In this document: positions 1-52,379 of the stretch, piece after piece | How the letters are laid out: every line of letters starts with the position of its first letter | How positions within the stretch are numbered: the first letter of the stretch is position 1 | From: an uncultured Methylococcaceae bacterium | GTDB taxonomy: Bacteria > Pseudomonadota > Gammaproteobacteria > Methylococcales > Methylomonadaceae | Assembly: GCA_903863905.1 (NCBI GenBank) | Contig: CAIPDT010000097.1 | Location: forward strand, 1 to 52,379 | Length of the DNA stretch: 52,379 nt | Direction of reading: 5' to 3' | Notes under the pieces: generated by a model | What the model was told of the DNA's origin: nothing | What the model saw: the letters and a program-made list of their open reading frames with translations, nothing else | Database searches by the model: none | Made by a program: the position numbers and the translations under genes

Positions 1-6
1 ACCGGG

Positions 7-180
7 TTAATTGATTAACTTAGTGACGGGGGCACAAAAATCAGTTGTGCCTAATTTTGAAACCAAGGCTATACGAAACCGGTAATAGGTTCCGGATTTT
101 AAGCCTTGATGTTCATAGCGACAATAAAGTGGACCCCATTGTCCAGACAAATAATGCCTTAGTTTAAGATAGAGTTCTGT
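7..180 (-). pseudogene. Remnant of a Fn3-like protein, C-terminal end only
   Basis: Reading the minus strand gives a 57-residue open stretch without a start codon; an in-frame stop lies immediately upstream (181-183) and the preceding sequence continues in a different frame. The stretch has a fibronectin-III-like ending (GTYYRFRIAL followed by GTTDFCAPVTKLIN). The TDFCAPV ending is the same as that of the 186-residue protein encoded at 34042-34602, and both share the DNA string gcacaaaaatcag. I infer a decayed paralogue of that gene; the function of the family is unknown. Confidence 0.5.
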
Positions 181-365
181 TTATCTTCCAACTGAATGGC
201 GCTGTCCCATATTCGTTATATTGCGATTTTTAAGGAACGTATTGATCGTAGACAAGACGGTATTGTAGGTATGGTTGATGAATAGTGAATAGCTGTGATT
301 ATTCTGTTAATATCAACTCGTTTTGGCGGTACACTCTCACATTAATTCACTCTTAATAAGGCTAT
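181..365. other. Non-coding stretch upstream of the lipoprotein gene
   Basis: No convincing gene was found. A 28-codon plus-strand open frame starts at 197 (MALSHIRYIA...) but has no recognisable similarity or ribosome-binding site. The promoter of the lipoprotein gene should lie here; no strong sigma70 pair was found. The short AAGG at 357-360 is the probable ribosome-binding site for the next gene. Confidence 0.4.
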
Positions 366-854
366 ATGATGAAACATTTGAATACATTAAAAACCGTTGT
401 TTATGCTGCATCTTTCACTTTATTGGCGGGGTGTTTGGGTCCTAATGCCAACAATACAGGGACTCCAGGAGTTGCAAGCCTTTTAGGTGCGGCGGGTTCC
501 AGTAATCCGATTGTAAACAGCCTTGAAACTGCTATGCTACAAAACATGGTGGGCAGTGTTTTAAATGGTCAAATAGGCTCACAACTACCTGCGGCTGATC
601 AAAGCTTTCGCTTACAACAATTAACCAATGTCTTACAAGCGGGATCAATAAGCCAAGCGCAACAATGGACCAATCCTCAAACGGGCAGTGCAATGCAAAT
701 CAATCCGGTTGGCCAACAAAATTACAATGCGCAGACCCAACAGCAATGTCAAAATTTACAAGAGGTAGCAACGCTTCCCAATGGTCAGAAATTAACCGAA
801 AACCGCGTCGCTTGTTTAAATCCACAAACTAATCAGTGGGCTCTTGTTCAATAG
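366..854 (+). CDS. Outer-membrane lipoprotein, 17-kDa surface-antigen-like
   Basis: The 162-residue product has a lipoprotein signal peptide: charged start, hydrophobic stretch, then LAGC with the lipidated Cys at about residue 23. The rest resembles the 17-kDa surface-antigen family: a 'GSQLPAADQ' segment, 'QWTNPQTGSA' (matching the family's W-x-NP-x-TG block) and a C-terminal 'RVACLNPQTNQW' that parallels the family's TACRQPDGSW ending. The glycine-zipper region typical of close relatives is poorly kept, so the assignment is to the C-terminal half. Two adjacent ATG codons (366, 369) are possible starts. The protein is probably anchored in the outer membrane; a structural role is inferred only. 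It is monocistronic and followed by an inverted repeat. Confidence 0.65.
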   Translation: MMKHLNTLKTVVYAASFTLLAGCLGPNANNTGTPGVASLLGAAGSSNPIVNSLETAMLQNMVGSVLNGQIGSQLPAADQSFRLQQLTNVLQAGSISQAQQWTNPQTGSAMQINPVGQQNYNAQTQQQCQNLQEVATLPNGQKLTENRVACLNPQTNQWALVQ

Positions 855-877
855 TTTCTAATTCTACTCAGGCTAAT

Positions 878-929
878 GAATTATCAAACACTCACGAGGT
901 ATAAACGCTCTGTCAGTGTTTGATAATTC
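878..929. repeat. 15-bp perfect inverted repeat downstream of the lipoprotein gene
   Basis: GAATTATCAAACACT (878-892) and its exact reverse complement (915-929) flank a 22-base loop. It lies 24 bases after the lipoprotein stop codon, so it may act as a transcript-end hairpin, but no T-run follows and the stem is AT-rich. It could equally be a small repeated element. Confidence 0.6.
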
Positions 930-1040
930 GTAGTCGGGGCGCACCCTCTCCCTGGGATATTTAAATTTTTTAGGTACCTATCATCCTTATTAGTTTAAAG
1001 GTATTATCTGAGGTTAAACATCTTTTAGCCTTAGGCAGCC

Positions 1041-1922
1041 ATGAAACGTTTAATCCCCATCAGTTGTATTGCTTTAATTCTACTGTCCGTTTTTGTTGGC
1101 TTTAAGCCAATGTCAGTCAATGTGTTTAACTATTTACTCTGGAAAGTATGCAGCTCTACTTCAGTTGAAACCGGTAATATTGAGTATCAAGGGGCTAAGA
1201 TTCATTATGTCGCTTATGGTCAGGGTGAGCCGTTGCTATTGTTGCATGGTGGCTTAAGTAATAAATTCAGTTGGTTTTCTCAAATACCTTGGTTAGTCTC
1301 AGCGGGTCGAAAAGTAATCTTGATTGATACGCGCGGACATGGCTATTCAACGCATGGCCATGCCAAACTCAGTTATCAGGTTTTTGCTGAAGATACATTA
1401 CAAGTCTTGGATAAGTTGGGTATTGGGCGTACTGATATTGTGGGTTGGAGTGATGGTGGCATTATTGGGTTGTTACTGGGATTAGAAGCCCCCGAACGCG
1501 TCGGTAAAATTGTGGCAATTAGTGCCAACTTTCATCCTTCTGGGGTGATTCTTGAAGTGGATAGTCAGCAATATCAATCGTATAATAGTTTCTTTACAGC
1601 CCTTCGGCATTGGTTTCATGGTGTGTGGTCTGGGGCAGGGGCTCATCATCAAGCCCTTGAAGCCGAGCTTAATGAGCTTTGGCGGACAGAACCCCAACTA
1701 CAGCCAACTGAATTGTATGCCATTACCGCACCGACCTTAGTTGTGACGGGTGAGCATGATATTATTGATTTAAAACACTCCTCTGAGTTAGCTCAAAAGT
1801 TAGCCCATGGCCAACTGGAAGTGATTGATGAGGCGGGTCATGCCGCGCCCATTACCCATGCTCAAGAGATTAATCAATTAATTGCTAAGTTCTTAATGAT
1901 TGATTTAAATACGCTGAATTAA
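1041..1922 (+). CDS. Membrane-anchored alpha/beta hydrolase
   Basis: This 293-residue protein starts with a hydrophobic segment (about residues 3-20), which acts as an uncleaved anchor or signal peptide, followed by an alpha/beta-hydrolase fold. Visible landmarks are the oxyanion-region HGG (69-71), the nucleophile elbow GWSDGG with Ser137, Asp240 in GEHDI and His267 in AGHAAP, which together form a complete catalytic triad. The acyl or ester substrate cannot be told from sequence. It lies 78 bases upstream of the AcvB-like gene on the same strand, so it may be co-transcribed with the membrane-lipid genes. A weak ribosome-binding site (TTAGG) precedes the ATG. Confidence 0.8.
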   Translation: MKRLIPISCIALILLSVFVGFKPMSVNVFNYLLWKVCSSTSVETGNIEYQGAKIHYVAYGQGEPLLLLHGGLSNKFSWFSQIPWLVSAGRKVILIDTRGHGYSTHGHAKLSYQVFAEDTLQVLDKLGIGRTDIVGWSDGGIIGLLLGLEAPERVGKIVAISANFHPSGVILEVDSQQYQSYNSFFTALRHWFHGVWSGAGAHHQALEAELNELWRTEPQLQPTELYAITAPTLVVTGEHDIIDLKHSSELAQKLAHGQLEVIDEAGHAAPITHAQEINQLIAKFLMIDLNTLN

Positions 1923-2000
1923 GATAAGAAACTATTATATGTATGGGTACAATGTCTGATGTTGGTTGTGACACTTTGAATAGTAAGAGAAATAGATATC

Positions 2001-3332
2001 ATGAAAACACAAACTCGATGGTTACTTGGTATTGTTACCGGCCTTATCCTCTTTGTTTTAGGTGCTGTTGCTTATAACAACCCACCTCTCTTCTCTAAAA
2101 CAGTCCAACTTGAAGACGGTACACTTGAGTTATCTCAAGTCGCTTGGGGTGTTTCAAGTGGTTTGATGGTGGCTTTTGTTGATACTAAACAGTATCCGGC
2201 TACTGAGCTAAGTAAGCGTTTGGCCGCTAAAGGTTTGATTGCGGCGGTAATGGATACTCAAACATTTGTTAATCACTTAAAAGTGCCAACGGGACAATGT
2301 GTTGAGCCTACGGTCGTTTCAACGGCACTTACCTCGTTGTTAACCCATTTGCCACCTGAGCCTACAGGTACTCAACCGATTGTTGCTGGGTTAGCCGAGG
2401 GGGCGCTGATTCCTTTTTTAAATGCGCAAGCTCCTGCATTATTAACGGATCATAATCTATCGGTGGGTTTTTCACTGTCTTTACCTAACAATCTAGTGTT
2501 ATGTCCAAACAGTGTTCAAGCAATCTCGACCGCTACGTTAAAAAGCCATTGGCGTTCTGCTTGGACGGATCAACCGGATGCTAAAACCGGGGTGTTAGTT
2601 AAAGAGTTGGGGGTGATGGATATTCGTATTGCTGCCTATGATACGCCGTTGGATTCACTCTTATTAGATGAGTTAAATAGAAGTTTAGGTCAGCTTGATA
2701 GTAATCAACCGCCGATGCCTACAGTTGAAGTGCCAACGAATCAGCCCAGTGAGAATGTCACTTTGTTTTATTCGGGTGATGGGGGTTGGCGTGATTTGGA
2801 TAAAACTGTGGCCAGTGAAATGGTTAAACTCAATTATCCAGTAGTCGGTGTGGATGTGTTGCGGTATTTTTGGGAACATAAAACACCCGAACAAGCGGCG
2901 GCTGATTTATCAGCGACAATGGCTTATTATCGAAGCCATTGGCACGTTAAGTCATTTGTATTAACGGGGTATTCTTTTGGTGCAGATATTTTACCCGTGT
3001 TATATAACCGCTTACCGCAACAAGATAAAGACAGTGTGTCTTTGTTGGTGTTAATTGCCTTGGCAGAGACGGCAGATTTTGAGATTCATGTGTCAGGGTG
3101 GTTGGGGAGTAGTGCCGGTGAGATGGGTTTAGCTCCGGAGTTGGCTATCATACCTAAGCAGAAAATTTTATGTATTTATGGTTCTGAGGAAAAAACTGAA
3201 ACGGCGTGTACAGATTTACGAAATACGGAAGCGACCCTTTTAGAATTGCAAGGTGGGCATCATTTTGATCAGGATTATCCCAAGTTAACCCGGCAAATTA
3301 TTGCTGTATACCAGCAAAAAGGGATTAACTAG
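2001..3332 (+). CDS. acvB: AcvB/VirJ family periplasmic serine hydrolase
   Basis: The 443-residue product has an N-terminal hydrophobic segment (about 7-25), then a two-part body. The C-terminal half carries the VirJ/AcvB signature: YSGDGGWRD near residue 255, the nucleophile elbow GYSFGAD with Ser325 and the terminal GGHHFDQDY with His420/421. AcvB of Agrobacterium and AtvA of Rhizobium are the characterised relatives; AcvB has been reported as a periplasmic hydrolase of lysyl-phosphatidylglycerol and is usually encoded beside the LPG synthase LpiA. That pairing is reproduced here: the stop codon lies one base before the start of the MprF-like gene. The family is confident; substrate and direction of regulation are inferred from context. 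Confidence 0.85.
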   Translation: MKTQTRWLLGIVTGLILFVLGAVAYNNPPLFSKTVQLEDGTLELSQVAWGVSSGLMVAFVDTKQYPATELSKRLAAKGLIAAVMDTQTFVNHLKVPTGQCVEPTVVSTALTSLLTHLPPEPTGTQPIVAGLAEGALIPFLNAQAPALLTDHNLSVGFSLSLPNNLVLCPNSVQAISTATLKSHWRSAWTDQPDAKTGVLVKELGVMDIRIAAYDTPLDSLLLDELNRSLGQLDSNQPPMPTVEVPTNQPSENVTLFYSGDGGWRDLDKTVASEMVKLNYPVVGVDVLRYFWEHKTPEQAAADLSATMAYYRSHWHVKSFVLTGYSFGADILPVLYNRLPQQDKDSVSLLVLIALAETADFEIHVSGWLGSSAGEMGLAPELAIIPKQKILCIYGSEEKTETACTDLRNTEATLLELQGGHHFDQDYPKLTRQIIAVYQQKGIN

Positions 3333-3333
3333 T

Positions 3334-5901
3334 ATGAGTCGCTTATTACAAAAAGTCGTGCATCTGTTACCGATTCTATTGTTTGGGTGTGCGCTTTATA
3401 TCGTGCATAAGCAAATTCAGGTCCATGACTTAAGTGATATTTTGTTGCATTTGGAGGCGATGCCGATGCGTATTGTATTGGCGTCGGTGCTTCTGACGAT
3501 ACTTAATTATATAGTATTAGCGGCTTATGATTGGTTAGCTTTACGGTATACCGGTCATAAAAATATCACCATACCTAAGATGATGGCGGCGGCTTTATTG
3601 AGTTATGCGATTAGTAATAATACCGGTCATGCGTGGGCGGCTGGTGGCTCTATTCGGTATCGTTTTTATTCTAAATGGGGGGTGCCGGGTTGGGATATTC
3701 TTAAAATCTCGTTGTTTCAGACCCTCACTTATTTATTAGGTGCACTGACTTTAGGCTTGGTGGGGAGTTTATTGCTGCCGTATTATTTATCATCTACGAC
3801 GCAAGTGCCTGAGCCGATTCATTGGGTGAGTTTTGTGTGTTTGGCAGCCTTGGTGGGTTATTGGGGCGCGGTGGCGTTATGGCGTAAACCTATTTTGCTT
3901 AAAGGTTTTGAGCTTTCTTTACCGTCTTTATCCATGGCGGCGTGGCAAACAGTCATTTCTAGCTTAGACGTGGTGTTGTCGTCTTTGGTGTTATGGGTGT
4001 TGTTGCTTAATAAAATAGATATTGATTTTGGTGCCTTTGTTGTGGTGTTTGTGGTGGCACAGGTGGTTGGGGTTTTAAGTCAAGTGCCGGGTGGCATTGG
4101 GGTTTTTGAGAGTGCCTTTCTGTGGTTAATGTCGGATATTCAATCAACGGATCATCATTTGATCTTGGTTGGTGCGTTGTTATTGTATCGGGTTATCTAT
4201 TATTTTATGCCTTTGTTGATTGCGGGTATTAGTCTCTTAGGTTACGAGATTTATAGTCGCAAAGACTTAATAGCGGTGGGGGGTTCTGCGGTTTATCATG
4301 TCTTGTTAACCTTTGTGCCACAATTATATTCTTTATTATTGTTACTCGCTGGTGCGTTATTACTGATTTCAGGATCTATTCCGACTGATCCCGAGTTATT
4401 GGAGCCTTTAAGAGATATTGTATCTTTACCGGTGCTGGAGTTGTCACATTTAAGTGGTAGTCTGGTCGGGGTGTTGTTGTTACTGTTAGCGCGAGGCATT
4501 TGGCTTAAGTTGGATGCGGCGTGGTTTGGTAGTTTAGGCTTGCTTTTAGTGGGTATGTTGGCGTCCTTGCTTAAAGGCTTTGATTGGCAAGAGGCGTTAT
4601 TATTGTTGGTGATTTTTTGTTTAATGTTACCGACTCGAAGTTACTTTCAACGCCGTTCTTCTTTATTACGAATGTCATTTTCTAGGCCGTGGTTGTTGAT
4701 TGTGACGATGGTCATTGTGGGTTCAGTGTGGTTAGGTTTCTTTGCTTATCGGGATGTGGGGTTTTCACAAGAATTATGGTGGCAGTTTTCTTATGAGGGC
4801 AGTGCGCCTCGATTTTTACGGGCATTGTTATTAATGACTGTGTTGATTGTGGCGTATAGTTTGTTTCGCTTATTGGGCGTTGCGCCTCCTCAATCACGCT
4901 TAAAACCGACTGAGGCGGAGTTGCAAGAGGCACGGCAGATTTTAATGAAGTCAACGGATACAGAAGGATTCTTGGTTTTATTGGGTGATAAGTATCTGTT
5001 TTGGAATCCACAGCGTACCGCTTTTATTATGTATGCGACTACTTCGCAGTTTTGGATTGCGATGGGTGATCCCGTGGGTGAACCCGAGGCTATTGAGGAA
5101 TTGTTGTATCAATTCTTAGAGCAGGCCGATCATTATGGCGCTAAGATTGTGTTTTATCAGGCCACTACAGAATGGTTGCCCGCTTATCTGGACTTGGGTT
5201 TATCGTTATTTAAGTTAGGCGAAGAAGCAAAAGTTGATTTAACGACCTTTACTTTGCAAGGTAAACATCGGGAGTCTCAGCGCAGTGCGCGTAATAAGTT
5301 TAATCGCTTGGGCTATGGTTTTGAGATTTTATCGGGTGTAGCCGTTGCAGATGTGATGCCGGTATTAAGAGAAATATCAGATGCGTGGTTGCTTAATAAG
5401 AATACCCGTGAGAAAGGTTTTTCTTTAGGGTTCTTTGAAGAAAGTTATGTGAGCAACACAGATGTGGCGGTCGTTAAAGATGAGCAGGGTCAGATTAAAG
5501 CCTTTGCGAATGTGTGGCACACCCATGAACATGAGGTAATAACTATCGATTTAATGCGATATAACCCTGATAGTCCTAGCGGCATTATGGATTTTTTGTT
5601 TGCTGAGTTGATGTTATGGGGCAAAGATAAGAACTATCAGTGGTTTTCTTTAGGTATGGCGCCTTTGGCAGGTTTAGAGAGTCGGCCTTTAGCACCTTTA
5701 TGGCATAAAGTGGGGGCGACTATTTTTAAAATGGGTGAGCACTTTTATAACTTTGAAGGCTTGTATGAGTATAAAGCCAAGTTTGCTCCGCACTGGGAGT
5801 CTCGTTATTTAGTGGCGCCGGCGGGTTTATCAGTCCCCTTTATCTTGATGCAAATTACTCGGCTTATCTCCGGGGGGTGGCAGGGTATATTTAGTAAATA
5901 A
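3334..5901 (+). CDS. mprF: Phosphatidylglycerol lysyltransferase/flippase, MprF/LpiA type
   Basis: The 855-residue membrane protein has the two-part MprF architecture. About the first 520 residues are strongly hydrophobic with many transmembrane helices (flippase region, including SYAISNNTGHAWAAGGSIRY and QVPGGIGVFES). The C-terminal DUF2156 part is a GNAT-like aminoacyltransferase (for example QFWIAMGDPVGEPEA, QRSARNKFNRLGYGF, WFSLGMAPLAGL). The family transfers lysine (or alanine) from aminoacyl-tRNA to phosphatidylglycerol and flips the product outward, reducing net negative charge and raising resistance to cationic peptides and acid. The ATG at 3334 is preferred over a TTG at 3301 because AAAAAGGGA lies just upstream and it leaves no overlap with acvB. 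Length fits the bifunctional enzymes. Lysine specificity is inferred from the acvB partner. Confidence 0.92.
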   Translation: MSRLLQKVVHLLPILLFGCALYIVHKQIQVHDLSDILLHLEAMPMRIVLASVLLTILNYIVLAAYDWLALRYTGHKNITIPKMMAAALLSYAISNNTGHAWAAGGSIRYRFYSKWGVPGWDILKISLFQTLTYLLGALTLGLVGSLLLPYYLSSTTQVPEPIHWVSFVCLAALVGYWGAVALWRKPILLKGFELSLPSLSMAAWQTVISSLDVVLSSLVLWVLLLNKIDIDFGAFVVVFVVAQVVGVLSQVPGGIGVFESAFLWLMSDIQSTDHHLILVGALLLYRVIYYFMPLLIAGISLLGYEIYSRKDLIAVGGSAVYHVLLTFVPQLYSLLLLLAGALLLISGSIPTDPELLEPLRDIVSLPVLELSHLSGSLVGVLLLLLARGIWLKLDAAWFGSLGLLLVGMLASLLKGFDWQEALLLLVIFCLMLPTRSYFQRRSSLLRMSFSRPWLLIVTMVIVGSVWLGFFAYRDVGFSQELWWQFSYEGSAPRFLRALLLMTVLIVAYSLFRLLGVAPPQSRLKPTEAELQEARQILMKSTDTEGFLVLLGDKYLFWNPQRTAFIMYATTSQFWIAMGDPVGEPEAIEELLYQFLEQADHYGAKIVFYQATTEWLPAYLDLGLSLFKLGEEAKVDLTTFTLQGKHRESQRSARNKFNRLGYGFEILSGVAVADVMPVLREISDAWLLNKNTREKGFSLGFFEESYVSNTDVAVVKDEQGQIKAFANVWHTHEHEVITIDLMRYNPDSPSGIMDFLFAELMLWGKDKNYQWFSLGMAPLAGLESRPLAPLWHKVGATIFKMGEHFYNFEGLYEYKAKFAPHWESRYLVAPAGLSVPFILMQITRLISGGWQGIFSK

Positions 5902-6003
5902 TTTAATTAATTGTCATTTCACGACCTACCCTGACGTTTAAGCATCGTAAAATATTCTCTAAGACGTCTCTTTGCCTTAGTTTTTTACTTCTTCGGGTCT
6001 ATT

Positions 6004-6747
6004 ATGATATTTGATGCTTTGTTACTCGATCGTTTACGTTCTGCCAATAATGTAGTGTTTTTTACCGGTGCAGGAGCCTCTATTGAAAGTGGTATTCCGA
6101 CGTTTCGCGGTGGGAAGGATAGCTTCTGGGTGGATTTTGATGTGGAAACCTTTGCCACCTTGGATGGGTTTCTAAATAATCCTAAGCAAGTGTGGCAATG
6201 GTATGCGCAACGTCGTTTGCAAATACAAGGTTTACAACCCAATTTGGGTCATCAAGTGATGGCGCGTTGGCAAGCTAAAGCGTCTAAGGTGACAGTGATT
6301 ACTCAAAATATCGATAATTTGCATCAACGGGCGGGCAGTCAAGCCGTGCTGGAACTACATGGTAATATTGCCCAATATAAATGTGTGCGGCATCATCCCG
6401 TTACGACTTCGGTTGATCTTACTGTGTCAGAACCGCCTTTATGTCCGCAATGCGGGACTTTAATAAGACCTAATGTGGTTTGGTTTCATGAAGCCTTACC
6501 CGCCTCTACGTTAAATCTGGCTGAGATTGCCAGTTTTGAGAGCGATGTGTTTGTGAGTATTGGTTGTTCTATGGACGTTCAGCCGGCGGCTTCGTTACCG
6601 TATTTAGCGTCACAGTGTGGTGCTTACGTGCTACAAATTAATCCAGAATCCACTGATTTAGATGAGTATGCACATTGTAATTTACGCGGTAAATCCGGTG
6701 AAGTCATGCCGAAATTATGGGAAGCTGTTTGGGGAGAATGTTTATGA
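6004..6747 (+). CDS. cobB: NAD-dependent protein deacylase, CobB-type sirtuin
   Basis: The 247-residue sirtuin has the NAD-binding GAGAS (22-26) with GIPTFRG, TQNIDNLH (100-107), catalytic His119 in LHGN and a reduced zinc site (C127, then CPQC at 147-150). Tyr67 and Arg70 in WYAQRR align with the Tyr-x-x-Arg pair of E. coli CobB that favours succinyl-lysine, so desuccinylase as well as deacetylase activity is likely. The first zinc pair has one Cys, as I recall for enterobacterial CobB. The stop overlaps the recC start (ATGA, 6744-6747), indicating translational coupling. The ribosome-binding site at its own start is poor. Confidence 0.9.
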   Translation: MIFDALLLDRLRSANNVVFFTGAGASIESGIPTFRGGKDSFWVDFDVETFATLDGFLNNPKQVWQWYAQRRLQIQGLQPNLGHQVMARWQAKASKVTVITQNIDNLHQRAGSQAVLELHGNIAQYKCVRHHPVTTSVDLTVSEPPLCPQCGTLIRPNVVWFHEALPASTLNLAEIASFESDVFVSIGCSMDVQPAASLPYLASQCGAYVLQINPESTDLDEYAHCNLRGKSGEVMPKLWEAVWGECL

Positions 6748-9700
6748 GTCATGATTCAACGGCTGAAATTAATCGCGGTATTGCCTTAATCCATTCTAAT
6801 AAGTTGGAATCTTTATTAGACGTGGTGTCCTATTGGTTGCAGAATAATCCTTTAGCCCCCTTAGATAATGAGGTGTTCTTAGTTAACAATAATGGGATGG
6901 GGCAATGGTTAAAGCAAAACTTGGCCCATAATACTGCTTTGGGAGTGGCGGCGGCCTTGGAGATTAAGTTACCGTCTACTTTTATTTGGCAAGTTTATCG
7001 TGCAGTGTTGGGTCATTCGATTCCGACTGAACAGTTGTTGGCGAAGCCTATTTTACTGTGGCGCTTATACCGTTTATTGCCGACACTCTGTTCACAAACC
7101 GGTTTTGAAATACTGTTACAGTTTTTAAAAGACGATACCCAGTCTCGTAAGCGTTTTCAATTGGCGGAACAGTTAGCCGATATCTTTGATCAATATCAAG
7201 TGTATCGTTCTGATTGGTTGTCTGATTGGGCAGCAGGTCGAGATGTGTTGCAAGATGCTCAGGGCAAGCCAAGTCCCCTACCCGAAGCTCAACGTTGGCA
7301 GGCGTTATTGTGGCGGGCGTTGATGACTGATTTGGGTGTTGAAGACAGTTATAAAGCCAGTCGTGCATCGGTTCATGCTGAATTTATGGCGCGTGTAGAT
7401 CAAAGTCAGCCGGTATTGCCTAAACGGATTATTGTGTTTGGCTTGTCGACCTTGCCACAACAAGCGCTGGAAGTGTTAGCTAAGATTGCCCAGTTTAGCC
7501 AAGTGGTGTTGTTTGTACATAATCCGTGTCAGCATTATTGGGCCGATATTATTGAAGATAAAGAATTATTAAAAGCCGAACGTCAGCGTCAAGCTTATAA
7601 AACGGGTATGGATGCCAGTTTAAGTCTTGAGGATTTACATCAACATGCTAATCCGTTATTAGCGGCTTGGGGTAAACAAGGTCGAGATTATTTACGTTTA
7701 TTAGATCTCTTTGATGATCAAAGTACCTATAAGAATTGGCCGTGGCCAGATAACAAAATAGATTTGTTTGAAGATTATGCGGAAGATTCACAACGGACCT
7801 TGTTGCAACGAGTGCAGCAAAGTATTCTGGATTTAGAGCCGGTGCCAGAACAACCGAGTGTGCTAGTGTCTTTGGATGATTCGTTACAGTTTCATAAGGC
7901 ACACAGTCCACAACGTGAGGTTGAGATCTTACATGATCAGTTGTTAGCGCGTTTTAATGCGGCAGAAATCAACGGTCAACCGTTACATCCGCGTGATGTG
8001 ATTGTGATGGTGCCGGATATCAATCGTTATGCGCCGCACATTCGGGCGGTGTTTGGACAGATTGATCGAGACGATAAGCGCTATATTCCTTTTAGTTTGG
8101 CAGATCAACAAGAGCGAGGTCAAAACCCGTTATTAAATGCTTTAGAGGTGTTGTTAAAACTGCCTGAGTCTCGCTTTGAGGTCAGTGAGTTTTTAGGGTT
8201 GCTTGAAGTGCCGGCCTTAAGACAACGCTTTGGCATTGCTGAAGAGGCCATTCCTAAACTACATCAATGGTTGCAGGAGTCGGGCATTCGTTGGGGCTTA
8301 GACAGTCAACAACGTCAACAAACGGTATCAATGCCTGAGCATTTAACTGCGAATACGTGGGCCTTTGGTTTGCAGCGGTTGTTATTAGGCTATGCCGTCG
8401 GTGCTGGGCAGGCTTTTAATGGCATTGAACCGTATCCAAATATTGGGGGCTTAGAAGCGCAATATTTGGGTGGACTGTCTTGGATACAAGAGAAATTAGC
8501 GGCGTATGTGCCGGTGTTACGTCAAGAGTTATCTGTCGAGGCTTGGGAAACAGTCTTGCTCACCTTGTTGGATGATTTCTTTGAGCCCACTCAACCGCGT
8601 GAAGCGACAACCCTAGAGAATTTAAAGACCGCGTTGGGGCGCTGGAAAAGTAATAGTAATCAGGCGAAGTTAGGGCCTGAGGATACCTTGCCCATTAATA
8701 TCGTGCGTGAAGCGTGGTTGGCGATTGTGGATGAGCCCAACTTACAGCAACGCTTTTTGAGTGGTCGGGTTAATTTTTGTACTTTAATGCCAATGCGGGC
8801 GATTCCTTTTAAGGTCGTGTGTTTATTAGGGATGAATGATGGGGAATATCCGCGCACTCAACAAGCCCAAAGTTTTGATTTAATGAGTCAGCGGGGCCAT
8901 TACCGTCCGGGTGATCGATCACGTCGGCAAGATGACCATTATTTGTTTTTAGAAGCGGTGTTGTCTGCCCGTGCGCAACTGTATTTAAGTTGGGTAGGTC
9001 GAAGTGTCCGGGATAATAGTGAAATACCGCCCTCGGTGTTATTAAGTCAATTGCGTGAGTTTGTGGCACAAAGTTGGACGCTTAAAGGCTTTAAAGCGGC
9101 AGAGGATAAGCCGTTTCAATGGATAGAGGCGTTAACCATAGAACATCCGTTGCAACCCTTTAGTGTTAATTATTTGCCAGTTGATCCTGCATCGCCTTTA
9201 TTTACTTACAGTAAAGAATGGTTTGAGATGGATATTTTAAGACGCGGTGCAGAGGGCCGTTTAAATAACCATTTTGATGCGCCTGAAGCGGTATCTGTGG
9301 AGGCGTTGGGTCGTTTCTTAAGAGCGCCTGTTAAGACGTATTGTAATCATACTTTAAAGTTTAGTTTTGAGGATGATACCAGCACCAGTGAAGATAATGA
9401 ACCCTTTGGCTTTGATCATTTGCAAGTGTATCAACATAAAGAGGCCTTATTAGAGGTCTTAAAAAGCAATGAAAATAGTCAGTTAGATGAATTATTTAAA
9501 CAGAGCTATCAAACGATGATGGCTACAGGGACTTTACCTTTAGCGGGCTTCTCTAAACTCAGCTTTCAAGAGCTTGCTACGCCGGTTAAAACGGCCTGGG
9601 AATCGTATCACGAGTTGTTACAAGTCTATACGGTTGAAAAGGCGCCTCAGGCGATTAATGTCGCGGTGGCGATTGATGCAAATAAAACGATACCGGTGAC

Positions 9701-10208
9701 AGGCAATCTAGTAGGATTGCGTGAGAATGATAAAGGAGATTTGTGTTTGTTGATGCTCACGGCTCAAGAGTTACATAAGAAAAATAAAATTAGTTTTAAA
9801 TCGTTAATGAGTCATTGGGTTAGACATTTAACTGCGCTTGCCTCAGGGGTAAATCTGACGACCGTGATTGTGGGTGCTGATGCGGTGCTTGAGATTAGAT
9901 CCTTGTTACCAGAGGAGGCTTTAGCCATTTTACAAAAACTGGTGGTTAGTTGGTATCAAGGGTTACAAACACCACTACCGGTTGCAATAAAATCGGCGTT
10001 TGCTTGGTTGCCAAAGAATGAATTAGAGCACGCTAAAAAAGCCTATGAAGGTGATGAATGGAGTTATGGTGAGGTCACTTATGATAACTATTTGCACCGC
10101 TTTTATCCGTCTTTTGCTGATTTATGTGCGACAGAACAATTTACTGTATGGGCCGAGTATTTGTATGCCGACGCTTATAACACTATCAAAGTGCGTAAAG
10201 GAGAGTAA
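6744..10208 (+). CDS. recC: Exodeoxyribonuclease V gamma chain RecC
   Basis: The 1154-residue RecC is the Chi-recognition subunit of RecBCD, which also splits the duplex and holds the two helicases together. Family features visible include the N-terminal LVNNNGMGQWLKQNLA block (RecC of E. coli has a similar W-L segment), LPSTFIWQVYRAVL, FGLSTLPQQALEVL, HSPQREVEILHDQLL, and near the middle VVCLLGMNDGEYPR plus GDRSRRQDDHYLFLEAVLSAR. Length is close to E. coli RecC (1122). The ATG at 6744 is chosen over one at 6717 because GGGGAGAA lies 5 bases upstream and the gene then overlaps the sirtuin stop by four bases. recB follows two bases after the stop. No pitrilysin gene (ptrA) sits between recC and recB, unlike in E. 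coli. Confidence 0.95.
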   Translation: MSHDSTAEINRGIALIHSNKLESLLDVVSYWLQNNPLAPLDNEVFLVNNNGMGQWLKQNLAHNTALGVAAALEIKLPSTFIWQVYRAVLGHSIPTEQLLAKPILLWRLYRLLPTLCSQTGFEILLQFLKDDTQSRKRFQLAEQLADIFDQYQVYRSDWLSDWAAGRDVLQDAQGKPSPLPEAQRWQALLWRALMTDLGVEDSYKASRASVHAEFMARVDQSQPVLPKRIIVFGLSTLPQQALEVLAKIAQFSQVVLFVHNPCQHYWADIIEDKELLKAERQRQAYKTGMDASLSLEDLHQHANPLLAAWGKQGRDYLRLLDLFDDQSTYKNWPWPDNKIDLFEDYAEDSQRTLLQRVQQSILDLEPVPEQPSVLVSLDDSLQFHKAHSPQREVEILHDQLLARFNAAEINGQPLHPRDVIVMVPDINRYAPHIRAVFGQIDRDDKRYIPFSLADQQERGQNPLLNALEVLLKLPESRFEVSEFLGLLEVPALRQRFGIAEEAIPKLHQWLQESGIRWGLDSQQRQQTVSMPEHLTANTWAFGLQRLLLGYAVGAGQAFNGIEPYPNIGGLEAQYLGGLSWIQEKLAAYVPVLRQELSVEAWETVLLTLLDDFFEPTQPREATTLENLKTALGRWKSNSNQAKLGPEDTLPINIVREAWLAIVDEPNLQQRFLSGRVNFCTLMPMRAIPFKVVCLLGMNDGEYPRTQQAQSFDLMSQRGHYRPGDRSRRQDDHYLFLEAVLSARAQLYLSWVGRSVRDNSEIPPSVLLSQLREFVAQSWTLKGFKAAEDKPFQWIEALTIEHPLQPFSVNYLPVDPASPLFTYSKEWFEMDILRRGAEGRLNNHFDAPEAVSVEALGRFLRAPVKTYCNHTLKFSFEDDTSTSEDNEPFGFDHLQVYQHKEALLEVLKSNENSQLDELFKQSYQTMMATGTLPLAGFSKLSFQELATPVKTAWESYHELLQVYTVEKAPQAINVAVAIDANKTIPVTGNLVGLRENDKGDLCLLMLTAQELHKKNKISFKSLMSHWVRHLTALASGVNLTTVIVGADAVLEIRSLLPEEALAILQKLVVSWYQGLQTPLPVAIKSAFAWLPKNELEHAKKAYEGDEWSYGEVTYDNYLHRFYPSFADLCATEQFTVWAEYLYADAYNTIKVRKGE

Positions 10209-10210
10209 GG

Positions 10211-13200
10211 ATGAGTCAGGAAAGCCAAGCGTTAAATCCTTTAAGTTTCCCCTTACACGGTACTCGGTTAATTGAGGCTAGTGCCGGTACGGGTAAAACG
10301 TATACCATTGCGGCCTTGTATGTGCGTTTAATTTTGGGTCATGAATTAACGGATGCTTTACAAAGTAGACAATTGTTACCACCCGATATTCTGGTGGTTA
10401 CGTTTACTGAAGCTTCAACAAAAGAATTGCGGGATCGGATTCGGGAGCGGTTAAGTTCTACCGCGCGGTATTTTAGACAGAAGACTGAAAAGACTGATCC
10501 TTTTGTGGAGGGGTTAAGGGCGTATTATCCTAAAGAGCGTTGGGCACAGTGTGCTCAGCGTCTTGAATTGGCAGCCAATTGGATGGATGAAGCGGCGGTG
10601 TATACCATTCATGGATGGTGTAACCGAATGTTGCAACAACATGCCTTTGATAGTGGCAGTTTGTTTCGTCAAGAAGTTAAAACCGATGATACGGAACTAT
10701 TAAATCAAGTGGCTCGGGATTATTGGCGCATCTTTTATTATGCCTTGTCTATGGAGGCACCTTATTTAGAGGCGGTTTATGCTGAATTTAAACAGCCTGA
10801 AGCCTTGCAGAAAGTGGTTAAAGACTTATTAACTAAAGATGAACCCATTGGTAATAGTAGCAGTAAGGGTCAAACGATTACTGACTTATGTGCGGCTTTT
10901 TTTAAGCACCAGCACACTGAATTAGAGGCTCTGAAAAGTCCATGGAAAGATTGGGTTGCTGAGCTTCGTCCTATAATTGATCACGCGGTGAACAGTAAGG
11001 TATTACCTGCGGGTAATTATAATGTTAGGCATAGAGCGGGTTGGTTTGACAAGATAGAAGCCTGGGTAAATACCCCCAATCAAATTGAGTTGAATATCGG
11101 TCAGGGGTTCATTAATTTATCGACTGAAGGAATGGCGGCTTTGGCGAAGTCCACGCCACCGAGTCATCCGGCATTCGATGTGATTGGGCAGTTGCCTGCA
11201 AAACTGGCTGCCTTGCCGACTTTAAAAACAGTCTTAATGGAACATGCGGTGCATTGGATGCGGGCGAGATGTTTAACTGAGAAGAATCGTCTGGCACAGA
11301 TGTCTTTTAATGATATGTTGACCCGTTTGGATGCGGCGTTACAAGGGCCTAATGGGGAGAGTTTTGCTGAAGTGATTCGGGGGCAATTTCCGCTGGCGTT
11401 GATTGATGAGTTTCAGGATACCGATCCCATTCAGTATCGTATCTTTGAAAAACTGTATCCCGCTAAGGAAGACAACGGGTTAGGTTGTTTTATGATTGGT
11501 GACCCTAAGCAGGCGATCTATTCCTTTAGAGGGGCAGATATCTTTACATATTTAAAAGCTCATGCCGCGACTAAAGACAAGCATTACACCTTAGATACCA
11601 ATTTTCGTTCAACGGACGCATTGGTAAAAGCCGTTAATCGGGTATTTTTAACTGCGGATGCAAAGCAAGCACAAGGGGCGTTTTTATTTAGGAAGGCCGA
11701 TCAAGCTGATGCTAAGAACCCCTTACCGTTTATGGATGTTAAAGCTAAAGGTCGGTCTGATTATTTTGTAGTTAAGGGTGAGGCGGCTAAGGCCTTAACA
11801 TGTTGGGTGTTGGAAGCCAATGAGCCCGTGTCTCAAGGTGATTATAGGGAGCAGATGGCTGAAGTGACGGCGAGTCAAATTGTACAGTTATTGAATGCCG
11901 CACCTGAACAGCGCACGGGATTTATGGATGATGCGTCGGGGTTTAAAAGCTTACAACCCAGTGATATTGCTATTTTAGTGCGCACGGGTACTGAAGCTAA
12001 GGCGATGCGTAAAGCCTTGGTTAAACGCAAGTTACCCAGTGTGTATTTGTCTGAGCGGGATTCCATTTATGCCAGTCAAGAAGCGCTTGATGTGTTGATA
12101 TGGTTAAAAGCTTTGGCTGAGCCTCGCAATGAGTCTAGGGTTCGAGCGGCTTTAAGTACGGCTACCTTTGCTTATACCTATCAACAATTACAACACTTTG
12201 CGATAGAAGAAAGTAGTTGGGAAGTGCAATTAGAGCGTTTTAATGGCTACCATCAACGTTGGCAACAAGAAGGAATTTTACCGGCCTTGAGACGTTTAAT
12301 TAATGATTTTGGCTTACATTACAGTGGGGTTAATGATCATGAGGGCGAACGGTGTTTAACGAACTTATTGCATTTAGCGGAGCTATTACAAAAGGCCAGT
12401 ACCCAATTAGAAGGTGAAGCGGCCTTGATTCGTTATTTAGCTGAAGCGGTGGTGGATGAGAGTGCGGGGGCGGATGAAAATATCTTAAGGTTAGAAAGTG
12501 ATGCTAATTTAATCAAAATTGTCACCATTCATAAATCCAAAGGTTTGGAATATCCTTTAGTGTTCTTACCTTTTATTTGTAGCTTTAGAGAACCCAGTTC
12601 TAAAGACAGTTATTATCGTTATCATGATGATAATAATGAGTTACAGGTGGACTTGAATAAATCTGAAGCCAGTCAAAGTTTAACCGATACCGAGCGGTTA
12701 CAAGAAGATTTACGGTTGGTTTATGTGGCAATGACACGGGCACGTTATGCCTGTTGGTTGGGGTTGGCTCCTATAAAAAGTGGCAATAGTAAAGCCTGTC
12801 AATTACATAAGAGTGCGATGGGGTATTTACTGGGCTGGGAAGAAGATACCACCTCTGATGCTTTAAAAGCGCAATTATTAACGATGGTGGGTGAGGGTGA
12901 GCAGGCGTGTACAGCGATTGCGGTGGAATCGTTACCTGAAGTGAATGAGGCATTTTATCAAGCGGTTAATGATCAACAGAATTTAGGAACTGCTAGAATA
13001 GCACACACGACCATTAGTGATCATTGGTGGATTGCTAGTTATAGCGCCTTAAAACACAGTGAAGCCGGGTATGCTACGGGGGTAGATAAGTTACCTGAGG
13101 AGCCCGAGTCTGCGCATCAAGAAAATCAAGCAGACGAGTTTGAGTCTGAAGAGGGCGGGGGTTCTTCGTCAAAAGAGCTGAGTATTTATAGCTTACCTAA

Positions 13201-13930
13201 AGGGGCGGGGCCGGGTGTGTTAGTTCATGCGCTTTTAGAACAGTGTGGTCGTGAGGGTTTTAAGGCCGCTTCTGAGAGTCAGGAGAAAACGGCTGGTCTG
13301 ATTGATACTTTGTTTAAGTCGGCGGTATGGACGGGTAAAACCGCTATAATTGAAACAGCGTTAGCGCATTGGTTAACCATGCCGCTATTAACCACAGATG
13401 AGGTCTCATTAAGTACCTTAGCCGCGGGGCAGTATCAGGTTGAGATGGAGTTTTTGCTGGGTGCTGAGCAGGTGGATGTGTTGGTTTTAGATCAATGGGT
13501 TAATGACTATTTTTATCCAGGACAGCCGCGGCCTAAATTAATGCAGAACACGGTACATGGACTGATGAAAGGCTTTATCGATGTAGTGTTTGTGCATAAT
13601 AATCAATATTATGTGGTGGATTATAAATTTAATAGTTTAGGTGTGGATGAGCGGGCTTTTCAAGCTGAAAATCTAGTCGAAGCTATGTTAGCAAAGCGTT
13701 ATGATTTGCAATTAGTCATTTATGTTTTGGCCTTACATCGTTTGCTTAAGACGCGGTTGAGTGAGGCGTATGATTATGATACCCATGTGGGTGGTGGGCT
13801 CTATTTATTTTTACGAGGCAGTCAAAGTGCGTCAGGTGGGCGGGTGCTTAATAAACCGCCAAAGGAGTTGATAGAGGCGTTGGATCGTTTATTTGCGGGT
13901 GATGTAGTAGTGAAGGGAGAGAGTGTATGA
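10211..13930 (+). CDS. recB: Exodeoxyribonuclease V beta chain RecB
   Basis: The 1239-residue SF1 helicase-nuclease shows Walker A ASAGTGKT (23-30, Lys29), Walker B LIDEFQDTDP, GDPKQAIYSFRGAD, TIHKSKGLEYPLVFLP and YVAMTRA, followed by the C-terminal nuclease domain with Asp1124, Asp1137 and Lys1139 (GFIDVV...DYK). The spacing of those three residues (13, then 2) equals that of the E. coli catalytic set, so the nuclease should be active. A low-complexity Glu/Ser linker (around 970-1000) separates helicase and nuclease. The ribosome-binding site AAAGGAGAG precedes the ATG by a short spacer, and the ATG lies two bases after recC. Its last four bases overlap the recD start. Confidence 0.97.
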   Translation: MSQESQALNPLSFPLHGTRLIEASAGTGKTYTIAALYVRLILGHELTDALQSRQLLPPDILVVTFTEASTKELRDRIRERLSSTARYFRQKTEKTDPFVEGLRAYYPKERWAQCAQRLELAANWMDEAAVYTIHGWCNRMLQQHAFDSGSLFRQEVKTDDTELLNQVARDYWRIFYYALSMEAPYLEAVYAEFKQPEALQKVVKDLLTKDEPIGNSSSKGQTITDLCAAFFKHQHTELEALKSPWKDWVAELRPIIDHAVNSKVLPAGNYNVRHRAGWFDKIEAWVNTPNQIELNIGQGFINLSTEGMAALAKSTPPSHPAFDVIGQLPAKLAALPTLKTVLMEHAVHWMRARCLTEKNRLAQMSFNDMLTRLDAALQGPNGESFAEVIRGQFPLALIDEFQDTDPIQYRIFEKLYPAKEDNGLGCFMIGDPKQAIYSFRGADIFTYLKAHAATKDKHYTLDTNFRSTDALVKAVNRVFLTADAKQAQGAFLFRKADQADAKNPLPFMDVKAKGRSDYFVVKGEAAKALTCWVLEANEPVSQGDYREQMAEVTASQIVQLLNAAPEQRTGFMDDASGFKSLQPSDIAILVRTGTEAKAMRKALVKRKLPSVYLSERDSIYASQEALDVLIWLKALAEPRNESRVRAALSTATFAYTYQQLQHFAIEESSWEVQLERFNGYHQRWQQEGILPALRRLINDFGLHYSGVNDHEGERCLTNLLHLAELLQKASTQLEGEAALIRYLAEAVVDESAGADENILRLESDANLIKIVTIHKSKGLEYPLVFLPFICSFREPSSKDSYYRYHDDNNELQVDLNKSEASQSLTDTERLQEDLRLVYVAMTRARYACWLGLAPIKSGNSKACQLHKSAMGYLLGWEEDTTSDALKAQLLTMVGEGEQACTAIAVESLPEVNEAFYQAVNDQQNLGTARIAHTTISDHWWIASYSALKHSEAGYATGVDKLPEEPESAHQENQADEFESEEGGGSSSKELSIYSLPKGAGPGVLVHALLEQCGREGFKAASESQEKTAGLIDTLFKSAVWTGKTAIIETALAHWLTMPLLTTDEVSLSTLAAGQYQVEMEFLLGAEQVDVLVLDQWVNDYFYPGQPRPKLMQNTVHGLMKGFIDVVFVHNNQYYVVDYKFNSLGVDERAFQAENLVEAMLAKRYDLQLVIYVLALHRLLKTRLSEAYDYDTHVGGGLYLFLRGSQSASGGRVLNKPPKELIEALDRLFAGDVVVKGESV

Positions 13931-16095
13931 TCAGTCCAGGTTTAGCGCAGTGGTTTGATAACAATATTAAGAGTTGGATGCAGTTTGGTTGGTTAAGTCA
14001 TACGGATCGGGCTTTTGTGGCGTTTATTGCGCAACAAGAAAATACTGATAATGATTTATTGCTTTGGGCTTCGGCTTTAGTGAGTCAGCAATTGAGTATC
14101 GGTGAAGTCTATTTAGATTTGGCAAAACTTACTCAGCATTTTGAAACGACTCTAGGTATCAATTGTCTTGATGAGGATCAACGTGAGGATGTTAATTTAG
14201 CTAAACTTAAAGCCTATTCTTTGCAGGCTTGGACGGCGGCTTTGTTATCCGCCAATGTCGTGGAAACGAGTGAGGGTAATTCTCCATTAGTATTATCAGG
14301 CAATCGCTTGTATTTACGGCGTTATTGGCAATGTCAGCAAGTGGTGGATGAGGCGATAGCGTCACGAGTACATCCACATTTAACGACTTTGCCTGAGGAA
14401 TTAGAGGCGTTTATCGAAACGTTGTTTTTTACTAACGTGTCTTATAAACAGACGCTTGAGTCATCGGCTGGACTCAGTGTTGATCAGAACCTTGATAAGG
14501 TGACTGAGGCGTTGCTGGATAAAAGTAGTGATAAATGCGCTTTGCAAACGCCTAGTCAGAATATTAATTTATCTCCTGTTTTAGATTGGCAAAAGATCGC
14601 GTGCGTCTTAGCCTTAAGGTCTAGGTTTAGTATTATTACCGGTGGACCGGGAACCGGAAAAACGACGACGTTAACAAAGTTGTTAGCCTTAATTGTAAGA
14701 CTCGCGCAAATTGAAGATCCCAAGAGCGCACCTTTAAATATTTTATTGGCTGCCCCAACGGGTAAAGCAGCGGCACGAGTCAGTGAGTCTATTGCTGGAG
14801 CAATTGAGAAATTAACCGTAGATGAAGCAATAAAAGCGGTGATGCCGACTAAAGCCAGTACCTTACATCGTTTATTAGGCAGTCGGCCTAATACCCGTCA
14901 ATTTAAGCATCATCGACATAATCCGTTGGTGGCTGATATTGTTATCATTGATGAAGCGTCAATGATTGATTTAGAAATGATGGCGTCTGTATTAGTGGCT
15001 TTACCTCCTAAAGCCACGTTGATTTTATTGGGTGATAAAGATCAATTAGCCTCGGTTGAAGCGGGTTCTGTATTGGGTGATTTATGTCTGGGGGCGGGGG
15101 CTCATTCTTATAATGAGGAAACTCGGTGCTGGATTGAGGCCTATGCAAAACAAGTTTTGCCAGAAGCGCCTGTTAACGAGTTATTAGCAAGCAATACGCT
15201 GATTAATCAGCAAACCATTATGTTGTTGCACAGTTATCGGTTTGGCCAAGAGAGTGGTATTGGGCATTTAGCCAAAGCAGTGAATCAAGGTGATTATGAG
15301 CGTGCCTTATCGATTTTAGCCGATTCTAGCTATGGTGATTTAAAACCTAAACTGTTTGAGACGAAGAAGGAATCGGTAGTCAAAGATTCTGCTATTCTGA
15401 TGAAGAAGGAGGCATTAAAAGATTCCCCTATCGTGGATAAGGCTGATAACTTATTAAGAAAACTGGTGTTAGCTAATTGGGGCAATACTGCACACGGCAA
15501 ACCGGATTTATGTCAAGGTTATGGGTATTGTCGTGCCGTCATCAAGGCGCGTCCTAAAGATAAAGGCGATATAAGTGAGTGGGCGACACAGGTTTTAAAG
15601 GCGTTTGATACCTTTCAAGTGTTATGTGCCTTGCGTAAAGGTGTTTGGGGGGTAGAAGGCTTAAATCAGCGCATAGAATCATGGTTGGTGGGAGAACAAA
15701 AACCGCAAGCGTGGTATGAAGGTCGTCCCGTGATGATTACCAGTAATGATTATGCATTGGGACTGATGAATGGTGATATTGGTATTGCCTTGCGCGATCA
15801 TTCCGATACGATTCGGGTGGTTTTTCCGGCGGATAGTAAGGAATATGAGGGTGGCTTGCATTGGGTGTCACCGTTACGTTTACCGAATGTGGAAACCGCG
15901 TATGCGATGACGGTGCATAAATCACAAGGCTCTGAGTTTAATCACGTGGCCTTAGTTTTACCGGATAATTTGAGTCAAGTGTTAACCCGAGAGCTGATTT
16001 ATACTGGTATTACCCGTGCTAAAGAGCAGTTTAGTTTAGTTGAAACGAGGGTGGGGATTTTAAGGGAAGGGATTAAAGTGAGTTGTGCGGATTAA
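13927..16095 (+). CDS. recD: Exodeoxyribonuclease V alpha chain RecD
   Basis: This 5'-3' SF1B helicase of RecBCD has Walker A GGPGTGKTTT (Lys245), AAPTGKAAARVSE, the ADIVIIDEASMIDLEMM Walker B, LLGDKDQLASVEAGSVL and the C-terminal AMTVHKSQGSEF. At 722 residues it is longer than E. coli RecD (608). Extra length sits in the N-terminal domain and in a Lys-rich segment after HSYRFG (about residues 475-525), which carries a short internal duplication of the KKE-x-x-KDS-x-I pattern. The start overlaps the recB stop (ATGA) and GGGAGAG precedes it. The last gene of the cobB-recCBD run, it is followed by a short hairpin at 16144-16167. Confidence 0.95.
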   Translation: MISPGLAQWFDNNIKSWMQFGWLSHTDRAFVAFIAQQENTDNDLLLWASALVSQQLSIGEVYLDLAKLTQHFETTLGINCLDEDQREDVNLAKLKAYSLQAWTAALLSANVVETSEGNSPLVLSGNRLYLRRYWQCQQVVDEAIASRVHPHLTTLPEELEAFIETLFFTNVSYKQTLESSAGLSVDQNLDKVTEALLDKSSDKCALQTPSQNINLSPVLDWQKIACVLALRSRFSIITGGPGTGKTTTLTKLLALIVRLAQIEDPKSAPLNILLAAPTGKAAARVSESIAGAIEKLTVDEAIKAVMPTKASTLHRLLGSRPNTRQFKHHRHNPLVADIVIIDEASMIDLEMMASVLVALPPKATLILLGDKDQLASVEAGSVLGDLCLGAGAHSYNEETRCWIEAYAKQVLPEAPVNELLASNTLINQQTIMLLHSYRFGQESGIGHLAKAVNQGDYERALSILADSSYGDLKPKLFETKKESVVKDSAILMKKEALKDSPIVDKADNLLRKLVLANWGNTAHGKPDLCQGYGYCRAVIKARPKDKGDISEWATQVLKAFDTFQVLCALRKGVWGVEGLNQRIESWLVGEQKPQAWYEGRPVMITSNDYALGLMNGDIGIALRDHSDTIRVVFPADSKEYEGGLHWVSPLRLPNVETAYAMTVHKSQGSEFNHVALVLPDNLSQVLTRELIYTGITRAKEQFSLVETRVGILREGIKVSCAD

Positions 16096-16143
16096 TGTCT
16101 CAAGCGGTTTGAGTTTGTAACTTGTTATAAGTTGTAGTCCCGT

Positions 16144-16167
16144 TAAGCCCGCATCCTTGCGGGCTTA
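16144..16167. terminator. Hairpin between convergent recD and ettA
   Basis: TAAGCCCGCA (16144-16153) and TGCGGGCTTA (16158-16167) form a perfect 10-bp GC-rich stem with a TCCT loop. It lies 49 bases after the recD stop and 10 bases before the ettA end. No T-run follows on either strand, so termination strength is uncertain. The position suggests it serves both convergent genes. Confidence 0.6.
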
Positions 16168-16176
16168 GTGAGTGTC

Positions 16177-17841
16177 TTAAGACAGTTTTTTATATTTCAG
16201 CCGTTTAGGGTTGTCCGCATCACTGCCTAAGCGACGATGACGATCCGCCTCATAATCTTCATAGTTACCTTCAAACCAAACAACTTGGCTGTCTCCCTCA
16301 AAGGCTAAGATATGTGTGGCAATGCGGTCTAAGAACCAGCGATCATGCGAAATAACCACGGCGCAACCTGGGAAGGCTAATAATGCTTCTTCAAGAGCAC
16401 GTAGGGTTTCAACATCTAAATCGTTGGTCGGTTCATCTAGTAATAAGACGTTGCCACCGGTTTTAAGTAATTTAGCTAAATGAACACGGTTACGTTCACC
16501 CCCTGATAAATCACCAATACGTTTGCCTTGATCAGAGCCTTTAAAGTTAAAACGACCCACATAAGCACGTGAAGGGGTTTCATATTTGCCGACAGTGATG
16601 ATATCTAAGCCATCAGAAATTTCATCAAAGACGGTTTTCTTAGGGTCTAGGTCATCTCTTAGCTGGTCAACATACGCCATTTGTACGGTTTGACCTAAGG
16701 TTAACGTACCTGAGTCAGGTTGTTCAAAGCCCGCCATCATTCTGAATAACGTGGTTTTACCTGCACCGTTGGGGCCGATAATACCGACAATACCGCCGGG
16801 TGGGAGTTTGAAACTTAAGTCATTGACTAAGAGTTTTTCACCAAAGGCTTTGCGAATCGCATCCGCTTCAATGACTATATCACCTAAACGAGGTCCAGGT
16901 GGAATGTAGATTTCTTGAGTTTCATTTCGTTTTTGAACGTCAGAAGAAGAGAGTTCTTCAAAACGAGCTAATCGAGCTTTACTCTTCGCATGACGGCCTT
17001 TTGGATTGGTACGTACCCACTCCAATTCTTCTTTCATGGCTTTTAGACGAGAAGATTCTTGTTTCTCTTCTTGGAGCAAACGATTACTCTTTTGCTCTAA
17101 CCAACTGGAATAATTACCTTCCCAAGGAATACCGGAGCCTCGGTCTAATTCTAAGATCCAACCTGCCACGTTATCTAAGAAGTAACGATCATGGGTGACC
17201 GCCACGACGGTACCGGCATAGTCATGTAAGAAGCGTTCTAACCACGCTACCGATTCTGCGTCTAAATGGTTGGTTGGTTCGTCAAGTAATAGCATGTCAG
17301 GGTTTGATAACAATAACCGACATAAAGCCACACGACGTTTTTCACCACCTGATAGATTTGTTACATCAGCATCCCAATCAGGAAGGCGTAAAGCATCGGC
17401 TGCCACTTCAAGACGACGATCAAGATTGTGACCGTCACACGCGTTAATAATGTCTTCTAAGCGGGCCTGATCAGCAGCGAGTTTATCAAAGTCGGCATCG
17501 GGGGCTGCATAAGCCGCATAAACAGCATCTAAATCCGCTAAGGCTTGTTTAATATCAGCAACCGCTTCTTCAATGTTGCCACGGACTGTTTTAGTCGGGT
17601 CTAATTGAGGTTCTTGCGGTAAGTAACCAATATTAATACCTTTTTGTGGAATCGCTTCGCCTTCGATTTCTTTATCGATACCGGCCATAATCCGCAACAA
17701 AGTCGATTTACCTGAACCATTTAACCCGAGTACACCAATTTTGGCACCCGGGAAGAAAGATAAAGAGATATCTTTAAGAATGTATTTTTTAGGTGGAACG
17801 ATTTTTCCAACCCGATTCATTGAATAGATGTACTGAGCCAT
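16177..17841 (-). CDS. ettA: Energy-dependent translational throttle protein EttA
   Basis: The 554-residue ABC-F ATPase is nearly the length of E. coli EttA (555). It has two nucleotide-binding domains: GLNGSGKS (39-46) with LSGGEKRR, and GPNGAGKTT with LSGGERNR, joined by a basic arm/linker containing [15 protein letters not shown]. There are no membrane segments. EttA binds the ribosomal E site and gates the first elongation cycle according to the ATP/ADP ratio. The N-terminal [16 protein letters not shown] block is characteristic of EttA rather than Uup or YheS. It is monocistronic and convergent with recD; yjdM lies 61 bases upstream on the same strand. Confidence 0.96.
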
Positions 17842-17902
17842 AGTATTGCTTTAACCGTTTAAATAATGAGACGTTATTAAGACGTGGGCTATTAGAAAAG
17901 GT

Positions 17903-18241
17903 TTAAACCTTTTTTACAAATTCAGATTTTAGCTTCATTGGGCCAATGCCATCAATTTTGCAATCAATGTCATGATCGCCATCAACGAGTCTAATGTTTT
18001 TAACTTTAGTGCCTACTTTTACAACTAAAGAGGTGCCTTTTATTTTTAAGTCTTTGATCACCGTGACGGTATCACCATCTTGCAGGATGTTACCATTTGA
18101 ATCTTTAATGACTTTATCATCATCCGTCGTGTCAGATGCAGCATCTTGCCATTCGTGGGCACATTCTGGGCAGATATTTGATGTGCCATCGTTATAGGTA
18201 TATACAGAGCCACACTTGGGGCAATTAGGTAGGTTACTCAT
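17903..18241 (-). CDS. yjdM: Zinc-ribbon protein YjdM (formerly PhnA)
   Basis: The 112-residue cytosolic protein has an N-terminal zinc ribbon (Cys7, Cys10, Cys24, Cys27) followed by the KOW/SH3-like C-terminal domain of the YjdM family ([26 protein letters not shown]-like block). The family was once called alkylphosphonate utilisation protein PhnA because of its neighbourhood, but it is not a C-P lyase component; its function is unknown. A GAAGAT ribosome-binding site lies just upstream of the ATG. It may share a transcript with ettA downstream. Confidence 0.9.
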
Positions 18242-18445
18242 GGATTATCTTCAATATAATGAACTAATTGGCTATTTTAAGTTTGTTTGGCAGTAATTAC
18301 TAGAGTAGAAACACTAATAAACCTGATAGTTTGATGTTTAAAAAAGTATTTGGGGCTAGTCAATGCTATATACGGTAAAATAATGCCATTAATTGAATAG
18401 GCCTATGCTGAGAAAGTTAACACACTAGAGAGATTTTACATACCT

Positions 18446-19753
18446 GTGACACCTTTATTTCCTATCCCCAAGAATCATCCTGAACGATTTATTTTACATA
18501 ATGAAGTTCATGCTAGAGCCCCTTTTATTTTAAATCTGCCGGTTATGGCGAGTCATCTGGCTTTATTACTGACTCATGAAGAAAAACAGCACGAGCGTCA
18601 ACATCTGGTTAGTTTATGCGAACGTTTTGGGGTGACACCTCCTGCAAAAGACGCGGATCACTTTATTGCCAGCTTTAATTCGTTTCAGATTCGTTGGGAA
18701 CAGCACGGTGAATTTAGTACTTATAGTTTTTATGTGCATGATGATACGCCCGCTGAAATTTTTACCGATCCTGCCTTAAAGAAAGTCCCTGTCGATTGGT
18801 TATCACAACTATCAGGGCAGGTCATTGTAGCTGCACATGCTTCCATTACCTCTGCTGAAGCCATTGATTATAATGAAACGACTGATTTATCAGTATTATC
18901 AGCTTATTTTGCCGGTAATCCCGTGATTGGATCTAAAGTCACCGGTGGAGCAGCTTCTGTTTTTACGGATTTTAGAATTCATGTGGATGGTTTTAGTCGG
19001 TTTCTAATTATCAATAATTCATTGCGCTTTGAACAAGCTGGTCGTTTGTTGCAACGTTTGTTTGAGATTGAAGTGTATCGGGTGTTGGCTTTAATGGCGT
19101 TTCCTATTGCTCGAAAACTTTATCCCGCCCTCAATAAATCAGATCGACAGTTGTATACCATTACTAATGCAATGACGATGCAAGATAAAAATGATGCGGT
19201 TTTATTAGATGAGTTAACCACTTTAGCTGCAGAAGTTGAAAATTATATTTCTAGCAATCAATTTCGTTTTACGGCGGCAAGTGCGTATTATCAATTAGTT
19301 GAGCAACGCGTGAATGATCTTCGAGAAGTGAGAATTCAAGGGATTCAAACGCTGGGGGAGTTTATGAAAAGGCGCTTAGAACCCGCGGTTAATACCTGTC
19401 AATCTATCTCACATCGTTTTACGCTTCTGTCTGAAAGAGTGAGTAATGCAAGTCAATTATTGCGAACACGGGTTGATATTATTATTGAGCGCCAAAATCA
19501 AGGCTTGCTCACCTCTATGGATTTGAGGGCTAAAATGCAATTACGTATGCAACAGATGGTTGAAAGTATTTCAATAGTCGCCATAACCTATTACGCGGCA
19601 AGTTTGGTGGGTAAAATTTCAGAGTCTTTGCACGCCTTGGGTTGGAAAGTAAATCCTGAGTTAGTTGAAGGGGTTTCAATTCCCTTTATATTAATTATTA
19701 TTGCAATAAGCACGAGGCGTATTCATAAAATTATTGCCAATACGACTGAATAA
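18446..19753 (+). CDS. DUF3422 family inner-membrane protein
   Basis: The 435-residue protein belongs to the DUF3422 family: an N-terminal HPERFILHNEVHARAPF block, a central 'YFAG...VTGG.A.VFTDFRIH.DGFSRFLI' region, long helical segments and two C-terminal transmembrane helices (about 375-395 and 408-427). Function is unknown; the arrangement suggests a cytoplasmic domain anchored at its C-terminus. The start is GTG at 18446, with the weak AGAGAGA stretch upstream as a possible ribosome-binding site. It is divergent from yjdM, so both promoters should lie in 18242-18445. Confidence 0.85.
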   Translation: MTPLFPIPKNHPERFILHNEVHARAPFILNLPVMASHLALLLTHEEKQHERQHLVSLCERFGVTPPAKDADHFIASFNSFQIRWEQHGEFSTYSFYVHDDTPAEIFTDPALKKVPVDWLSQLSGQVIVAAHASITSAEAIDYNETTDLSVLSAYFAGNPVIGSKVTGGAASVFTDFRIHVDGFSRFLIINNSLRFEQAGRLLQRLFEIEVYRVLALMAFPIARKLYPALNKSDRQLYTITNAMTMQDKNDAVLLDELTTLAAEVENYISSNQFRFTAASAYYQLVEQRVNDLREVRIQGIQTLGEFMKRRLEPAVNTCQSISHRFTLLSERVSNASQLLRTRVDIIIERQNQGLLTSMDLRAKMQLRMQQMVESISIVAITYYAASLVGKISESLHALGWKVNPELVEGVSIPFILIIIAISTRRIHKIIANTTE

Positions 19754-19820
19754 AAAAATGAGCCTAATAATGATTAGGTGTTACTTAACGAATACATTAA
19801 TAAAGATAACGATATATTAG

Positions 19821-20165
19821 ATGAATAGCGACAGTCAAAAGATAGAAATTGCCAAACGGTTTGAACAACTTCATAAGACCCCTTTTTCGGTTTGGACGTC
19901 CGAAGAAGAGCATACTTCTGAAGAAGAGCATTACTTATCAGTCTATGAAAACTTGCTGATGGGCGTTTTCGGCGATTGTTATGGCTTGAATGCTGAATAT
20001 GATGAAAAGGGTGATTTAATCAATGAAGCAACCGAGTTTGAATTAGTCGTTGATCGTTTTGAATCAACTGATGATGATAGTGAATTGTTCCATTTTGAAA
20101 TCACGAGTGAGCCATCGGGTATTGGTAAGTTTATTGAAGAACATGGACGGCACGGGGACTGGTAG
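19821..20165 (+). CDS. Acidic hypothetical protein
   Basis: The 114-residue, strongly acidic protein is unrecognised. It has no signal peptide or membrane segment, so it is probably cytosolic. It contains a six-residue tandem duplication SEEEHT-SEEEHY (residues 27-38), encoded by an 18-bp direct repeat (19899-19916 and 19917-19934). No Shine-Dalgarno sequence is clear before the ATG. It could be a small antitoxin-like or regulatory acidic protein, but nothing in the sequence shows that. It lies between the DUF3422 gene and the cupin on the same strand. Confidence 0.6.
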   Translation: MNSDSQKIEIAKRFEQLHKTPFSVWTSEEEHTSEEEHYLSVYENLLMGVFGDCYGLNAEYDEKGDLINEATEFELVVDRFESTDDDSELFHFEITSEPSGIGKFIEEHGRHGDW

Positions 20166-20243
20166 TCGTCAGGCCTGAAATAGCATTATAGCGGTGCTTG
20201 ATGCTACAATTACCGTTCAAACTATTAAATTTATAGGAATATT

Positions 20244-20534
20244 ATGAGCAAAATTACTATCGAGCACAGCCCAAGTGAAGAACGTTTAAAAGAGTTGGGC
20301 GTCGCTAATTGGGAAATATGGGAAAAAGAAATCTCTACGTTTCCAATAGATTTTGATGAAACAGAGTGTGCTTATGTGCTTGAGGGTGAAATTCTTGTAA
20401 CACCTGCAGGTGGTGAACCTGTTCGTATTTTACCCGGTGATTTAGTTTCGTTTCATGCGGGCTTAGACAGCCAGTGGGAAGTGGTAAAGCCGTTACGTAA
20501 ACACTACAGTTACGATTTTCCAAACGGAATCTAA
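20244..20534 (+). CDS. Cupin-fold protein (Cupin_3/DUF861)
   Basis: The 96-residue single-domain cupin shows the DUF861 pattern: WEIWEKEISTFPIDF, ECAYVLEGEILVTP, then RILPGDLVSFHAGLDSQWEV. Metal ligands are only partly kept (Glu/Cys around residue 38, His near 73), so a non-enzymatic small-molecule-binding role is possible. A GGAATATT ribosome-binding site precedes the ATG. The gene is closed by the bidirectional terminator at 20546-20596. Confidence 0.8.
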   Translation: MSKITIEHSPSEERLKELGVANWEIWEKEISTFPIDFDETECAYVLEGEILVTPAGGEPVRILPGDLVSFHAGLDSQWEVVKPLRKHYSYDFPNGI

Positions 20535-20545
20535 GCTTTAATCAT

Positions 20546-20596
20546 AAAAAAACCTGGCCGTGTTTTATGAAATCATAAACACAGTCAGGTTTTTTT
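20546..20596. terminator. Bidirectional intrinsic terminator between cupin and mlaA
   Basis: An A7 run, then an imperfect stem of about 18 bp (AACCTG...TTATGA pairing with TCATAA...CAGGTT), then a T7 run. A-run on one side and T-run on the other make it work for both the cupin gene (plus) and mlaA (minus), whose stops are 12 and 17 bases away. Confidence 0.9.
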
Positions 20597-20612
20597 AGGC
20601 CCCAAAGAAAGT

Positions 20613-21497
20613 TTATTTCTTTGGTTCAGATAACTTTAAAGTTCTATGGGGTTTTTGCGTGTTAGAAGGTGCAACAGAAGGGGTTCCGTGCCCTTTAGAA
20701 CTAGGGTTTTGATTAGTCGCTGGTTTTCCTGATGTGTTGCTATCGTCTTCTATATCAGGATCACTTTCATCCGTCGCTTTACCATCATTAATGAGATACT
20801 CTCTGTTTTGTTTATAAGAGTTCATAATAAAATCGTAACGATCAACCGAGCCCTCATTAATGATTTTTTCAGTTGTCATTAATTCATCACGATGATCTGT
20901 GATATCTAATAATCTCGCCCCTGAAGTGGCGGCATTAGCGGCTGCGCCACCAAAAACAGAGACATAGGTTAGCGGATTTAATAAAGCGTCCCCGACTAAG
21001 CCAACGGTATCTCTAGGTGAGCTAGGTCCAAATACCGGTAATACTAAATAGTTTCCTGAAGGAACGCCCCAATATCCCAATGTTTGTCCAAAATCTTCCT
21101 TATGTTTAGGTAAATTGATTCGGTTCGCGATATCGACAAAGCCACCTACACCGGCGGTCGTATTAATTAAGAAACGACCTGCATCTTGCCCCCCTTGTGA
21201 TAATTTTAACTGCATTATATCGTTGGCAGTGACGCCAATATCATTAATGTTGCTGAAGAAATTAGAAATTCCCTGATTAACCAGATCCGGTGTAACCCAA
21301 TGATAACCCTTTGCTAAGGGTTTGATAATTGCCTTATCTAAATTATCATTGAATGTTTGAGTGCCGTGATTCCATCCAGTCCAGGGATCATTAACATTAG
21401 CAGTGGGTTTAGGTGTTGAAGCGCAACCGACCAGCATCATAGATAATACCAGGCTACTTAATAACGGTTTATGAAAGAGAGGGCTTTGCATGGTCAT
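20613..21497 (-). CDS. mlaA: MlaA (VacJ) family outer-membrane lipoprotein
   Basis: The 294-residue lipoprotein has a type II signal peptide with LVGC (Cys about 25). The body matches MlaA: DPWTGWNHGTQTFNDNLD, KPLAKGYHWVTPD, GGFVDIANRINLPKHKEDFGQTLGYWGVPSGNYLVLPVFGPS and NPLTYVS. MlaA forms the outer-membrane channel of the Mla system that removes misplaced phospholipids from the outer leaflet and passes them to MlaC and MlaFEDB. The roughly 70-residue C-terminal tail (Ser/Thr/Pro/Asn-rich) is disordered and longer than in E. coli. No other mla gene is in the window. A start at the second Met (21491) is equally possible. Confidence 0.92.
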   Translation of the reverse strand: MTMQSPLFHKPLLSSLVLSMMLVGCASTPKPTANVNDPWTGWNHGTQTFNDNLDKAIIKPLAKGYHWVTPDLVNQGISNFFSNINDIGVTANDIMQLKLSQGGQDAGRFLINTTAGVGGFVDIANRINLPKHKEDFGQTLGYWGVPSGNYLVLPVFGPSSPRDTVGLVGDALLNPLTYVSVFGGAAANAATSGARLLDITDHRDELMTTEKIINEGSVDRYDFIMNSYKQNREYLINDGKATDESDPDIEDDSNTSGKPATNQNPSSKGHGTPSVAPSNTQKPHRTLKLSEPKK

Positions 21498-21647
21498 AAT
21501 TAATTTTATCCTGGATTATATGTTGGTATTTTTTATTATTAAAAGTCGAATAGACCTATTATATCTGGGGCTCTATCTGGCTATTATCAGATGTTTTATA
21601 CGCATTTTCAAGGAAATATCAGTAAAACATCAGTGTTCTTCACAAAT

Positions 21648-22793
21648 TTATCGGCTTGAGTGGTGATACCGAGTTTTACTGTTATTAGGTTTATTGGTGA
21701 TTTTTTTAGTGACCACAAGGGATTTAGGTTGACTCTTATGAGGGAGGCCTGTTTTAGCCGCGGTTATGTTTTTATGCTGAACTTTGTGTTGACCCAAATT
21801 AGAGGCATGTTGATGTGATTGAAATTCATGATGGAGCGCTCTATGGTTTGTAACGATAGGGTGATGATAACTATGCGTATTCTGGTTGTCATGTGAGACT
21901 AGGGTTGTAGGTGCTAAATTACCACAGCCTAATTGATAAGGCGGCGTGCCTGCGCCATTATTTGACATTGAAGTAATGTTTAAACCGGTAGGGGGATACT
22001 TATTAGCAAAACCATTATTCATCATAGAAATCATTAACTGATAGCGTTCGGCACTGGTCATTCCACCCAATACGACACCGATCAAATGATTAGCATTTTG
22101 TGTGGCTGAGGAAATTAAATTATAACCAGAACCACAGGTAAAGCCGGTTTTCATGCCTTCTGCACCCGGATAGCTGGCGGTAAATTTATTAATGCCACGC
22201 AGCTCCCTACCTTTAAACATAAAGCTATGGGAAGCAAAATAAGGGTAATAATTGGGGTAGTTACGCTGGGTTTTCCATGCCAGAATTGCCATGTCTCGGG
22301 CTGTGGTAACTTGCCATTGATGCGGGAGTCCGGTCGCATTCATAAAATGGGTGTCATACATACCTAAAGAATGAGCCATTGCGGTCATTTTAACCGCAAA
22401 GTTTTCTTCTGTACCACCAATGTGTTCCGCTAAAACCACCGCTGCATCATTAGCTGAGCGGGTAATTAGAGCAAGAATGGCATCTTCGACTGATAATGTT
22501 TCACCTTTTCTTAATCCTAGTTTACTATTAGGTTGTCTTGAGGCATGTAGTGAAGCGACTAAGGGATTATGCAGTTGAATTTGACCTGATCTTAAGGCAT
22601 CAAAGGTCATATATAAAGTCATTAACTTGGTCAGAGAAGCTGGAAACCATGAATGTGTTGCATTGGTTTCATGTATTACGTTACCGTTTTCTGTATTAAT
22701 AATGATTTCTGCATGTTGGCCATAACTTAATTCTGATATCAGTAGCAATCCAACTGATATTAAAATTAAGAGTTTATTCTTCACAATATTCAT
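21648..22793 (-). CDS. D-alanyl-D-alanine carboxypeptidase, S11 family
   Basis: The 381-residue periplasmic penicillin-binding protein has a signal peptide (about 1-25), then the three active-site motifs in order: S53-L-T-K56, S113-A-N115 and K215-T-G217. It trims the terminal D-Ala of peptidoglycan pentapeptides. The domain that follows is not the PBP5 C-terminal beta domain or an amphipathic membrane anchor; after about residue 275 it becomes a low-complexity His/Asn/Ser/Lys tail. It is therefore a low-molecular-mass DacA/DacF-like enzyme with an unusual tail. mlaA lies downstream on the same strand after a 150-base gap. Confidence 0.9.
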   Translation of the reverse strand: MNIVKNKLLILISVGLLLISELSYGQHAEIIINTENGNVIHETNATHSWFPASLTKLMTLYMTFDALRSGQIQLHNPLVASLHASRQPNSKLGLRKGETLSVEDAILALITRSANDAAVVLAEHIGGTEENFAVKMTAMAHSLGMYDTHFMNATGLPHQWQVTTARDMAILAWKTQRNYPNYYPYFASHSFMFKGRELRGINKFTASYPGAEGMKTGFTCGSGYNLISSATQNANHLIGVVLGGMTSAERYQLMISMMNNGFANKYPPTGLNITSMSNNGAGTPPYQLGCGNLAPTTLVSHDNQNTHSYHHPIVTNHRALHHEFQSHQHASNLGQHKVQHKNITAAKTGLPHKSQPKSLVVTKKITNKPNNSKTRYHHSSR

Positions 22794-22946
22794 TTATAAG
22801 AGTGCAGGTAGATGAGGTGGTTTTTGTTTAGCTGCTTATTTTATCAAGTAGCAGAAGAACGATAAATCTGTATTTAAACAGAGACGAGTTAATGCGTGTT
22901 AAATAATCTCTGTTCAAATAGGTGAGGGCAATAGGTTATCTCGTGA

Positions 22947-23942
22947 TTAATGCGCAATGTTTAATTTTTTGAGACAATCATAAGGCGCTGTCCCTTGACA
23001 TAAGCCCCAGTAACCACCAAATGGACCTTCTTCAGCGGGTTTCCAGTTTTCTGAGAAAGCCTCAAAGACAATACCTGACCATTTCTTTTTAGCTAATTGC
23101 TTAAAAGTAGCTTCAATGACCATTTTTTGGTTTGTCTTGCTTGCAATGCCACAATGATCGCCGGTTTTAAGATTAGTGGTTGTAGTGCCTTCTGGACCAC
23201 TAGGCCAACCGAATTCTGTCATCACAATTTCTTTATTAGGGTAAGTATGGTGTAATTCTTCAAGGCGCGCTATATGGAAATCAGCCGCTTTTTCTGCAGG
23301 TACACAACTATGAATAGTCGAGTATTCATTCTCCCACCAAGGGAATATATTGGTGCCAATCCAGTCTACTTTGCTGGCAAAACTCGTTTGTTGACAAACT
23401 AAAGCCCGATTACACCATTCCCACCAAGTATCAATAGTCGTTATAGGTTGTTTAACCCCCGCCTCATGAAGTTTATCAATACAGCGTGTGATTTCAGCGT
23501 CGAAGGCATTGCCATTTCGGGTTCTGACTTCTGAGCCACAGCTTAATTTAATGATGGTTTTAGGGTAGGCTTTAGCGACTTCAATACCTTTTTCGATAGA
23601 TTGTGAATTGATGGCAATATCATTGTCCAGCCACAGTATGGCAATCACTTTAATGTTTCTTGCTTCAGCGACTTTAAAAATAGTATCTAGGCCATTTAAA
23701 ACACCATAGGTCATGATGCATCGAAAAGGGGTATCTTTGATTAGTTTGTCAAGTAATTGACCAATTAATTCTTCTGAAGGGTGTGCGCCAAAGTTTGGAT
23801 TAAGCGTACCCACGTAGGTACTAAATGCAGCACACTGCAAAGCTTGTTTGGGGGTTACTTTAGTCTGTTTTGATGCATTGGCATTTTGTCCTATGCCTAA
23901 TAGTACTAAAAAAAACAAAGGTAATAATAACAACTGCTTCAT
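22947..23942 (-). CDS. Secreted GH17-like (beta-1,3-glucanase-type) protein
   Basis: The 331-residue exported protein has a signal peptide (cleavage predicted near ANA/SK, residue 23) and one (beta/alpha)8 domain resembling glycoside hydrolase family 17. The nucleophile motif is TEFGWPS (Glu243). The expected acid/base Glu138 lies in SCGSEV, where family members normally have Asn before Glu. About ten cysteines suggest disulfides in the periplasm. The ATG at 23942 is preferred over one at 23978 because GAGGA lies 6-10 bases upstream and the signal peptide then begins directly. Possible substrates are beta-1,3- or osmoregulated periplasmic glucans; this is inference. Confidence 0.75.
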   Translation of the reverse strand: MKQLLLLPLFFLVLLGIGQNANASKQTKVTPKQALQCAAFSTYVGTLNPNFGAHPSEELIGQLLDKLIKDTPFRCIMTYGVLNGLDTIFKVAEARNIKVIAILWLDNDIAINSQSIEKGIEVAKAYPKTIIKLSCGSEVRTRNGNAFDAEITRCIDKLHEAGVKQPITTIDTWWEWCNRALVCQQTSFASKVDWIGTNIFPWWENEYSTIHSCVPAEKAADFHIARLEELHHTYPNKEIVMTEFGWPSGPEGTTTTNLKTGDHCGIASKTNQKMVIEATFKQLAKKKWSGIVFEAFSENWKPAEEGPFGGYWGLCQGTAPYDCLKKLNIAH

Positions 23943-24056
23943 GAAATCCTCATCAAATAAACCACTAATATTCAGCATAAATTAACTGTAGATTTATATG
24001 ATAGGCGATTTATATAAATTGGTGTGATTAATTATTAAATTTAATAGGCAATGGAA

Positions 24057-24085
24057 AAGTTGGATTAAGTAAATTAATCCAACTT
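24057..24085 (-). terminator. Intrinsic terminator of the truncated haemoglobin gene
   Basis: AAGTTGGATTAA (24057-24068) and TTAATCCAACTT (24074-24085) form a perfect 12-bp stem with a 5-base loop, 28 bases beyond the globin stop. Read on the minus strand the stem is followed by a short T-run. Confidence 0.75.
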
Positions 24086-24113
24086 GAATAATGTATAAGC
24101 GTTTAAATATTGA

Positions 24114-24509
24114 TTATTTACCTAATACATCTGTGCGTGTACTTTCTGCTAAAGCGGTCACTTCTGTAATCAGCGCTTCAGGTACATTTAATTCCTTTAA
24201 AGTCGCTGTTAAGTGTTCCATAACAGCATCAAAATGATCATTGCCTAGACCCATTTTAACCAAGCCAGCGTGTGCGCTTCGTAAATCAGCACCGGTATAA
24301 TTATTAGGTCCACCAAAGGCTAAAGTAAAAAATGCTTTTTGTTTGACGGCTTGTCTTTCCATGTCAACACCGTCAAAGAAACGATTGATTCGATAATCAG
24401 TAATGACTTTATTATAAAAAACATCAACCGCTGCGTCAACTGCCGCAGCTCCGCCAATTCTTTCATACAGAGTTGATGTTTTCTCTGGAGTTGTTTCTGT
24501 TTCGCTCAT
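24114..24509 (-). CDS. glbN: Group 1 truncated haemoglobin
   Basis: The 131-residue group 1 (TrHbN) globin has the short 2-on-2 fold. Landmarks: LYERIGG at the N-terminus, FYNKV with the B10-type Tyr32, FFDGVDM at the CD corner, FGGPNNYTG and the proximal His80 in SAHAGLV. The C-terminal helix has HFDAVMEHLTATLKELNVP. Such proteins bind O2 or NO and often detoxify NO. The roughly 12-residue acidic N-terminal extension is not conserved. It is a single gene, transcribed divergently from htpX, with its own terminator. Confidence 0.93.
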   Translation of the reverse strand: MSETETTPEKTSTLYERIGGAAAVDAAVDVFYNKVITDYRINRFFDGVDMERQAVKQKAFFTLAFGGPNNYTGADLRSAHAGLVKMGLGNDHFDAVMEHLTATLKELNVPEALITEVTALAESTRTDVLGK

Positions 24510-24819
24510 TTTAGTTCCTGGTATTATTTTAATTATAATATAACTACTATTAAGCTTTTTATGCTCATTGGAAAGTTTATAGCAAGCTAATTAGTTATAC
24601 AACTTTATTACTTTGTTATGACAGTAAAATCACTTTATTAATGTTGATCATGATTATTTACTGCCTATAATTCATAGAGATAATTTAAGTCGTCCGATGT
24701 TATAAATTTTTTTGTTGCCGACAAATGTTATGTTTTGAGTTATATTTAGTCCACGATGGCTTGGAATATATTATTTCATCTCCATATTTGTGCAATATTT
24801 AATTGTTGAGGTAATGACT
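24510..24819. other. Divergent promoter region, glbN and htpX
   Basis: AT-rich spacer between two divergent genes. It holds the sigma70-like pair listed at 24644-24671 and the ribosome-binding site GAGG eight bases before the htpX ATG. No heat-shock sigma32 consensus could be picked out by eye. No gene was found. Confidence 0.5.
24644..24671 (+). promoter_or_regulatory. Candidate sigma70 promoter for htpX
   Basis: TTGATC (24644-24649), 16-base spacer, TATAAT (24666-24671). The -10 is perfect and the -35 matches 4 of 6. The leader to the htpX ATG would be about 140 bases. Confidence 0.4.
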
Positions 24820-25695
24820 ATGATGCGAATATTTCTTTTTTTAGCGACCAACATTGCCATAATGGTCGTGGTCAGTATTGTTTTTAGTGTATTTGGTTTA
24901 GGCAATACTTTAGACGCTCGTGGCATCGATTTAAATTTAAATGCCTTGTTAGTGATGTCAGCTGTTATCGGCATGTCGGGTTCAATTGTCTCTTTAGCCA
25001 TGTCAAAATGGTCTGCGAAACGGGCAATGGGGGTTCAAGTGATTGAGCGACCTCAAAATCAAACTGAGCAATGGTTAGTGGCGGTCGTTGAAAGACAAGC
25101 TCGTCTAGCGGGTATAGGGATGCCAGAAGTCGGTATCTTTTATGCGTCAGAGGCCAATGCTTTTGCCACGGGTATGAATAAAAATAGTGCCTTAGTTGCA
25201 GTCAGTACAGGATTACTTAATGCGATGAGTGAGGATGAAGTTGAAGCGGTGATTGGTCACGAAATCACACATGTTGCTAATGGTGACATGGTAACCATGG
25301 CTTTAATGCAAGGGGTTGTTAATACGTTTGTGTTCTTTTTCGCGACACTGATTGGTCATTTTGTAGATCGGGTGGTTTTTAAAACAGAGCGTGGCAATGG
25401 CCCCGCTTATTACATTACTCAATTGATCGCGCAGATCGCGCTAGGCTTTTTAGCATCTATGTTAGTCATGTGGTTTTCTCGTTATAGAGAATTTAGAGCG
25501 GATGCGGGTGGCGCTCATTTAGCCGGTAAACAAAAAATGATTGCCGCTTTACGAGCCTTACAAAGAACGCATGAAGCTCCAGAGTTACCGGGTCAATTAG
25601 CCGCTTTTGGTATTAATGGCGGAGGGGTAAGTCGTTTGTTTATGAGTCATCCTCCTTTAGAAGAGCGGATTGCTGCGTTACAAAATAGTCGTTAA
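24820..25695 (+). CDS. htpX: Membrane zinc metalloprotease HtpX
   Basis: The 291-residue M48B protease has two N-terminal transmembrane helices, the zinc motif H147-E-I-T-H151 and third ligand Glu224 in YREFRADAGG, then two further hydrophobic segments between them. HtpX degrades misfolded inner-membrane proteins together with FtsH. Length equals E. coli HtpX within a few residues. The ATG at 24820 fits the family start (MMRIxLF) and has GAGG at the right distance; GTG 24790 and ATG 24814 are less likely. The next gene begins 36 bases downstream. Confidence 0.95.
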   Translation: MMRIFLFLATNIAIMVVVSIVFSVFGLGNTLDARGIDLNLNALLVMSAVIGMSGSIVSLAMSKWSAKRAMGVQVIERPQNQTEQWLVAVVERQARLAGIGMPEVGIFYASEANAFATGMNKNSALVAVSTGLLNAMSEDEVEAVIGHEITHVANGDMVTMALMQGVVNTFVFFFATLIGHFVDRVVFKTERGNGPAYYITQLIAQIALGFLASMLVMWFSRYREFRADAGGAHLAGKQKMIAALRALQRTHEAPELPGQLAAFGINGGGVSRLFMSHPPLEERIAALQNSR

Positions 25696-25731
25696 GGTAT
25701 AATTTGCCAACCCTATCCTTAAAGGAATACC

Positions 25732-26109
25732 ATGAATAAGTTTTTATTGATCTTGTTTTTATTATCTGCGGGCTCTGTTTTTGCCGAAGAGAGTAAAAAT
25801 GAATGGCAAAACACCACACTTTCTGATGCTACCATTGAAAAAATTCAAGCGTCAAAGTTGACTTATAAAAAATGTGTCAGTGATGAAATGCAAAAGTCGC
25901 CTTATCTTACTCAAGATATGCGCAACGCCACTGATGCCATTATGAAACTGTGTGAACCTAGTTTAACAAAAATGCGAGATGTTTATACCGAAGCAAGTGT
26001 GCCTGGTGTGATTGCGGATCGTCATTTAAAGCAACTTCGGTATCAAGTAACACGAGAAGTTTTACAAGGGCTGATGTTCTCAGCTGCGAGCCGCAATGCT
26101 GGCAAATAA
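25732..26109 (+). CDS. Small secreted hypothetical protein
   Basis: The 125-residue product has a clear Sec signal peptide (MNKFLLILFLLSAGSVFA, cleavage after about residue 18), then a polar, helical-looking domain with two cysteines (48 and 74) that could form a disulfide. Family not recognised; a periplasmic location is predicted. AAAGGAA precedes the ATG. It sits between htpX and the DUF2760/Hsp70 pair on the same strand with short gaps (36 and 27 bases), so it may belong to one transcript concerned with protein quality control; that is inference. Confidence 0.75.
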   Translation: MNKFLLILFLLSAGSVFAEESKNEWQNTTLSDATIEKIQASKLTYKKCVSDEMQKSPYLTQDMRNATDAIMKLCEPSLTKMRDVYTEASVPGVIADRHLKQLRYQVTREVLQGLMFSAASRNAGK

Positions 26110-26136
26110 AATAATAATAACAACCTGAGGTTTTTA

Positions 26137-26814
26137 ATGAATACGATTTACTCAATTGATTTGTCCCTGCACCCCACTACCTTTGATTTATGGCATGTTT
26201 GTTTGGCAGGTACAGTCTTAGTATTGGCGCTCACTTTAATTATACTGCTTTTAGCCATGGTTGTTAGGATGGCACGTTGTAAACGAAAATCAGTTGAGAC
26301 GGTGACGCCTTTATTGACATCCGCCGTAGCACCTGAGCCGGTGATAAAAATTGTTGAGAAAATTGTTGAGAAAATTGTTGAAGTTGAAAAAATAGTACAA
26401 GCGCCGATACCTGAACCGGTCATTTTAAAAGAATCTACACCGGATGCGGCGTTACAATTATTAGGCTTATTACAAAAAGAAGCCCGTTTTATTGATTTTA
26501 TCAAAGAAGATATTACCTCTTTTAGTGATGAGGATATCGGTGTCGCGGCGCGTGTTGTTCATGAAGGCTGTAATAAAGCCATTAATGAGCATTTCACCTT
26601 AACACCCGTGCGTACAGAACAGGAAGGTAGCAAAGTTACCTTACCATCTGGCTTTGATGCTTCTTTAGTGCGGTTAATAGGTAATATAGTCGGTTCGGCG
26701 CCTTTTACCGGTATCTTAGTCCATAAAGGATGGCAAATCACTGATATTAGATTGGCTAAATTAACGCAAGGACATAATGCTAAAATTTTGGCTTCTGCAG
26801 AGGTTGAGTTATGA
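26137..26814 (+). CDS. DUF2760 membrane-anchored Hsp70 partner
   Basis: The 225-residue protein has one transmembrane helix (about 22-44), a linker with the reiterated IVEKIVEKIVEVEKIV, which is probably a short coiled coil, and a C-terminal DUF2760 domain (LQLLGLLQKEARFIDFIKED, FTGILVHKGWQI, KILASAEVEL). DUF2760 genes are typically found directly before an atypical Hsp70; here the two overlap by four bases (ATGA, 26811-26814). I infer that the protein recruits or regulates this chaperone at the inner membrane. GAGG precedes the ATG. Confidence 0.85.
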   Translation: MNTIYSIDLSLHPTTFDLWHVCLAGTVLVLALTLIILLLAMVVRMARCKRKSVETVTPLLTSAVAPEPVIKIVEKIVEKIVEVEKIVQAPIPEPVILKESTPDAALQLLGLLQKEARFIDFIKEDITSFSDEDIGVAARVVHEGCNKAINEHFTLTPVRTEQEGSKVTLPSGFDASLVRLIGNIVGSAPFTGILVHKGWQITDIRLAKLTQGHNAKILASAEVEL

Positions 26815-28877
26815 GTTTATTCGACCACATTAAAAAGACCCCGGATTTCAAACCACCGGTTGTTGATGATAAACCAGAGGATGTCTCGGCAGCCTCAGTT
26901 GTTGCAACGGCTGAGACTCCTCTTGCTTCAGGCTTTGGGGCATCTGCATCGAGTCATTCTTTTTTTCCGAACCCCAGTGCAAGCACTGAAACTGAATTTG
27001 AAACTAATACACTTGAAAGTTCGTCGATTAGCTCTTCATCTAACGAAGCAAAACGTTATTCAGTGGGGATTGATTTAGGAACTACGCACTGTGTCATGTC
27101 TTATGCTGAGATTACTGATACTGAAGATGGTGAATTTTCGCAGCAGGTTATGCCGATTCCACAATTGTTTTCTCCTGGATTGGTAGAAAATAGTTATCAA
27201 TTACCGTCGTTCTTATATCAAGCCCACGAAGCCGAAATTGCTGAGGGCTCTACTTCTTTACCTTGGACGATAAAACCCGACTACTTAGTGGGAGAAATAG
27301 CGCGTAACTTAGGCAGTAAAACGCCCATTCGTTTAGTTTCAAGTGCTAAGAGCTGGTTATGTCATGCGGGTGTTGATTGTAAAGCCCCCATTTTACCGCC
27401 AGAAGCACCCGAAGAAGTTGACCGTGTCTCGCCTTTTCAAGCGACCACCGCTTATTTACAACATTTAAAAGAGGCATGGAAAAATCTTCATCCAGAGGCC
27501 CCGCTAGAAGCACAAGATTTGGTCATTACCGTGCCAGCTTCTTTTGATCCAGCCGCACGAGAATTGACCGTTGAATCTGCACGGGCAGTGGGTTTAGGTC
27601 AAGCTATCTTATTAGAAGAACCCCAGGCTGCGGTGTATAGTTGGATTGAAAAAAGCCAAGGTGATTGGCGTAAGCAAGCTAAGTGTGGCGATATTATTTT
27701 AGTGATTGATGTGGGTGGGGGAACGACTGACTTATCATTAATTGCCGTTACTGAAGATCAAGGCAATTTAGAGTTGACCCGAATTGCGGTGGGTGATCAT
27801 ATTTTACTCGGCGGGGATAATATGGATTTAGCTTTAGCGTATACCGTTAAAGCTAAGCTAGACAAAGAAGGCAAGCGCTTAGAGCCTTGGCAACTTCAAG
27901 CGTTAACGCATAGTTGTCGTGAAGCTAAAGAAAAAATATTTAATTCAGCCACATTAGAGGCGATTCCTCTTGTTATTGCGAGTCGTGGCTCGTCTTTAAT
28001 GGAGGGTAATATTCGAACAGAGTTAACCCGAGAAGAAGTTAATAGGGTCCTAGTGGAAGGTTTTTTTCCAAGAGTCTCAGCCAGTGACCGCCCTGTCAGT
28101 CGAATGCGGACGGGTTTAAGAACGACGGGCTTACCTTATGCACAAGATGCGGGTATTACAAGACACCTCGCGGCCTTTTTAGCTAAACAGCAAAATGCCA
28201 CAAATGAGTTTATAGATATAAACCTACCTGAACACGCGACTTTTTTACATCCAACTGCTGTTTTATTTAATGGTGGGGTATTAAAAGCGGATAGTTTATC
28301 CACGCGTATCATGGATGTTTTAAACACTTGGTTAGTCTCAGAACAAGCACCAGAAGCGCGTCTATTAGCAGGTGCTGATCTTGACTTAGCGGTGGCTCGA
28401 GGTGCGGCGTATTATGGCTTTGTTCGTAAAGGCAAAGGTGTTCGTATTAAAGGCGGTACTGCCGCTGCTTATTATGTCAGTATTGAAAGCTCAATGCCTG
28501 CAGTCCCCGGCTTAGAGCCAGAAATTGTTGCCTTATGTATTGCCCCGTTTGGTATGGAAGAGGGTACTCAAGAAGCGCTGCCTGATGATGAGTTTGGTTT
28601 AGTGGTTGGCGAACCCGTGCGTTTCCGTTTCTTTGCTTCTACCTCACGTCGAGACGATAAAGTGGGTACTCGCTTAGATTATTGGACGGATGAAGAATTG
28701 CTTGAACTAGATGAGTTAGATGTCACTTTACCTGAAGAAGGTCGAAGAACCGGTGAAGTCGTGGCGGTCAACTTATGTGCAGCCGTGACAGAAGTCGGAA
28801 CTTTAGAATTACAGGCGGTCTCCTTAAAGGATAATGGTCGATGGAAAATTGAATTTGATGTCAGAGCCGGCGAATAA
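26811..28877 (+). CDS. Atypical Hsp70-family chaperone
   Basis: The 688-residue protein has an N-terminal Ser/Pro/Glu-rich extension of about 80 residues, then an Hsp70-type ATPase: SVGIDLGTTHCVMSY (84-98), VITVPASFDPAARELT, EEPQAAVYSW, DVGGGTTDLS (300-309) and LFNGGVLKADSL. The C-terminus is not a DnaK substrate domain with a GGxxP tail; it resembles the short beta-rich end of the Hsp70 group that accompanies DUF2760. A second Hsp70 with DUF3731, often part of this locus in other genomes, is absent. Start overlaps the DUF2760 stop. Clients are unknown. Confidence 0.88.
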   Translation: MSLFDHIKKTPDFKPPVVDDKPEDVSAASVVATAETPLASGFGASASSHSFFPNPSASTETEFETNTLESSSISSSSNEAKRYSVGIDLGTTHCVMSYAEITDTEDGEFSQQVMPIPQLFSPGLVENSYQLPSFLYQAHEAEIAEGSTSLPWTIKPDYLVGEIARNLGSKTPIRLVSSAKSWLCHAGVDCKAPILPPEAPEEVDRVSPFQATTAYLQHLKEAWKNLHPEAPLEAQDLVITVPASFDPAARELTVESARAVGLGQAILLEEPQAAVYSWIEKSQGDWRKQAKCGDIILVIDVGGGTTDLSLIAVTEDQGNLELTRIAVGDHILLGGDNMDLALAYTVKAKLDKEGKRLEPWQLQALTHSCREAKEKIFNSATLEAIPLVIASRGSSLMEGNIRTELTREEVNRVLVEGFFPRVSASDRPVSRMRTGLRTTGLPYAQDAGITRHLAAFLAKQQNATNEFIDINLPEHATFLHPTAVLFNGGVLKADSLSTRIMDVLNTWLVSEQAPEARLLAGADLDLAVARGAAYYGFVRKGKGVRIKGGTAAAYYVSIESSMPAVPGLEPEIVALCIAPFGMEEGTQEALPDDEFGLVVGEPVRFRFFASTSRRDDKVGTRLDYWTDEELLELDELDVTLPEEGRRTGEVVAVNLCAAVTEVGTLELQAVSLKDNGRWKIEFDVRAGE

Positions 28878-28907
28878 TTTAATCTATTGACGATATTTAG
28901 GCCAATG

Positions 28908-28956
28908 AACAATCAGTTACTTATTAAGTTAAAATACTTAAAAGGAATTGATTGTT
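28908..28956. terminator. Imperfect hairpin after the Hsp70-like gene
   Basis: AACAATCA (28908-28915) pairs with TGATTGTT (28949-28956), with a second inner stem TTAAGT/ACTTAA. It lies 31 bases past the Hsp70-like stop, so it may end that operon, but it overlaps the -35 of the hrpA promoter. The stem is AT-rich. Confidence 0.35.
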
Positions 28957-28976
28957 TGTATGTGGTATCCTATAGT
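28948..28976 (+). promoter_or_regulatory. Sigma70-type promoter for hrpA
   Basis: TTGATT (28948-28953), exact 17-base spacer, TATAGT (28971-28976). Each hexamer differs from consensus at two or fewer positions. Transcription would start near 28983, giving a leader of about 95 bases that contains the hairpin at 29012-29047. Confidence 0.6.
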
Positions 28977-29011
28977 TGTTAATAAGCTTCAAATTTTAAG
29001 TTTCTTGAATA

Positions 29012-29047
29012 AAGAGACAATATATTGCTCATAACGTATTGTCTCTT
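29012..29047 (+). promoter_or_regulatory. Leader hairpin with T-run before hrpA
   Basis: AAGAGACAATA (29012-29022) and TATTGTCTCTT (29037-29047) form a perfect 11-bp stem with a 14-base loop. Five bases later comes TTTTT (29053-29057), then the coding start at 29078. It resembles a weak intrinsic terminator within the hrpA leader, so attenuation is possible. Confidence 0.5.
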
Positions 29048-29077
29048 AATACTTTTTCATTCTATCTATCTGTTTTA

Positions 29078-32000
29078 ATGTCTTCTTTTGATCTTGTTAA
29101 GCAACTCACCGAACAACTTACCCTCTGTCTCAATCAAGATAGACATGTTTTAAAACGACAATTAGATCGTTTACGTAGCGAACTTAAAAAAGGCAAACCG
29201 ATTGAGGCTCCCCTAAGCACTTTAGCGGGTCGTATTGAGCGCTCGGTCGCCACTCGAAATAAACGTCTTGCGAGTATTCCTCCGCTTAATTTTCCAGACT
29301 TACCCGTCACGGGTAAGAAAGATGACATTGCTCAATTAATCAAAGACAATCAAGTCGTAATTGTGTGTGGTGAAACCGGTTCAGGTAAAACCACGCAATT
29401 ACCAAAGATTTGTTTGTCCTTGGGTTTAGGTGCGGCTGGTTTTATTGGGCATACACAACCCCGACGAATTGCCGCTCGAACGGTCGCTGATCGAATTGCT
29501 GAAGAACTGGGTGAGGGGATTGGTAAGTCGGTTGGCTATAAGATCCGTTTTAATGATAAAACCCATGCAGATTCCTTAGTTAAATTAATGACTGATGGGA
29601 TTTTGTTGGCAGAGTCACAAAATGATCCGTATTTAAGTCAATACGATACTATTATTATTGATGAAGCCCATGAGCGTAGTTTAAATATTGACTTCCTGTT
29701 AGGCTATTTGAAGTGGTTATTACCGAAGCGTCCAGATTTAAAAGTGATCGTCACGTCTGCGACCATCGATACGCAACGTTTTTCGACGCATTTTAACAAT
29801 GCACCCATCATTGAAGTTTCAGGTCGAACCTATCAAGTTGATATGCGTTATCGACCCCTTATCACCAAAGAACCTTTAGAAGGTGAAGACGTTGATGAAA
29901 CTATTGATGAATTGCAAAATGCGATATTGGATGCCGTTGATGAGTTGTATCGGGATTTACGTGGAGATATATTAATCTTCTTAAGCGGTGAGCGAGAAAT
30001 TAGAGAAACCACTGAATCTTTAAAAAAACATCATCCCACTCAGTATGAGATTTTACCTCTCTATTCTAAGTTAAGTGTCAGCGAACAAGAGCGGGTCTTT
30101 AATCCTAAAGGCGGTAAGATTCGTATCGTGCTTTCCACTAACGTGGCAGAGACCTCTTTAACAGTACCGGGTATTCGGTGTGTGATCGATACCGGCCATG
30201 CCCGTATTAGTCGTTACAGTCATCGTAGTAAAATCCAGCGCTTACCCATTGAACGTATTTCTCAGTCAAGTGCTAATCAACGCGCCGGACGTTGTGGGCG
30301 TGTCGCTGAAGGGATTTGTATTCGTTTATATTCACAAGATGATTATTTAGCGAGACCGGAGTTTACAGAACCCGAAATCATGAGAACCAATTTATCAGCG
30401 GTCATATTACAAATGATCGCGTTAAATTTGGGCGATATAGAAGATTTTCCTTTTATAGAACCCCCCGAAGATAAAATGATTCGGGATGGTAAGAATGTTC
30501 TACATGAAGTCAATGCCCTAGATAAGTCGGGCAAGTTGACCGAGGTGGGTAAACAATTAGCTAAGTTACCCACTGATCCTAAGTTAGCAAGGATGTTATT
30601 AGCGGCCGCAGAAGAGCATTGCTTAACTGAAGTCGCCATTATTGTGTCTGTGTTAAGTGTGCAAGATCCCCGTGAAAAGCCTGCGGACAAGATGCAACAA
30701 GCCGACGCCAAACATGCGGCTTTTAGACATCCAGAATCGGACTTCTTAACACTTTTAAATATCTGGAATACCTTTGAAGTACAGAAAAAGCATCTGTCGA
30801 ACAGCAAGTTAAGAAAGTATTGTACCGAAAACTTTTTGTCTTATATTCGGATGCGTGAGTGGTTTGATATTCATGCGCAGATTATGCAGGTGATAAAAGG
30901 GGATTTAAAACTGCATCCGAACACCGATGAAGCCAGTTATGAAAAAATTCATCGGGCTTTATTAACCGGGTTGTTATCCAATATTGGTTTTAGGCATGAA
31001 CCGTATGAGTATTTAGGGGCACGTGGACTTAAGTTTTTTATTTTTCCAGGTTCTGGGTTACATAAATTAAAACCTAAATGGATCATGGCCGCAGAGCAAG
31101 TGGAAACCAGTAAGGTGTATGCGCGTAATGTAGCGCGTATTGAGCCTGAATGGATAGAACATTGTGCGGGCCATTTGGTTAAACATAATTATTACGATCC
31201 CCATTGGGAAAAGAAGTCGGCGCGATGTATGGTGTCAGCCAGAACCTTGTTATATGGCTTAACCTTGCAAGCAGGGCGAAAGATTCCTTATGATCATGTA
31301 GACCCTAAATCGTCTCGTGAAATTTTTATTCGTTCAGCGTTAGTCGATTACGATTATCACAGTAATGCGCCTTTTTATGTCGCCAATAAAAAGCTATTGG
31401 AAGAAGTGGGCATTATTCAACATAAAGGTCGCCGAGTTGATTTAGTTGAAGATGAGCAATGGTTATATCAATTTTATGATCATAAATTGCCAGAAGAGAT
31501 CATCAGTGGGGTTACTTTAGATACCTGGCGTAAAACGGCTGAGCGCGGTAACCCTAAACTACTTTTTCTAACTAAAGAAGATTTAACGCGCGAAAAGAAT
31601 GAAGAGTATGTTAACGAGTGGGATTTTCCTGACAGTAAAAAAATTGGCAACTTAACCCTTAAACTACAATATCGGTTTGAACCTGGACATGATGAAGATG
31701 GAGTGACCGCATTAATTCCGGTACATCAGTTAAATCAGATGACCCAAGAGCCGTTTGATTGGTTAGTACCAGGCTTGTTAGAAGAAAAATGTATCGCGTT
31801 AGTTAAAGCGTTGCCCAAGAATATTAGAAAGCATTTTGTACCCGTCCCGCAAATGGTCAAGCAATGCCTAGAAATAGAACCTGATTTTAAGGGCTTATTG
31901 CAAGAATGGTTAGGGTATCGCTTAAGAAAGATTACCGGAGAAGCCATACCTTTAAATGAGTGGCATTTTGAGAGCTTGACCGAACATTTAAAGATGAATT

Positions 32001-33007
32001 TTAGAGTCATTGATGACCAAGATCAGCTTTTAGATTATGGGCGAGATTTAAAAAAGTTACAGCAAAAATATACCATTAAGGCCGAACAAAGTTTCGATCA
32101 AATTGCCACCGATGAGTTAAATTACACGGGCTGTATTCAATGGGCGTTTGATGATTTGCCAGATACTTATCAGTTTATCCAAAAGGGGCAAACCTTTATA
32201 GGTTTTCCAGCGATTATTGATGAAGGGGATGCCGTCGGTGTACGTATTTTTGATACCCAACAAAAAGCCGCCTTACAACATCAACAAGGTTTAATGCGGC
32301 TATTTCAACTGCGGTTGCGCAAAGAGTGTACGTATATCCACAAAAATATACCGCAATCAACGTCTGCAGAACTCACTTATAATCGTTTGCCTACGCATCT
32401 TTTAATTCCAGCCTTATCCAATGGCCAGTTAAGCGAGCTCGCTTCCTACAAAGAGGATATGTTGTTTTTGATTTTTTACAGTGTGTTTGTAGAAGGTAAA
32501 AAAATTAGGACTCAAGAAGCCTTTGAAGCCTGTTTACAACAAGGAAAACCTGAGTTATTGAGCTTAGCGAATGAGTCAGGTAAGCTGGCTTTAGATATTA
32601 TGGTTCAATATGCAGAGATAAAAAAGACAGTTGAACGAACTTTAAAACCTAATGATCCCTTAGCTAAGGATATCAATCAACAATTAGATTTATTGATTTA
32701 TAGGGGTTTTATTCATCACACGCCTTATTACGCGCTAAAAGCCATGCCACGCTATCTTAAAGCGATTCAGTATCGGTTGGATAAGTTTGATAATAATGCC
32801 CAAAAGTGTCAGGACGTTAATCGTTACGCAACACGGTTTTGGAGTGATGTTGAGAAAAAATCTAAGAAAGATTTAATTATTCCTGAGCACGACCCATTTC
32901 GTTGGGCGCTTGAAGAATTTAGAGTGTCCTTATTTGCCCAGCAACTAAAAACCGCTTATCCAGTTTCGGCTAAGCGCATGGATAAGTTGTGGGATGAGCA
33001 TGGATAG
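29078..33007 (+). CDS. hrpA: ATP-dependent RNA helicase HrpA
   Basis: The 1309-residue DEAH-box helicase is about the length of E. coli HrpA (1300). Motifs: GETGSGKTT (Lys104), TQPRRIAARTVADRIAEELG, D195-E-A-H198 in DEAHERSLNIDFLLG, SATID, STNVAETSLTVPGI and QRAGRCGRV, followed by winged-helix/ratchet, OB-fold and the long C-terminal DUF3418 region (for example ISGVTLDTWRKTAER, IAPL-like GTVDFTYRFEPG-type blocks). HrpA resolves stalled ribosomes and processes structured mRNAs. The ATG at 29078 is chosen; a TTG at 29039 would put the start inside the leader hairpin. No clear Shine-Dalgarno precedes it. It is monocistronic. Confidence 0.96.
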   Translation: MSSFDLVKQLTEQLTLCLNQDRHVLKRQLDRLRSELKKGKPIEAPLSTLAGRIERSVATRNKRLASIPPLNFPDLPVTGKKDDIAQLIKDNQVVIVCGETGSGKTTQLPKICLSLGLGAAGFIGHTQPRRIAARTVADRIAEELGEGIGKSVGYKIRFNDKTHADSLVKLMTDGILLAESQNDPYLSQYDTIIIDEAHERSLNIDFLLGYLKWLLPKRPDLKVIVTSATIDTQRFSTHFNNAPIIEVSGRTYQVDMRYRPLITKEPLEGEDVDETIDELQNAILDAVDELYRDLRGDILIFLSGEREIRETTESLKKHHPTQYEILPLYSKLSVSEQERVFNPKGGKIRIVLSTNVAETSLTVPGIRCVIDTGHARISRYSHRSKIQRLPIERISQSSANQRAGRCGRVAEGICIRLYSQDDYLARPEFTEPEIMRTNLSAVILQMIALNLGDIEDFPFIEPPEDKMIRDGKNVLHEVNALDKSGKLTEVGKQLAKLPTDPKLARMLLAAAEEHCLTEVAIIVSVLSVQDPREKPADKMQQADAKHAAFRHPESDFLTLLNIWNTFEVQKKHLSNSKLRKYCTENFLSYIRMREWFDIHAQIMQVIKGDLKLHPNTDEASYEKIHRALLTGLLSNIGFRHEPYEYLGARGLKFFIFPGSGLHKLKPKWIMAAEQVETSKVYARNVARIEPEWIEHCAGHLVKHNYYDPHWEKKSARCMVSARTLLYGLTLQAGRKIPYDHVDPKSSREIFIRSALVDYDYHSNAPFYVANKKLLEEVGIIQHKGRRVDLVEDEQWLYQFYDHKLPEEIISGVTLDTWRKTAERGNPKLLFLTKEDLTREKNEEYVNEWDFPDSKKIGNLTLKLQYRFEPGHDEDGVTALIPVHQLNQMTQEPFDWLVPGLLEEKCIALVKALPKNIRKHFVPVPQMVKQCLEIEPDFKGLLQEWLGYRLRKITGEAIPLNEWHFESLTEHLKMNFRVIDDQDQLLDYGRDLKKLQQKYTIKAEQSFDQIATDELNYTGCIQWAFDDLPDTYQFIQKGQTFIGFPAIIDEGDAVGVRIFDTQQKAALQHQQGLMRLFQLRLRKECTYIHKNIPQSTSAELTYNRLPTHLLIPALSNGQLSELASYKEDMLFLIFYSVFVEGKKIRTQEAFEACLQQGKPELLSLANESGKLALDIMVQYAEIKKTVERTLKPNDPLAKDINQQLDLLIYRGFIHHTPYYALKAMPRYLKAIQYRLDKFDNNAQKCQDVNRYATRFWSDVEKKSKKDLIIPEHDPFRWALEEFRVSLFAQQLKTAYPVSAKRMDKLWDEHG

Positions 33008-33221
33008 AGAAATTTTGTATGTTTTATTACAAATACAATAATAAAGACGTATTTTTGTTGTGGAGTTAACAGCAGAACTTTTTTTATTGGTAGATAGGCC
33101 CCACACCGGATAAGGATTAAAAGGTTGGTATATATACTGCATAGTTTTATTTGATACTTTAATGCCTGTATCAAAAGAAAGGTGTAGTTAGTTATTTTTA
33201 GTTATTTTGGAGTATGCAAAC

Positions 33222-33434
33222 ATGATTGAGTTAATTTTATTTCTGGCAGTCGCTTTTATAGGTTACATTTTTCTTTCAGGTAGTTCTTTAAATCCATTTG
33301 GAAATAAAGCTTTTTTATCAACTGTTGATAAAATAAACGTACCTGAAGATTCTGTATTAAGAAGACATTTTTTAGCGCAGTTAGCGGTAGAAAATGCCTT
33401 GGTTGCTGCTGAGATTAAAAGACGCTTAGCTTGA
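33222..33434 (+). CDS. Small single-pass membrane protein
   Basis: The 70-residue product starts with a transmembrane helix (about residues 2-20), followed by a short polar helix-rich tail ending in VAAEIKRRLA. Family not recognised. TTTTGGAG precedes the ATG at 33222 by nine bases, which favours this start over the TTG at 33207. It stands alone after hrpA and before the inverted repeat at 33491-33565. Confidence 0.6.
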   Translation: MIELILFLAVAFIGYIFLSGSSLNPFGNKAFLSTVDKINVPEDSVLRRHFLAQLAVENALVAAEIKRRLA

Positions 33435-33490
33435 TTAGTGTCGTTAGTTGTTCAAATATTAAGTGTAAATAGAATTTAAACTTAATCTTA

Positions 33491-33565
33491 TTGAGTTTGT
33501 AGTTGAGATAGAACGTTGTTTAGTTAAGCTAAATCAGTTAGCCCTATCAAAGACTACAAACTCAA
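33491..33565. repeat. Large inverted repeat / hairpin element
   Basis: TTGAGTTTGTAGT (33491-33503) and its exact complement (33553-33565) form a 13-bp stem; inside, GATAG pairs with CTATC after a small internal bulge, and TTTAG/CTAAA can pair near the loop. The whole forms one long hairpin of about 75 bases in the 288-base gap between two small genes. It could be a MITE-like remnant, an IS end pair or a structured RNA; no target-site duplication was identified. Confidence 0.6.
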
Positions 33566-33722
33566 GTTTCCGCAGATATCCAAATAACCAAATTGAAATA
33601 TTTGTGAATATCCCCACACCTATACCAACGATTAATAGGAAAGACTGACCAATTATAAAATGCCAGTCGTCAGCCCAGTAACAGGAGTCAAATGACTCTA
33701 AATTTTACTATATGATCTTTTA

Positions 33723-33977
33723 TTGCCTGAAGACGAACAAAAAGCTTATGAGCATTATCAAGATGATTTACATTACCAAGCCAGTATATTCGAGTCTTCT
33801 TTTGGGGATGGTTATTATAAAGGTGAGGTTATAGGGATAGAGAAGGCAACCAAAAATATAGCTCTTAACTTAGCTAAAGAAGGTACAAGCGTTGAGATAA
33901 TCGCTAAGGTAACAGGTTTGTCAGAATTGGATATTAAACAAATTTTAAACGAGTTCGACCACCAAATGCTAACATAA
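33723..33977 (+). pseudogene. C-terminal remnant of a Rpn/PDDEXK-family transposase-like nuclease
   Basis: The 84-residue open frame (TTG start, no ribosome-binding site) matches the end of Rpn-type recombination-promoting nucleases: a D/E-x-K-K-A-Y-E-x-Y-like block (EDEQKAYEHYQDDLHY), then GxxxGxEKATKNIALNLAKEGTSVEIIAKVTGLS. The PD-(D/E)XK nuclease domain that should precede it (about 200 residues) is missing; the frame closes with a stop at 33699. It is thus a decayed mobile nuclease gene, and a hairpin follows. Confidence 0.7.
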
Positions 33978-33988
33978 ACAAACACTTA

Positions 33989-34023
33989 TTTTAACTCACA
34001 AGTTGCTGGTTTGTGAGTTTTAA
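33989..34023 (+). terminator. Hairpin after the Rpn remnant
   Basis: AACTCACAA (33993-34001) and TTGTGAGTT (34011-34019) pair exactly around a 9-base loop and are followed by TTT. It lies 15 bases after the remnant's stop and 22 bases before the end of the convergent Fn3-like gene. Confidence 0.55.
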
Positions 34024-34041
34024 AAAGACTTACGAATTATC

Positions 34042-34602
34042 TTAAGTGACAATAATCGAAACAGGTGCACAAAAATCAGTGACACCTTCAGGGGTAATAC
34101 CCGCCATGATAAAATAATGAATAACACCCACTTCAAGGTCTGTAACCACTGTTGATGCACGGGTAGTGCTATCTAATTGAGTCCAACCGGTAGCATCGAC
34201 AGGTAGAGTGCCCTTGCTGTATTTCCACTCGTATGAATGAGCGCGATTAATGGCTTTAGCATCTAAGTTGACATCACCTGATTTGGTGCCTGCTTTTGCC
34301 GCTAAAACAAGTTTTTGATGGGCTGAAGGAGGTTGGCTAGGATGAAAACCACCGGATAAAATGGATGTTGCATTCCCCTTAGACATTCTTTCGATATAAG
34401 CCGCATTATCACGAAAGGTCTCATCGGCGACGGCTTCACAATCATTCCGTATTGCAATAGCCACTCGATCACCGTTAAGGGCATTAAGGTAGGCCGTTTC
34501 AAGAGCATCAACTACTGCGATAGAAGTTTCTATCGGCACATCTGGTGCAGATAAAGTTGCTTTGATATTGGAAGCCGGGTCAGGATTAATATCAAGCGTC
34601 AA
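34042..34602 (-). CDS. Fn3-like hypothetical protein, possibly interrupted at its start
   Basis: The 186-residue frame has a helical N-terminal part (ETSIAVVDALETAYLNALNGD) and a fibronectin-III-like C-terminal part (SYEWKYSKG, ATGWTQLDST, VTDLEVGVIHYFIMAGITPEG) ending TDFCAPVSIIVT. Such proteins are common as short, unannotated phage- or surface-associated proteins. The only start in this frame is a TTG at 34602, immediately after an in-frame TAA; reading through that TAA gives MPSLANSSA-like residues starting near 34632 behind TTTTAGGAG. So either the gene starts at TTG or a nonsense mutation splits it. Its C-terminal motif recurs in the remnant at 7-180. Confidence 0.5.
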   Translation of the reverse strand: MTLDINPDPASNIKATLSAPDVPIETSIAVVDALETAYLNALNGDRVAIAIRNDCEAVADETFRDNAAYIERMSKGNATSILSGGFHPSQPPSAHQKLVLAAKAGTKSGDVNLDAKAINRAHSYEWKYSKGTLPVDATGWTQLDSTTRASTVVTDLEVGVIHYFIMAGITPEGVTDFCAPVSIIVT

Positions 34603-35121
34603 TTACGCTGAACTATTGGCTAATGACGGCAATCATTGCGGTAACTCCTAAAATATTTTACCGAAAAATGCAATTAATGTTGCAGTTTCTAAAGTAACAC
34701 TGAATCTTAATAAAAGACGGTGTGTTTTGCGACAATAATTAAATAAAACTAATCTATTCATATGGTTAGGATTTTAGTATTTGTTTGTATTATAAATAGA
34801 TCCCCCTTTATAACGATCAAAAATTGCACATACGCTGCTTTATTAAAAAGATTGTTTACTTTTAAAACTGAAATAATTGCAGCTCAAGAAAAAAAACCTA
34901 TTTGCTAGGTGATTTAATTGGTTTTAAGAATTATCCTATACTTTTTTCTACGGTGAACTTACATCGTTCAATACTTTTAGAAAGTAAAGGTACAAAGAAG
35001 CGGAAGTAATGTTATGAATTGTTTATATGTATATGAAGCTAATTTAAAGAAAATGTTTCATTTCATGCAGTTATTATGTCAATGAATATTAATTATAACT
35101 ACAACACCCATAACATCAATT
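34603..35121. other. AT-rich intergenic region, no gene recognised
   Basis: A 519-base gap. It contains the leader fragment of the interrupted Fn3-like gene (34603-34660), a weak minus-strand terminator-like structure (ACCTA 34896-34900, TAGGT 34906-34910, flanked by a run of nine A), and a -10-like TATACT at 34937-34942. A 23-codon open frame starts at 35013 but has no similarity. No ribosome-binding site is evident before the cyclase start at 35122. Confidence 0.5.
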
Positions 35122-36072
35122 ATGCAACGTATTGAAGCCGCTCTAAATGAAGTTGCTGAGCAGGTTAAGCAAGGTAAAGAAAACTTACGCCTGAGTGAAG
35201 CCACTCTACATGAAGTGACTGAGCAGGTTAAGCAAGGTAAAGAAAACTTACGCCTGAGTGAAGCCACTCTACATGAAGTGACTGAGCAGGTTAAACAAGG
35301 CAAAGAAAACCTACACCTGAGTGAGGTCACTCTACATGAAGTGAGTGAGCAGGTTAAGCAAGGCAAAGAAAGCCTACGACTGAGTGAAGCCGCTCTACAG
35401 TCAGTTATTGAACAGGCTAAGTTAGCCAACGACAACTTACATCTGAGTGAAGTCACTCTACATGAAGTGACTAAACAAGCTAATGAAGTAGTAGAAACTT
35501 TGCGCCTTAGCAAAAATAGTTTCGATGAAGCCAGTGAAAATGCTTTGCACGACCCACTTACACACCTGCCAAACCGTATTTTATTTTCCGACCGTCTGAA
35601 ACAGGTTATCTATTTTAGTAATCGCAATGATTTTTATAGTGCATTGCTATTTATTGATTTGGACAAGTTTAAATTGGCAAATGATATGTATGGACATAAA
35701 TTTGGCGATGCAATATTAATTGAAGCGGCACTTAGGCTAAATAATTCTGTTCGTGATACAGACACAGTGGCTAGAATTGGTGGAGATGAGTTCACCGTCA
35801 TTTTAAATGATTTAAAATCAGATAAAAATAAGGCAATGTTAGGTGCTAATGAGATAGCCGTTAAAATACGTAAAAGTTTACTTTCTCCGTATGCGTTAGA
35901 TTTTGATAATAAAGTTAGTTGTTGCACAGCGAGTATAGGTGTTATTTTGTTTAAACATGACGAAATTAGTTCAGAAAATATCGTAGAACTAGCCGATAAG
36001 GCAATGTATCAAGCCAAAATTGTTGGTGGCAATTCCATTCAATTTATCGATTGCAATGGAAACTTTTATTGA
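35122..36072 (+). CDS. Diguanylate cyclase with repeat-encoded coiled coil
   Basis: The 316-residue protein makes cyclic di-GMP. Residues about 1-137 are six 21-residue repeats of the pattern EVTEQVKQGKENLRLSEATLH; 21 residues equal three heptads, so this is a continuous coiled coil that should dimerise the enzyme. The GGDEF domain (about 138-310) has LTHLPNR, FIDLDKFKLANDMYGHKFGD, the active site G220-G-D-E-F224 and the inhibitory I-site R211-D-T-D214 five residues before it. There is no membrane helix or sensory domain. The first ATG lacks a ribosome-binding site, so the gene may be the remaining part of a larger receptor. An HD-GYP gene follows. Confidence 0.85.
   Translation: MQRIEAALNEVAEQVKQGKENLRLSEATLHEVTEQVKQGKENLRLSEATLHEVTEQVKQGKENLHLSEVTLHEVSEQVKQGKESLRLSEAALQSVIEQAKLANDNLHLSEVTLHEVTKQANEVVETLRLSKNSFDEASENALHDPLTHLPNRILFSDRLKQVIYFSNRNDFYSALLFIDLDKFKLANDMYGHKFGDAILIEAALRLNNSVRDTDTVARIGGDEFTVILNDLKSDKNKAMLGANEIAVKIRKSLLSPYALDFDNKVSCCTASIGVILFKHDEISSENIVELADKAMYQAKIVGGNSIQFIDCNGNFY
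35128..35526 (+). repeat. 63-bp in-frame tandem repeat array
   Basis: Six 63-bp units (from 35149, 35212, 35275, 35338, 35401 and 35464) preceded by a partial unit. Units one to three are nearly identical, later ones diverge. The array encodes the coiled coil of the diguanylate cyclase. Confidence 0.9.
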
Positions 36073-36088
36073 TTACCATCGGTAATCA
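36070..36088 (+). terminator. Short hairpin at the cyclase stop
   Basis: TGATTACC (36070-36077) and GGTAATCA (36081-36088) form a perfect 8-bp stem with an ATC loop; the stop codon TGA lies in its left arm. AAAA follows instead of a T-run, so it may be an mRNA 3' structure rather than an efficient terminator. Confidence 0.4.
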
Positions 36089-36215
36089 AAAGACAAAATG
36101 GCTCAAACTGATGAGTCGCAAAGAACTATATAAGTATGCGTCAGTATTACAATAACTCTAAAAATAATAGACAATTCAGTTGGTTATGACAAATCATAAG
36201 GAGCCATTATAAATT

Positions 36216-36917
36216 ATGCCTAATAGTGCAGCAGAGCTCATCATTGCCAATAAAGAGTTGGCTTTTCAAGTTGAGCAGAAGGAAAAACTGGTAACAGAAT
36301 TGGCAATTGCAAATAAAAAACTGCAAGCCGCACTTTTGGAGGTCATTGCTGTAGCGAGGCAATTGGGTGAAATGCGCGATCCTTATACCGCTGGTCATGA
36401 AAAAAATGTGGGGGATTTAGCGGCAGAAATTAGTGCTGAACTTTGTTTGGATGAACATTTTCAAGAAGTTATGCGTACCAGTGGCTATTTACACGATATT
36501 GGCAAAATTATAATTCCCATTGAAATTCTGGCTAAGCCATCAAAGCTAAGTAAAGAGGAATACGCTCTCGTTAAGAACCATGTTTATGCAAGTTATCAAG
36601 CGCTTGGACACATTAATTTTCCGTGGCAAATAGCACGGGCAGCGTTAGAGCATCATGAGAGAATGGATGGTAGTGGTTATCCAAATGGTCTTAAAGGTGA
36701 AGAAATATCAATGGAAGGGCGAATTCTAGCTGTAGCAGATGTGGTTGAGGCAATAACATCACATCGTCCCTACCGTAAAGGATTAGGGATCGAAGCGGCG
36801 CTTAAAGAAATTGAGCGTGGTTCTGGAAAACAATACGATACGAATGTCGTTAATGCTTGTATAAAGCTATTTAAAGAAAAGGCTTACAAAATACCTGAAT
36901 CAATGAGCTCAATATAA
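36216..36917 (+). CDS. HD-GYP domain cyclic-di-GMP phosphodiesterase
   Basis: The 233-residue product has a short predicted coiled coil (about 1-45, ANKELAFQVEQKEKLVTELAIANKKLQ), a segment type usually found between a PAS/sensor region and an output domain, then a complete HD-GYP domain: MRDPYTAGHEKNV (His61), YLHDIGK (H93-D94), NHV (His122), HHERMDGSGYP (146-156) and AVADVVEAI (Asp175). HD-GYP enzymes hydrolyse c-di-GMP to GMP or pGpG. GGAG precedes the ATG. No sensor domain is present. It lies 143 bases after the diguanylate cyclase, so synthesis and degradation genes are paired. Confidence 0.88.
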   Translation: MPNSAAELIIANKELAFQVEQKEKLVTELAIANKKLQAALLEVIAVARQLGEMRDPYTAGHEKNVGDLAAEISAELCLDEHFQEVMRTSGYLHDIGKIIIPIEILAKPSKLSKEEYALVKNHVYASYQALGHINFPWQIARAALEHHERMDGSGYPNGLKGEEISMEGRILAVADVVEAITSHRPYRKGLGIEAALKEIERGSGKQYDTNVVNACIKLFKEKAYKIPESMSSI

Positions 36918-36953
36918 TTTGCACGATTTTTTATATCATCAAGTCTCTCAACA

Positions 36954-37361
36954 TCAAAGCAGTTCCTTTACTAATTCAAGTTGCTCTGCGAGTTGCTCAT
37001 CGCTATACGGTACCGCAGTAAACTTTCCCCACACCGGCGCTGGCCAAGCTCTATCAGTTTGATAGCGTACTACATGATGCACATGCAGTTGCGCTACCAA
37101 ATTACCGATCGCGGCAATATTTAATTTATCGGCTTTGAATATTCTAGCGATGTTCTCTGCAAGGTAGTTGGATTCGTCGGCTAATAAATGTCGATTTTCT
37201 GCACTCAGTTGATGAATCTCTGTAATATCTGCCATTTCTGGCACTAAGATAAACCAAGGATATTGGCTGTCATTCATCATTAATAATTGGCATAACTCAA
37301 AGCGACCTAGGTGGATGCAATCGGCTTTTAAGCGGGGATGTATTTCAAATAATGGGCTCAT
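36954..37361 (-). CDS. HIT domain protein
   Basis: The 135-residue histidine-triad protein resembles the small family with the QLHVHHVVRYQTDRAWPAPVWG ending. The triad motif is H-V-H-H-V rather than the usual H-x-H-x-H; the same spelling is, as far as I recall, normal in this subgroup. HIT proteins are nucleotide hydrolases or transferases (for example AMP-lysine or Ap4A-like substrates). The substrate is unknown. It is convergent with the HD-GYP gene; no strong ribosome-binding site precedes its ATG. Confidence 0.85.
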   Translation of the reverse strand: MSPLFEIHPRLKADCIHLGRFELCQLLMMNDSQYPWFILVPEMADITEIHQLSAENRHLLADESNYLAENIARIFKADKLNIAAIGNLVAQLHVHHVVRYQTDRAWPAPVWGKFTAVPYSDEQLAEQLELVKELL

Positions 37362-37371
37362 TAGATAGAAT

Positions 37372-37464
37372 AAAGTCTGTGGTTTGTTGAAAAATAATCA
37401 AAAATTGAGTCTGATATAAAGTCTAAGGTTTACTGAAAAAATAATTAAAAATTAAGACTAATTT
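37372..37464. repeat. Imperfect 46-bp tandem repeat
   Basis: Two AT-rich copies, 37372-37417 and 37418-37464, both beginning AAAGTCT and containing GAAAAA(A)TAAT(C/T)AAAAATT, are about 80% identical by eye. The array fills most of the gap between the divergent HIT gene and the membrane-protein gene and so overlaps their promoter region. Confidence 0.75.
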
Positions 37465-37509
37465 AGCTTCTGTTTTAAAATACAGCCACTATAAACGAGA
37501 GGATCTATT

Positions 37510-38556
37510 ATGTCTGCACATTTAATGTCGGCTCCACTAGAATTAGAGGCGCGTAAGCTGACAGTTTCTTTTAAGGTATTGCTGTGTTTGTACGCGATTA
37601 TTCCGGTGTGCTTTATCTTGCAAATGCTGGATGTGAGCTATTGGGGGGGGTATCTTAAAGATAATTTACCGACTAAACCTTCGCATTTCTTATTGTTTCA
37701 GATCTTGTTTGGAACCCCTCATATCTTAGCCAGTACCTTTGTCTTGGTGGGCAGTCGTGACTATCTAAAGTTTTTTCAGCATAAATTGCTACTGGTGACG
37801 CTGGCAATTGCGGTGTTTTTTGGAGTGGGGAGTTTCTTTATTCCGTATCCAGTCTTTTATGTGTTAGTGGCGGGCTGGACGGTTGTTCATGTGCTTAAGC
37901 AACAACACGGTGTGGCGCGGGGGGTGTGTCCCTTGCCCAATTGGGCCTTTTATACTTTACTTTCTTTAAGTGTGCTAGCGGGATTATTTGTTTATATTGG
38001 TATCTTTCTTAAAAATAGTTTAGATGCGGAGCAAACTCAAGCTATTAAAATTGTCGCGGGTACACTCAGTACGGTCTTAGTCTTGTGTGGGTTTTATTGT
38101 CAAAAATATATTAAGACGACGTTCGGGCGGAGTTTTTTGTGGGCTAATATTTTATTAGTCGTCAGTAGTTTTTATTTTTATCTTCAACATTACTATTTCT
38201 TTGCTATCTTGGTGCCCAGATTAGTGCATGATGCCACGGCCTATGCGTTTTATGTGACGCATGATTACAATAAACACCATCAACACCCGCAAAACACTTT
38301 GTATCGCTTGGCGGCGAGGTTAAAGATGAATATTTTTCTCGTGTTACCACTGTGTTCTTTTGCGCTGGCCTTTGTGTTACAAGCCTATGGTGATCATTGG
38401 GTGAGTGTATTAACAGAATATTGTTTGGGTATCGCGGTGCCTAAAGCGATTACCTTGGGTGTTTTAGGTTATTTAGCGTTAATGCACTATTATTCAGAAG
38501 CGATTACCTGGAAACAAGGTTCACCGTATCGACAGTTTATTGGTTTCTCAAAGTAA
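37510..38556 (+). CDS. Polytopic membrane protein with conserved-looking histidines
   Basis: The 348-residue protein has about eight to nine hydrophobic helices. Histidine clusters sit at helix ends: FGTPH (near 75), VVHVLKQQHG (near 130-140), RLVHDATAYAFYVTHDYNKHHQHP (near 240-260) and LMHYYSE (near 330). Such spacing recalls membrane di-iron or carotenoid-oxygenase (Brp/Blh-type) proteins, but I do not recognise the family firmly. A good GAGAGGA ribosome-binding site lies six bases before the ATG. It stands directly upstream of the DUF2126 gene but is separated by 259 bases and a hairpin. Confidence 0.7.
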   Translation: MSAHLMSAPLELEARKLTVSFKVLLCLYAIIPVCFILQMLDVSYWGGYLKDNLPTKPSHFLLFQILFGTPHILASTFVLVGSRDYLKFFQHKLLLVTLAIAVFFGVGSFFIPYPVFYVLVAGWTVVHVLKQQHGVARGVCPLPNWAFYTLLSLSVLAGLFVYIGIFLKNSLDAEQTQAIKIVAGTLSTVLVLCGFYCQKYIKTTFGRSFLWANILLVVSSFYFYLQHYYFFAILVPRLVHDATAYAFYVTHDYNKHHQHPQNTLYRLAARLKMNIFLVLPLCSFALAFVLQAYGDHWVSVLTEYCLGIAVPKAITLGVLGYLALMHYYSEAITWKQGSPYRQFIGFSK

Positions 38557-38569
38557 AGCGTACTTTATC

Positions 38570-38596
38570 AGGGAGATTGTAGGGTATTTTCTCCCT
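38570..38596 (+). terminator. Hairpin after the membrane-protein gene
   Basis: AGGGAGA (38570-38576) and TCTCCCT (38590-38596) form a 7-bp stem with a 13-base loop, 14 bases after the stop codon. There is no clear T-run. Confidence 0.45.
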
Positions 38597-38705
38597 ATAG
38601 TTGTGCAATGTGCGCTTTAAAAGTGTAAGCCTTGTCTTATTCTCGTGTAGTAGTGGCACAATTTTGTGTTGTTTATGGCTATGTTAGCTTTTATTTAGAT
38701 TAAAA

Positions 38706-38711
38706 TATAAT
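38706..38711 (+). promoter_or_regulatory. Candidate -10 box for the transglutaminase-Anbu cluster
   Basis: A perfect TATAAT stands 104 bases before the DUF2126 protein's ATG; the best -35 (TTAGCT, 16 bases upstream) is weak. It is the only promoter-like site seen before the seven-gene run. Confidence 0.35.
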
Positions 38712-38815
38712 TTTGGAACGGTTCATGCTTGTACTATGGGTATGAAGCTGATTTAAACAACGGTTGGGTTGTTAAGAGAAGCCAAATTAACCATTGGGCA
38801 ATAGGAATAGAGATT

Positions 38816-41800
38816 ATGACCATACGCGTCGCCATTCGTCACAAAACGATATACAGCTTTGATAGACCTGTATCATTATCACCTCATGTCTTTCGCTTAC
38901 GTCCTGCTGTGCATAGCAGAACCCCTATTAAAGCGTATGCCTTGCGAATAGAACCTAAGAATCACTTTATCAATTGGCAACAAGACCCGTTTGGAAACAT
39001 TTTAGCGCGGGTGGTCTTTCCTGATAAAACTCAAAAACTAAGTGTTGAAGTTGAAGTGATTGCTGACATGACAGTCATCAATCCATTTGATTTCTTTGTA
39101 GAAGATTACGCAGAAACTTATCCTTTTAAGTACGATGCGTTAACCTCAAAAGAGTTGCAACCGTATTTAGAAGTCACGGAAGACGGGCCTTTATTAAAAC
39201 AATGGGTTAAGGAGTTTGATAAGACCAAGCGCTCTATCAATGATTTTTTAGTGGATATTAATCGCACTGTTTTTGAAGCCATTAGTTATAACATCCGTAT
39301 GGAAGTGGGCATTCAAAGCAGTGAAGAAACCCTAAAAATACTCAGTGGTTCGTGTCGAGATTCGGCGTGGTTATTAGTGCAAGCCTTGCGTCATTTGGGT
39401 TTAGCAGCCCGTTTTGTGTCGGGTTACTTAGTACAATTAACCTCAGATATTAAATCCTTAGACGGTCCTTCAGGCCCTGAGAATGATTTTACCGATTTAC
39501 ATGCGTGGACTGAAGTATATGTGCCGGGAGCGGGGTGGGTTGGTTTAGATCCCACCTCAGGTTTATTAACCGGTGAAGGCCATATTCCTTTAGCGTGTAC
39601 GCCAGATCCCGCCAGTGCAGCGCCTGTGACTGGTGGCACGGATAAATGTGAAGTGGAGTTTGAATTTAGCAATACCGTGACCCGTTTACATGAAGATCCA
39701 CGGGTGACAAAACCTTATACCGATGAGCAGTGGTACCACATTGATGCGTTAGGCAAGTTTGTTGATAAACGCTTAGTAGAAGACGATGTGCGTTTAACCA
39801 TGGGCGGTGAACCGACCTTTGTTTCTGTGGATGATATGGAAGGCGATGAATGGAACACGCACGCAGATGGTGCAAATAAGCGTGAACGCGCACAAGAATT
39901 GACCATGCGTTTGCGGGATGTGTTTGCAAAAGGTGCTATGTTGCATTATGGTCAAGGTAAATGGTATCCGGGTGAGCCGTTGCCTCGTTGGCAATATGGG
40001 ATCTTTTGGCGTAAAGATGATATTCCGATGTGGAGAAATCCGTCGTTATTAGCCGATATCAATAAAGATTATGGGCATACCGTTAAGCAAGCGCAGAAAT
40101 TTATGTTTGAAATGACTAAGCGCTTAGGCTTGCATTCTAAATACATCGTGACCGCCTTTGAAGATCGCTTTTATCACTTATGGCAAGAAGGGACTTTGCC
40201 GGAAAATCTGGATTCTTTAAAATATGATTTAAAAGACTCGATTGAACGTAAGACCTTAGCTAAGTTATTAGAATCCGGTTTAGATACGCCGGTGGGGTTT
40301 ACGTTACCGATTAAGTGGAATTGGTATGATCAAACCTGGGGCAGTGGTCCTTGGGATTTTAGACGCGGTGCGATGTTTTTAATTCCGGGTAATTCTCCTA
40401 TGGGGATGCGGTTACCGTTAGCGAGTTTACCTTGGGTGGCACCCGATAAACGTGATTCGCAAGAACCACAAAGTTTATTTGGTGATTTGCCAGAATTAGG
40501 TGATTACTACGGTGAAGTGGCGCGTCGTTATAGCCATATTGAAGCTAAAATCAACGAGCATCCTGAGATTATTGAGCAAGAGGTCGGTGATAGTACCGTG
40601 CAAGTGGATGTGCCGCATACCGCGATGTGTGTGGAAGCGCGTCATGGTCGTATTCATGTGTTCATGCCGCCGTTAACCACTTTAGAGCATTATTTAGAGT
40701 TGGTTGCGGTGATTGAAGCCACTGCTGAACATTTAGCCATTCCAGTGGTCTTTGAAGGTTATGAACCGCCTAGAGATTATCGCGTTGAACGGTTGATGGT
40801 GACGCCTGATCCGGGTGTTATTGAAGTCAACATTCATCCGTCTAAAACGTGGGATGAACTGGTCGAAAAAACTCATGTCATCTATGAGCAAGCTCGAATC
40901 ACCCGCTTAGGGACGGAAAAGTTTATGCAGGATGGTCGTCATACCGGTACCGGCGGTGGTAACCATATAACGATGGGTGCAGAGATGCCTTCGGACAGTC
41001 CGATGTTGCGTCGTCCTGATTTGTTACGCAGTTTAATTACGTATTGGCAACATCATCCAGGCTTGTCGTATTTGTTCTCGGGTATGTTTATTGGTCCTAC
41101 CAGTCAAGCACCGCGTGTAGATGAAGGCCGTGATGAAAAGTTGTATGAACTTGAAATTGCCTTTCAACAAATCCCAGAAGGGGAGGTGCCTGCACCGTGG
41201 TTAGTTGATCGTTTATTACGGCATTTATTGACGGATATTACCGGTAACACGCATCGTTCAGAGTTTTGTATTGATAAGTTGTATTCGCCTGATAGTTCCA
41301 CCGGACGATTAGGCATCTTAGAATTACGCTCTTTTGAAATGCCGCCGCATGCCCAAATGTCTTTGGTGCAAGTGGTGTTGTTAAGATCGTTGATTGCTTG
41401 GTTCTGGCGTGAGCCTTATAAACACGATTTAGTGCGTTGGGGCACTGAGTTACATGATCGCTTTATGTTGCCGCATTATGTGCATGAAGACATGCGTCAA
41501 GTGACAAAAGATTTGCAACGCGCGGGTTTTGCCTTTGATCTGGAATGGTTGGCGCCGTTCTTTGAATTTAGATTCCCGCGTTATGGTAATACTTTAATCG
41601 ATGGCATGGATTTGGAATTGCGTTTTGCAATTGAACCTTGGCATGTATTGGGTGAAGAAATGAGCAGTTCGGGTACGGCTCGTTATGTGGATTCTTCTGT
41701 GGAGCGTGTGCAAATATTAGTCACTGGTTTTACCGAGGGCCGTTATGTCATTGCCTGTAATGGCCGCAGAGTACCGATGCGTGCGACGGTTAGAAAAGGT

Positions 41801-42211
41801 GAATATGTGGCGGGGGTTCGTTATCGCGCTTGGCAACCGCCTTCAGCTTTACATCCTACCATTGCGCCTCATATTCCCTTGGTTATTGATGTGATTGATA
41901 CGTGGAATGGTCATTCTGTTGGGGGTTGTACTTATTTTGTGGCTCATCCCGGTGGTCGTAGTTATGACGATTTCCCTGTGAATGATTACGCGGCAGAAAC
42001 CCGCCGCATGACTCGGTTCTGGGATTATGGTCATACCCCAGGGGTAATTATTAGACCGCCTTTAGCGGGTTCGCGTGATGTGGCCTCTGAAGAACCTTTC
42101 TTACAGAGCTTTAAGGCCAATGAACAAGTGCCTGGAGCAATGGCACCGCCTTTAGAAGAGATCAGTGCGGAGTATCCATTTACACTCGATTTGCGTCATC
42201 GTAATCGGTAG
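38816..42211 (+). CDS. Transglutaminase-like + DUF2126 protein
   Basis: The 1131-residue cytosolic protein has the bacterial transglutaminase N-terminal beta domain (TIRVAIRHKTIYSFDRPVSL), a transglutaminase-like core with a complete triad Cys180 (GSCRDS), His229 (LHAWTEVY) and Asp245 (GLDPTSG), then a large DUF2126 region (DDVRLTMGGEPTFVSVDD, QYGIFWRKD, GGGNHITMGA, LRSFEMPPHAQMSL). DUF2126 resembles the glutamine-synthetase/amidoligase-associated module found in transglutaminase operons. The ATG at 38816 is chosen over an upstream ORF start at 38729 because GGAA lies nine bases before it and family similarity starts there. It opens the Anbu-type cluster; likely role is cleaving or forming an isopeptide bond in its unknown peptide product. 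Confidence 0.88.
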   Translation: MTIRVAIRHKTIYSFDRPVSLSPHVFRLRPAVHSRTPIKAYALRIEPKNHFINWQQDPFGNILARVVFPDKTQKLSVEVEVIADMTVINPFDFFVEDYAETYPFKYDALTSKELQPYLEVTEDGPLLKQWVKEFDKTKRSINDFLVDINRTVFEAISYNIRMEVGIQSSEETLKILSGSCRDSAWLLVQALRHLGLAARFVSGYLVQLTSDIKSLDGPSGPENDFTDLHAWTEVYVPGAGWVGLDPTSGLLTGEGHIPLACTPDPASAAPVTGGTDKCEVEFEFSNTVTRLHEDPRVTKPYTDEQWYHIDALGKFVDKRLVEDDVRLTMGGEPTFVSVDDMEGDEWNTHADGANKRERAQELTMRLRDVFAKGAMLHYGQGKWYPGEPLPRWQYGIFWRKDDIPMWRNPSLLADINKDYGHTVKQAQKFMFEMTKRLGLHSKYIVTAFEDRFYHLWQEGTLPENLDSLKYDLKDSIERKTLAKLLESGLDTPVGFTLPIKWNWYDQTWGSGPWDFRRGAMFLIPGNSPMGMRLPLASLPWVAPDKRDSQEPQSLFGDLPELGDYYGEVARRYSHIEAKINEHPEIIEQEVGDSTVQVDVPHTAMCVEARHGRIHVFMPPLTTLEHYLELVAVIEATAEHLAIPVVFEGYEPPRDYRVERLMVTPDPGVIEVNIHPSKTWDELVEKTHVIYEQARITRLGTEKFMQDGRHTGTGGGNHITMGAEMPSDSPMLRRPDLLRSLITYWQHHPGLSYLFSGMFIGPTSQAPRVDEGRDEKLYELEIAFQQIPEGEVPAPWLVDRLLRHLLTDITGNTHRSEFCIDKLYSPDSSTGRLGILELRSFEMPPHAQMSLVQVVLLRSLIAWFWREPYKHDLVRWGTELHDRFMLPHYVHEDMRQVTKDLQRAGFAFDLEWLAPFFEFRFPRYGNTLIDGMDLELRFAIEPWHVLGEEMSSSGTARYVDSSVERVQILVTGFTEGRYVIACNGRRVPMRATVRKGEYVAGVRYRAWQPPSALHPTIAPHIPLVIDVIDTWNGHSVGGCTYFVAHPGGRSYDDFPVNDYAAETRRMTRFWDYGHTPGVIIRPPLAGSRDVASEEPFLQSFKANEQVPGAMAPPLEEISAEYPFTLDLRHRNR

Positions 42212-42243
42212 GCTATACAAACACAATTTGGAGATGTATATAA

Positions 42244-43551
42244 ATGAGCGATAAATTAAAACTGTTAAATCCAGCGACGTTAATTTTGGATGATCAAACT
42301 TATTCGCTTCCTACATATATTGGTGTTGAGGGTGAAAAAGCCATTGATATAACTAAATTACGTAGCCAAACCGGCTACGTGACTTTAGATGATGGCTATG
42401 GCAATACCGGTGCGTGTGAGAGTGCGATTACCTATATTGATGGCGAAAAAGGGATTCTACGGTACCGTGGTTATCCGATTGAAGAGTTGGCAGAACACTC
42501 TCGTTTTGTTGAGGTTGCGTATTTGTTGTTGTACGGAGAGCTTCCAACGTCTGATAAGTTATTGACCTTTTCAACACGTTTGAACGAATCATCCATTATT
42601 CATGAGGACATGCATCATTTCTTTAATGGTTTTCCGCGTGGCTCTCATCCGATGGGTATTTTGACCACGATGGTGGCATCACTGTCTACGTTTTATCCGG
42701 TGCCTGATCGTTTAGATGAAACCACTGAGATTCAAATTGTGGCTAATCTGGTCTCTCAAGTTCGTACCATCGCGGCCTTTTCGTACAAAAAATCGATTGG
42801 TGAACCGTTGGTGTATCCTTCGATTAAGTACAAATATACCAGTAACTTTATGAACATGATGTTCTCGTCTCCGGTGCGAGATTATCAATTGGATGCGGAT
42901 ATTGTCCGTGCGATTGATATGGTGTTGATCTTACACGCCGATCATGAACAAAACTGCAGTACTTCTTCGGTACGTACTGCGGGTTCGAGTATGGCCAATG
43001 TTTATGCGGTTATCACGGCGGGTATTGCCGCTTTATGGGGGCCTCGTCATGGCGGTGCTAACCAAGAAGTGATTAAAATGCTGGAACAGATTCATGCAGA
43101 AGGTGGTGATGGGACCGAATTTATTAATCAAGCGAAAGATAAGAAATCGGGCAAACGTTTAATGGGCTTTGGACATCGCGTTTATAAAAACTTTGATCCA
43201 AGAGCCCAAGTGTTAAAGAAACACTGCGATAAATTGCTGAATAAGTCGGGTATTAATGATCCTTTATTAGACATTGCTAGAAAAATTGAAGAAATTGCCT
43301 TAAAGGATGAATACTTTATTTCGCGTAAGTTGTATCCTAATGTGGATTTTTACTCAGGTTTAATCTTAAGGGCGGCGGGTATTCCGACCAATATGTTTAC
43401 GGTTATTTTTGCGATTGGTCGTATGCCGGGTTGGTTGGCGCACTGGCGTGAAATGATTCACGGTGAACAAGTCACGATCTATCGTCCGCGTCAGATTTAT
43501 ACCGGTGAGAAAATGCGTCACTATCAAGAAATTAGTCAACGTACAGATTAA
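42244..43551 (+). CDS. gltA: Citrate synthase (hexameric type)
   Basis: The 435-residue enzyme condenses oxaloacetate and acetyl-CoA into citrate, first step of the TCA cycle. Catalytic residues His269 (GPRHGGANQE), His311 (GFGHRVYKNFDPRA) and Asp368 (NVDFYSG) are present with spacings close to E. coli GltA (His264, His305, Asp362). HADHEQNCSTSSVRTAGSS and the N-terminal beta-domain (LLNPATLILDDQTYSLP) mark it as the type II, NADH-sensitive proteobacterial form rather than methylcitrate synthase. GGAG precedes the ATG. It is only 32 bases from the DUF2126 gene and 84 from the ATP-grasp/alpha-E gene, all on one strand, which is unusual company. Confidence 0.96.
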   Translation: MSDKLKLLNPATLILDDQTYSLPTYIGVEGEKAIDITKLRSQTGYVTLDDGYGNTGACESAITYIDGEKGILRYRGYPIEELAEHSRFVEVAYLLLYGELPTSDKLLTFSTRLNESSIIHEDMHHFFNGFPRGSHPMGILTTMVASLSTFYPVPDRLDETTEIQIVANLVSQVRTIAAFSYKKSIGEPLVYPSIKYKYTSNFMNMMFSSPVRDYQLDADIVRAIDMVLILHADHEQNCSTSSVRTAGSSMANVYAVITAGIAALWGPRHGGANQEVIKMLEQIHAEGGDGTEFINQAKDKKSGKRLMGFGHRVYKNFDPRAQVLKKHCDKLLNKSGINDPLLDIARKIEEIALKDEYFISRKLYPNVDFYSGLILRAAGIPTNMFTVIFAIGRMPGWLAHWREMIHGEQVTIYRPRQIYTGEKMRHYQEISQRTD

Positions 43552-43635
43552 TTAAGAAACAAAAATCGTGAAGGAAGCCCCTGTTTTTATACCGGGCAGT
43601 GACCTCGATAATGAAGACAGTATAAGGAAACATAC

Positions 43636-46206
43636 GTGCCTAACAAAAATACGTCAGCTAATGATATTAGTGCACAATACTATGCCACGCAGTTGGGTAT
43701 TTATGATGAAATGTATGCCTCTGAAAATAAAGCGTTACCCTATTGGGAGCGCTTTATGGCGGCACTTAACACCATGGGGACGGAAAAGCTTGAGCTTCGT
43801 CGCCGCGAAGCACAACGCTTGTTGCGTGAAAATGGCGTTACTTATAATGTCTATGGGGATTCGAAGAATTTAACGCGACCTTGGCGTCTTGATCCGGTTC
43901 CGTTACTGATTAGTAGTGAAGAATGGCGTGTTATTGAGGCTGGTTTAAAGCAACGTGCGGATTTACTGGATTTAATACTTAAAGATATCTACGGTAAACA
44001 GATTCTTCTTAAAAAAGGCTTACTGCCGGCCGAGTTAGTCTTTGGTCATGAAGGTTTTTTGCATCCCGGTGTGGGTGCTTTAAAAAATCAAAAGCGTCAT
44101 CTTACCTTGTATTCTGCCAACTTAGCCCGTGGACCTAATGGTCACATGTGGGTGCTGGATGATAGAACCCAAGCACCTTCTGGTTCGGGTTATGCCTTAG
44201 AAAACCGAACCGTGATGGCGAGAGTTTTACCTGATATTTTTCGGGAAACTCAAATCCATCGTTTAGGGGGCTTTTTTAAGTCTTTGCATAAAGGCTTGGT
44301 TAATATAGCGCCGCATAATAAAGAAGATCCGCGTATCGTTATTTTGACGCCGGGCCCTTTAAACGAAACCTATTTTGAACATGCGTATTTGGCCGCTTAT
44401 TTAGGTTATACCTTGGTGCAAGGTGGCGATTTAACCGTTCGTGATGGCCGAGTTTGGCTTAAATCGTTGGCCGGTTTACAATTGGTCGATGTTATTTTAC
44501 GACGCGTCGATGATTCGTTTTGTGATCCTTTAGAACTGCGCAGTGAGTCAAAACTAGGGGTAGCGGGTTTACTTGAAGTGGTCAGGCGCGGTAACGTGGC
44601 GATTGCTAATCCTTTAGGCAGTAGTATTTTAGAAAACCCGGCCTTATTAGCGTTCTTACCGCGTTTAGCGCGATATTATCTTAATGAAGATTTAAAACTT
44701 CCATCGATAGCCACGTGGTGGTGTGGACAGCGCCGTGAACGTGAGTTTGTATTACAAAACTTAGATAGCTTAGTGATCAAACCGATTAATCGCAGTATTG
44801 TGAATCATGCGGTGTTTGGGGGGAGTTTAAGTGCTAAAGAAAAAGACCTGTTAAGGGAGCAGATTTTAGTTAAACCCCATTTGTTTATTGGTCAGGAGCA
44901 GGTCAGTTTCTCAACGTTGCCGGCGTTTATTGATCATCAAATTGAGCCGCGTAATGCGGTATTAAGAAACTTTGTGGTGGCGAGCGGTGATGATTATGAA
45001 GTCATGCCGGGTGGCTTAACGCGAGTAGCGCGTCAAAAAGATAATTTTGTGGTATCCAATCAAGCCGGCGGTATCAGTAAAGATACCTGGGTGTTAGCCA
45101 CAGAACCGGATAAACCTGTCAGTATTTGGACTCAACCGAGACGAAATCAAGCCATTGATGCGGTTACAGAGCCGTTAACCAGTCGTGCGGCGGATAACTT
45201 ATTTTGGGTGGGGCGTAATTTAGAAAGAACGGAGGCGGTGACTCGGTTATTGCGCATGGTATTAGATAAATACCGTTTGGCTAATGAATCCCAAGAGGCT
45301 ATAGATGAAGAATGCTTGGCGGTATTTTTACGCACTTTAACTCAAGTGACGGCGACGTATCCCGGTTTCATGAAAGCGGATCAGGTTTTATTAAACGCAC
45401 CGTTACCCGAATTATTTTCTTTGATTAAAGACAGTCATCGCCGAGGCTCTTTAACCGCCAATATCCAATCTTTTTTTCAGGCCGCGTTTAGCATTCGGGA
45501 TTTATGGTCGCAAGATACTTGGCGGAGTGTGGATAATATTCAACGGCGTTGGCAACAACGCGTGTTGGGTAATGAGCTGGCGCTGGAGCAATTGCCCAAT
45601 CATTTAGATGATTTAATTACCGGTATTGTGGCGTTTACGGGCTTAACCAGTGAGAGCATGACGCGTGAAGCCGCTTGGTTAATGATGGATAGTGGGCGCC
45701 GCTTAGAACGGGCCTTGGCTTTGATTGCTTTAATGCGGTCGACGCTAGCCTTACGACATGATGATGTGTTGCAAAATCAAGTGTTGGAAGCGGTGTTAGT
45801 AACAACGGATAGTTTAACTATTTATCAGCGCCGTTATCGTTCGTATATTCAATTGCCGTTGGTTTTACAATTATTATTGTTAGATGAAACACACCCTCGT
45901 TCTGTTGCGTATCAATTGCAACAATTATCGGTACATATTAACGCCTTGCCGCGTTGTAAAGGGACTAACTTCTTAAGCGCAGAAGAACGGATCATTTTAA
46001 AAGCTTATACTGATTTACGGTTATGTAATGTGGTTGAGTTAACCCAAGCGCGAGATGAAGACGGGGTGTATGCGGAGTTTGAAGAGTTGTTATCAAACAC
46101 AACGAATTTATTGTGGCATTTAGCAGAAAGCATAGCGGATGCTTACTTTAGTCATTCACAAACTTCTCAATTAATGAGTCATGCAGTGAGAGAGGAAGAG
46201 TTGTGA
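43636..46206 (+). CDS. Circularly permuted ATP-grasp fused to alpha-E domain
   Basis: The 856-residue fusion has an N-terminal ATP-grasp of the circularly permuted type (DUF404/DUF407; RRREAQRLLRENGVTYNVYGD, ILTPGPLNETYFEHAYLAAYLG, MPGGLTRVAR) and a C-terminal alpha-helical alpha-E (DUF403) domain from about residue 515 (TSRAADNLFWVGRNLERTEAVTRLLRMV). ATP-grasp enzymes of this group are predicted peptide ligases. Here the expected lysine/glycine-rich loop reads VIKPINRSIVNHAVFGG, without the SGGYG of the stand-alone paralogue, so activity is doubtful. The start is GTG 43636 with AGGAA seven bases upstream. Its stop overlaps the next start (GTGA, 46203-46206). Confidence 0.9.
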   Translation: MPNKNTSANDISAQYYATQLGIYDEMYASENKALPYWERFMAALNTMGTEKLELRRREAQRLLRENGVTYNVYGDSKNLTRPWRLDPVPLLISSEEWRVIEAGLKQRADLLDLILKDIYGKQILLKKGLLPAELVFGHEGFLHPGVGALKNQKRHLTLYSANLARGPNGHMWVLDDRTQAPSGSGYALENRTVMARVLPDIFRETQIHRLGGFFKSLHKGLVNIAPHNKEDPRIVILTPGPLNETYFEHAYLAAYLGYTLVQGGDLTVRDGRVWLKSLAGLQLVDVILRRVDDSFCDPLELRSESKLGVAGLLEVVRRGNVAIANPLGSSILENPALLAFLPRLARYYLNEDLKLPSIATWWCGQRREREFVLQNLDSLVIKPINRSIVNHAVFGGSLSAKEKDLLREQILVKPHLFIGQEQVSFSTLPAFIDHQIEPRNAVLRNFVVASGDDYEVMPGGLTRVARQKDNFVVSNQAGGISKDTWVLATEPDKPVSIWTQPRRNQAIDAVTEPLTSRAADNLFWVGRNLERTEAVTRLLRMVLDKYRLANESQEAIDEECLAVFLRTLTQVTATYPGFMKADQVLLNAPLPELFSLIKDSHRRGSLTANIQSFFQAAFSIRDLWSQDTWRSVDNIQRRWQQRVLGNELALEQLPNHLDDLITGIVAFTGLTSESMTREAAWLMMDSGRRLERALALIALMRSTLALRHDDVLQNQVLEAVLVTTDSLTIYQRRYRSYIQLPLVLQLLLLDETHPRSVAYQLQQLSVHINALPRCKGTNFLSAEERIILKAYTDLRLCNVVELTQARDEDGVYAEFEELLSNTTNLLWHLAESIADAYFSHSQTSQLMSHAVREEEL

Positions 46207-47144
46207 AATATAGAATCACCCATAGTACGCTTTATCATTATAGTCAGCCCGTGGGCTTGTGTCAGAATGAAGCGCGTTTACAACCTCGAAACTTTTGGCG
46301 TCAACATTGTCATTCTAGTTACTTTACCATTGATCCAGAACCGGTAGATTTTCAAGAGCGTTTGGATTTTTATGGGAATCGGGTTGCTTATTTTGCAGTA
46401 CAAAAACCGCATATTAAATTGTTGGTAACGGCTATTAGTGAAGTAACTATTTTTCCACGTCACACCGCTTTAGAATTGTTAAGTCAAGTGAGTTGGGAGC
46501 AGGTGCGTAATTCCTTGCAAGGCTCACCGGTTCAAAGCCAAATACAATCTCAAACTCAAAATGGTTCGGGGAGTTGGCAACATCAAGAAATTGTGCACGA
46601 AGTGCTAGAGGCTAAGCAATATTTATTAGATTCTCCGATGGTGAGTATTAGTCAAGAACTGGCTGACTACGCGCAATTGTCATTTCAGCCCAATCGCGCG
46701 TTAGTGATGGTCGTGCATGATTTGATGGCGCGTATTTATAAAGATTTTACCTATGATCCTACCTTTACCACGATTGCCACGCCATTATCGGATGTGTTGC
46801 GTTATCGTCGGGGGGTCTGTCAAGATTTTGCCCATTTAGCCATTGGTTGCCTGAGGGCTTATGGGATTGCGGCACGTTATATCAGTGGTTATGTCGAAAC
46901 CTTACCCGAACCGGGTAAGACCCGTTTAACCGGAGCGGATGCGTCTCATGCGTGGTTTTCGGTTTATATTCCAGGCTCAGGTTGGTTAGATTTTGACCCG
47001 ACTAATAATGCGATTCCGCTAGATCAACATATTACTTTGGCTTGGGGGCGAGACTTTTCGGATGTGACACCTTTAAAAGGTATTGCTTTTGGGGGCGGGC
47101 AACATACCTTGGCGGTTTCTGTTGATGTGTTAAGAATTGAATGA
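46203..47144 (+). CDS. Transglutaminase-like cysteine protease/ligase, family 1
   Basis: The 313-residue protein has the bacterial transglutaminase N-terminal domain (ITHSTLYHYSQPVGLCQNEARLQPR) and a transglutaminase core with Cys206 (GVCQDF), His249 (SHAWFSVY) and Asp265 (DFDPTNN). It has no signal peptide, so it acts in the cytosol. In such operons these proteins are predicted peptidases or isopeptide-bond enzymes working on the ATP-grasp product. GTG start overlapping the ATP-grasp stop implies translational coupling, and AGAGGAAGAG lies before it. It is the second transglutaminase of the cluster. Confidence 0.9.
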   Translation: MKYRITHSTLYHYSQPVGLCQNEARLQPRNFWRQHCHSSYFTIDPEPVDFQERLDFYGNRVAYFAVQKPHIKLLVTAISEVTIFPRHTALELLSQVSWEQVRNSLQGSPVQSQIQSQTQNGSGSWQHQEIVHEVLEAKQYLLDSPMVSISQELADYAQLSFQPNRALVMVVHDLMARIYKDFTYDPTFTTIATPLSDVLRYRRGVCQDFAHLAIGCLRAYGIAARYISGYVETLPEPGKTRLTGADASHAWFSVYIPGSGWLDFDPTNNAIPLDQHITLAWGRDFSDVTPLKGIAFGGGQHTLAVSVDVLRIE

Positions 47145-47201
47145 TTTTCTAGCTATAACGTTTAACCTTTTATTTTAACTTTCAACTTTAATGGAGTTTA
47201 C

Positions 47202-47897
47202 ATGGCAACTATACATCTGATTGGTGGAGAAAAAGGTGGGGTAGGTAAATCTGTGGTGGCGCGGTTATTGGCGCAATATATGATTGATCACCAAATTCCT
47301 TTTACCGGCTTTGATACCGATAAATCTCACGGTTCGTTACTGCGTTTTTATGCGGATTTTGCTTCACCTACCATCATTGATAATTACCAAAGCCTCGATG
47401 CTATTATGGAAGTGGCGGCAGAAAATCCAGAGCAACGTATTTTAGTGGATTTGGCGGCGCAAACGCATCAACCCTTAGCTAAATGGATTGAAGAGTCTGG
47501 GGTTTTAGAATTGGCTAAAGAATTAGATATTACCATTACTTACTGGAATGTGATGGATTCGGGTAAAGATTCGGTTGATTTATTAAACAAATTATTAACG
47601 CAATTTAATACCCATGTTAATTATGTATTAGTCCAAAATCAAATACGTGATGAGCACTTTAATATCTTAGAGCTTTCTGGCGTGAAAGAACGTGCTTTAG
47701 CTTTTGATGCCAAAGTAATGACTTTAAAACGCTTGCATGCACCGGTCATGACTAAAATTGATAGTAACAGTTATAGTTTTTGGGCCGCTAAAAATAAAGA
47801 TACGGATAGTTTAGATGCCTTAGGGTTGCTGGAAAGACAGCGCGTTAAAATGTGGCTCAATCACGCCTATAAAGAAATCGAGCTAATCGGGGTTTAA
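47202..47897 (+). CDS. ParA/MinD-like P-loop ATPase
   Basis: The 231-residue protein has a deviant Walker A GGEKGGVGKS (8-17) with signature Lys11 and Lys16, and 'ILVDLAAQTHQ' as the switch II/Walker B. Such ATPases sort DNA, cell-division or polysaccharide-synthesis complexes; ParA partner genes (parB) are absent. A GGAG ribosome-binding site lies upstream. It stands between two transglutaminase genes of the Anbu cluster on one strand with 57- and 48-base gaps. The C-terminal half (TLKRLHAPVMTKIDSNSYSFW) matches no family I recognise. Its job here is unknown; spatial positioning of the cluster's complex is one possibility. Confidence 0.8.
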   Translation: MATIHLIGGEKGGVGKSVVARLLAQYMIDHQIPFTGFDTDKSHGSLLRFYADFASPTIIDNYQSLDAIMEVAAENPEQRILVDLAAQTHQPLAKWIEESGVLELAKELDITITYWNVMDSGKDSVDLLNKLLTQFNTHVNYVLVQNQIRDEHFNILELSGVKERALAFDAKVMTLKRLHAPVMTKIDSNSYSFWAAKNKDTDSLDALGLLERQRVKMWLNHAYKEIELIGV

Positions 47898-47945
47898 GAT
47901 GCCCTTAAAAGTTAATCAGATAGATTTAAACGGGCGTTAAAACAG

Positions 47946-48734
47946 ATGAAATTGCGGGTAAGTTGTAGTCTGCGTTTTCAAATTATCGAAAACACGGTTT
48001 TGATTTTAATGTTGCGACCTTATCGGGGTATTCAGCAATGGATTAATCGTGAGGTTTATATTATTCGGCCGGTCATACCGATGCTGGAGAGTGTGGATAG
48101 TTTTGGTAACTCGATTCAGCGTATACAAGTGCCGGTGGGTAATTTTTTAATTTATACGTCTACCGATGTGATCGTGTCTGACAAAATTAACCTGGCTCCC
48201 GGTCAATATTTTGTGGAAATTCAAGATCTACCCAATGACATCTTACCTTATCTGTTGCCAAGTCGTTATTGTGAATCTGATCGTTTTGGTGATCTTGCTA
48301 GAGAGATCACCTTTGACAGTTTGCCTGGTTACGACCAGGTCAGTAAGATTAATGAGTGGGTTCGTGATACAATACAATATGTTCCGGGGTCTAGCGACTT
48401 TCCCTTGTCCGCCACTGAAATTCATCAGCGCGGGTATGGGGTGTGTCGAGATCTTGCTCAATTAGCCATTGCACTTTGTCGAAGTATCAGTATTCCAGCT
48501 CGGTTAGTAGTGGGCTATTTATACCATTTACAGCCGATGGATTTACATGCTTGGTTCGAGGCTTATGTGGGTGATCAATGGTATACCTTTGACCCTACAC
48601 AGTCTGAGCCACGGGGTGGTCGAGTCATTATCGCTTTTGGGCGAGATGCGGCAGATGTATCCATTTTTCATCAATTCGGTTCGGGTTGTTTATTAAACAG
48701 CATGGACGTGAAGGTTGATTTACTGGATAATTAA
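47946..48734 (+). CDS. Transglutaminase-like protein, family 2
   Basis: The 262-residue protein differs from the upstream transglutaminase at the N-terminus (MKLRVSCSLRFQIIENTVLILMLRPYRG) but keeps a complete triad: Cys167 (GVCRDL), His201 (LHAWFEAY) and Asp216 (FDPTQSE). GRDAADVSIF at the end matches the GRDFSDVTPL ending of the upstream protein, which suggests common ancestry. No signal peptide. It is the third transglutaminase of the cluster; the Anbu gene follows after 37 bases. No strong ribosome-binding site precedes the ATG. Confidence 0.9.
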   Translation: MKLRVSCSLRFQIIENTVLILMLRPYRGIQQWINREVYIIRPVIPMLESVDSFGNSIQRIQVPVGNFLIYTSTDVIVSDKINLAPGQYFVEIQDLPNDILPYLLPSRYCESDRFGDLAREITFDSLPGYDQVSKINEWVRDTIQYVPGSSDFPLSATEIHQRGYGVCRDLAQLAIALCRSISIPARLVVGYLYHLQPMDLHAWFEAYVGDQWYTFDPTQSEPRGGRVIIAFGRDAADVSIFHQFGSGCLLNSMDVKVDLLDN

Positions 48735-48771
48735 CTCATTATAACTATTTTAAATAACGGCTTAAACGTTC

Positions 48772-49527
48772 ATGACTTATTGTATTGCAGCTTCGATAGA
48801 CGAAGGACTTATTCTGGTTTCAGATTCAAGAACTAATGCGGGTATTGATAATGTGAGTACGCATGGAAAAATGCATGCTTTCGATACGACAAGTGACCGT
48901 AAGATTGTGTTGCTCTGTGCAGGTAATTTAGCCACGACTCAAGCAGTCTTAGAGCAATTACATCGCGACAAATTAAAAAATGCCGAGATCAATATAAATA
49001 ATGTAGAAAGCTTATTTGAAGCGGCCGAATATTTAGGGCGTGTCAGTGTTGAGAAACAAAAACAACATAAAAGTCCTCAAGGACAATCTGCCTTTAATCC
49101 AACCGCTAGTTTTATTATTGCCGGTCAAATAGGGGGCGATTCTCACGGTGCGTATATGGTCTATGCAGAAGGTAATAGTATTACCAGTTCTGCCAATACG
49201 CCCTTTTTACAAATTGGTGAGAGCAAATACGGTAAACCGATTTTAGATCGGTTTTTAAAACTAAACACGTCTATTGATGAAGCCGCGCGGTGTTGTTTAG
49301 TGTCAATGGATTCAACCATTCGCAGTAATGCGAGTGTGGGTGCGCCTGTTGAAATGCTTATTTATCGTAAAGACAGCTTTAGTTTCGATGAATATTATTG
49401 CTTTGATGATGACGATGATTATCTGGTTCAACTGAGACGCAGTTGGGAAAACAAATTGAAAGAAGCGATTGGTGCGTTGCCCGCTTTAGATAAAGAAACT
49501 CATAAGACTATTCGTATCGTGCTTTAA
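48772..49527 (+). CDS. Anbu, bacterial proteasome-type peptidase
   Basis: The 251-residue protein belongs to the Anbu (ancestral beta subunit) branch of the proteasome/HslV fold. The N-terminus MTYC would expose Thr after Met removal, as the N-terminal nucleophile; SDSRTNAG contains Asp17 of the mature numbering and Lys32 (HGKM) fits the proton-relay lysine. Later the VLLCAGNLATTQAV and EAARCCLVSMDSTIRSN segments follow the fold. Anbu proteins are self-assembling peptidases; family members often sit next to ATP-grasp, alpha-E and transglutaminase genes, as here. It is the last plus-strand gene of the run, closed by the terminator at 49549-49590. Confidence 0.92.
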   Translation: MTYCIAASIDEGLILVSDSRTNAGIDNVSTHGKMHAFDTTSDRKIVLLCAGNLATTQAVLEQLHRDKLKNAEININNVESLFEAAEYLGRVSVEKQKQHKSPQGQSAFNPTASFIIAGQIGGDSHGAYMVYAEGNSITSSANTPFLQIGESKYGKPILDRFLKLNTSIDEAARCCLVSMDSTIRSNASVGAPVEMLIYRKDSFSFDEYYCFDDDDDYLVQLRRSWENKLKEAIGALPALDKETHKTIRIVL

Positions 49528-49548
49528 CAGGCGGTTAGCGGCTTAATT

Positions 49549-49590
49549 AAAAAACCCTCATGCGCTGTCAAAAGTGCATGAGGGTTTTTT
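49549..49590. terminator. Bidirectional terminator between Anbu and alpha-E genes
   Basis: AAAAAACCCTCATGC (49549-49563) and its exact complement (49576-49590) form a 15-bp stem with a 12-base loop and A/T runs on both sides. It serves both the plus-strand Anbu gene and the minus-strand alpha-E gene, whose stops lie 21 and 3 bases away. Confidence 0.95.
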
Positions 49591-49593
49591 GTT

Positions 49594-50532
49594 TTAATCG
49601 GGGTCAGAAATTAAAAACCAGTTGTTCGCGATGTCGTTGTGGAAACTGCCTAATTTATTTTGTAAGTCATCCAAAATACTGCGCAGTTGAGCTTGAGTGG
49701 TGTTATGCGTGTCGATGGTTTTAATATGAGCTTCTAGTTCACTCAATCTAGCGGGCAGTTCCGCATTATTGGGTAGTTTATTAATAAAGTCAGCCATTTC
49801 ATGCACACAACACATCACAGCGCGCGGTAAACTGTCGTCAGAAATCAAGAAGTTTAGAACATCGTCACCATTGATACGGTTAAATTGTTGCTGACGATAC
49901 ATTAACAGCGCATTGAGTGCCTTTAAAATATTCATCCACAGAATCGTTTCGTATTGACGCACTTCATCGCTGCGTGATTCTGATAATAATAACGACGCTA
50001 AATCAAGAATACGGGTAGTCATATCCGCACGCTCAATATTTCGGCCTAAGCGGATAAAACTATAGGGATGGTTATGGCTCATATAGCCCGATAATAAGCC
50101 GGTGAAGCGTTGGCAACCTTTCAGTATTTCATTTAGAAAGATGACACGATGGCGACGATTACCTAAGGTTTCTAAATTATTTTTAGCAAATAAATACATT
50201 TCATTCACTTGTTCCCACGCTTCATCGGGGAGCAATTCACGCGAGGTTCTGATGTTTTCTCTCGCCGAAGTTAAAGATGACAGTAAAGAGCCTTGATAGG
50301 TTGCATCCGCTAATAAAAAGCGTGTGACATTGCGTTCATTGGCCACATTGTATTTAGTGTAAAACGCTTGATCTGAAGCATTAATTAAAATTAACTGCTT
50401 CCAACCCATCTCAACGCCTTTGGGTAAATCCATTAACAAATTCATGTGCACATTCACTAAACGGGCGATATTTTCAGTCCGTTCTAAATAACGTGCGAGC
50501 CAATACAGGCGTTCTGCTGAGCGAGATAACAT
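49594..50532 (-). CDS. Stand-alone alpha-E domain protein (DUF403)
   Basis: The 312-residue, all-helical protein matches the alpha-E family: SRSAERLYWLARYLERTENIARLV at the N-terminus, NFLISDDSLPRAVMCCVHEMADFINKLPNN near the end. Alpha-E proteins are always found with the circularly permuted ATP-grasp enzymes, either fused or adjacent, and are thought to hold the peptide substrate or dimerise the ligase. Here its ATG shares one base with the ATP-grasp stop (50532), so the two are coupled in translation. This is the paralogue of the alpha-E half of the fusion at 43636-46206. Confidence 0.93.
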   Translation of the reverse strand: MLSRSAERLYWLARYLERTENIARLVNVHMNLLMDLPKGVEMGWKQLILINASDQAFYTKYNVANERNVTRFLLADATYQGSLLSSLTSARENIRTSRELLPDEAWEQVNEMYLFAKNNLETLGNRRHRVIFLNEILKGCQRFTGLLSGYMSHNHPYSFIRLGRNIERADMTTRILDLASLLLSESRSDEVRQYETILWMNILKALNALLMYRQQQFNRINGDDVLNFLISDDSLPRAVMCCVHEMADFINKLPNNAELPARLSELEAHIKTIDTHNTTQAQLRSILDDLQNKLGSFHNDIANNWFLISDPD

Positions 50533-51983
50533 TAGTTGTCCTCCATATTAATAATCCACGTATCTTTACTGCCGCCCCCTTGAGAGGAGTTAACCACCAA
50601 AGAGCCTTTTCTTAAAGCGACTCGGGTTAAGCCGCCCGCGGTTACGAAAGTGTCTTCACCTTGTAAAATAAAAGGCCGCAAGTCTATATGGCGCGGTTCC
50701 AATTTGCCTTTGCACAGCGTTGGTGCGGTTGAAATAGAGAGTGTCGGTTGTGCGATATAATTACGCGGATCTTCTTGAATGATTTTTCTAAAGCTTTCAA
50801 CTTCTTTCGCTGTGGCGTGGGGGCCAACTAACATACCGTAACCACCGGATTCATTGGCGGGTTTAACCACTAATTCAGCCAGATGTTCTAAAACATATTT
50901 TAGATCCTCTTCATTACTGCATAAGTAAGTCGGTACATTCGGTAAAATAGGTTCTTCATTGAGATAATAACGAATCATTTCAGGAACATAAGCATACACG
51001 ACTTTATCATCCGCCACACCAGCGCCTGGCGCATTGGCTAAGGCTACATTACCGGCTTTCCACGCCCGCATTAAACCTGCTACTCCTAATGTTGAATCTT
51101 TTCTAAAGACTTCAGGATCCAGAAAGTCATCATCGATACGACGATAAATAACATCAACTTTTTCAAGCCCTTTAATGGTGCGCATGTACACGCAATCATC
51201 GTCTTTAACGACCAAGTCACTGCCTTCAACTAATTGAGCACCAATTTGTTGAGCTAGATAAGCGTGTTCAAAATAAGCAGAGTTGTAAATGCCCGGTGTG
51301 AGTACCGCACAAGTCACTTGCTCACCAGAATTGGGCGCTATTGACATTAACATATCATGTAAATGGGTGGGGTAATCGTCAATCGGTAGAATATCAATAT
51401 CTTGCAATAACTCAGGGAAGACGCGTTTAGTGATTACCCGATTCTCTAACATATACGACACCCCAGAAGGAACGCGTAAATTGTCTTCTAACACGTACAT
51501 AATGCCATCCTTGTCGCGCACCAAATCAGTGCCGCAAATATTAGCCCAGATATTATGTTTCGGCTTCATACCGATACATTCTTTACGAAAGTTCTTTGAG
51601 CTATTAATAATATCGCCCGGCATTTTGCCGGCTTTAATAAATTCTTGCTCACCATAAACATCACTAATAAAGCAATTTAAGGCGGTTAGACGCTGTTTTA
51701 AGCCTTTTTCGATAATACGCCATTCTCGCGCATCAATAATGCGTGGAATGATGTCAAAAGGCCATGCTCTATCAATGTTGCCTTCATCACTGTAGACGGT
51801 AAAACTAATCCCCATCTCCATGATTGCTAATTCTGCAGCTATTTTTCTTTTATCAATATCCTCTTTTTTTAGTGAATTTAAATATTGGCATAAGCGATGA
51901 CTCACAGGGCGTGATTGAAATTCTGAATACATCAGTTCATCGTAAGCAATGTCAGTTTTATAGTTTTTCCAGATTGATTTCAT
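50532..51983 (-). CDS. Stand-alone circularly permuted type 2 ATP-grasp ligase
   Basis: The 483-residue predicted peptide ligase has the DUF404/DUF407 core: SFTVYSDEGNIDRAWPFDIIPR, VLEDNLRVPSGVSYMLENR, AVLTPGIYNSAYFEHAYLAQQIG, LVVKPANESGGYGMLVG (ATP-binding loop) and LRPFILQGEDTFVTAGGLTRVAL with SQGGGSKDTWI at the end. All features expected of an active ATP-grasp are kept, unlike in the fused paralogue. It is the first gene of the minus-strand pair, alpha-E following immediately; the promoter should lie in 51984-52100. It probably adds amino acids stepwise to a peptide or small acceptor with ATP. Confidence 0.94.
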   Translation of the reverse strand: MKSIWKNYKTDIAYDELMYSEFQSRPVSHRLCQYLNSLKKEDIDKRKIAAELAIMEMGISFTVYSDEGNIDRAWPFDIIPRIIDAREWRIIEKGLKQRLTALNCFISDVYGEQEFIKAGKMPGDIINSSKNFRKECIGMKPKHNIWANICGTDLVRDKDGIMYVLEDNLRVPSGVSYMLENRVITKRVFPELLQDIDILPIDDYPTHLHDMLMSIAPNSGEQVTCAVLTPGIYNSAYFEHAYLAQQIGAQLVEGSDLVVKDDDCVYMRTIKGLEKVDVIYRRIDDDFLDPEVFRKDSTLGVAGLMRAWKAGNVALANAPGAGVADDKVVYAYVPEMIRYYLNEEPILPNVPTYLCSNEEDLKYVLEHLAELVVKPANESGGYGMLVGPHATAKEVESFRKIIQEDPRNYIAQPTLSISTAPTLCKGKLEPRHIDLRPFILQGEDTFVTAGGLTRVALRKGSLVVNSSQGGGSKDTWIINMEDN

Positions 51984-52353
51984 GGCGCTTCAGCTAGGTG
52001 ATGTTTAGTTTTGTTAATATTAAAGCAGGATTAATGCCATAATTAAAAAATCAGTCACAACGAGTATGGATTACCTTAATTAAGGGTATTTTGTGAGTTA
52101 AAAACCTCTTATTAAGGCTAACAATACCGCGATAAGTTAAGTTTTTAGAGGGGGATGGGGAAAGATAATCCCGTGCTTAAGTCGCTTTCGCCCTATTTTG
52201 GGTCATAACTAGGAGGGTGTTTAGCCCATTCTGGGTTGAAAATAAGTGAGAGCTTTATCTAAGAGAACACATTCTAGGTGAGTTCATTTTTTAGGTCTCG
52301 ATTCTGTTAAACTAGTCGCTTTTATCTTAAGTCGTTTTAAGCATTAAATTTTT
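51984..52353. other. Divergent intergenic region, no gene recognised
   Basis: A 370-base gap between the ATP-grasp gene (minus) and a possible plus-strand gene at the window edge. It contains an extended -10 box, TGtTAAACT (52305-52313), pointing right. No -35 was evident, and no strong promoter could be assigned to the minus strand. No structural RNA or gene was recognised. Confidence 0.45.
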
Positions 52354-52379
52354 ATGTCGTTACCTTCTAAATTAATAAG
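52354..52379 (+). CDS. Possible start of a truncated gene at the window end
   Basis: ATG at 52354 opens a frame MSLPSKLI that runs off the window. No Shine-Dalgarno sequence is visible, but an extended -10 (52305-52313) lies about 40 bases upstream. Too short to identify. Confidence 0.25.

Follow-up and report, generated by a model that had tools for sequence, protein, structure and literature searches.

How do the coiled-coil linkers of diguanylate cyclases gain length in heptad steps, and does the number of steps matter to the enzyme? The origin of seven-residue linker steps is usually hidden, but at the locus described here it is visible as near-identical 63-bp copies at the head of a cyclase gene, and the appeal of this array lies in an expansion that keeps phase. 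The DNA analyzed, hereafter called the window, is one entire contig (C97; 52,379 bases) of a 2.79-Mb genome of 179 contigs (G000) with a completeness of 99.98.

The array and its cyclase

The cyclase ORF (35122..36072, + strand; 316 aa), delimited from the ORF list and Pfam matches, consists of an N-terminal tandem-repeat helix followed by a GGDEF domain. Tandem Repeats Finder reported a 63-bp array at 35133-35472 with 5.4 copies, 85% matches, and 0% indels. Combined with in-frame reading, this gave six tandem 63-bp units of 21 residues each (35137..35514, + strand), and residues 1-131 of the protein are made up of five leading residues and these six units with no gaps. At an offset of 63, 255 of 315 positions matched, compared with a mean of 83.7 and a maximum of 107 when the letters of this stretch were shuffled 1000 times. 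A preliminary description of this DNA had placed a tandem array of six 21-residue units at 35128-35526; the array and the unit count were confirmed, and its limits proved to be narrower. The longest exact repeat in the array at offset 63 is 76 bases, so that a miscount of units by short-read assembly is possible. In pairwise nucleotide comparisons, units 1-4 (35137..35388, + strand) were mutually similar, with 53-59 of 63 nucleotides identical, whereas units 5-6 (35389..35514, + strand) had diverged. The array is followed by a degenerate junction that is one unit long when read in frame and contains DPLT, where the GGDEF domain starts (35515..35577, + strand).

The Pfam GGDEF model (PF00990) matched residues 141-304 with 137.4 bits (cut-off, 23.8; E 5e-40). 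The I-site is defined as an RxxD motif located five residues ahead of GGDEF. In the cyclase, R211-D-T-D214 is followed by the five residues TVARI and the GGDEF motif at residues 220-224 (35752..35793, + strand), and R211, D214, and G220-F224 were invariant in all 26 aligned sequences, which were taken from the first 32 listed by leaving out L063 (which has a stop), L052, L055, L066, L080, and L101. No sensor domain was found in the cyclase by Pfam, and the protein has only five residues ahead of the array. The earlier statements that the array expands the helical stalk of a cyclase, that the I-site is present, and that a sensor is absent were therefore upheld, the stalk helix being a predicted one. 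A match of the exonuclease VII small subunit (19.6 bits; Pfam cut-off, 24) fell below its cut-off and was taken as coil resemblance, and SMC matches were set aside for the same reason. Eleven GGDEF matches, including this cyclase, were found in the window genome. The cyclase is a genuine feature and a variant of known coiled-coil cyclases.

In the AlphaFold2 monomer model of the cyclase (mean pLDDT, 90.9), the stalk was predicted to be helical at residues 2-104 and 110-142; the interruption at residues 105-109 falls close to the end of unit 5, in a block with a mean pLDDT of 67. The GGDEF structures listed by VIA-align included GCN4-WspR (3i5c; Z 24.1, rmsd 6.9, 193 aligned) and SiaD (7e6g; Z 25.3, rmsd 38.1, 245 aligned), in a comparison that barely tests the residues before 103.

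An HD-GYP phosphodiesterase-like gene (36216..36917, + strand; 233 aa; Pfam HD_5, 142.8 bits; cut-off, 27.2) is located 143 bp downstream of the cyclase on the same strand, and the HD and GYP motifs were recognized in it by eye. Within the genus, the seven relatives most similar to it are in longer open frames of 409-773 residues. The start of this gene (36216-36350) encodes a coil-like stretch, ELIIANKELAFQVEQKEKLVTELAIANKKL, in which ELxIANKxL occurs again after 21 residues. A cyclase gene and an HD-GYP gene also adjoin each other, in divergent orientation, at L010 151-2421 (G006:C40), on a contig with further GGDEF and HD-GYP matches. At a greater distance from the window cyclase are genes for citrate synthase, a HIT protein, and a DUF3418-containing helicase; in a scan of nine neighboring ORFs, none stood out as a sensor or partner gene.

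A promoter and terminator scan of 34500-37100 yielded 15 promoter-like sites, where 9.1 (sd 2.8) were expected. On the + strand, none was found ahead of 35122 and two were found just ahead of 36216, which makes a cyclase/HD-GYP operon only putative. Three weak pairs of inverted repeats were also found. No Shine-Dalgarno sequence was evident ahead of ATG 35122, as was also the case for several other ORFs of the window, and expression of the cyclase is accordingly uncertain. Read in frame from ATG 35014, which has the purine-rich sequence GCGGAAG ahead of it, the DNA is open for 23 codons and stops at TGA 35083-35085; 12 codons separate this stop from the cyclase ATG. Elsewhere in the window, a 186-residue ORF starting from TTG was observed at 34042-34602 (- strand; best Pfam match PKD_6, 12 bits; cut-off, 25), and a perfect 12-bp tandem repeat of 2.9 copies (AAAATTGTTGAG) was observed at 26347-26381 inside a DUF2760 gene.

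Distribution and history of the units

No second protein with the repeat was found in the window genome. When 301 genomes of the order were searched with the array at E <= 0.001, six matches were obtained, namely the window's own and those in G232, G020, G193, G203, and G227. The match in G020 contained stop codons in the matched frame, and those in G193, G203, and G227 (genus g32) were within an ORF that we take to encode a GspF-like secretion protein and were regarded as chance resemblance. A two-sequence profile matched 4 of 311 genomes of the order: the window genome, G232, and, weakly, G098 (E 7.7e-5) and G001 (E 1.1e-4). Across these two overlapping sets, the only clear coding match besides the window was that in G232. 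Scans of 369 genomes at the class level and 398 at the phylum level each returned the window itself only. In a DNA search, 61 of 201 family genomes matched; among the matches listed other than the window's own, only that of G232 (241-931) overlapped the array, and the rest were in or near the GGDEF part. Only the window cyclase and its orthologue described below (L039) exceeded 40% self-identity when 125 distinct GGDEF ORFs were scanned for tandem repeats ahead of the GGDEF domain at periods of 7 to 63 residues, ORFs with <45 residues upstream being skipped. L043 (from a Methylomonas MAG), L045, and L010 had a coil ahead of GGDEF with no evident sensor and no recognizable units. None of the papers listed in literature searches, in which subscription papers were thinly covered, described an array of this kind in a cyclase.

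Arrays with a 63-bp period in G018 and G020 were considered as possible remnants of the cyclase array and set aside, since their base period is 21 bp and their sequence differs. Intergenic tandem arrays whose units of 63 or 42 bp show a 21-bp sub-period were observed in two genomes of the same genus (L136 1-206; L137 1500-1698; L139 1514-1682; L141 1530-1757).

The best relative of the cyclase among the best 80 of 554 was L039 from Methylococcaceae bacterium isolate bin_45 (JAIFMS010000145.1; E 1e-75; next, 5e-50), which is the same locus as the G232 match (L120) and belongs to a MAG of another genus. Its array has three units, KYFQTANKQIALGKENLRLSE (degenerate), AALAKRTQQVEQLKESLRISE, and ASLQERTQQVEQIKESLRLSE, followed by a junction of 21 residues at the same place and of the same length as that of the window, with 9 of the 21 residues identical. 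The two proteins, identical in 133 of 277 aligned columns, share the 21-residue unit, the junction length, the I-site, the GGDEF motif, and the lack of a sensor. Ahead of LHD, L039 has 75 residues and the window cyclase 141, and the difference consists of 63 residues, equal to three units, and 3 residues at the N-terminus. Unit number thus differs between these two orthologues from different genera, six versus three, with the heptad phase kept, and their linkers differ by a multiple of seven (63 residues) with the junction length unchanged. The L039 ORF begins directly with the array, behind the Shine-Dalgarno-like sequence AAGAGG, indicating that the absence of a sensor in the window cyclase is not due to local truncation. 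A crude scan found no HD-x-G motif in the other ORFs of at least 150 residues in the 10.8-kb L039 locus. In the AlphaFold2 monomer model of L039, a single helix was predicted from residue 2 to residue 76 up to the GGDEF domain, and the predicted helix likewise extends to this domain in the monomer model of the window cyclase. The two orthologues might be used as a natural length series in which stalk length is varied apart from phase.

The nucleotide identities of neighboring units were 59/63 for units 1-2, 58/63 for units 2-3, and 56/63 for units 3-4. Compared with units 1-4, unit 5 was identical at 45-47 and unit 6 at 42-46 of 63 positions, and units 5 and 6 matched each other at 37/63. The near-identity described earlier for units 1-3 therefore holds, but the group comprises units 1-4. 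None of units 1-4 matched any L039 unit at more than 43/63 nucleotides; the values were 37/63 for unit 5 against the second unit of L039 and 38/63 for unit 6 against the third. At the amino acid level, units 1-4 were identical to the third unit of L039 at 13-14 of 21 residues, but to units 5 or 6 of their own array at only 9-12 of 21. That units 1-4 are nearer to each other than to the L039 units fits amplification or homogenization after the split of the two lineages, and the nucleotide and amino acid comparisons suggest that units 5-6 are older copies and that units 1-4 arose by later amplification. Nei-Gojobori estimates, based on 63 bases per unit, gave dN of 0.021-0.134 and dS of 0.075-0.485 among units 1-4, with dN below dS in all six pairs and near-equal values for units 1-2 (0.064 versus 0.075). 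The preliminary description had called the array young or homogenized. By comparison with L039 this applies to units 1-4, but not to units 5-6, and youth in particular fits the 1-2 pair, with its dS of 0.075, but not units 2-4, among which dS was 0.20-0.36.

Heptad register and possible roles of the stalk

In the best heptad frame of the array, position a is occupied by Leu, Val, or Ala in all 18 heptads, and position d by Val, Gly, Ser, or Ala, with Gly or Ser in 10 of 18, so that the coil may be weak. The typical unit has Leu, Val, and Leu at a and Val, Gly, and Ser at d, and one of its three heptads is a good one. The exact heptad register noted previously is thus kept in that 21 is 3x7 and indels are absent, but only a third of the heptads are good ones. 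The mean a/d hydropathy was 2.52 in the best frame and 0.92 in the next. Among 2000 within-unit permutations, 0.7% reached this hydropathy and 5.7% reached the period-3.5 power, and the heptad signal was therefore judged to be moderate.

When 18 heptads were counted back from DxLT in DgcR numbering, position e was always A, V, L, or F, and the mean hydropathy was 3.48 at e, -2.13 at d, and 1.24 at a. Within the array, polar or small residues occupy the d positions used by native DgcR. The sole good frame of the array, referred to DxLT, corresponds to the a/e pattern of DgcR. According to one study, the register of DgcR is a-d in the native enzyme and a-e after activation, and fusing GCN4 to WspR in the active register gives a highly active protein (PMC8041772). 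The agreement between the two frames, judged by hydropathy, suggests that the stalk may favor the active register of the GGDEF dimer. When ranked by how far hydropathy at e exceeds that at d in the last four heptads, L039 was first and the window cyclase third among 128 GGDEF ORFs (a mixed comparison set, from which 6 were skipped), and the same ranks were obtained among the 50 ORFs without Pro or Gly there; over the last two heptads, the window cyclase ranked second and L039 fourth of 128. These ranks are indicative only, because PAS-ended proteins ranked 2, 4, and 5 among the 50 ORFs, and the sensorless L010 ranked 25 of 128 over four heptads and 50 over two. The last two heptads ahead of DxLT in the window carry Asn/Ala and Ser/Phe at d/e. 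Since Ala, Ser, and Asn are described as residue types allowed at switchable d/e positions in the same study (PMC8041772), a register switch at the junction would also fit. The mean hydropathies at d and e over the 18 heptads speak against slippery axxdexx heptads, in which either position can be used.

Of the claims in the preliminary description, the least likely is that the array tunes dimer geometry. Adding or removing entire units of 21 residues does not shift the phase at the GGDEF junction, and a change in their number should therefore affect the length and stability of the stalk, not its phase. We tentatively favor, at somewhat less than even confidence, a soluble sensorless cyclase that dimerizes in an active-like register and is kept in check by I-site feedback and perhaps by the HD-GYP protein, with a phase-neutral stalk. 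Two copies of the cyclase would pair via a long parallel coiled coil of S-helix-related 21-residue units, and the core of this stalk on the DgcR a/e positions would hold the two GGDEF domains near-active without a signal, which would make the activity constitutive. The amount of c-di-GMP would then depend on how strongly the gene is expressed, on inhibition by the product at the I-site, and perhaps on how much of it the HD-GYP neighbor removes. Units may have been gained or lost through unequal recombination or slippage in phase-keeping steps of 21 residues; because such steps keep phase, unit number would be near neutral for catalysis, and only stalk length and stability would change.

One observation against this explanation concerns Arg18, Leu19, and Glu21 of the unit, at positions b, c, and e outside the a/d core. 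Their fairly good conservation between the two lineages is easier to reconcile with binding of a partner than with a plain rod. The stalk might instead be a row of docking sites for a partner that switches or places the cyclase, as SiaC does with SiaD, so that more units would offer more sites. We consider this reading possible but rather unlikely. Identity across the two lineages at unit positions 17-21 (LRLSE) was 1.00, 0.67, 0.67, 1.00, and 0.83, but Leu17 and Ser20 of this motif are core positions, other positions of the unit are equally or better conserved (Gln9, 1.00; Glu15, 0.83; Lys14, 0.67), and the conservation is a thin one, drawn from nine units of two species. The NCBIfam SiaD model (NF038266) matched residues 84-304 with 110.8 bits, which is below its cut-off of 290 bits and places the cyclase outside SiaD as the model defines it. 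SiaC gave no match in the window genome or in 14 control genomes, although 16 of 151 order genomes, including G006, were positive in the same search, and no candidate partner gene was seen among the neighboring ORFs.

It is unlikely that the array is neutral slippage DNA whose role is only to keep the frame open, with one or two units adjoining GGDEF doing all the work. The array is at the extreme N-terminus, where phase-preserving units would be tolerated, its unit number varies between the orthologues, and it occurs in few genomes. However, the excess of dS over dN in all six pairs of units 1-4, close to nil for units 1-2, and the hydrophobic residues at all a positions both fit selection on the helix. 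Still less probable is a decaying gene, in which the upstream start with its ribosome-binding-site-like sequence has been cut off by the TGA and the present ORF, with no Shine-Dalgarno-like sequence ahead of it, is poorly translated: the L039 ORF has nothing ahead of its array and is preceded by a Shine-Dalgarno-like sequence of its own, the catalytic motifs are intact, AT-rich DNA often contains short open stretches, and several other window ORFs also lack a clear Shine-Dalgarno sequence. Very improbable, finally, is a stalk of freely expanding, phase-neutral 21-residue cassettes that each carry a docking motif while the catalytic geometry stays fixed; if true, unit number would set the partner count or assembly size, amounting to a countable scaffold on a second-messenger enzyme.

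Comparison with known systems

The favored reading, a soluble cyclase with a phase-neutral stalk, can be set beside three kinds of known linkers. The S-helix is described as a coil of about 40 residues and five heptads that adjoins signaling domains such as GGDEF and HD-GYP (PMC1592074). At positions c, d, and e, the window units have EVA, EVT, EVT, EVS, SVI, and EVT, which differ from the ERT signature of the S-helix, whereas the L039 units have TAN, KRT, and ERT and its junction has KRT, exactly at these positions.

In DgcR, WspR, and PadC, as in the window cyclase, a coil leads into the GGDEF domain, and the lengths of such linkers mostly differ by multiples of seven, according to two reports (PMC8041772, PMC9587094). 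These proteins have Rec or phytochrome sensors, whereas the window cyclase has none and the d positions of its array are mostly polar.

SiaD of Pseudomonas aeruginosa (PDB 7e6g) resembles the window cyclase in being a sensorless GGDEF enzyme with a long stalk helix. The portions of the SiaD report that were available mention no tandem units of the kind seen in the window cyclase; they describe SiaC as binding to the stalk and switching SiaD on, with four SiaC molecules on the stalks of each SiaD dimer (PMC8457831). SiaD is the closest functional analogue of the window cyclase.
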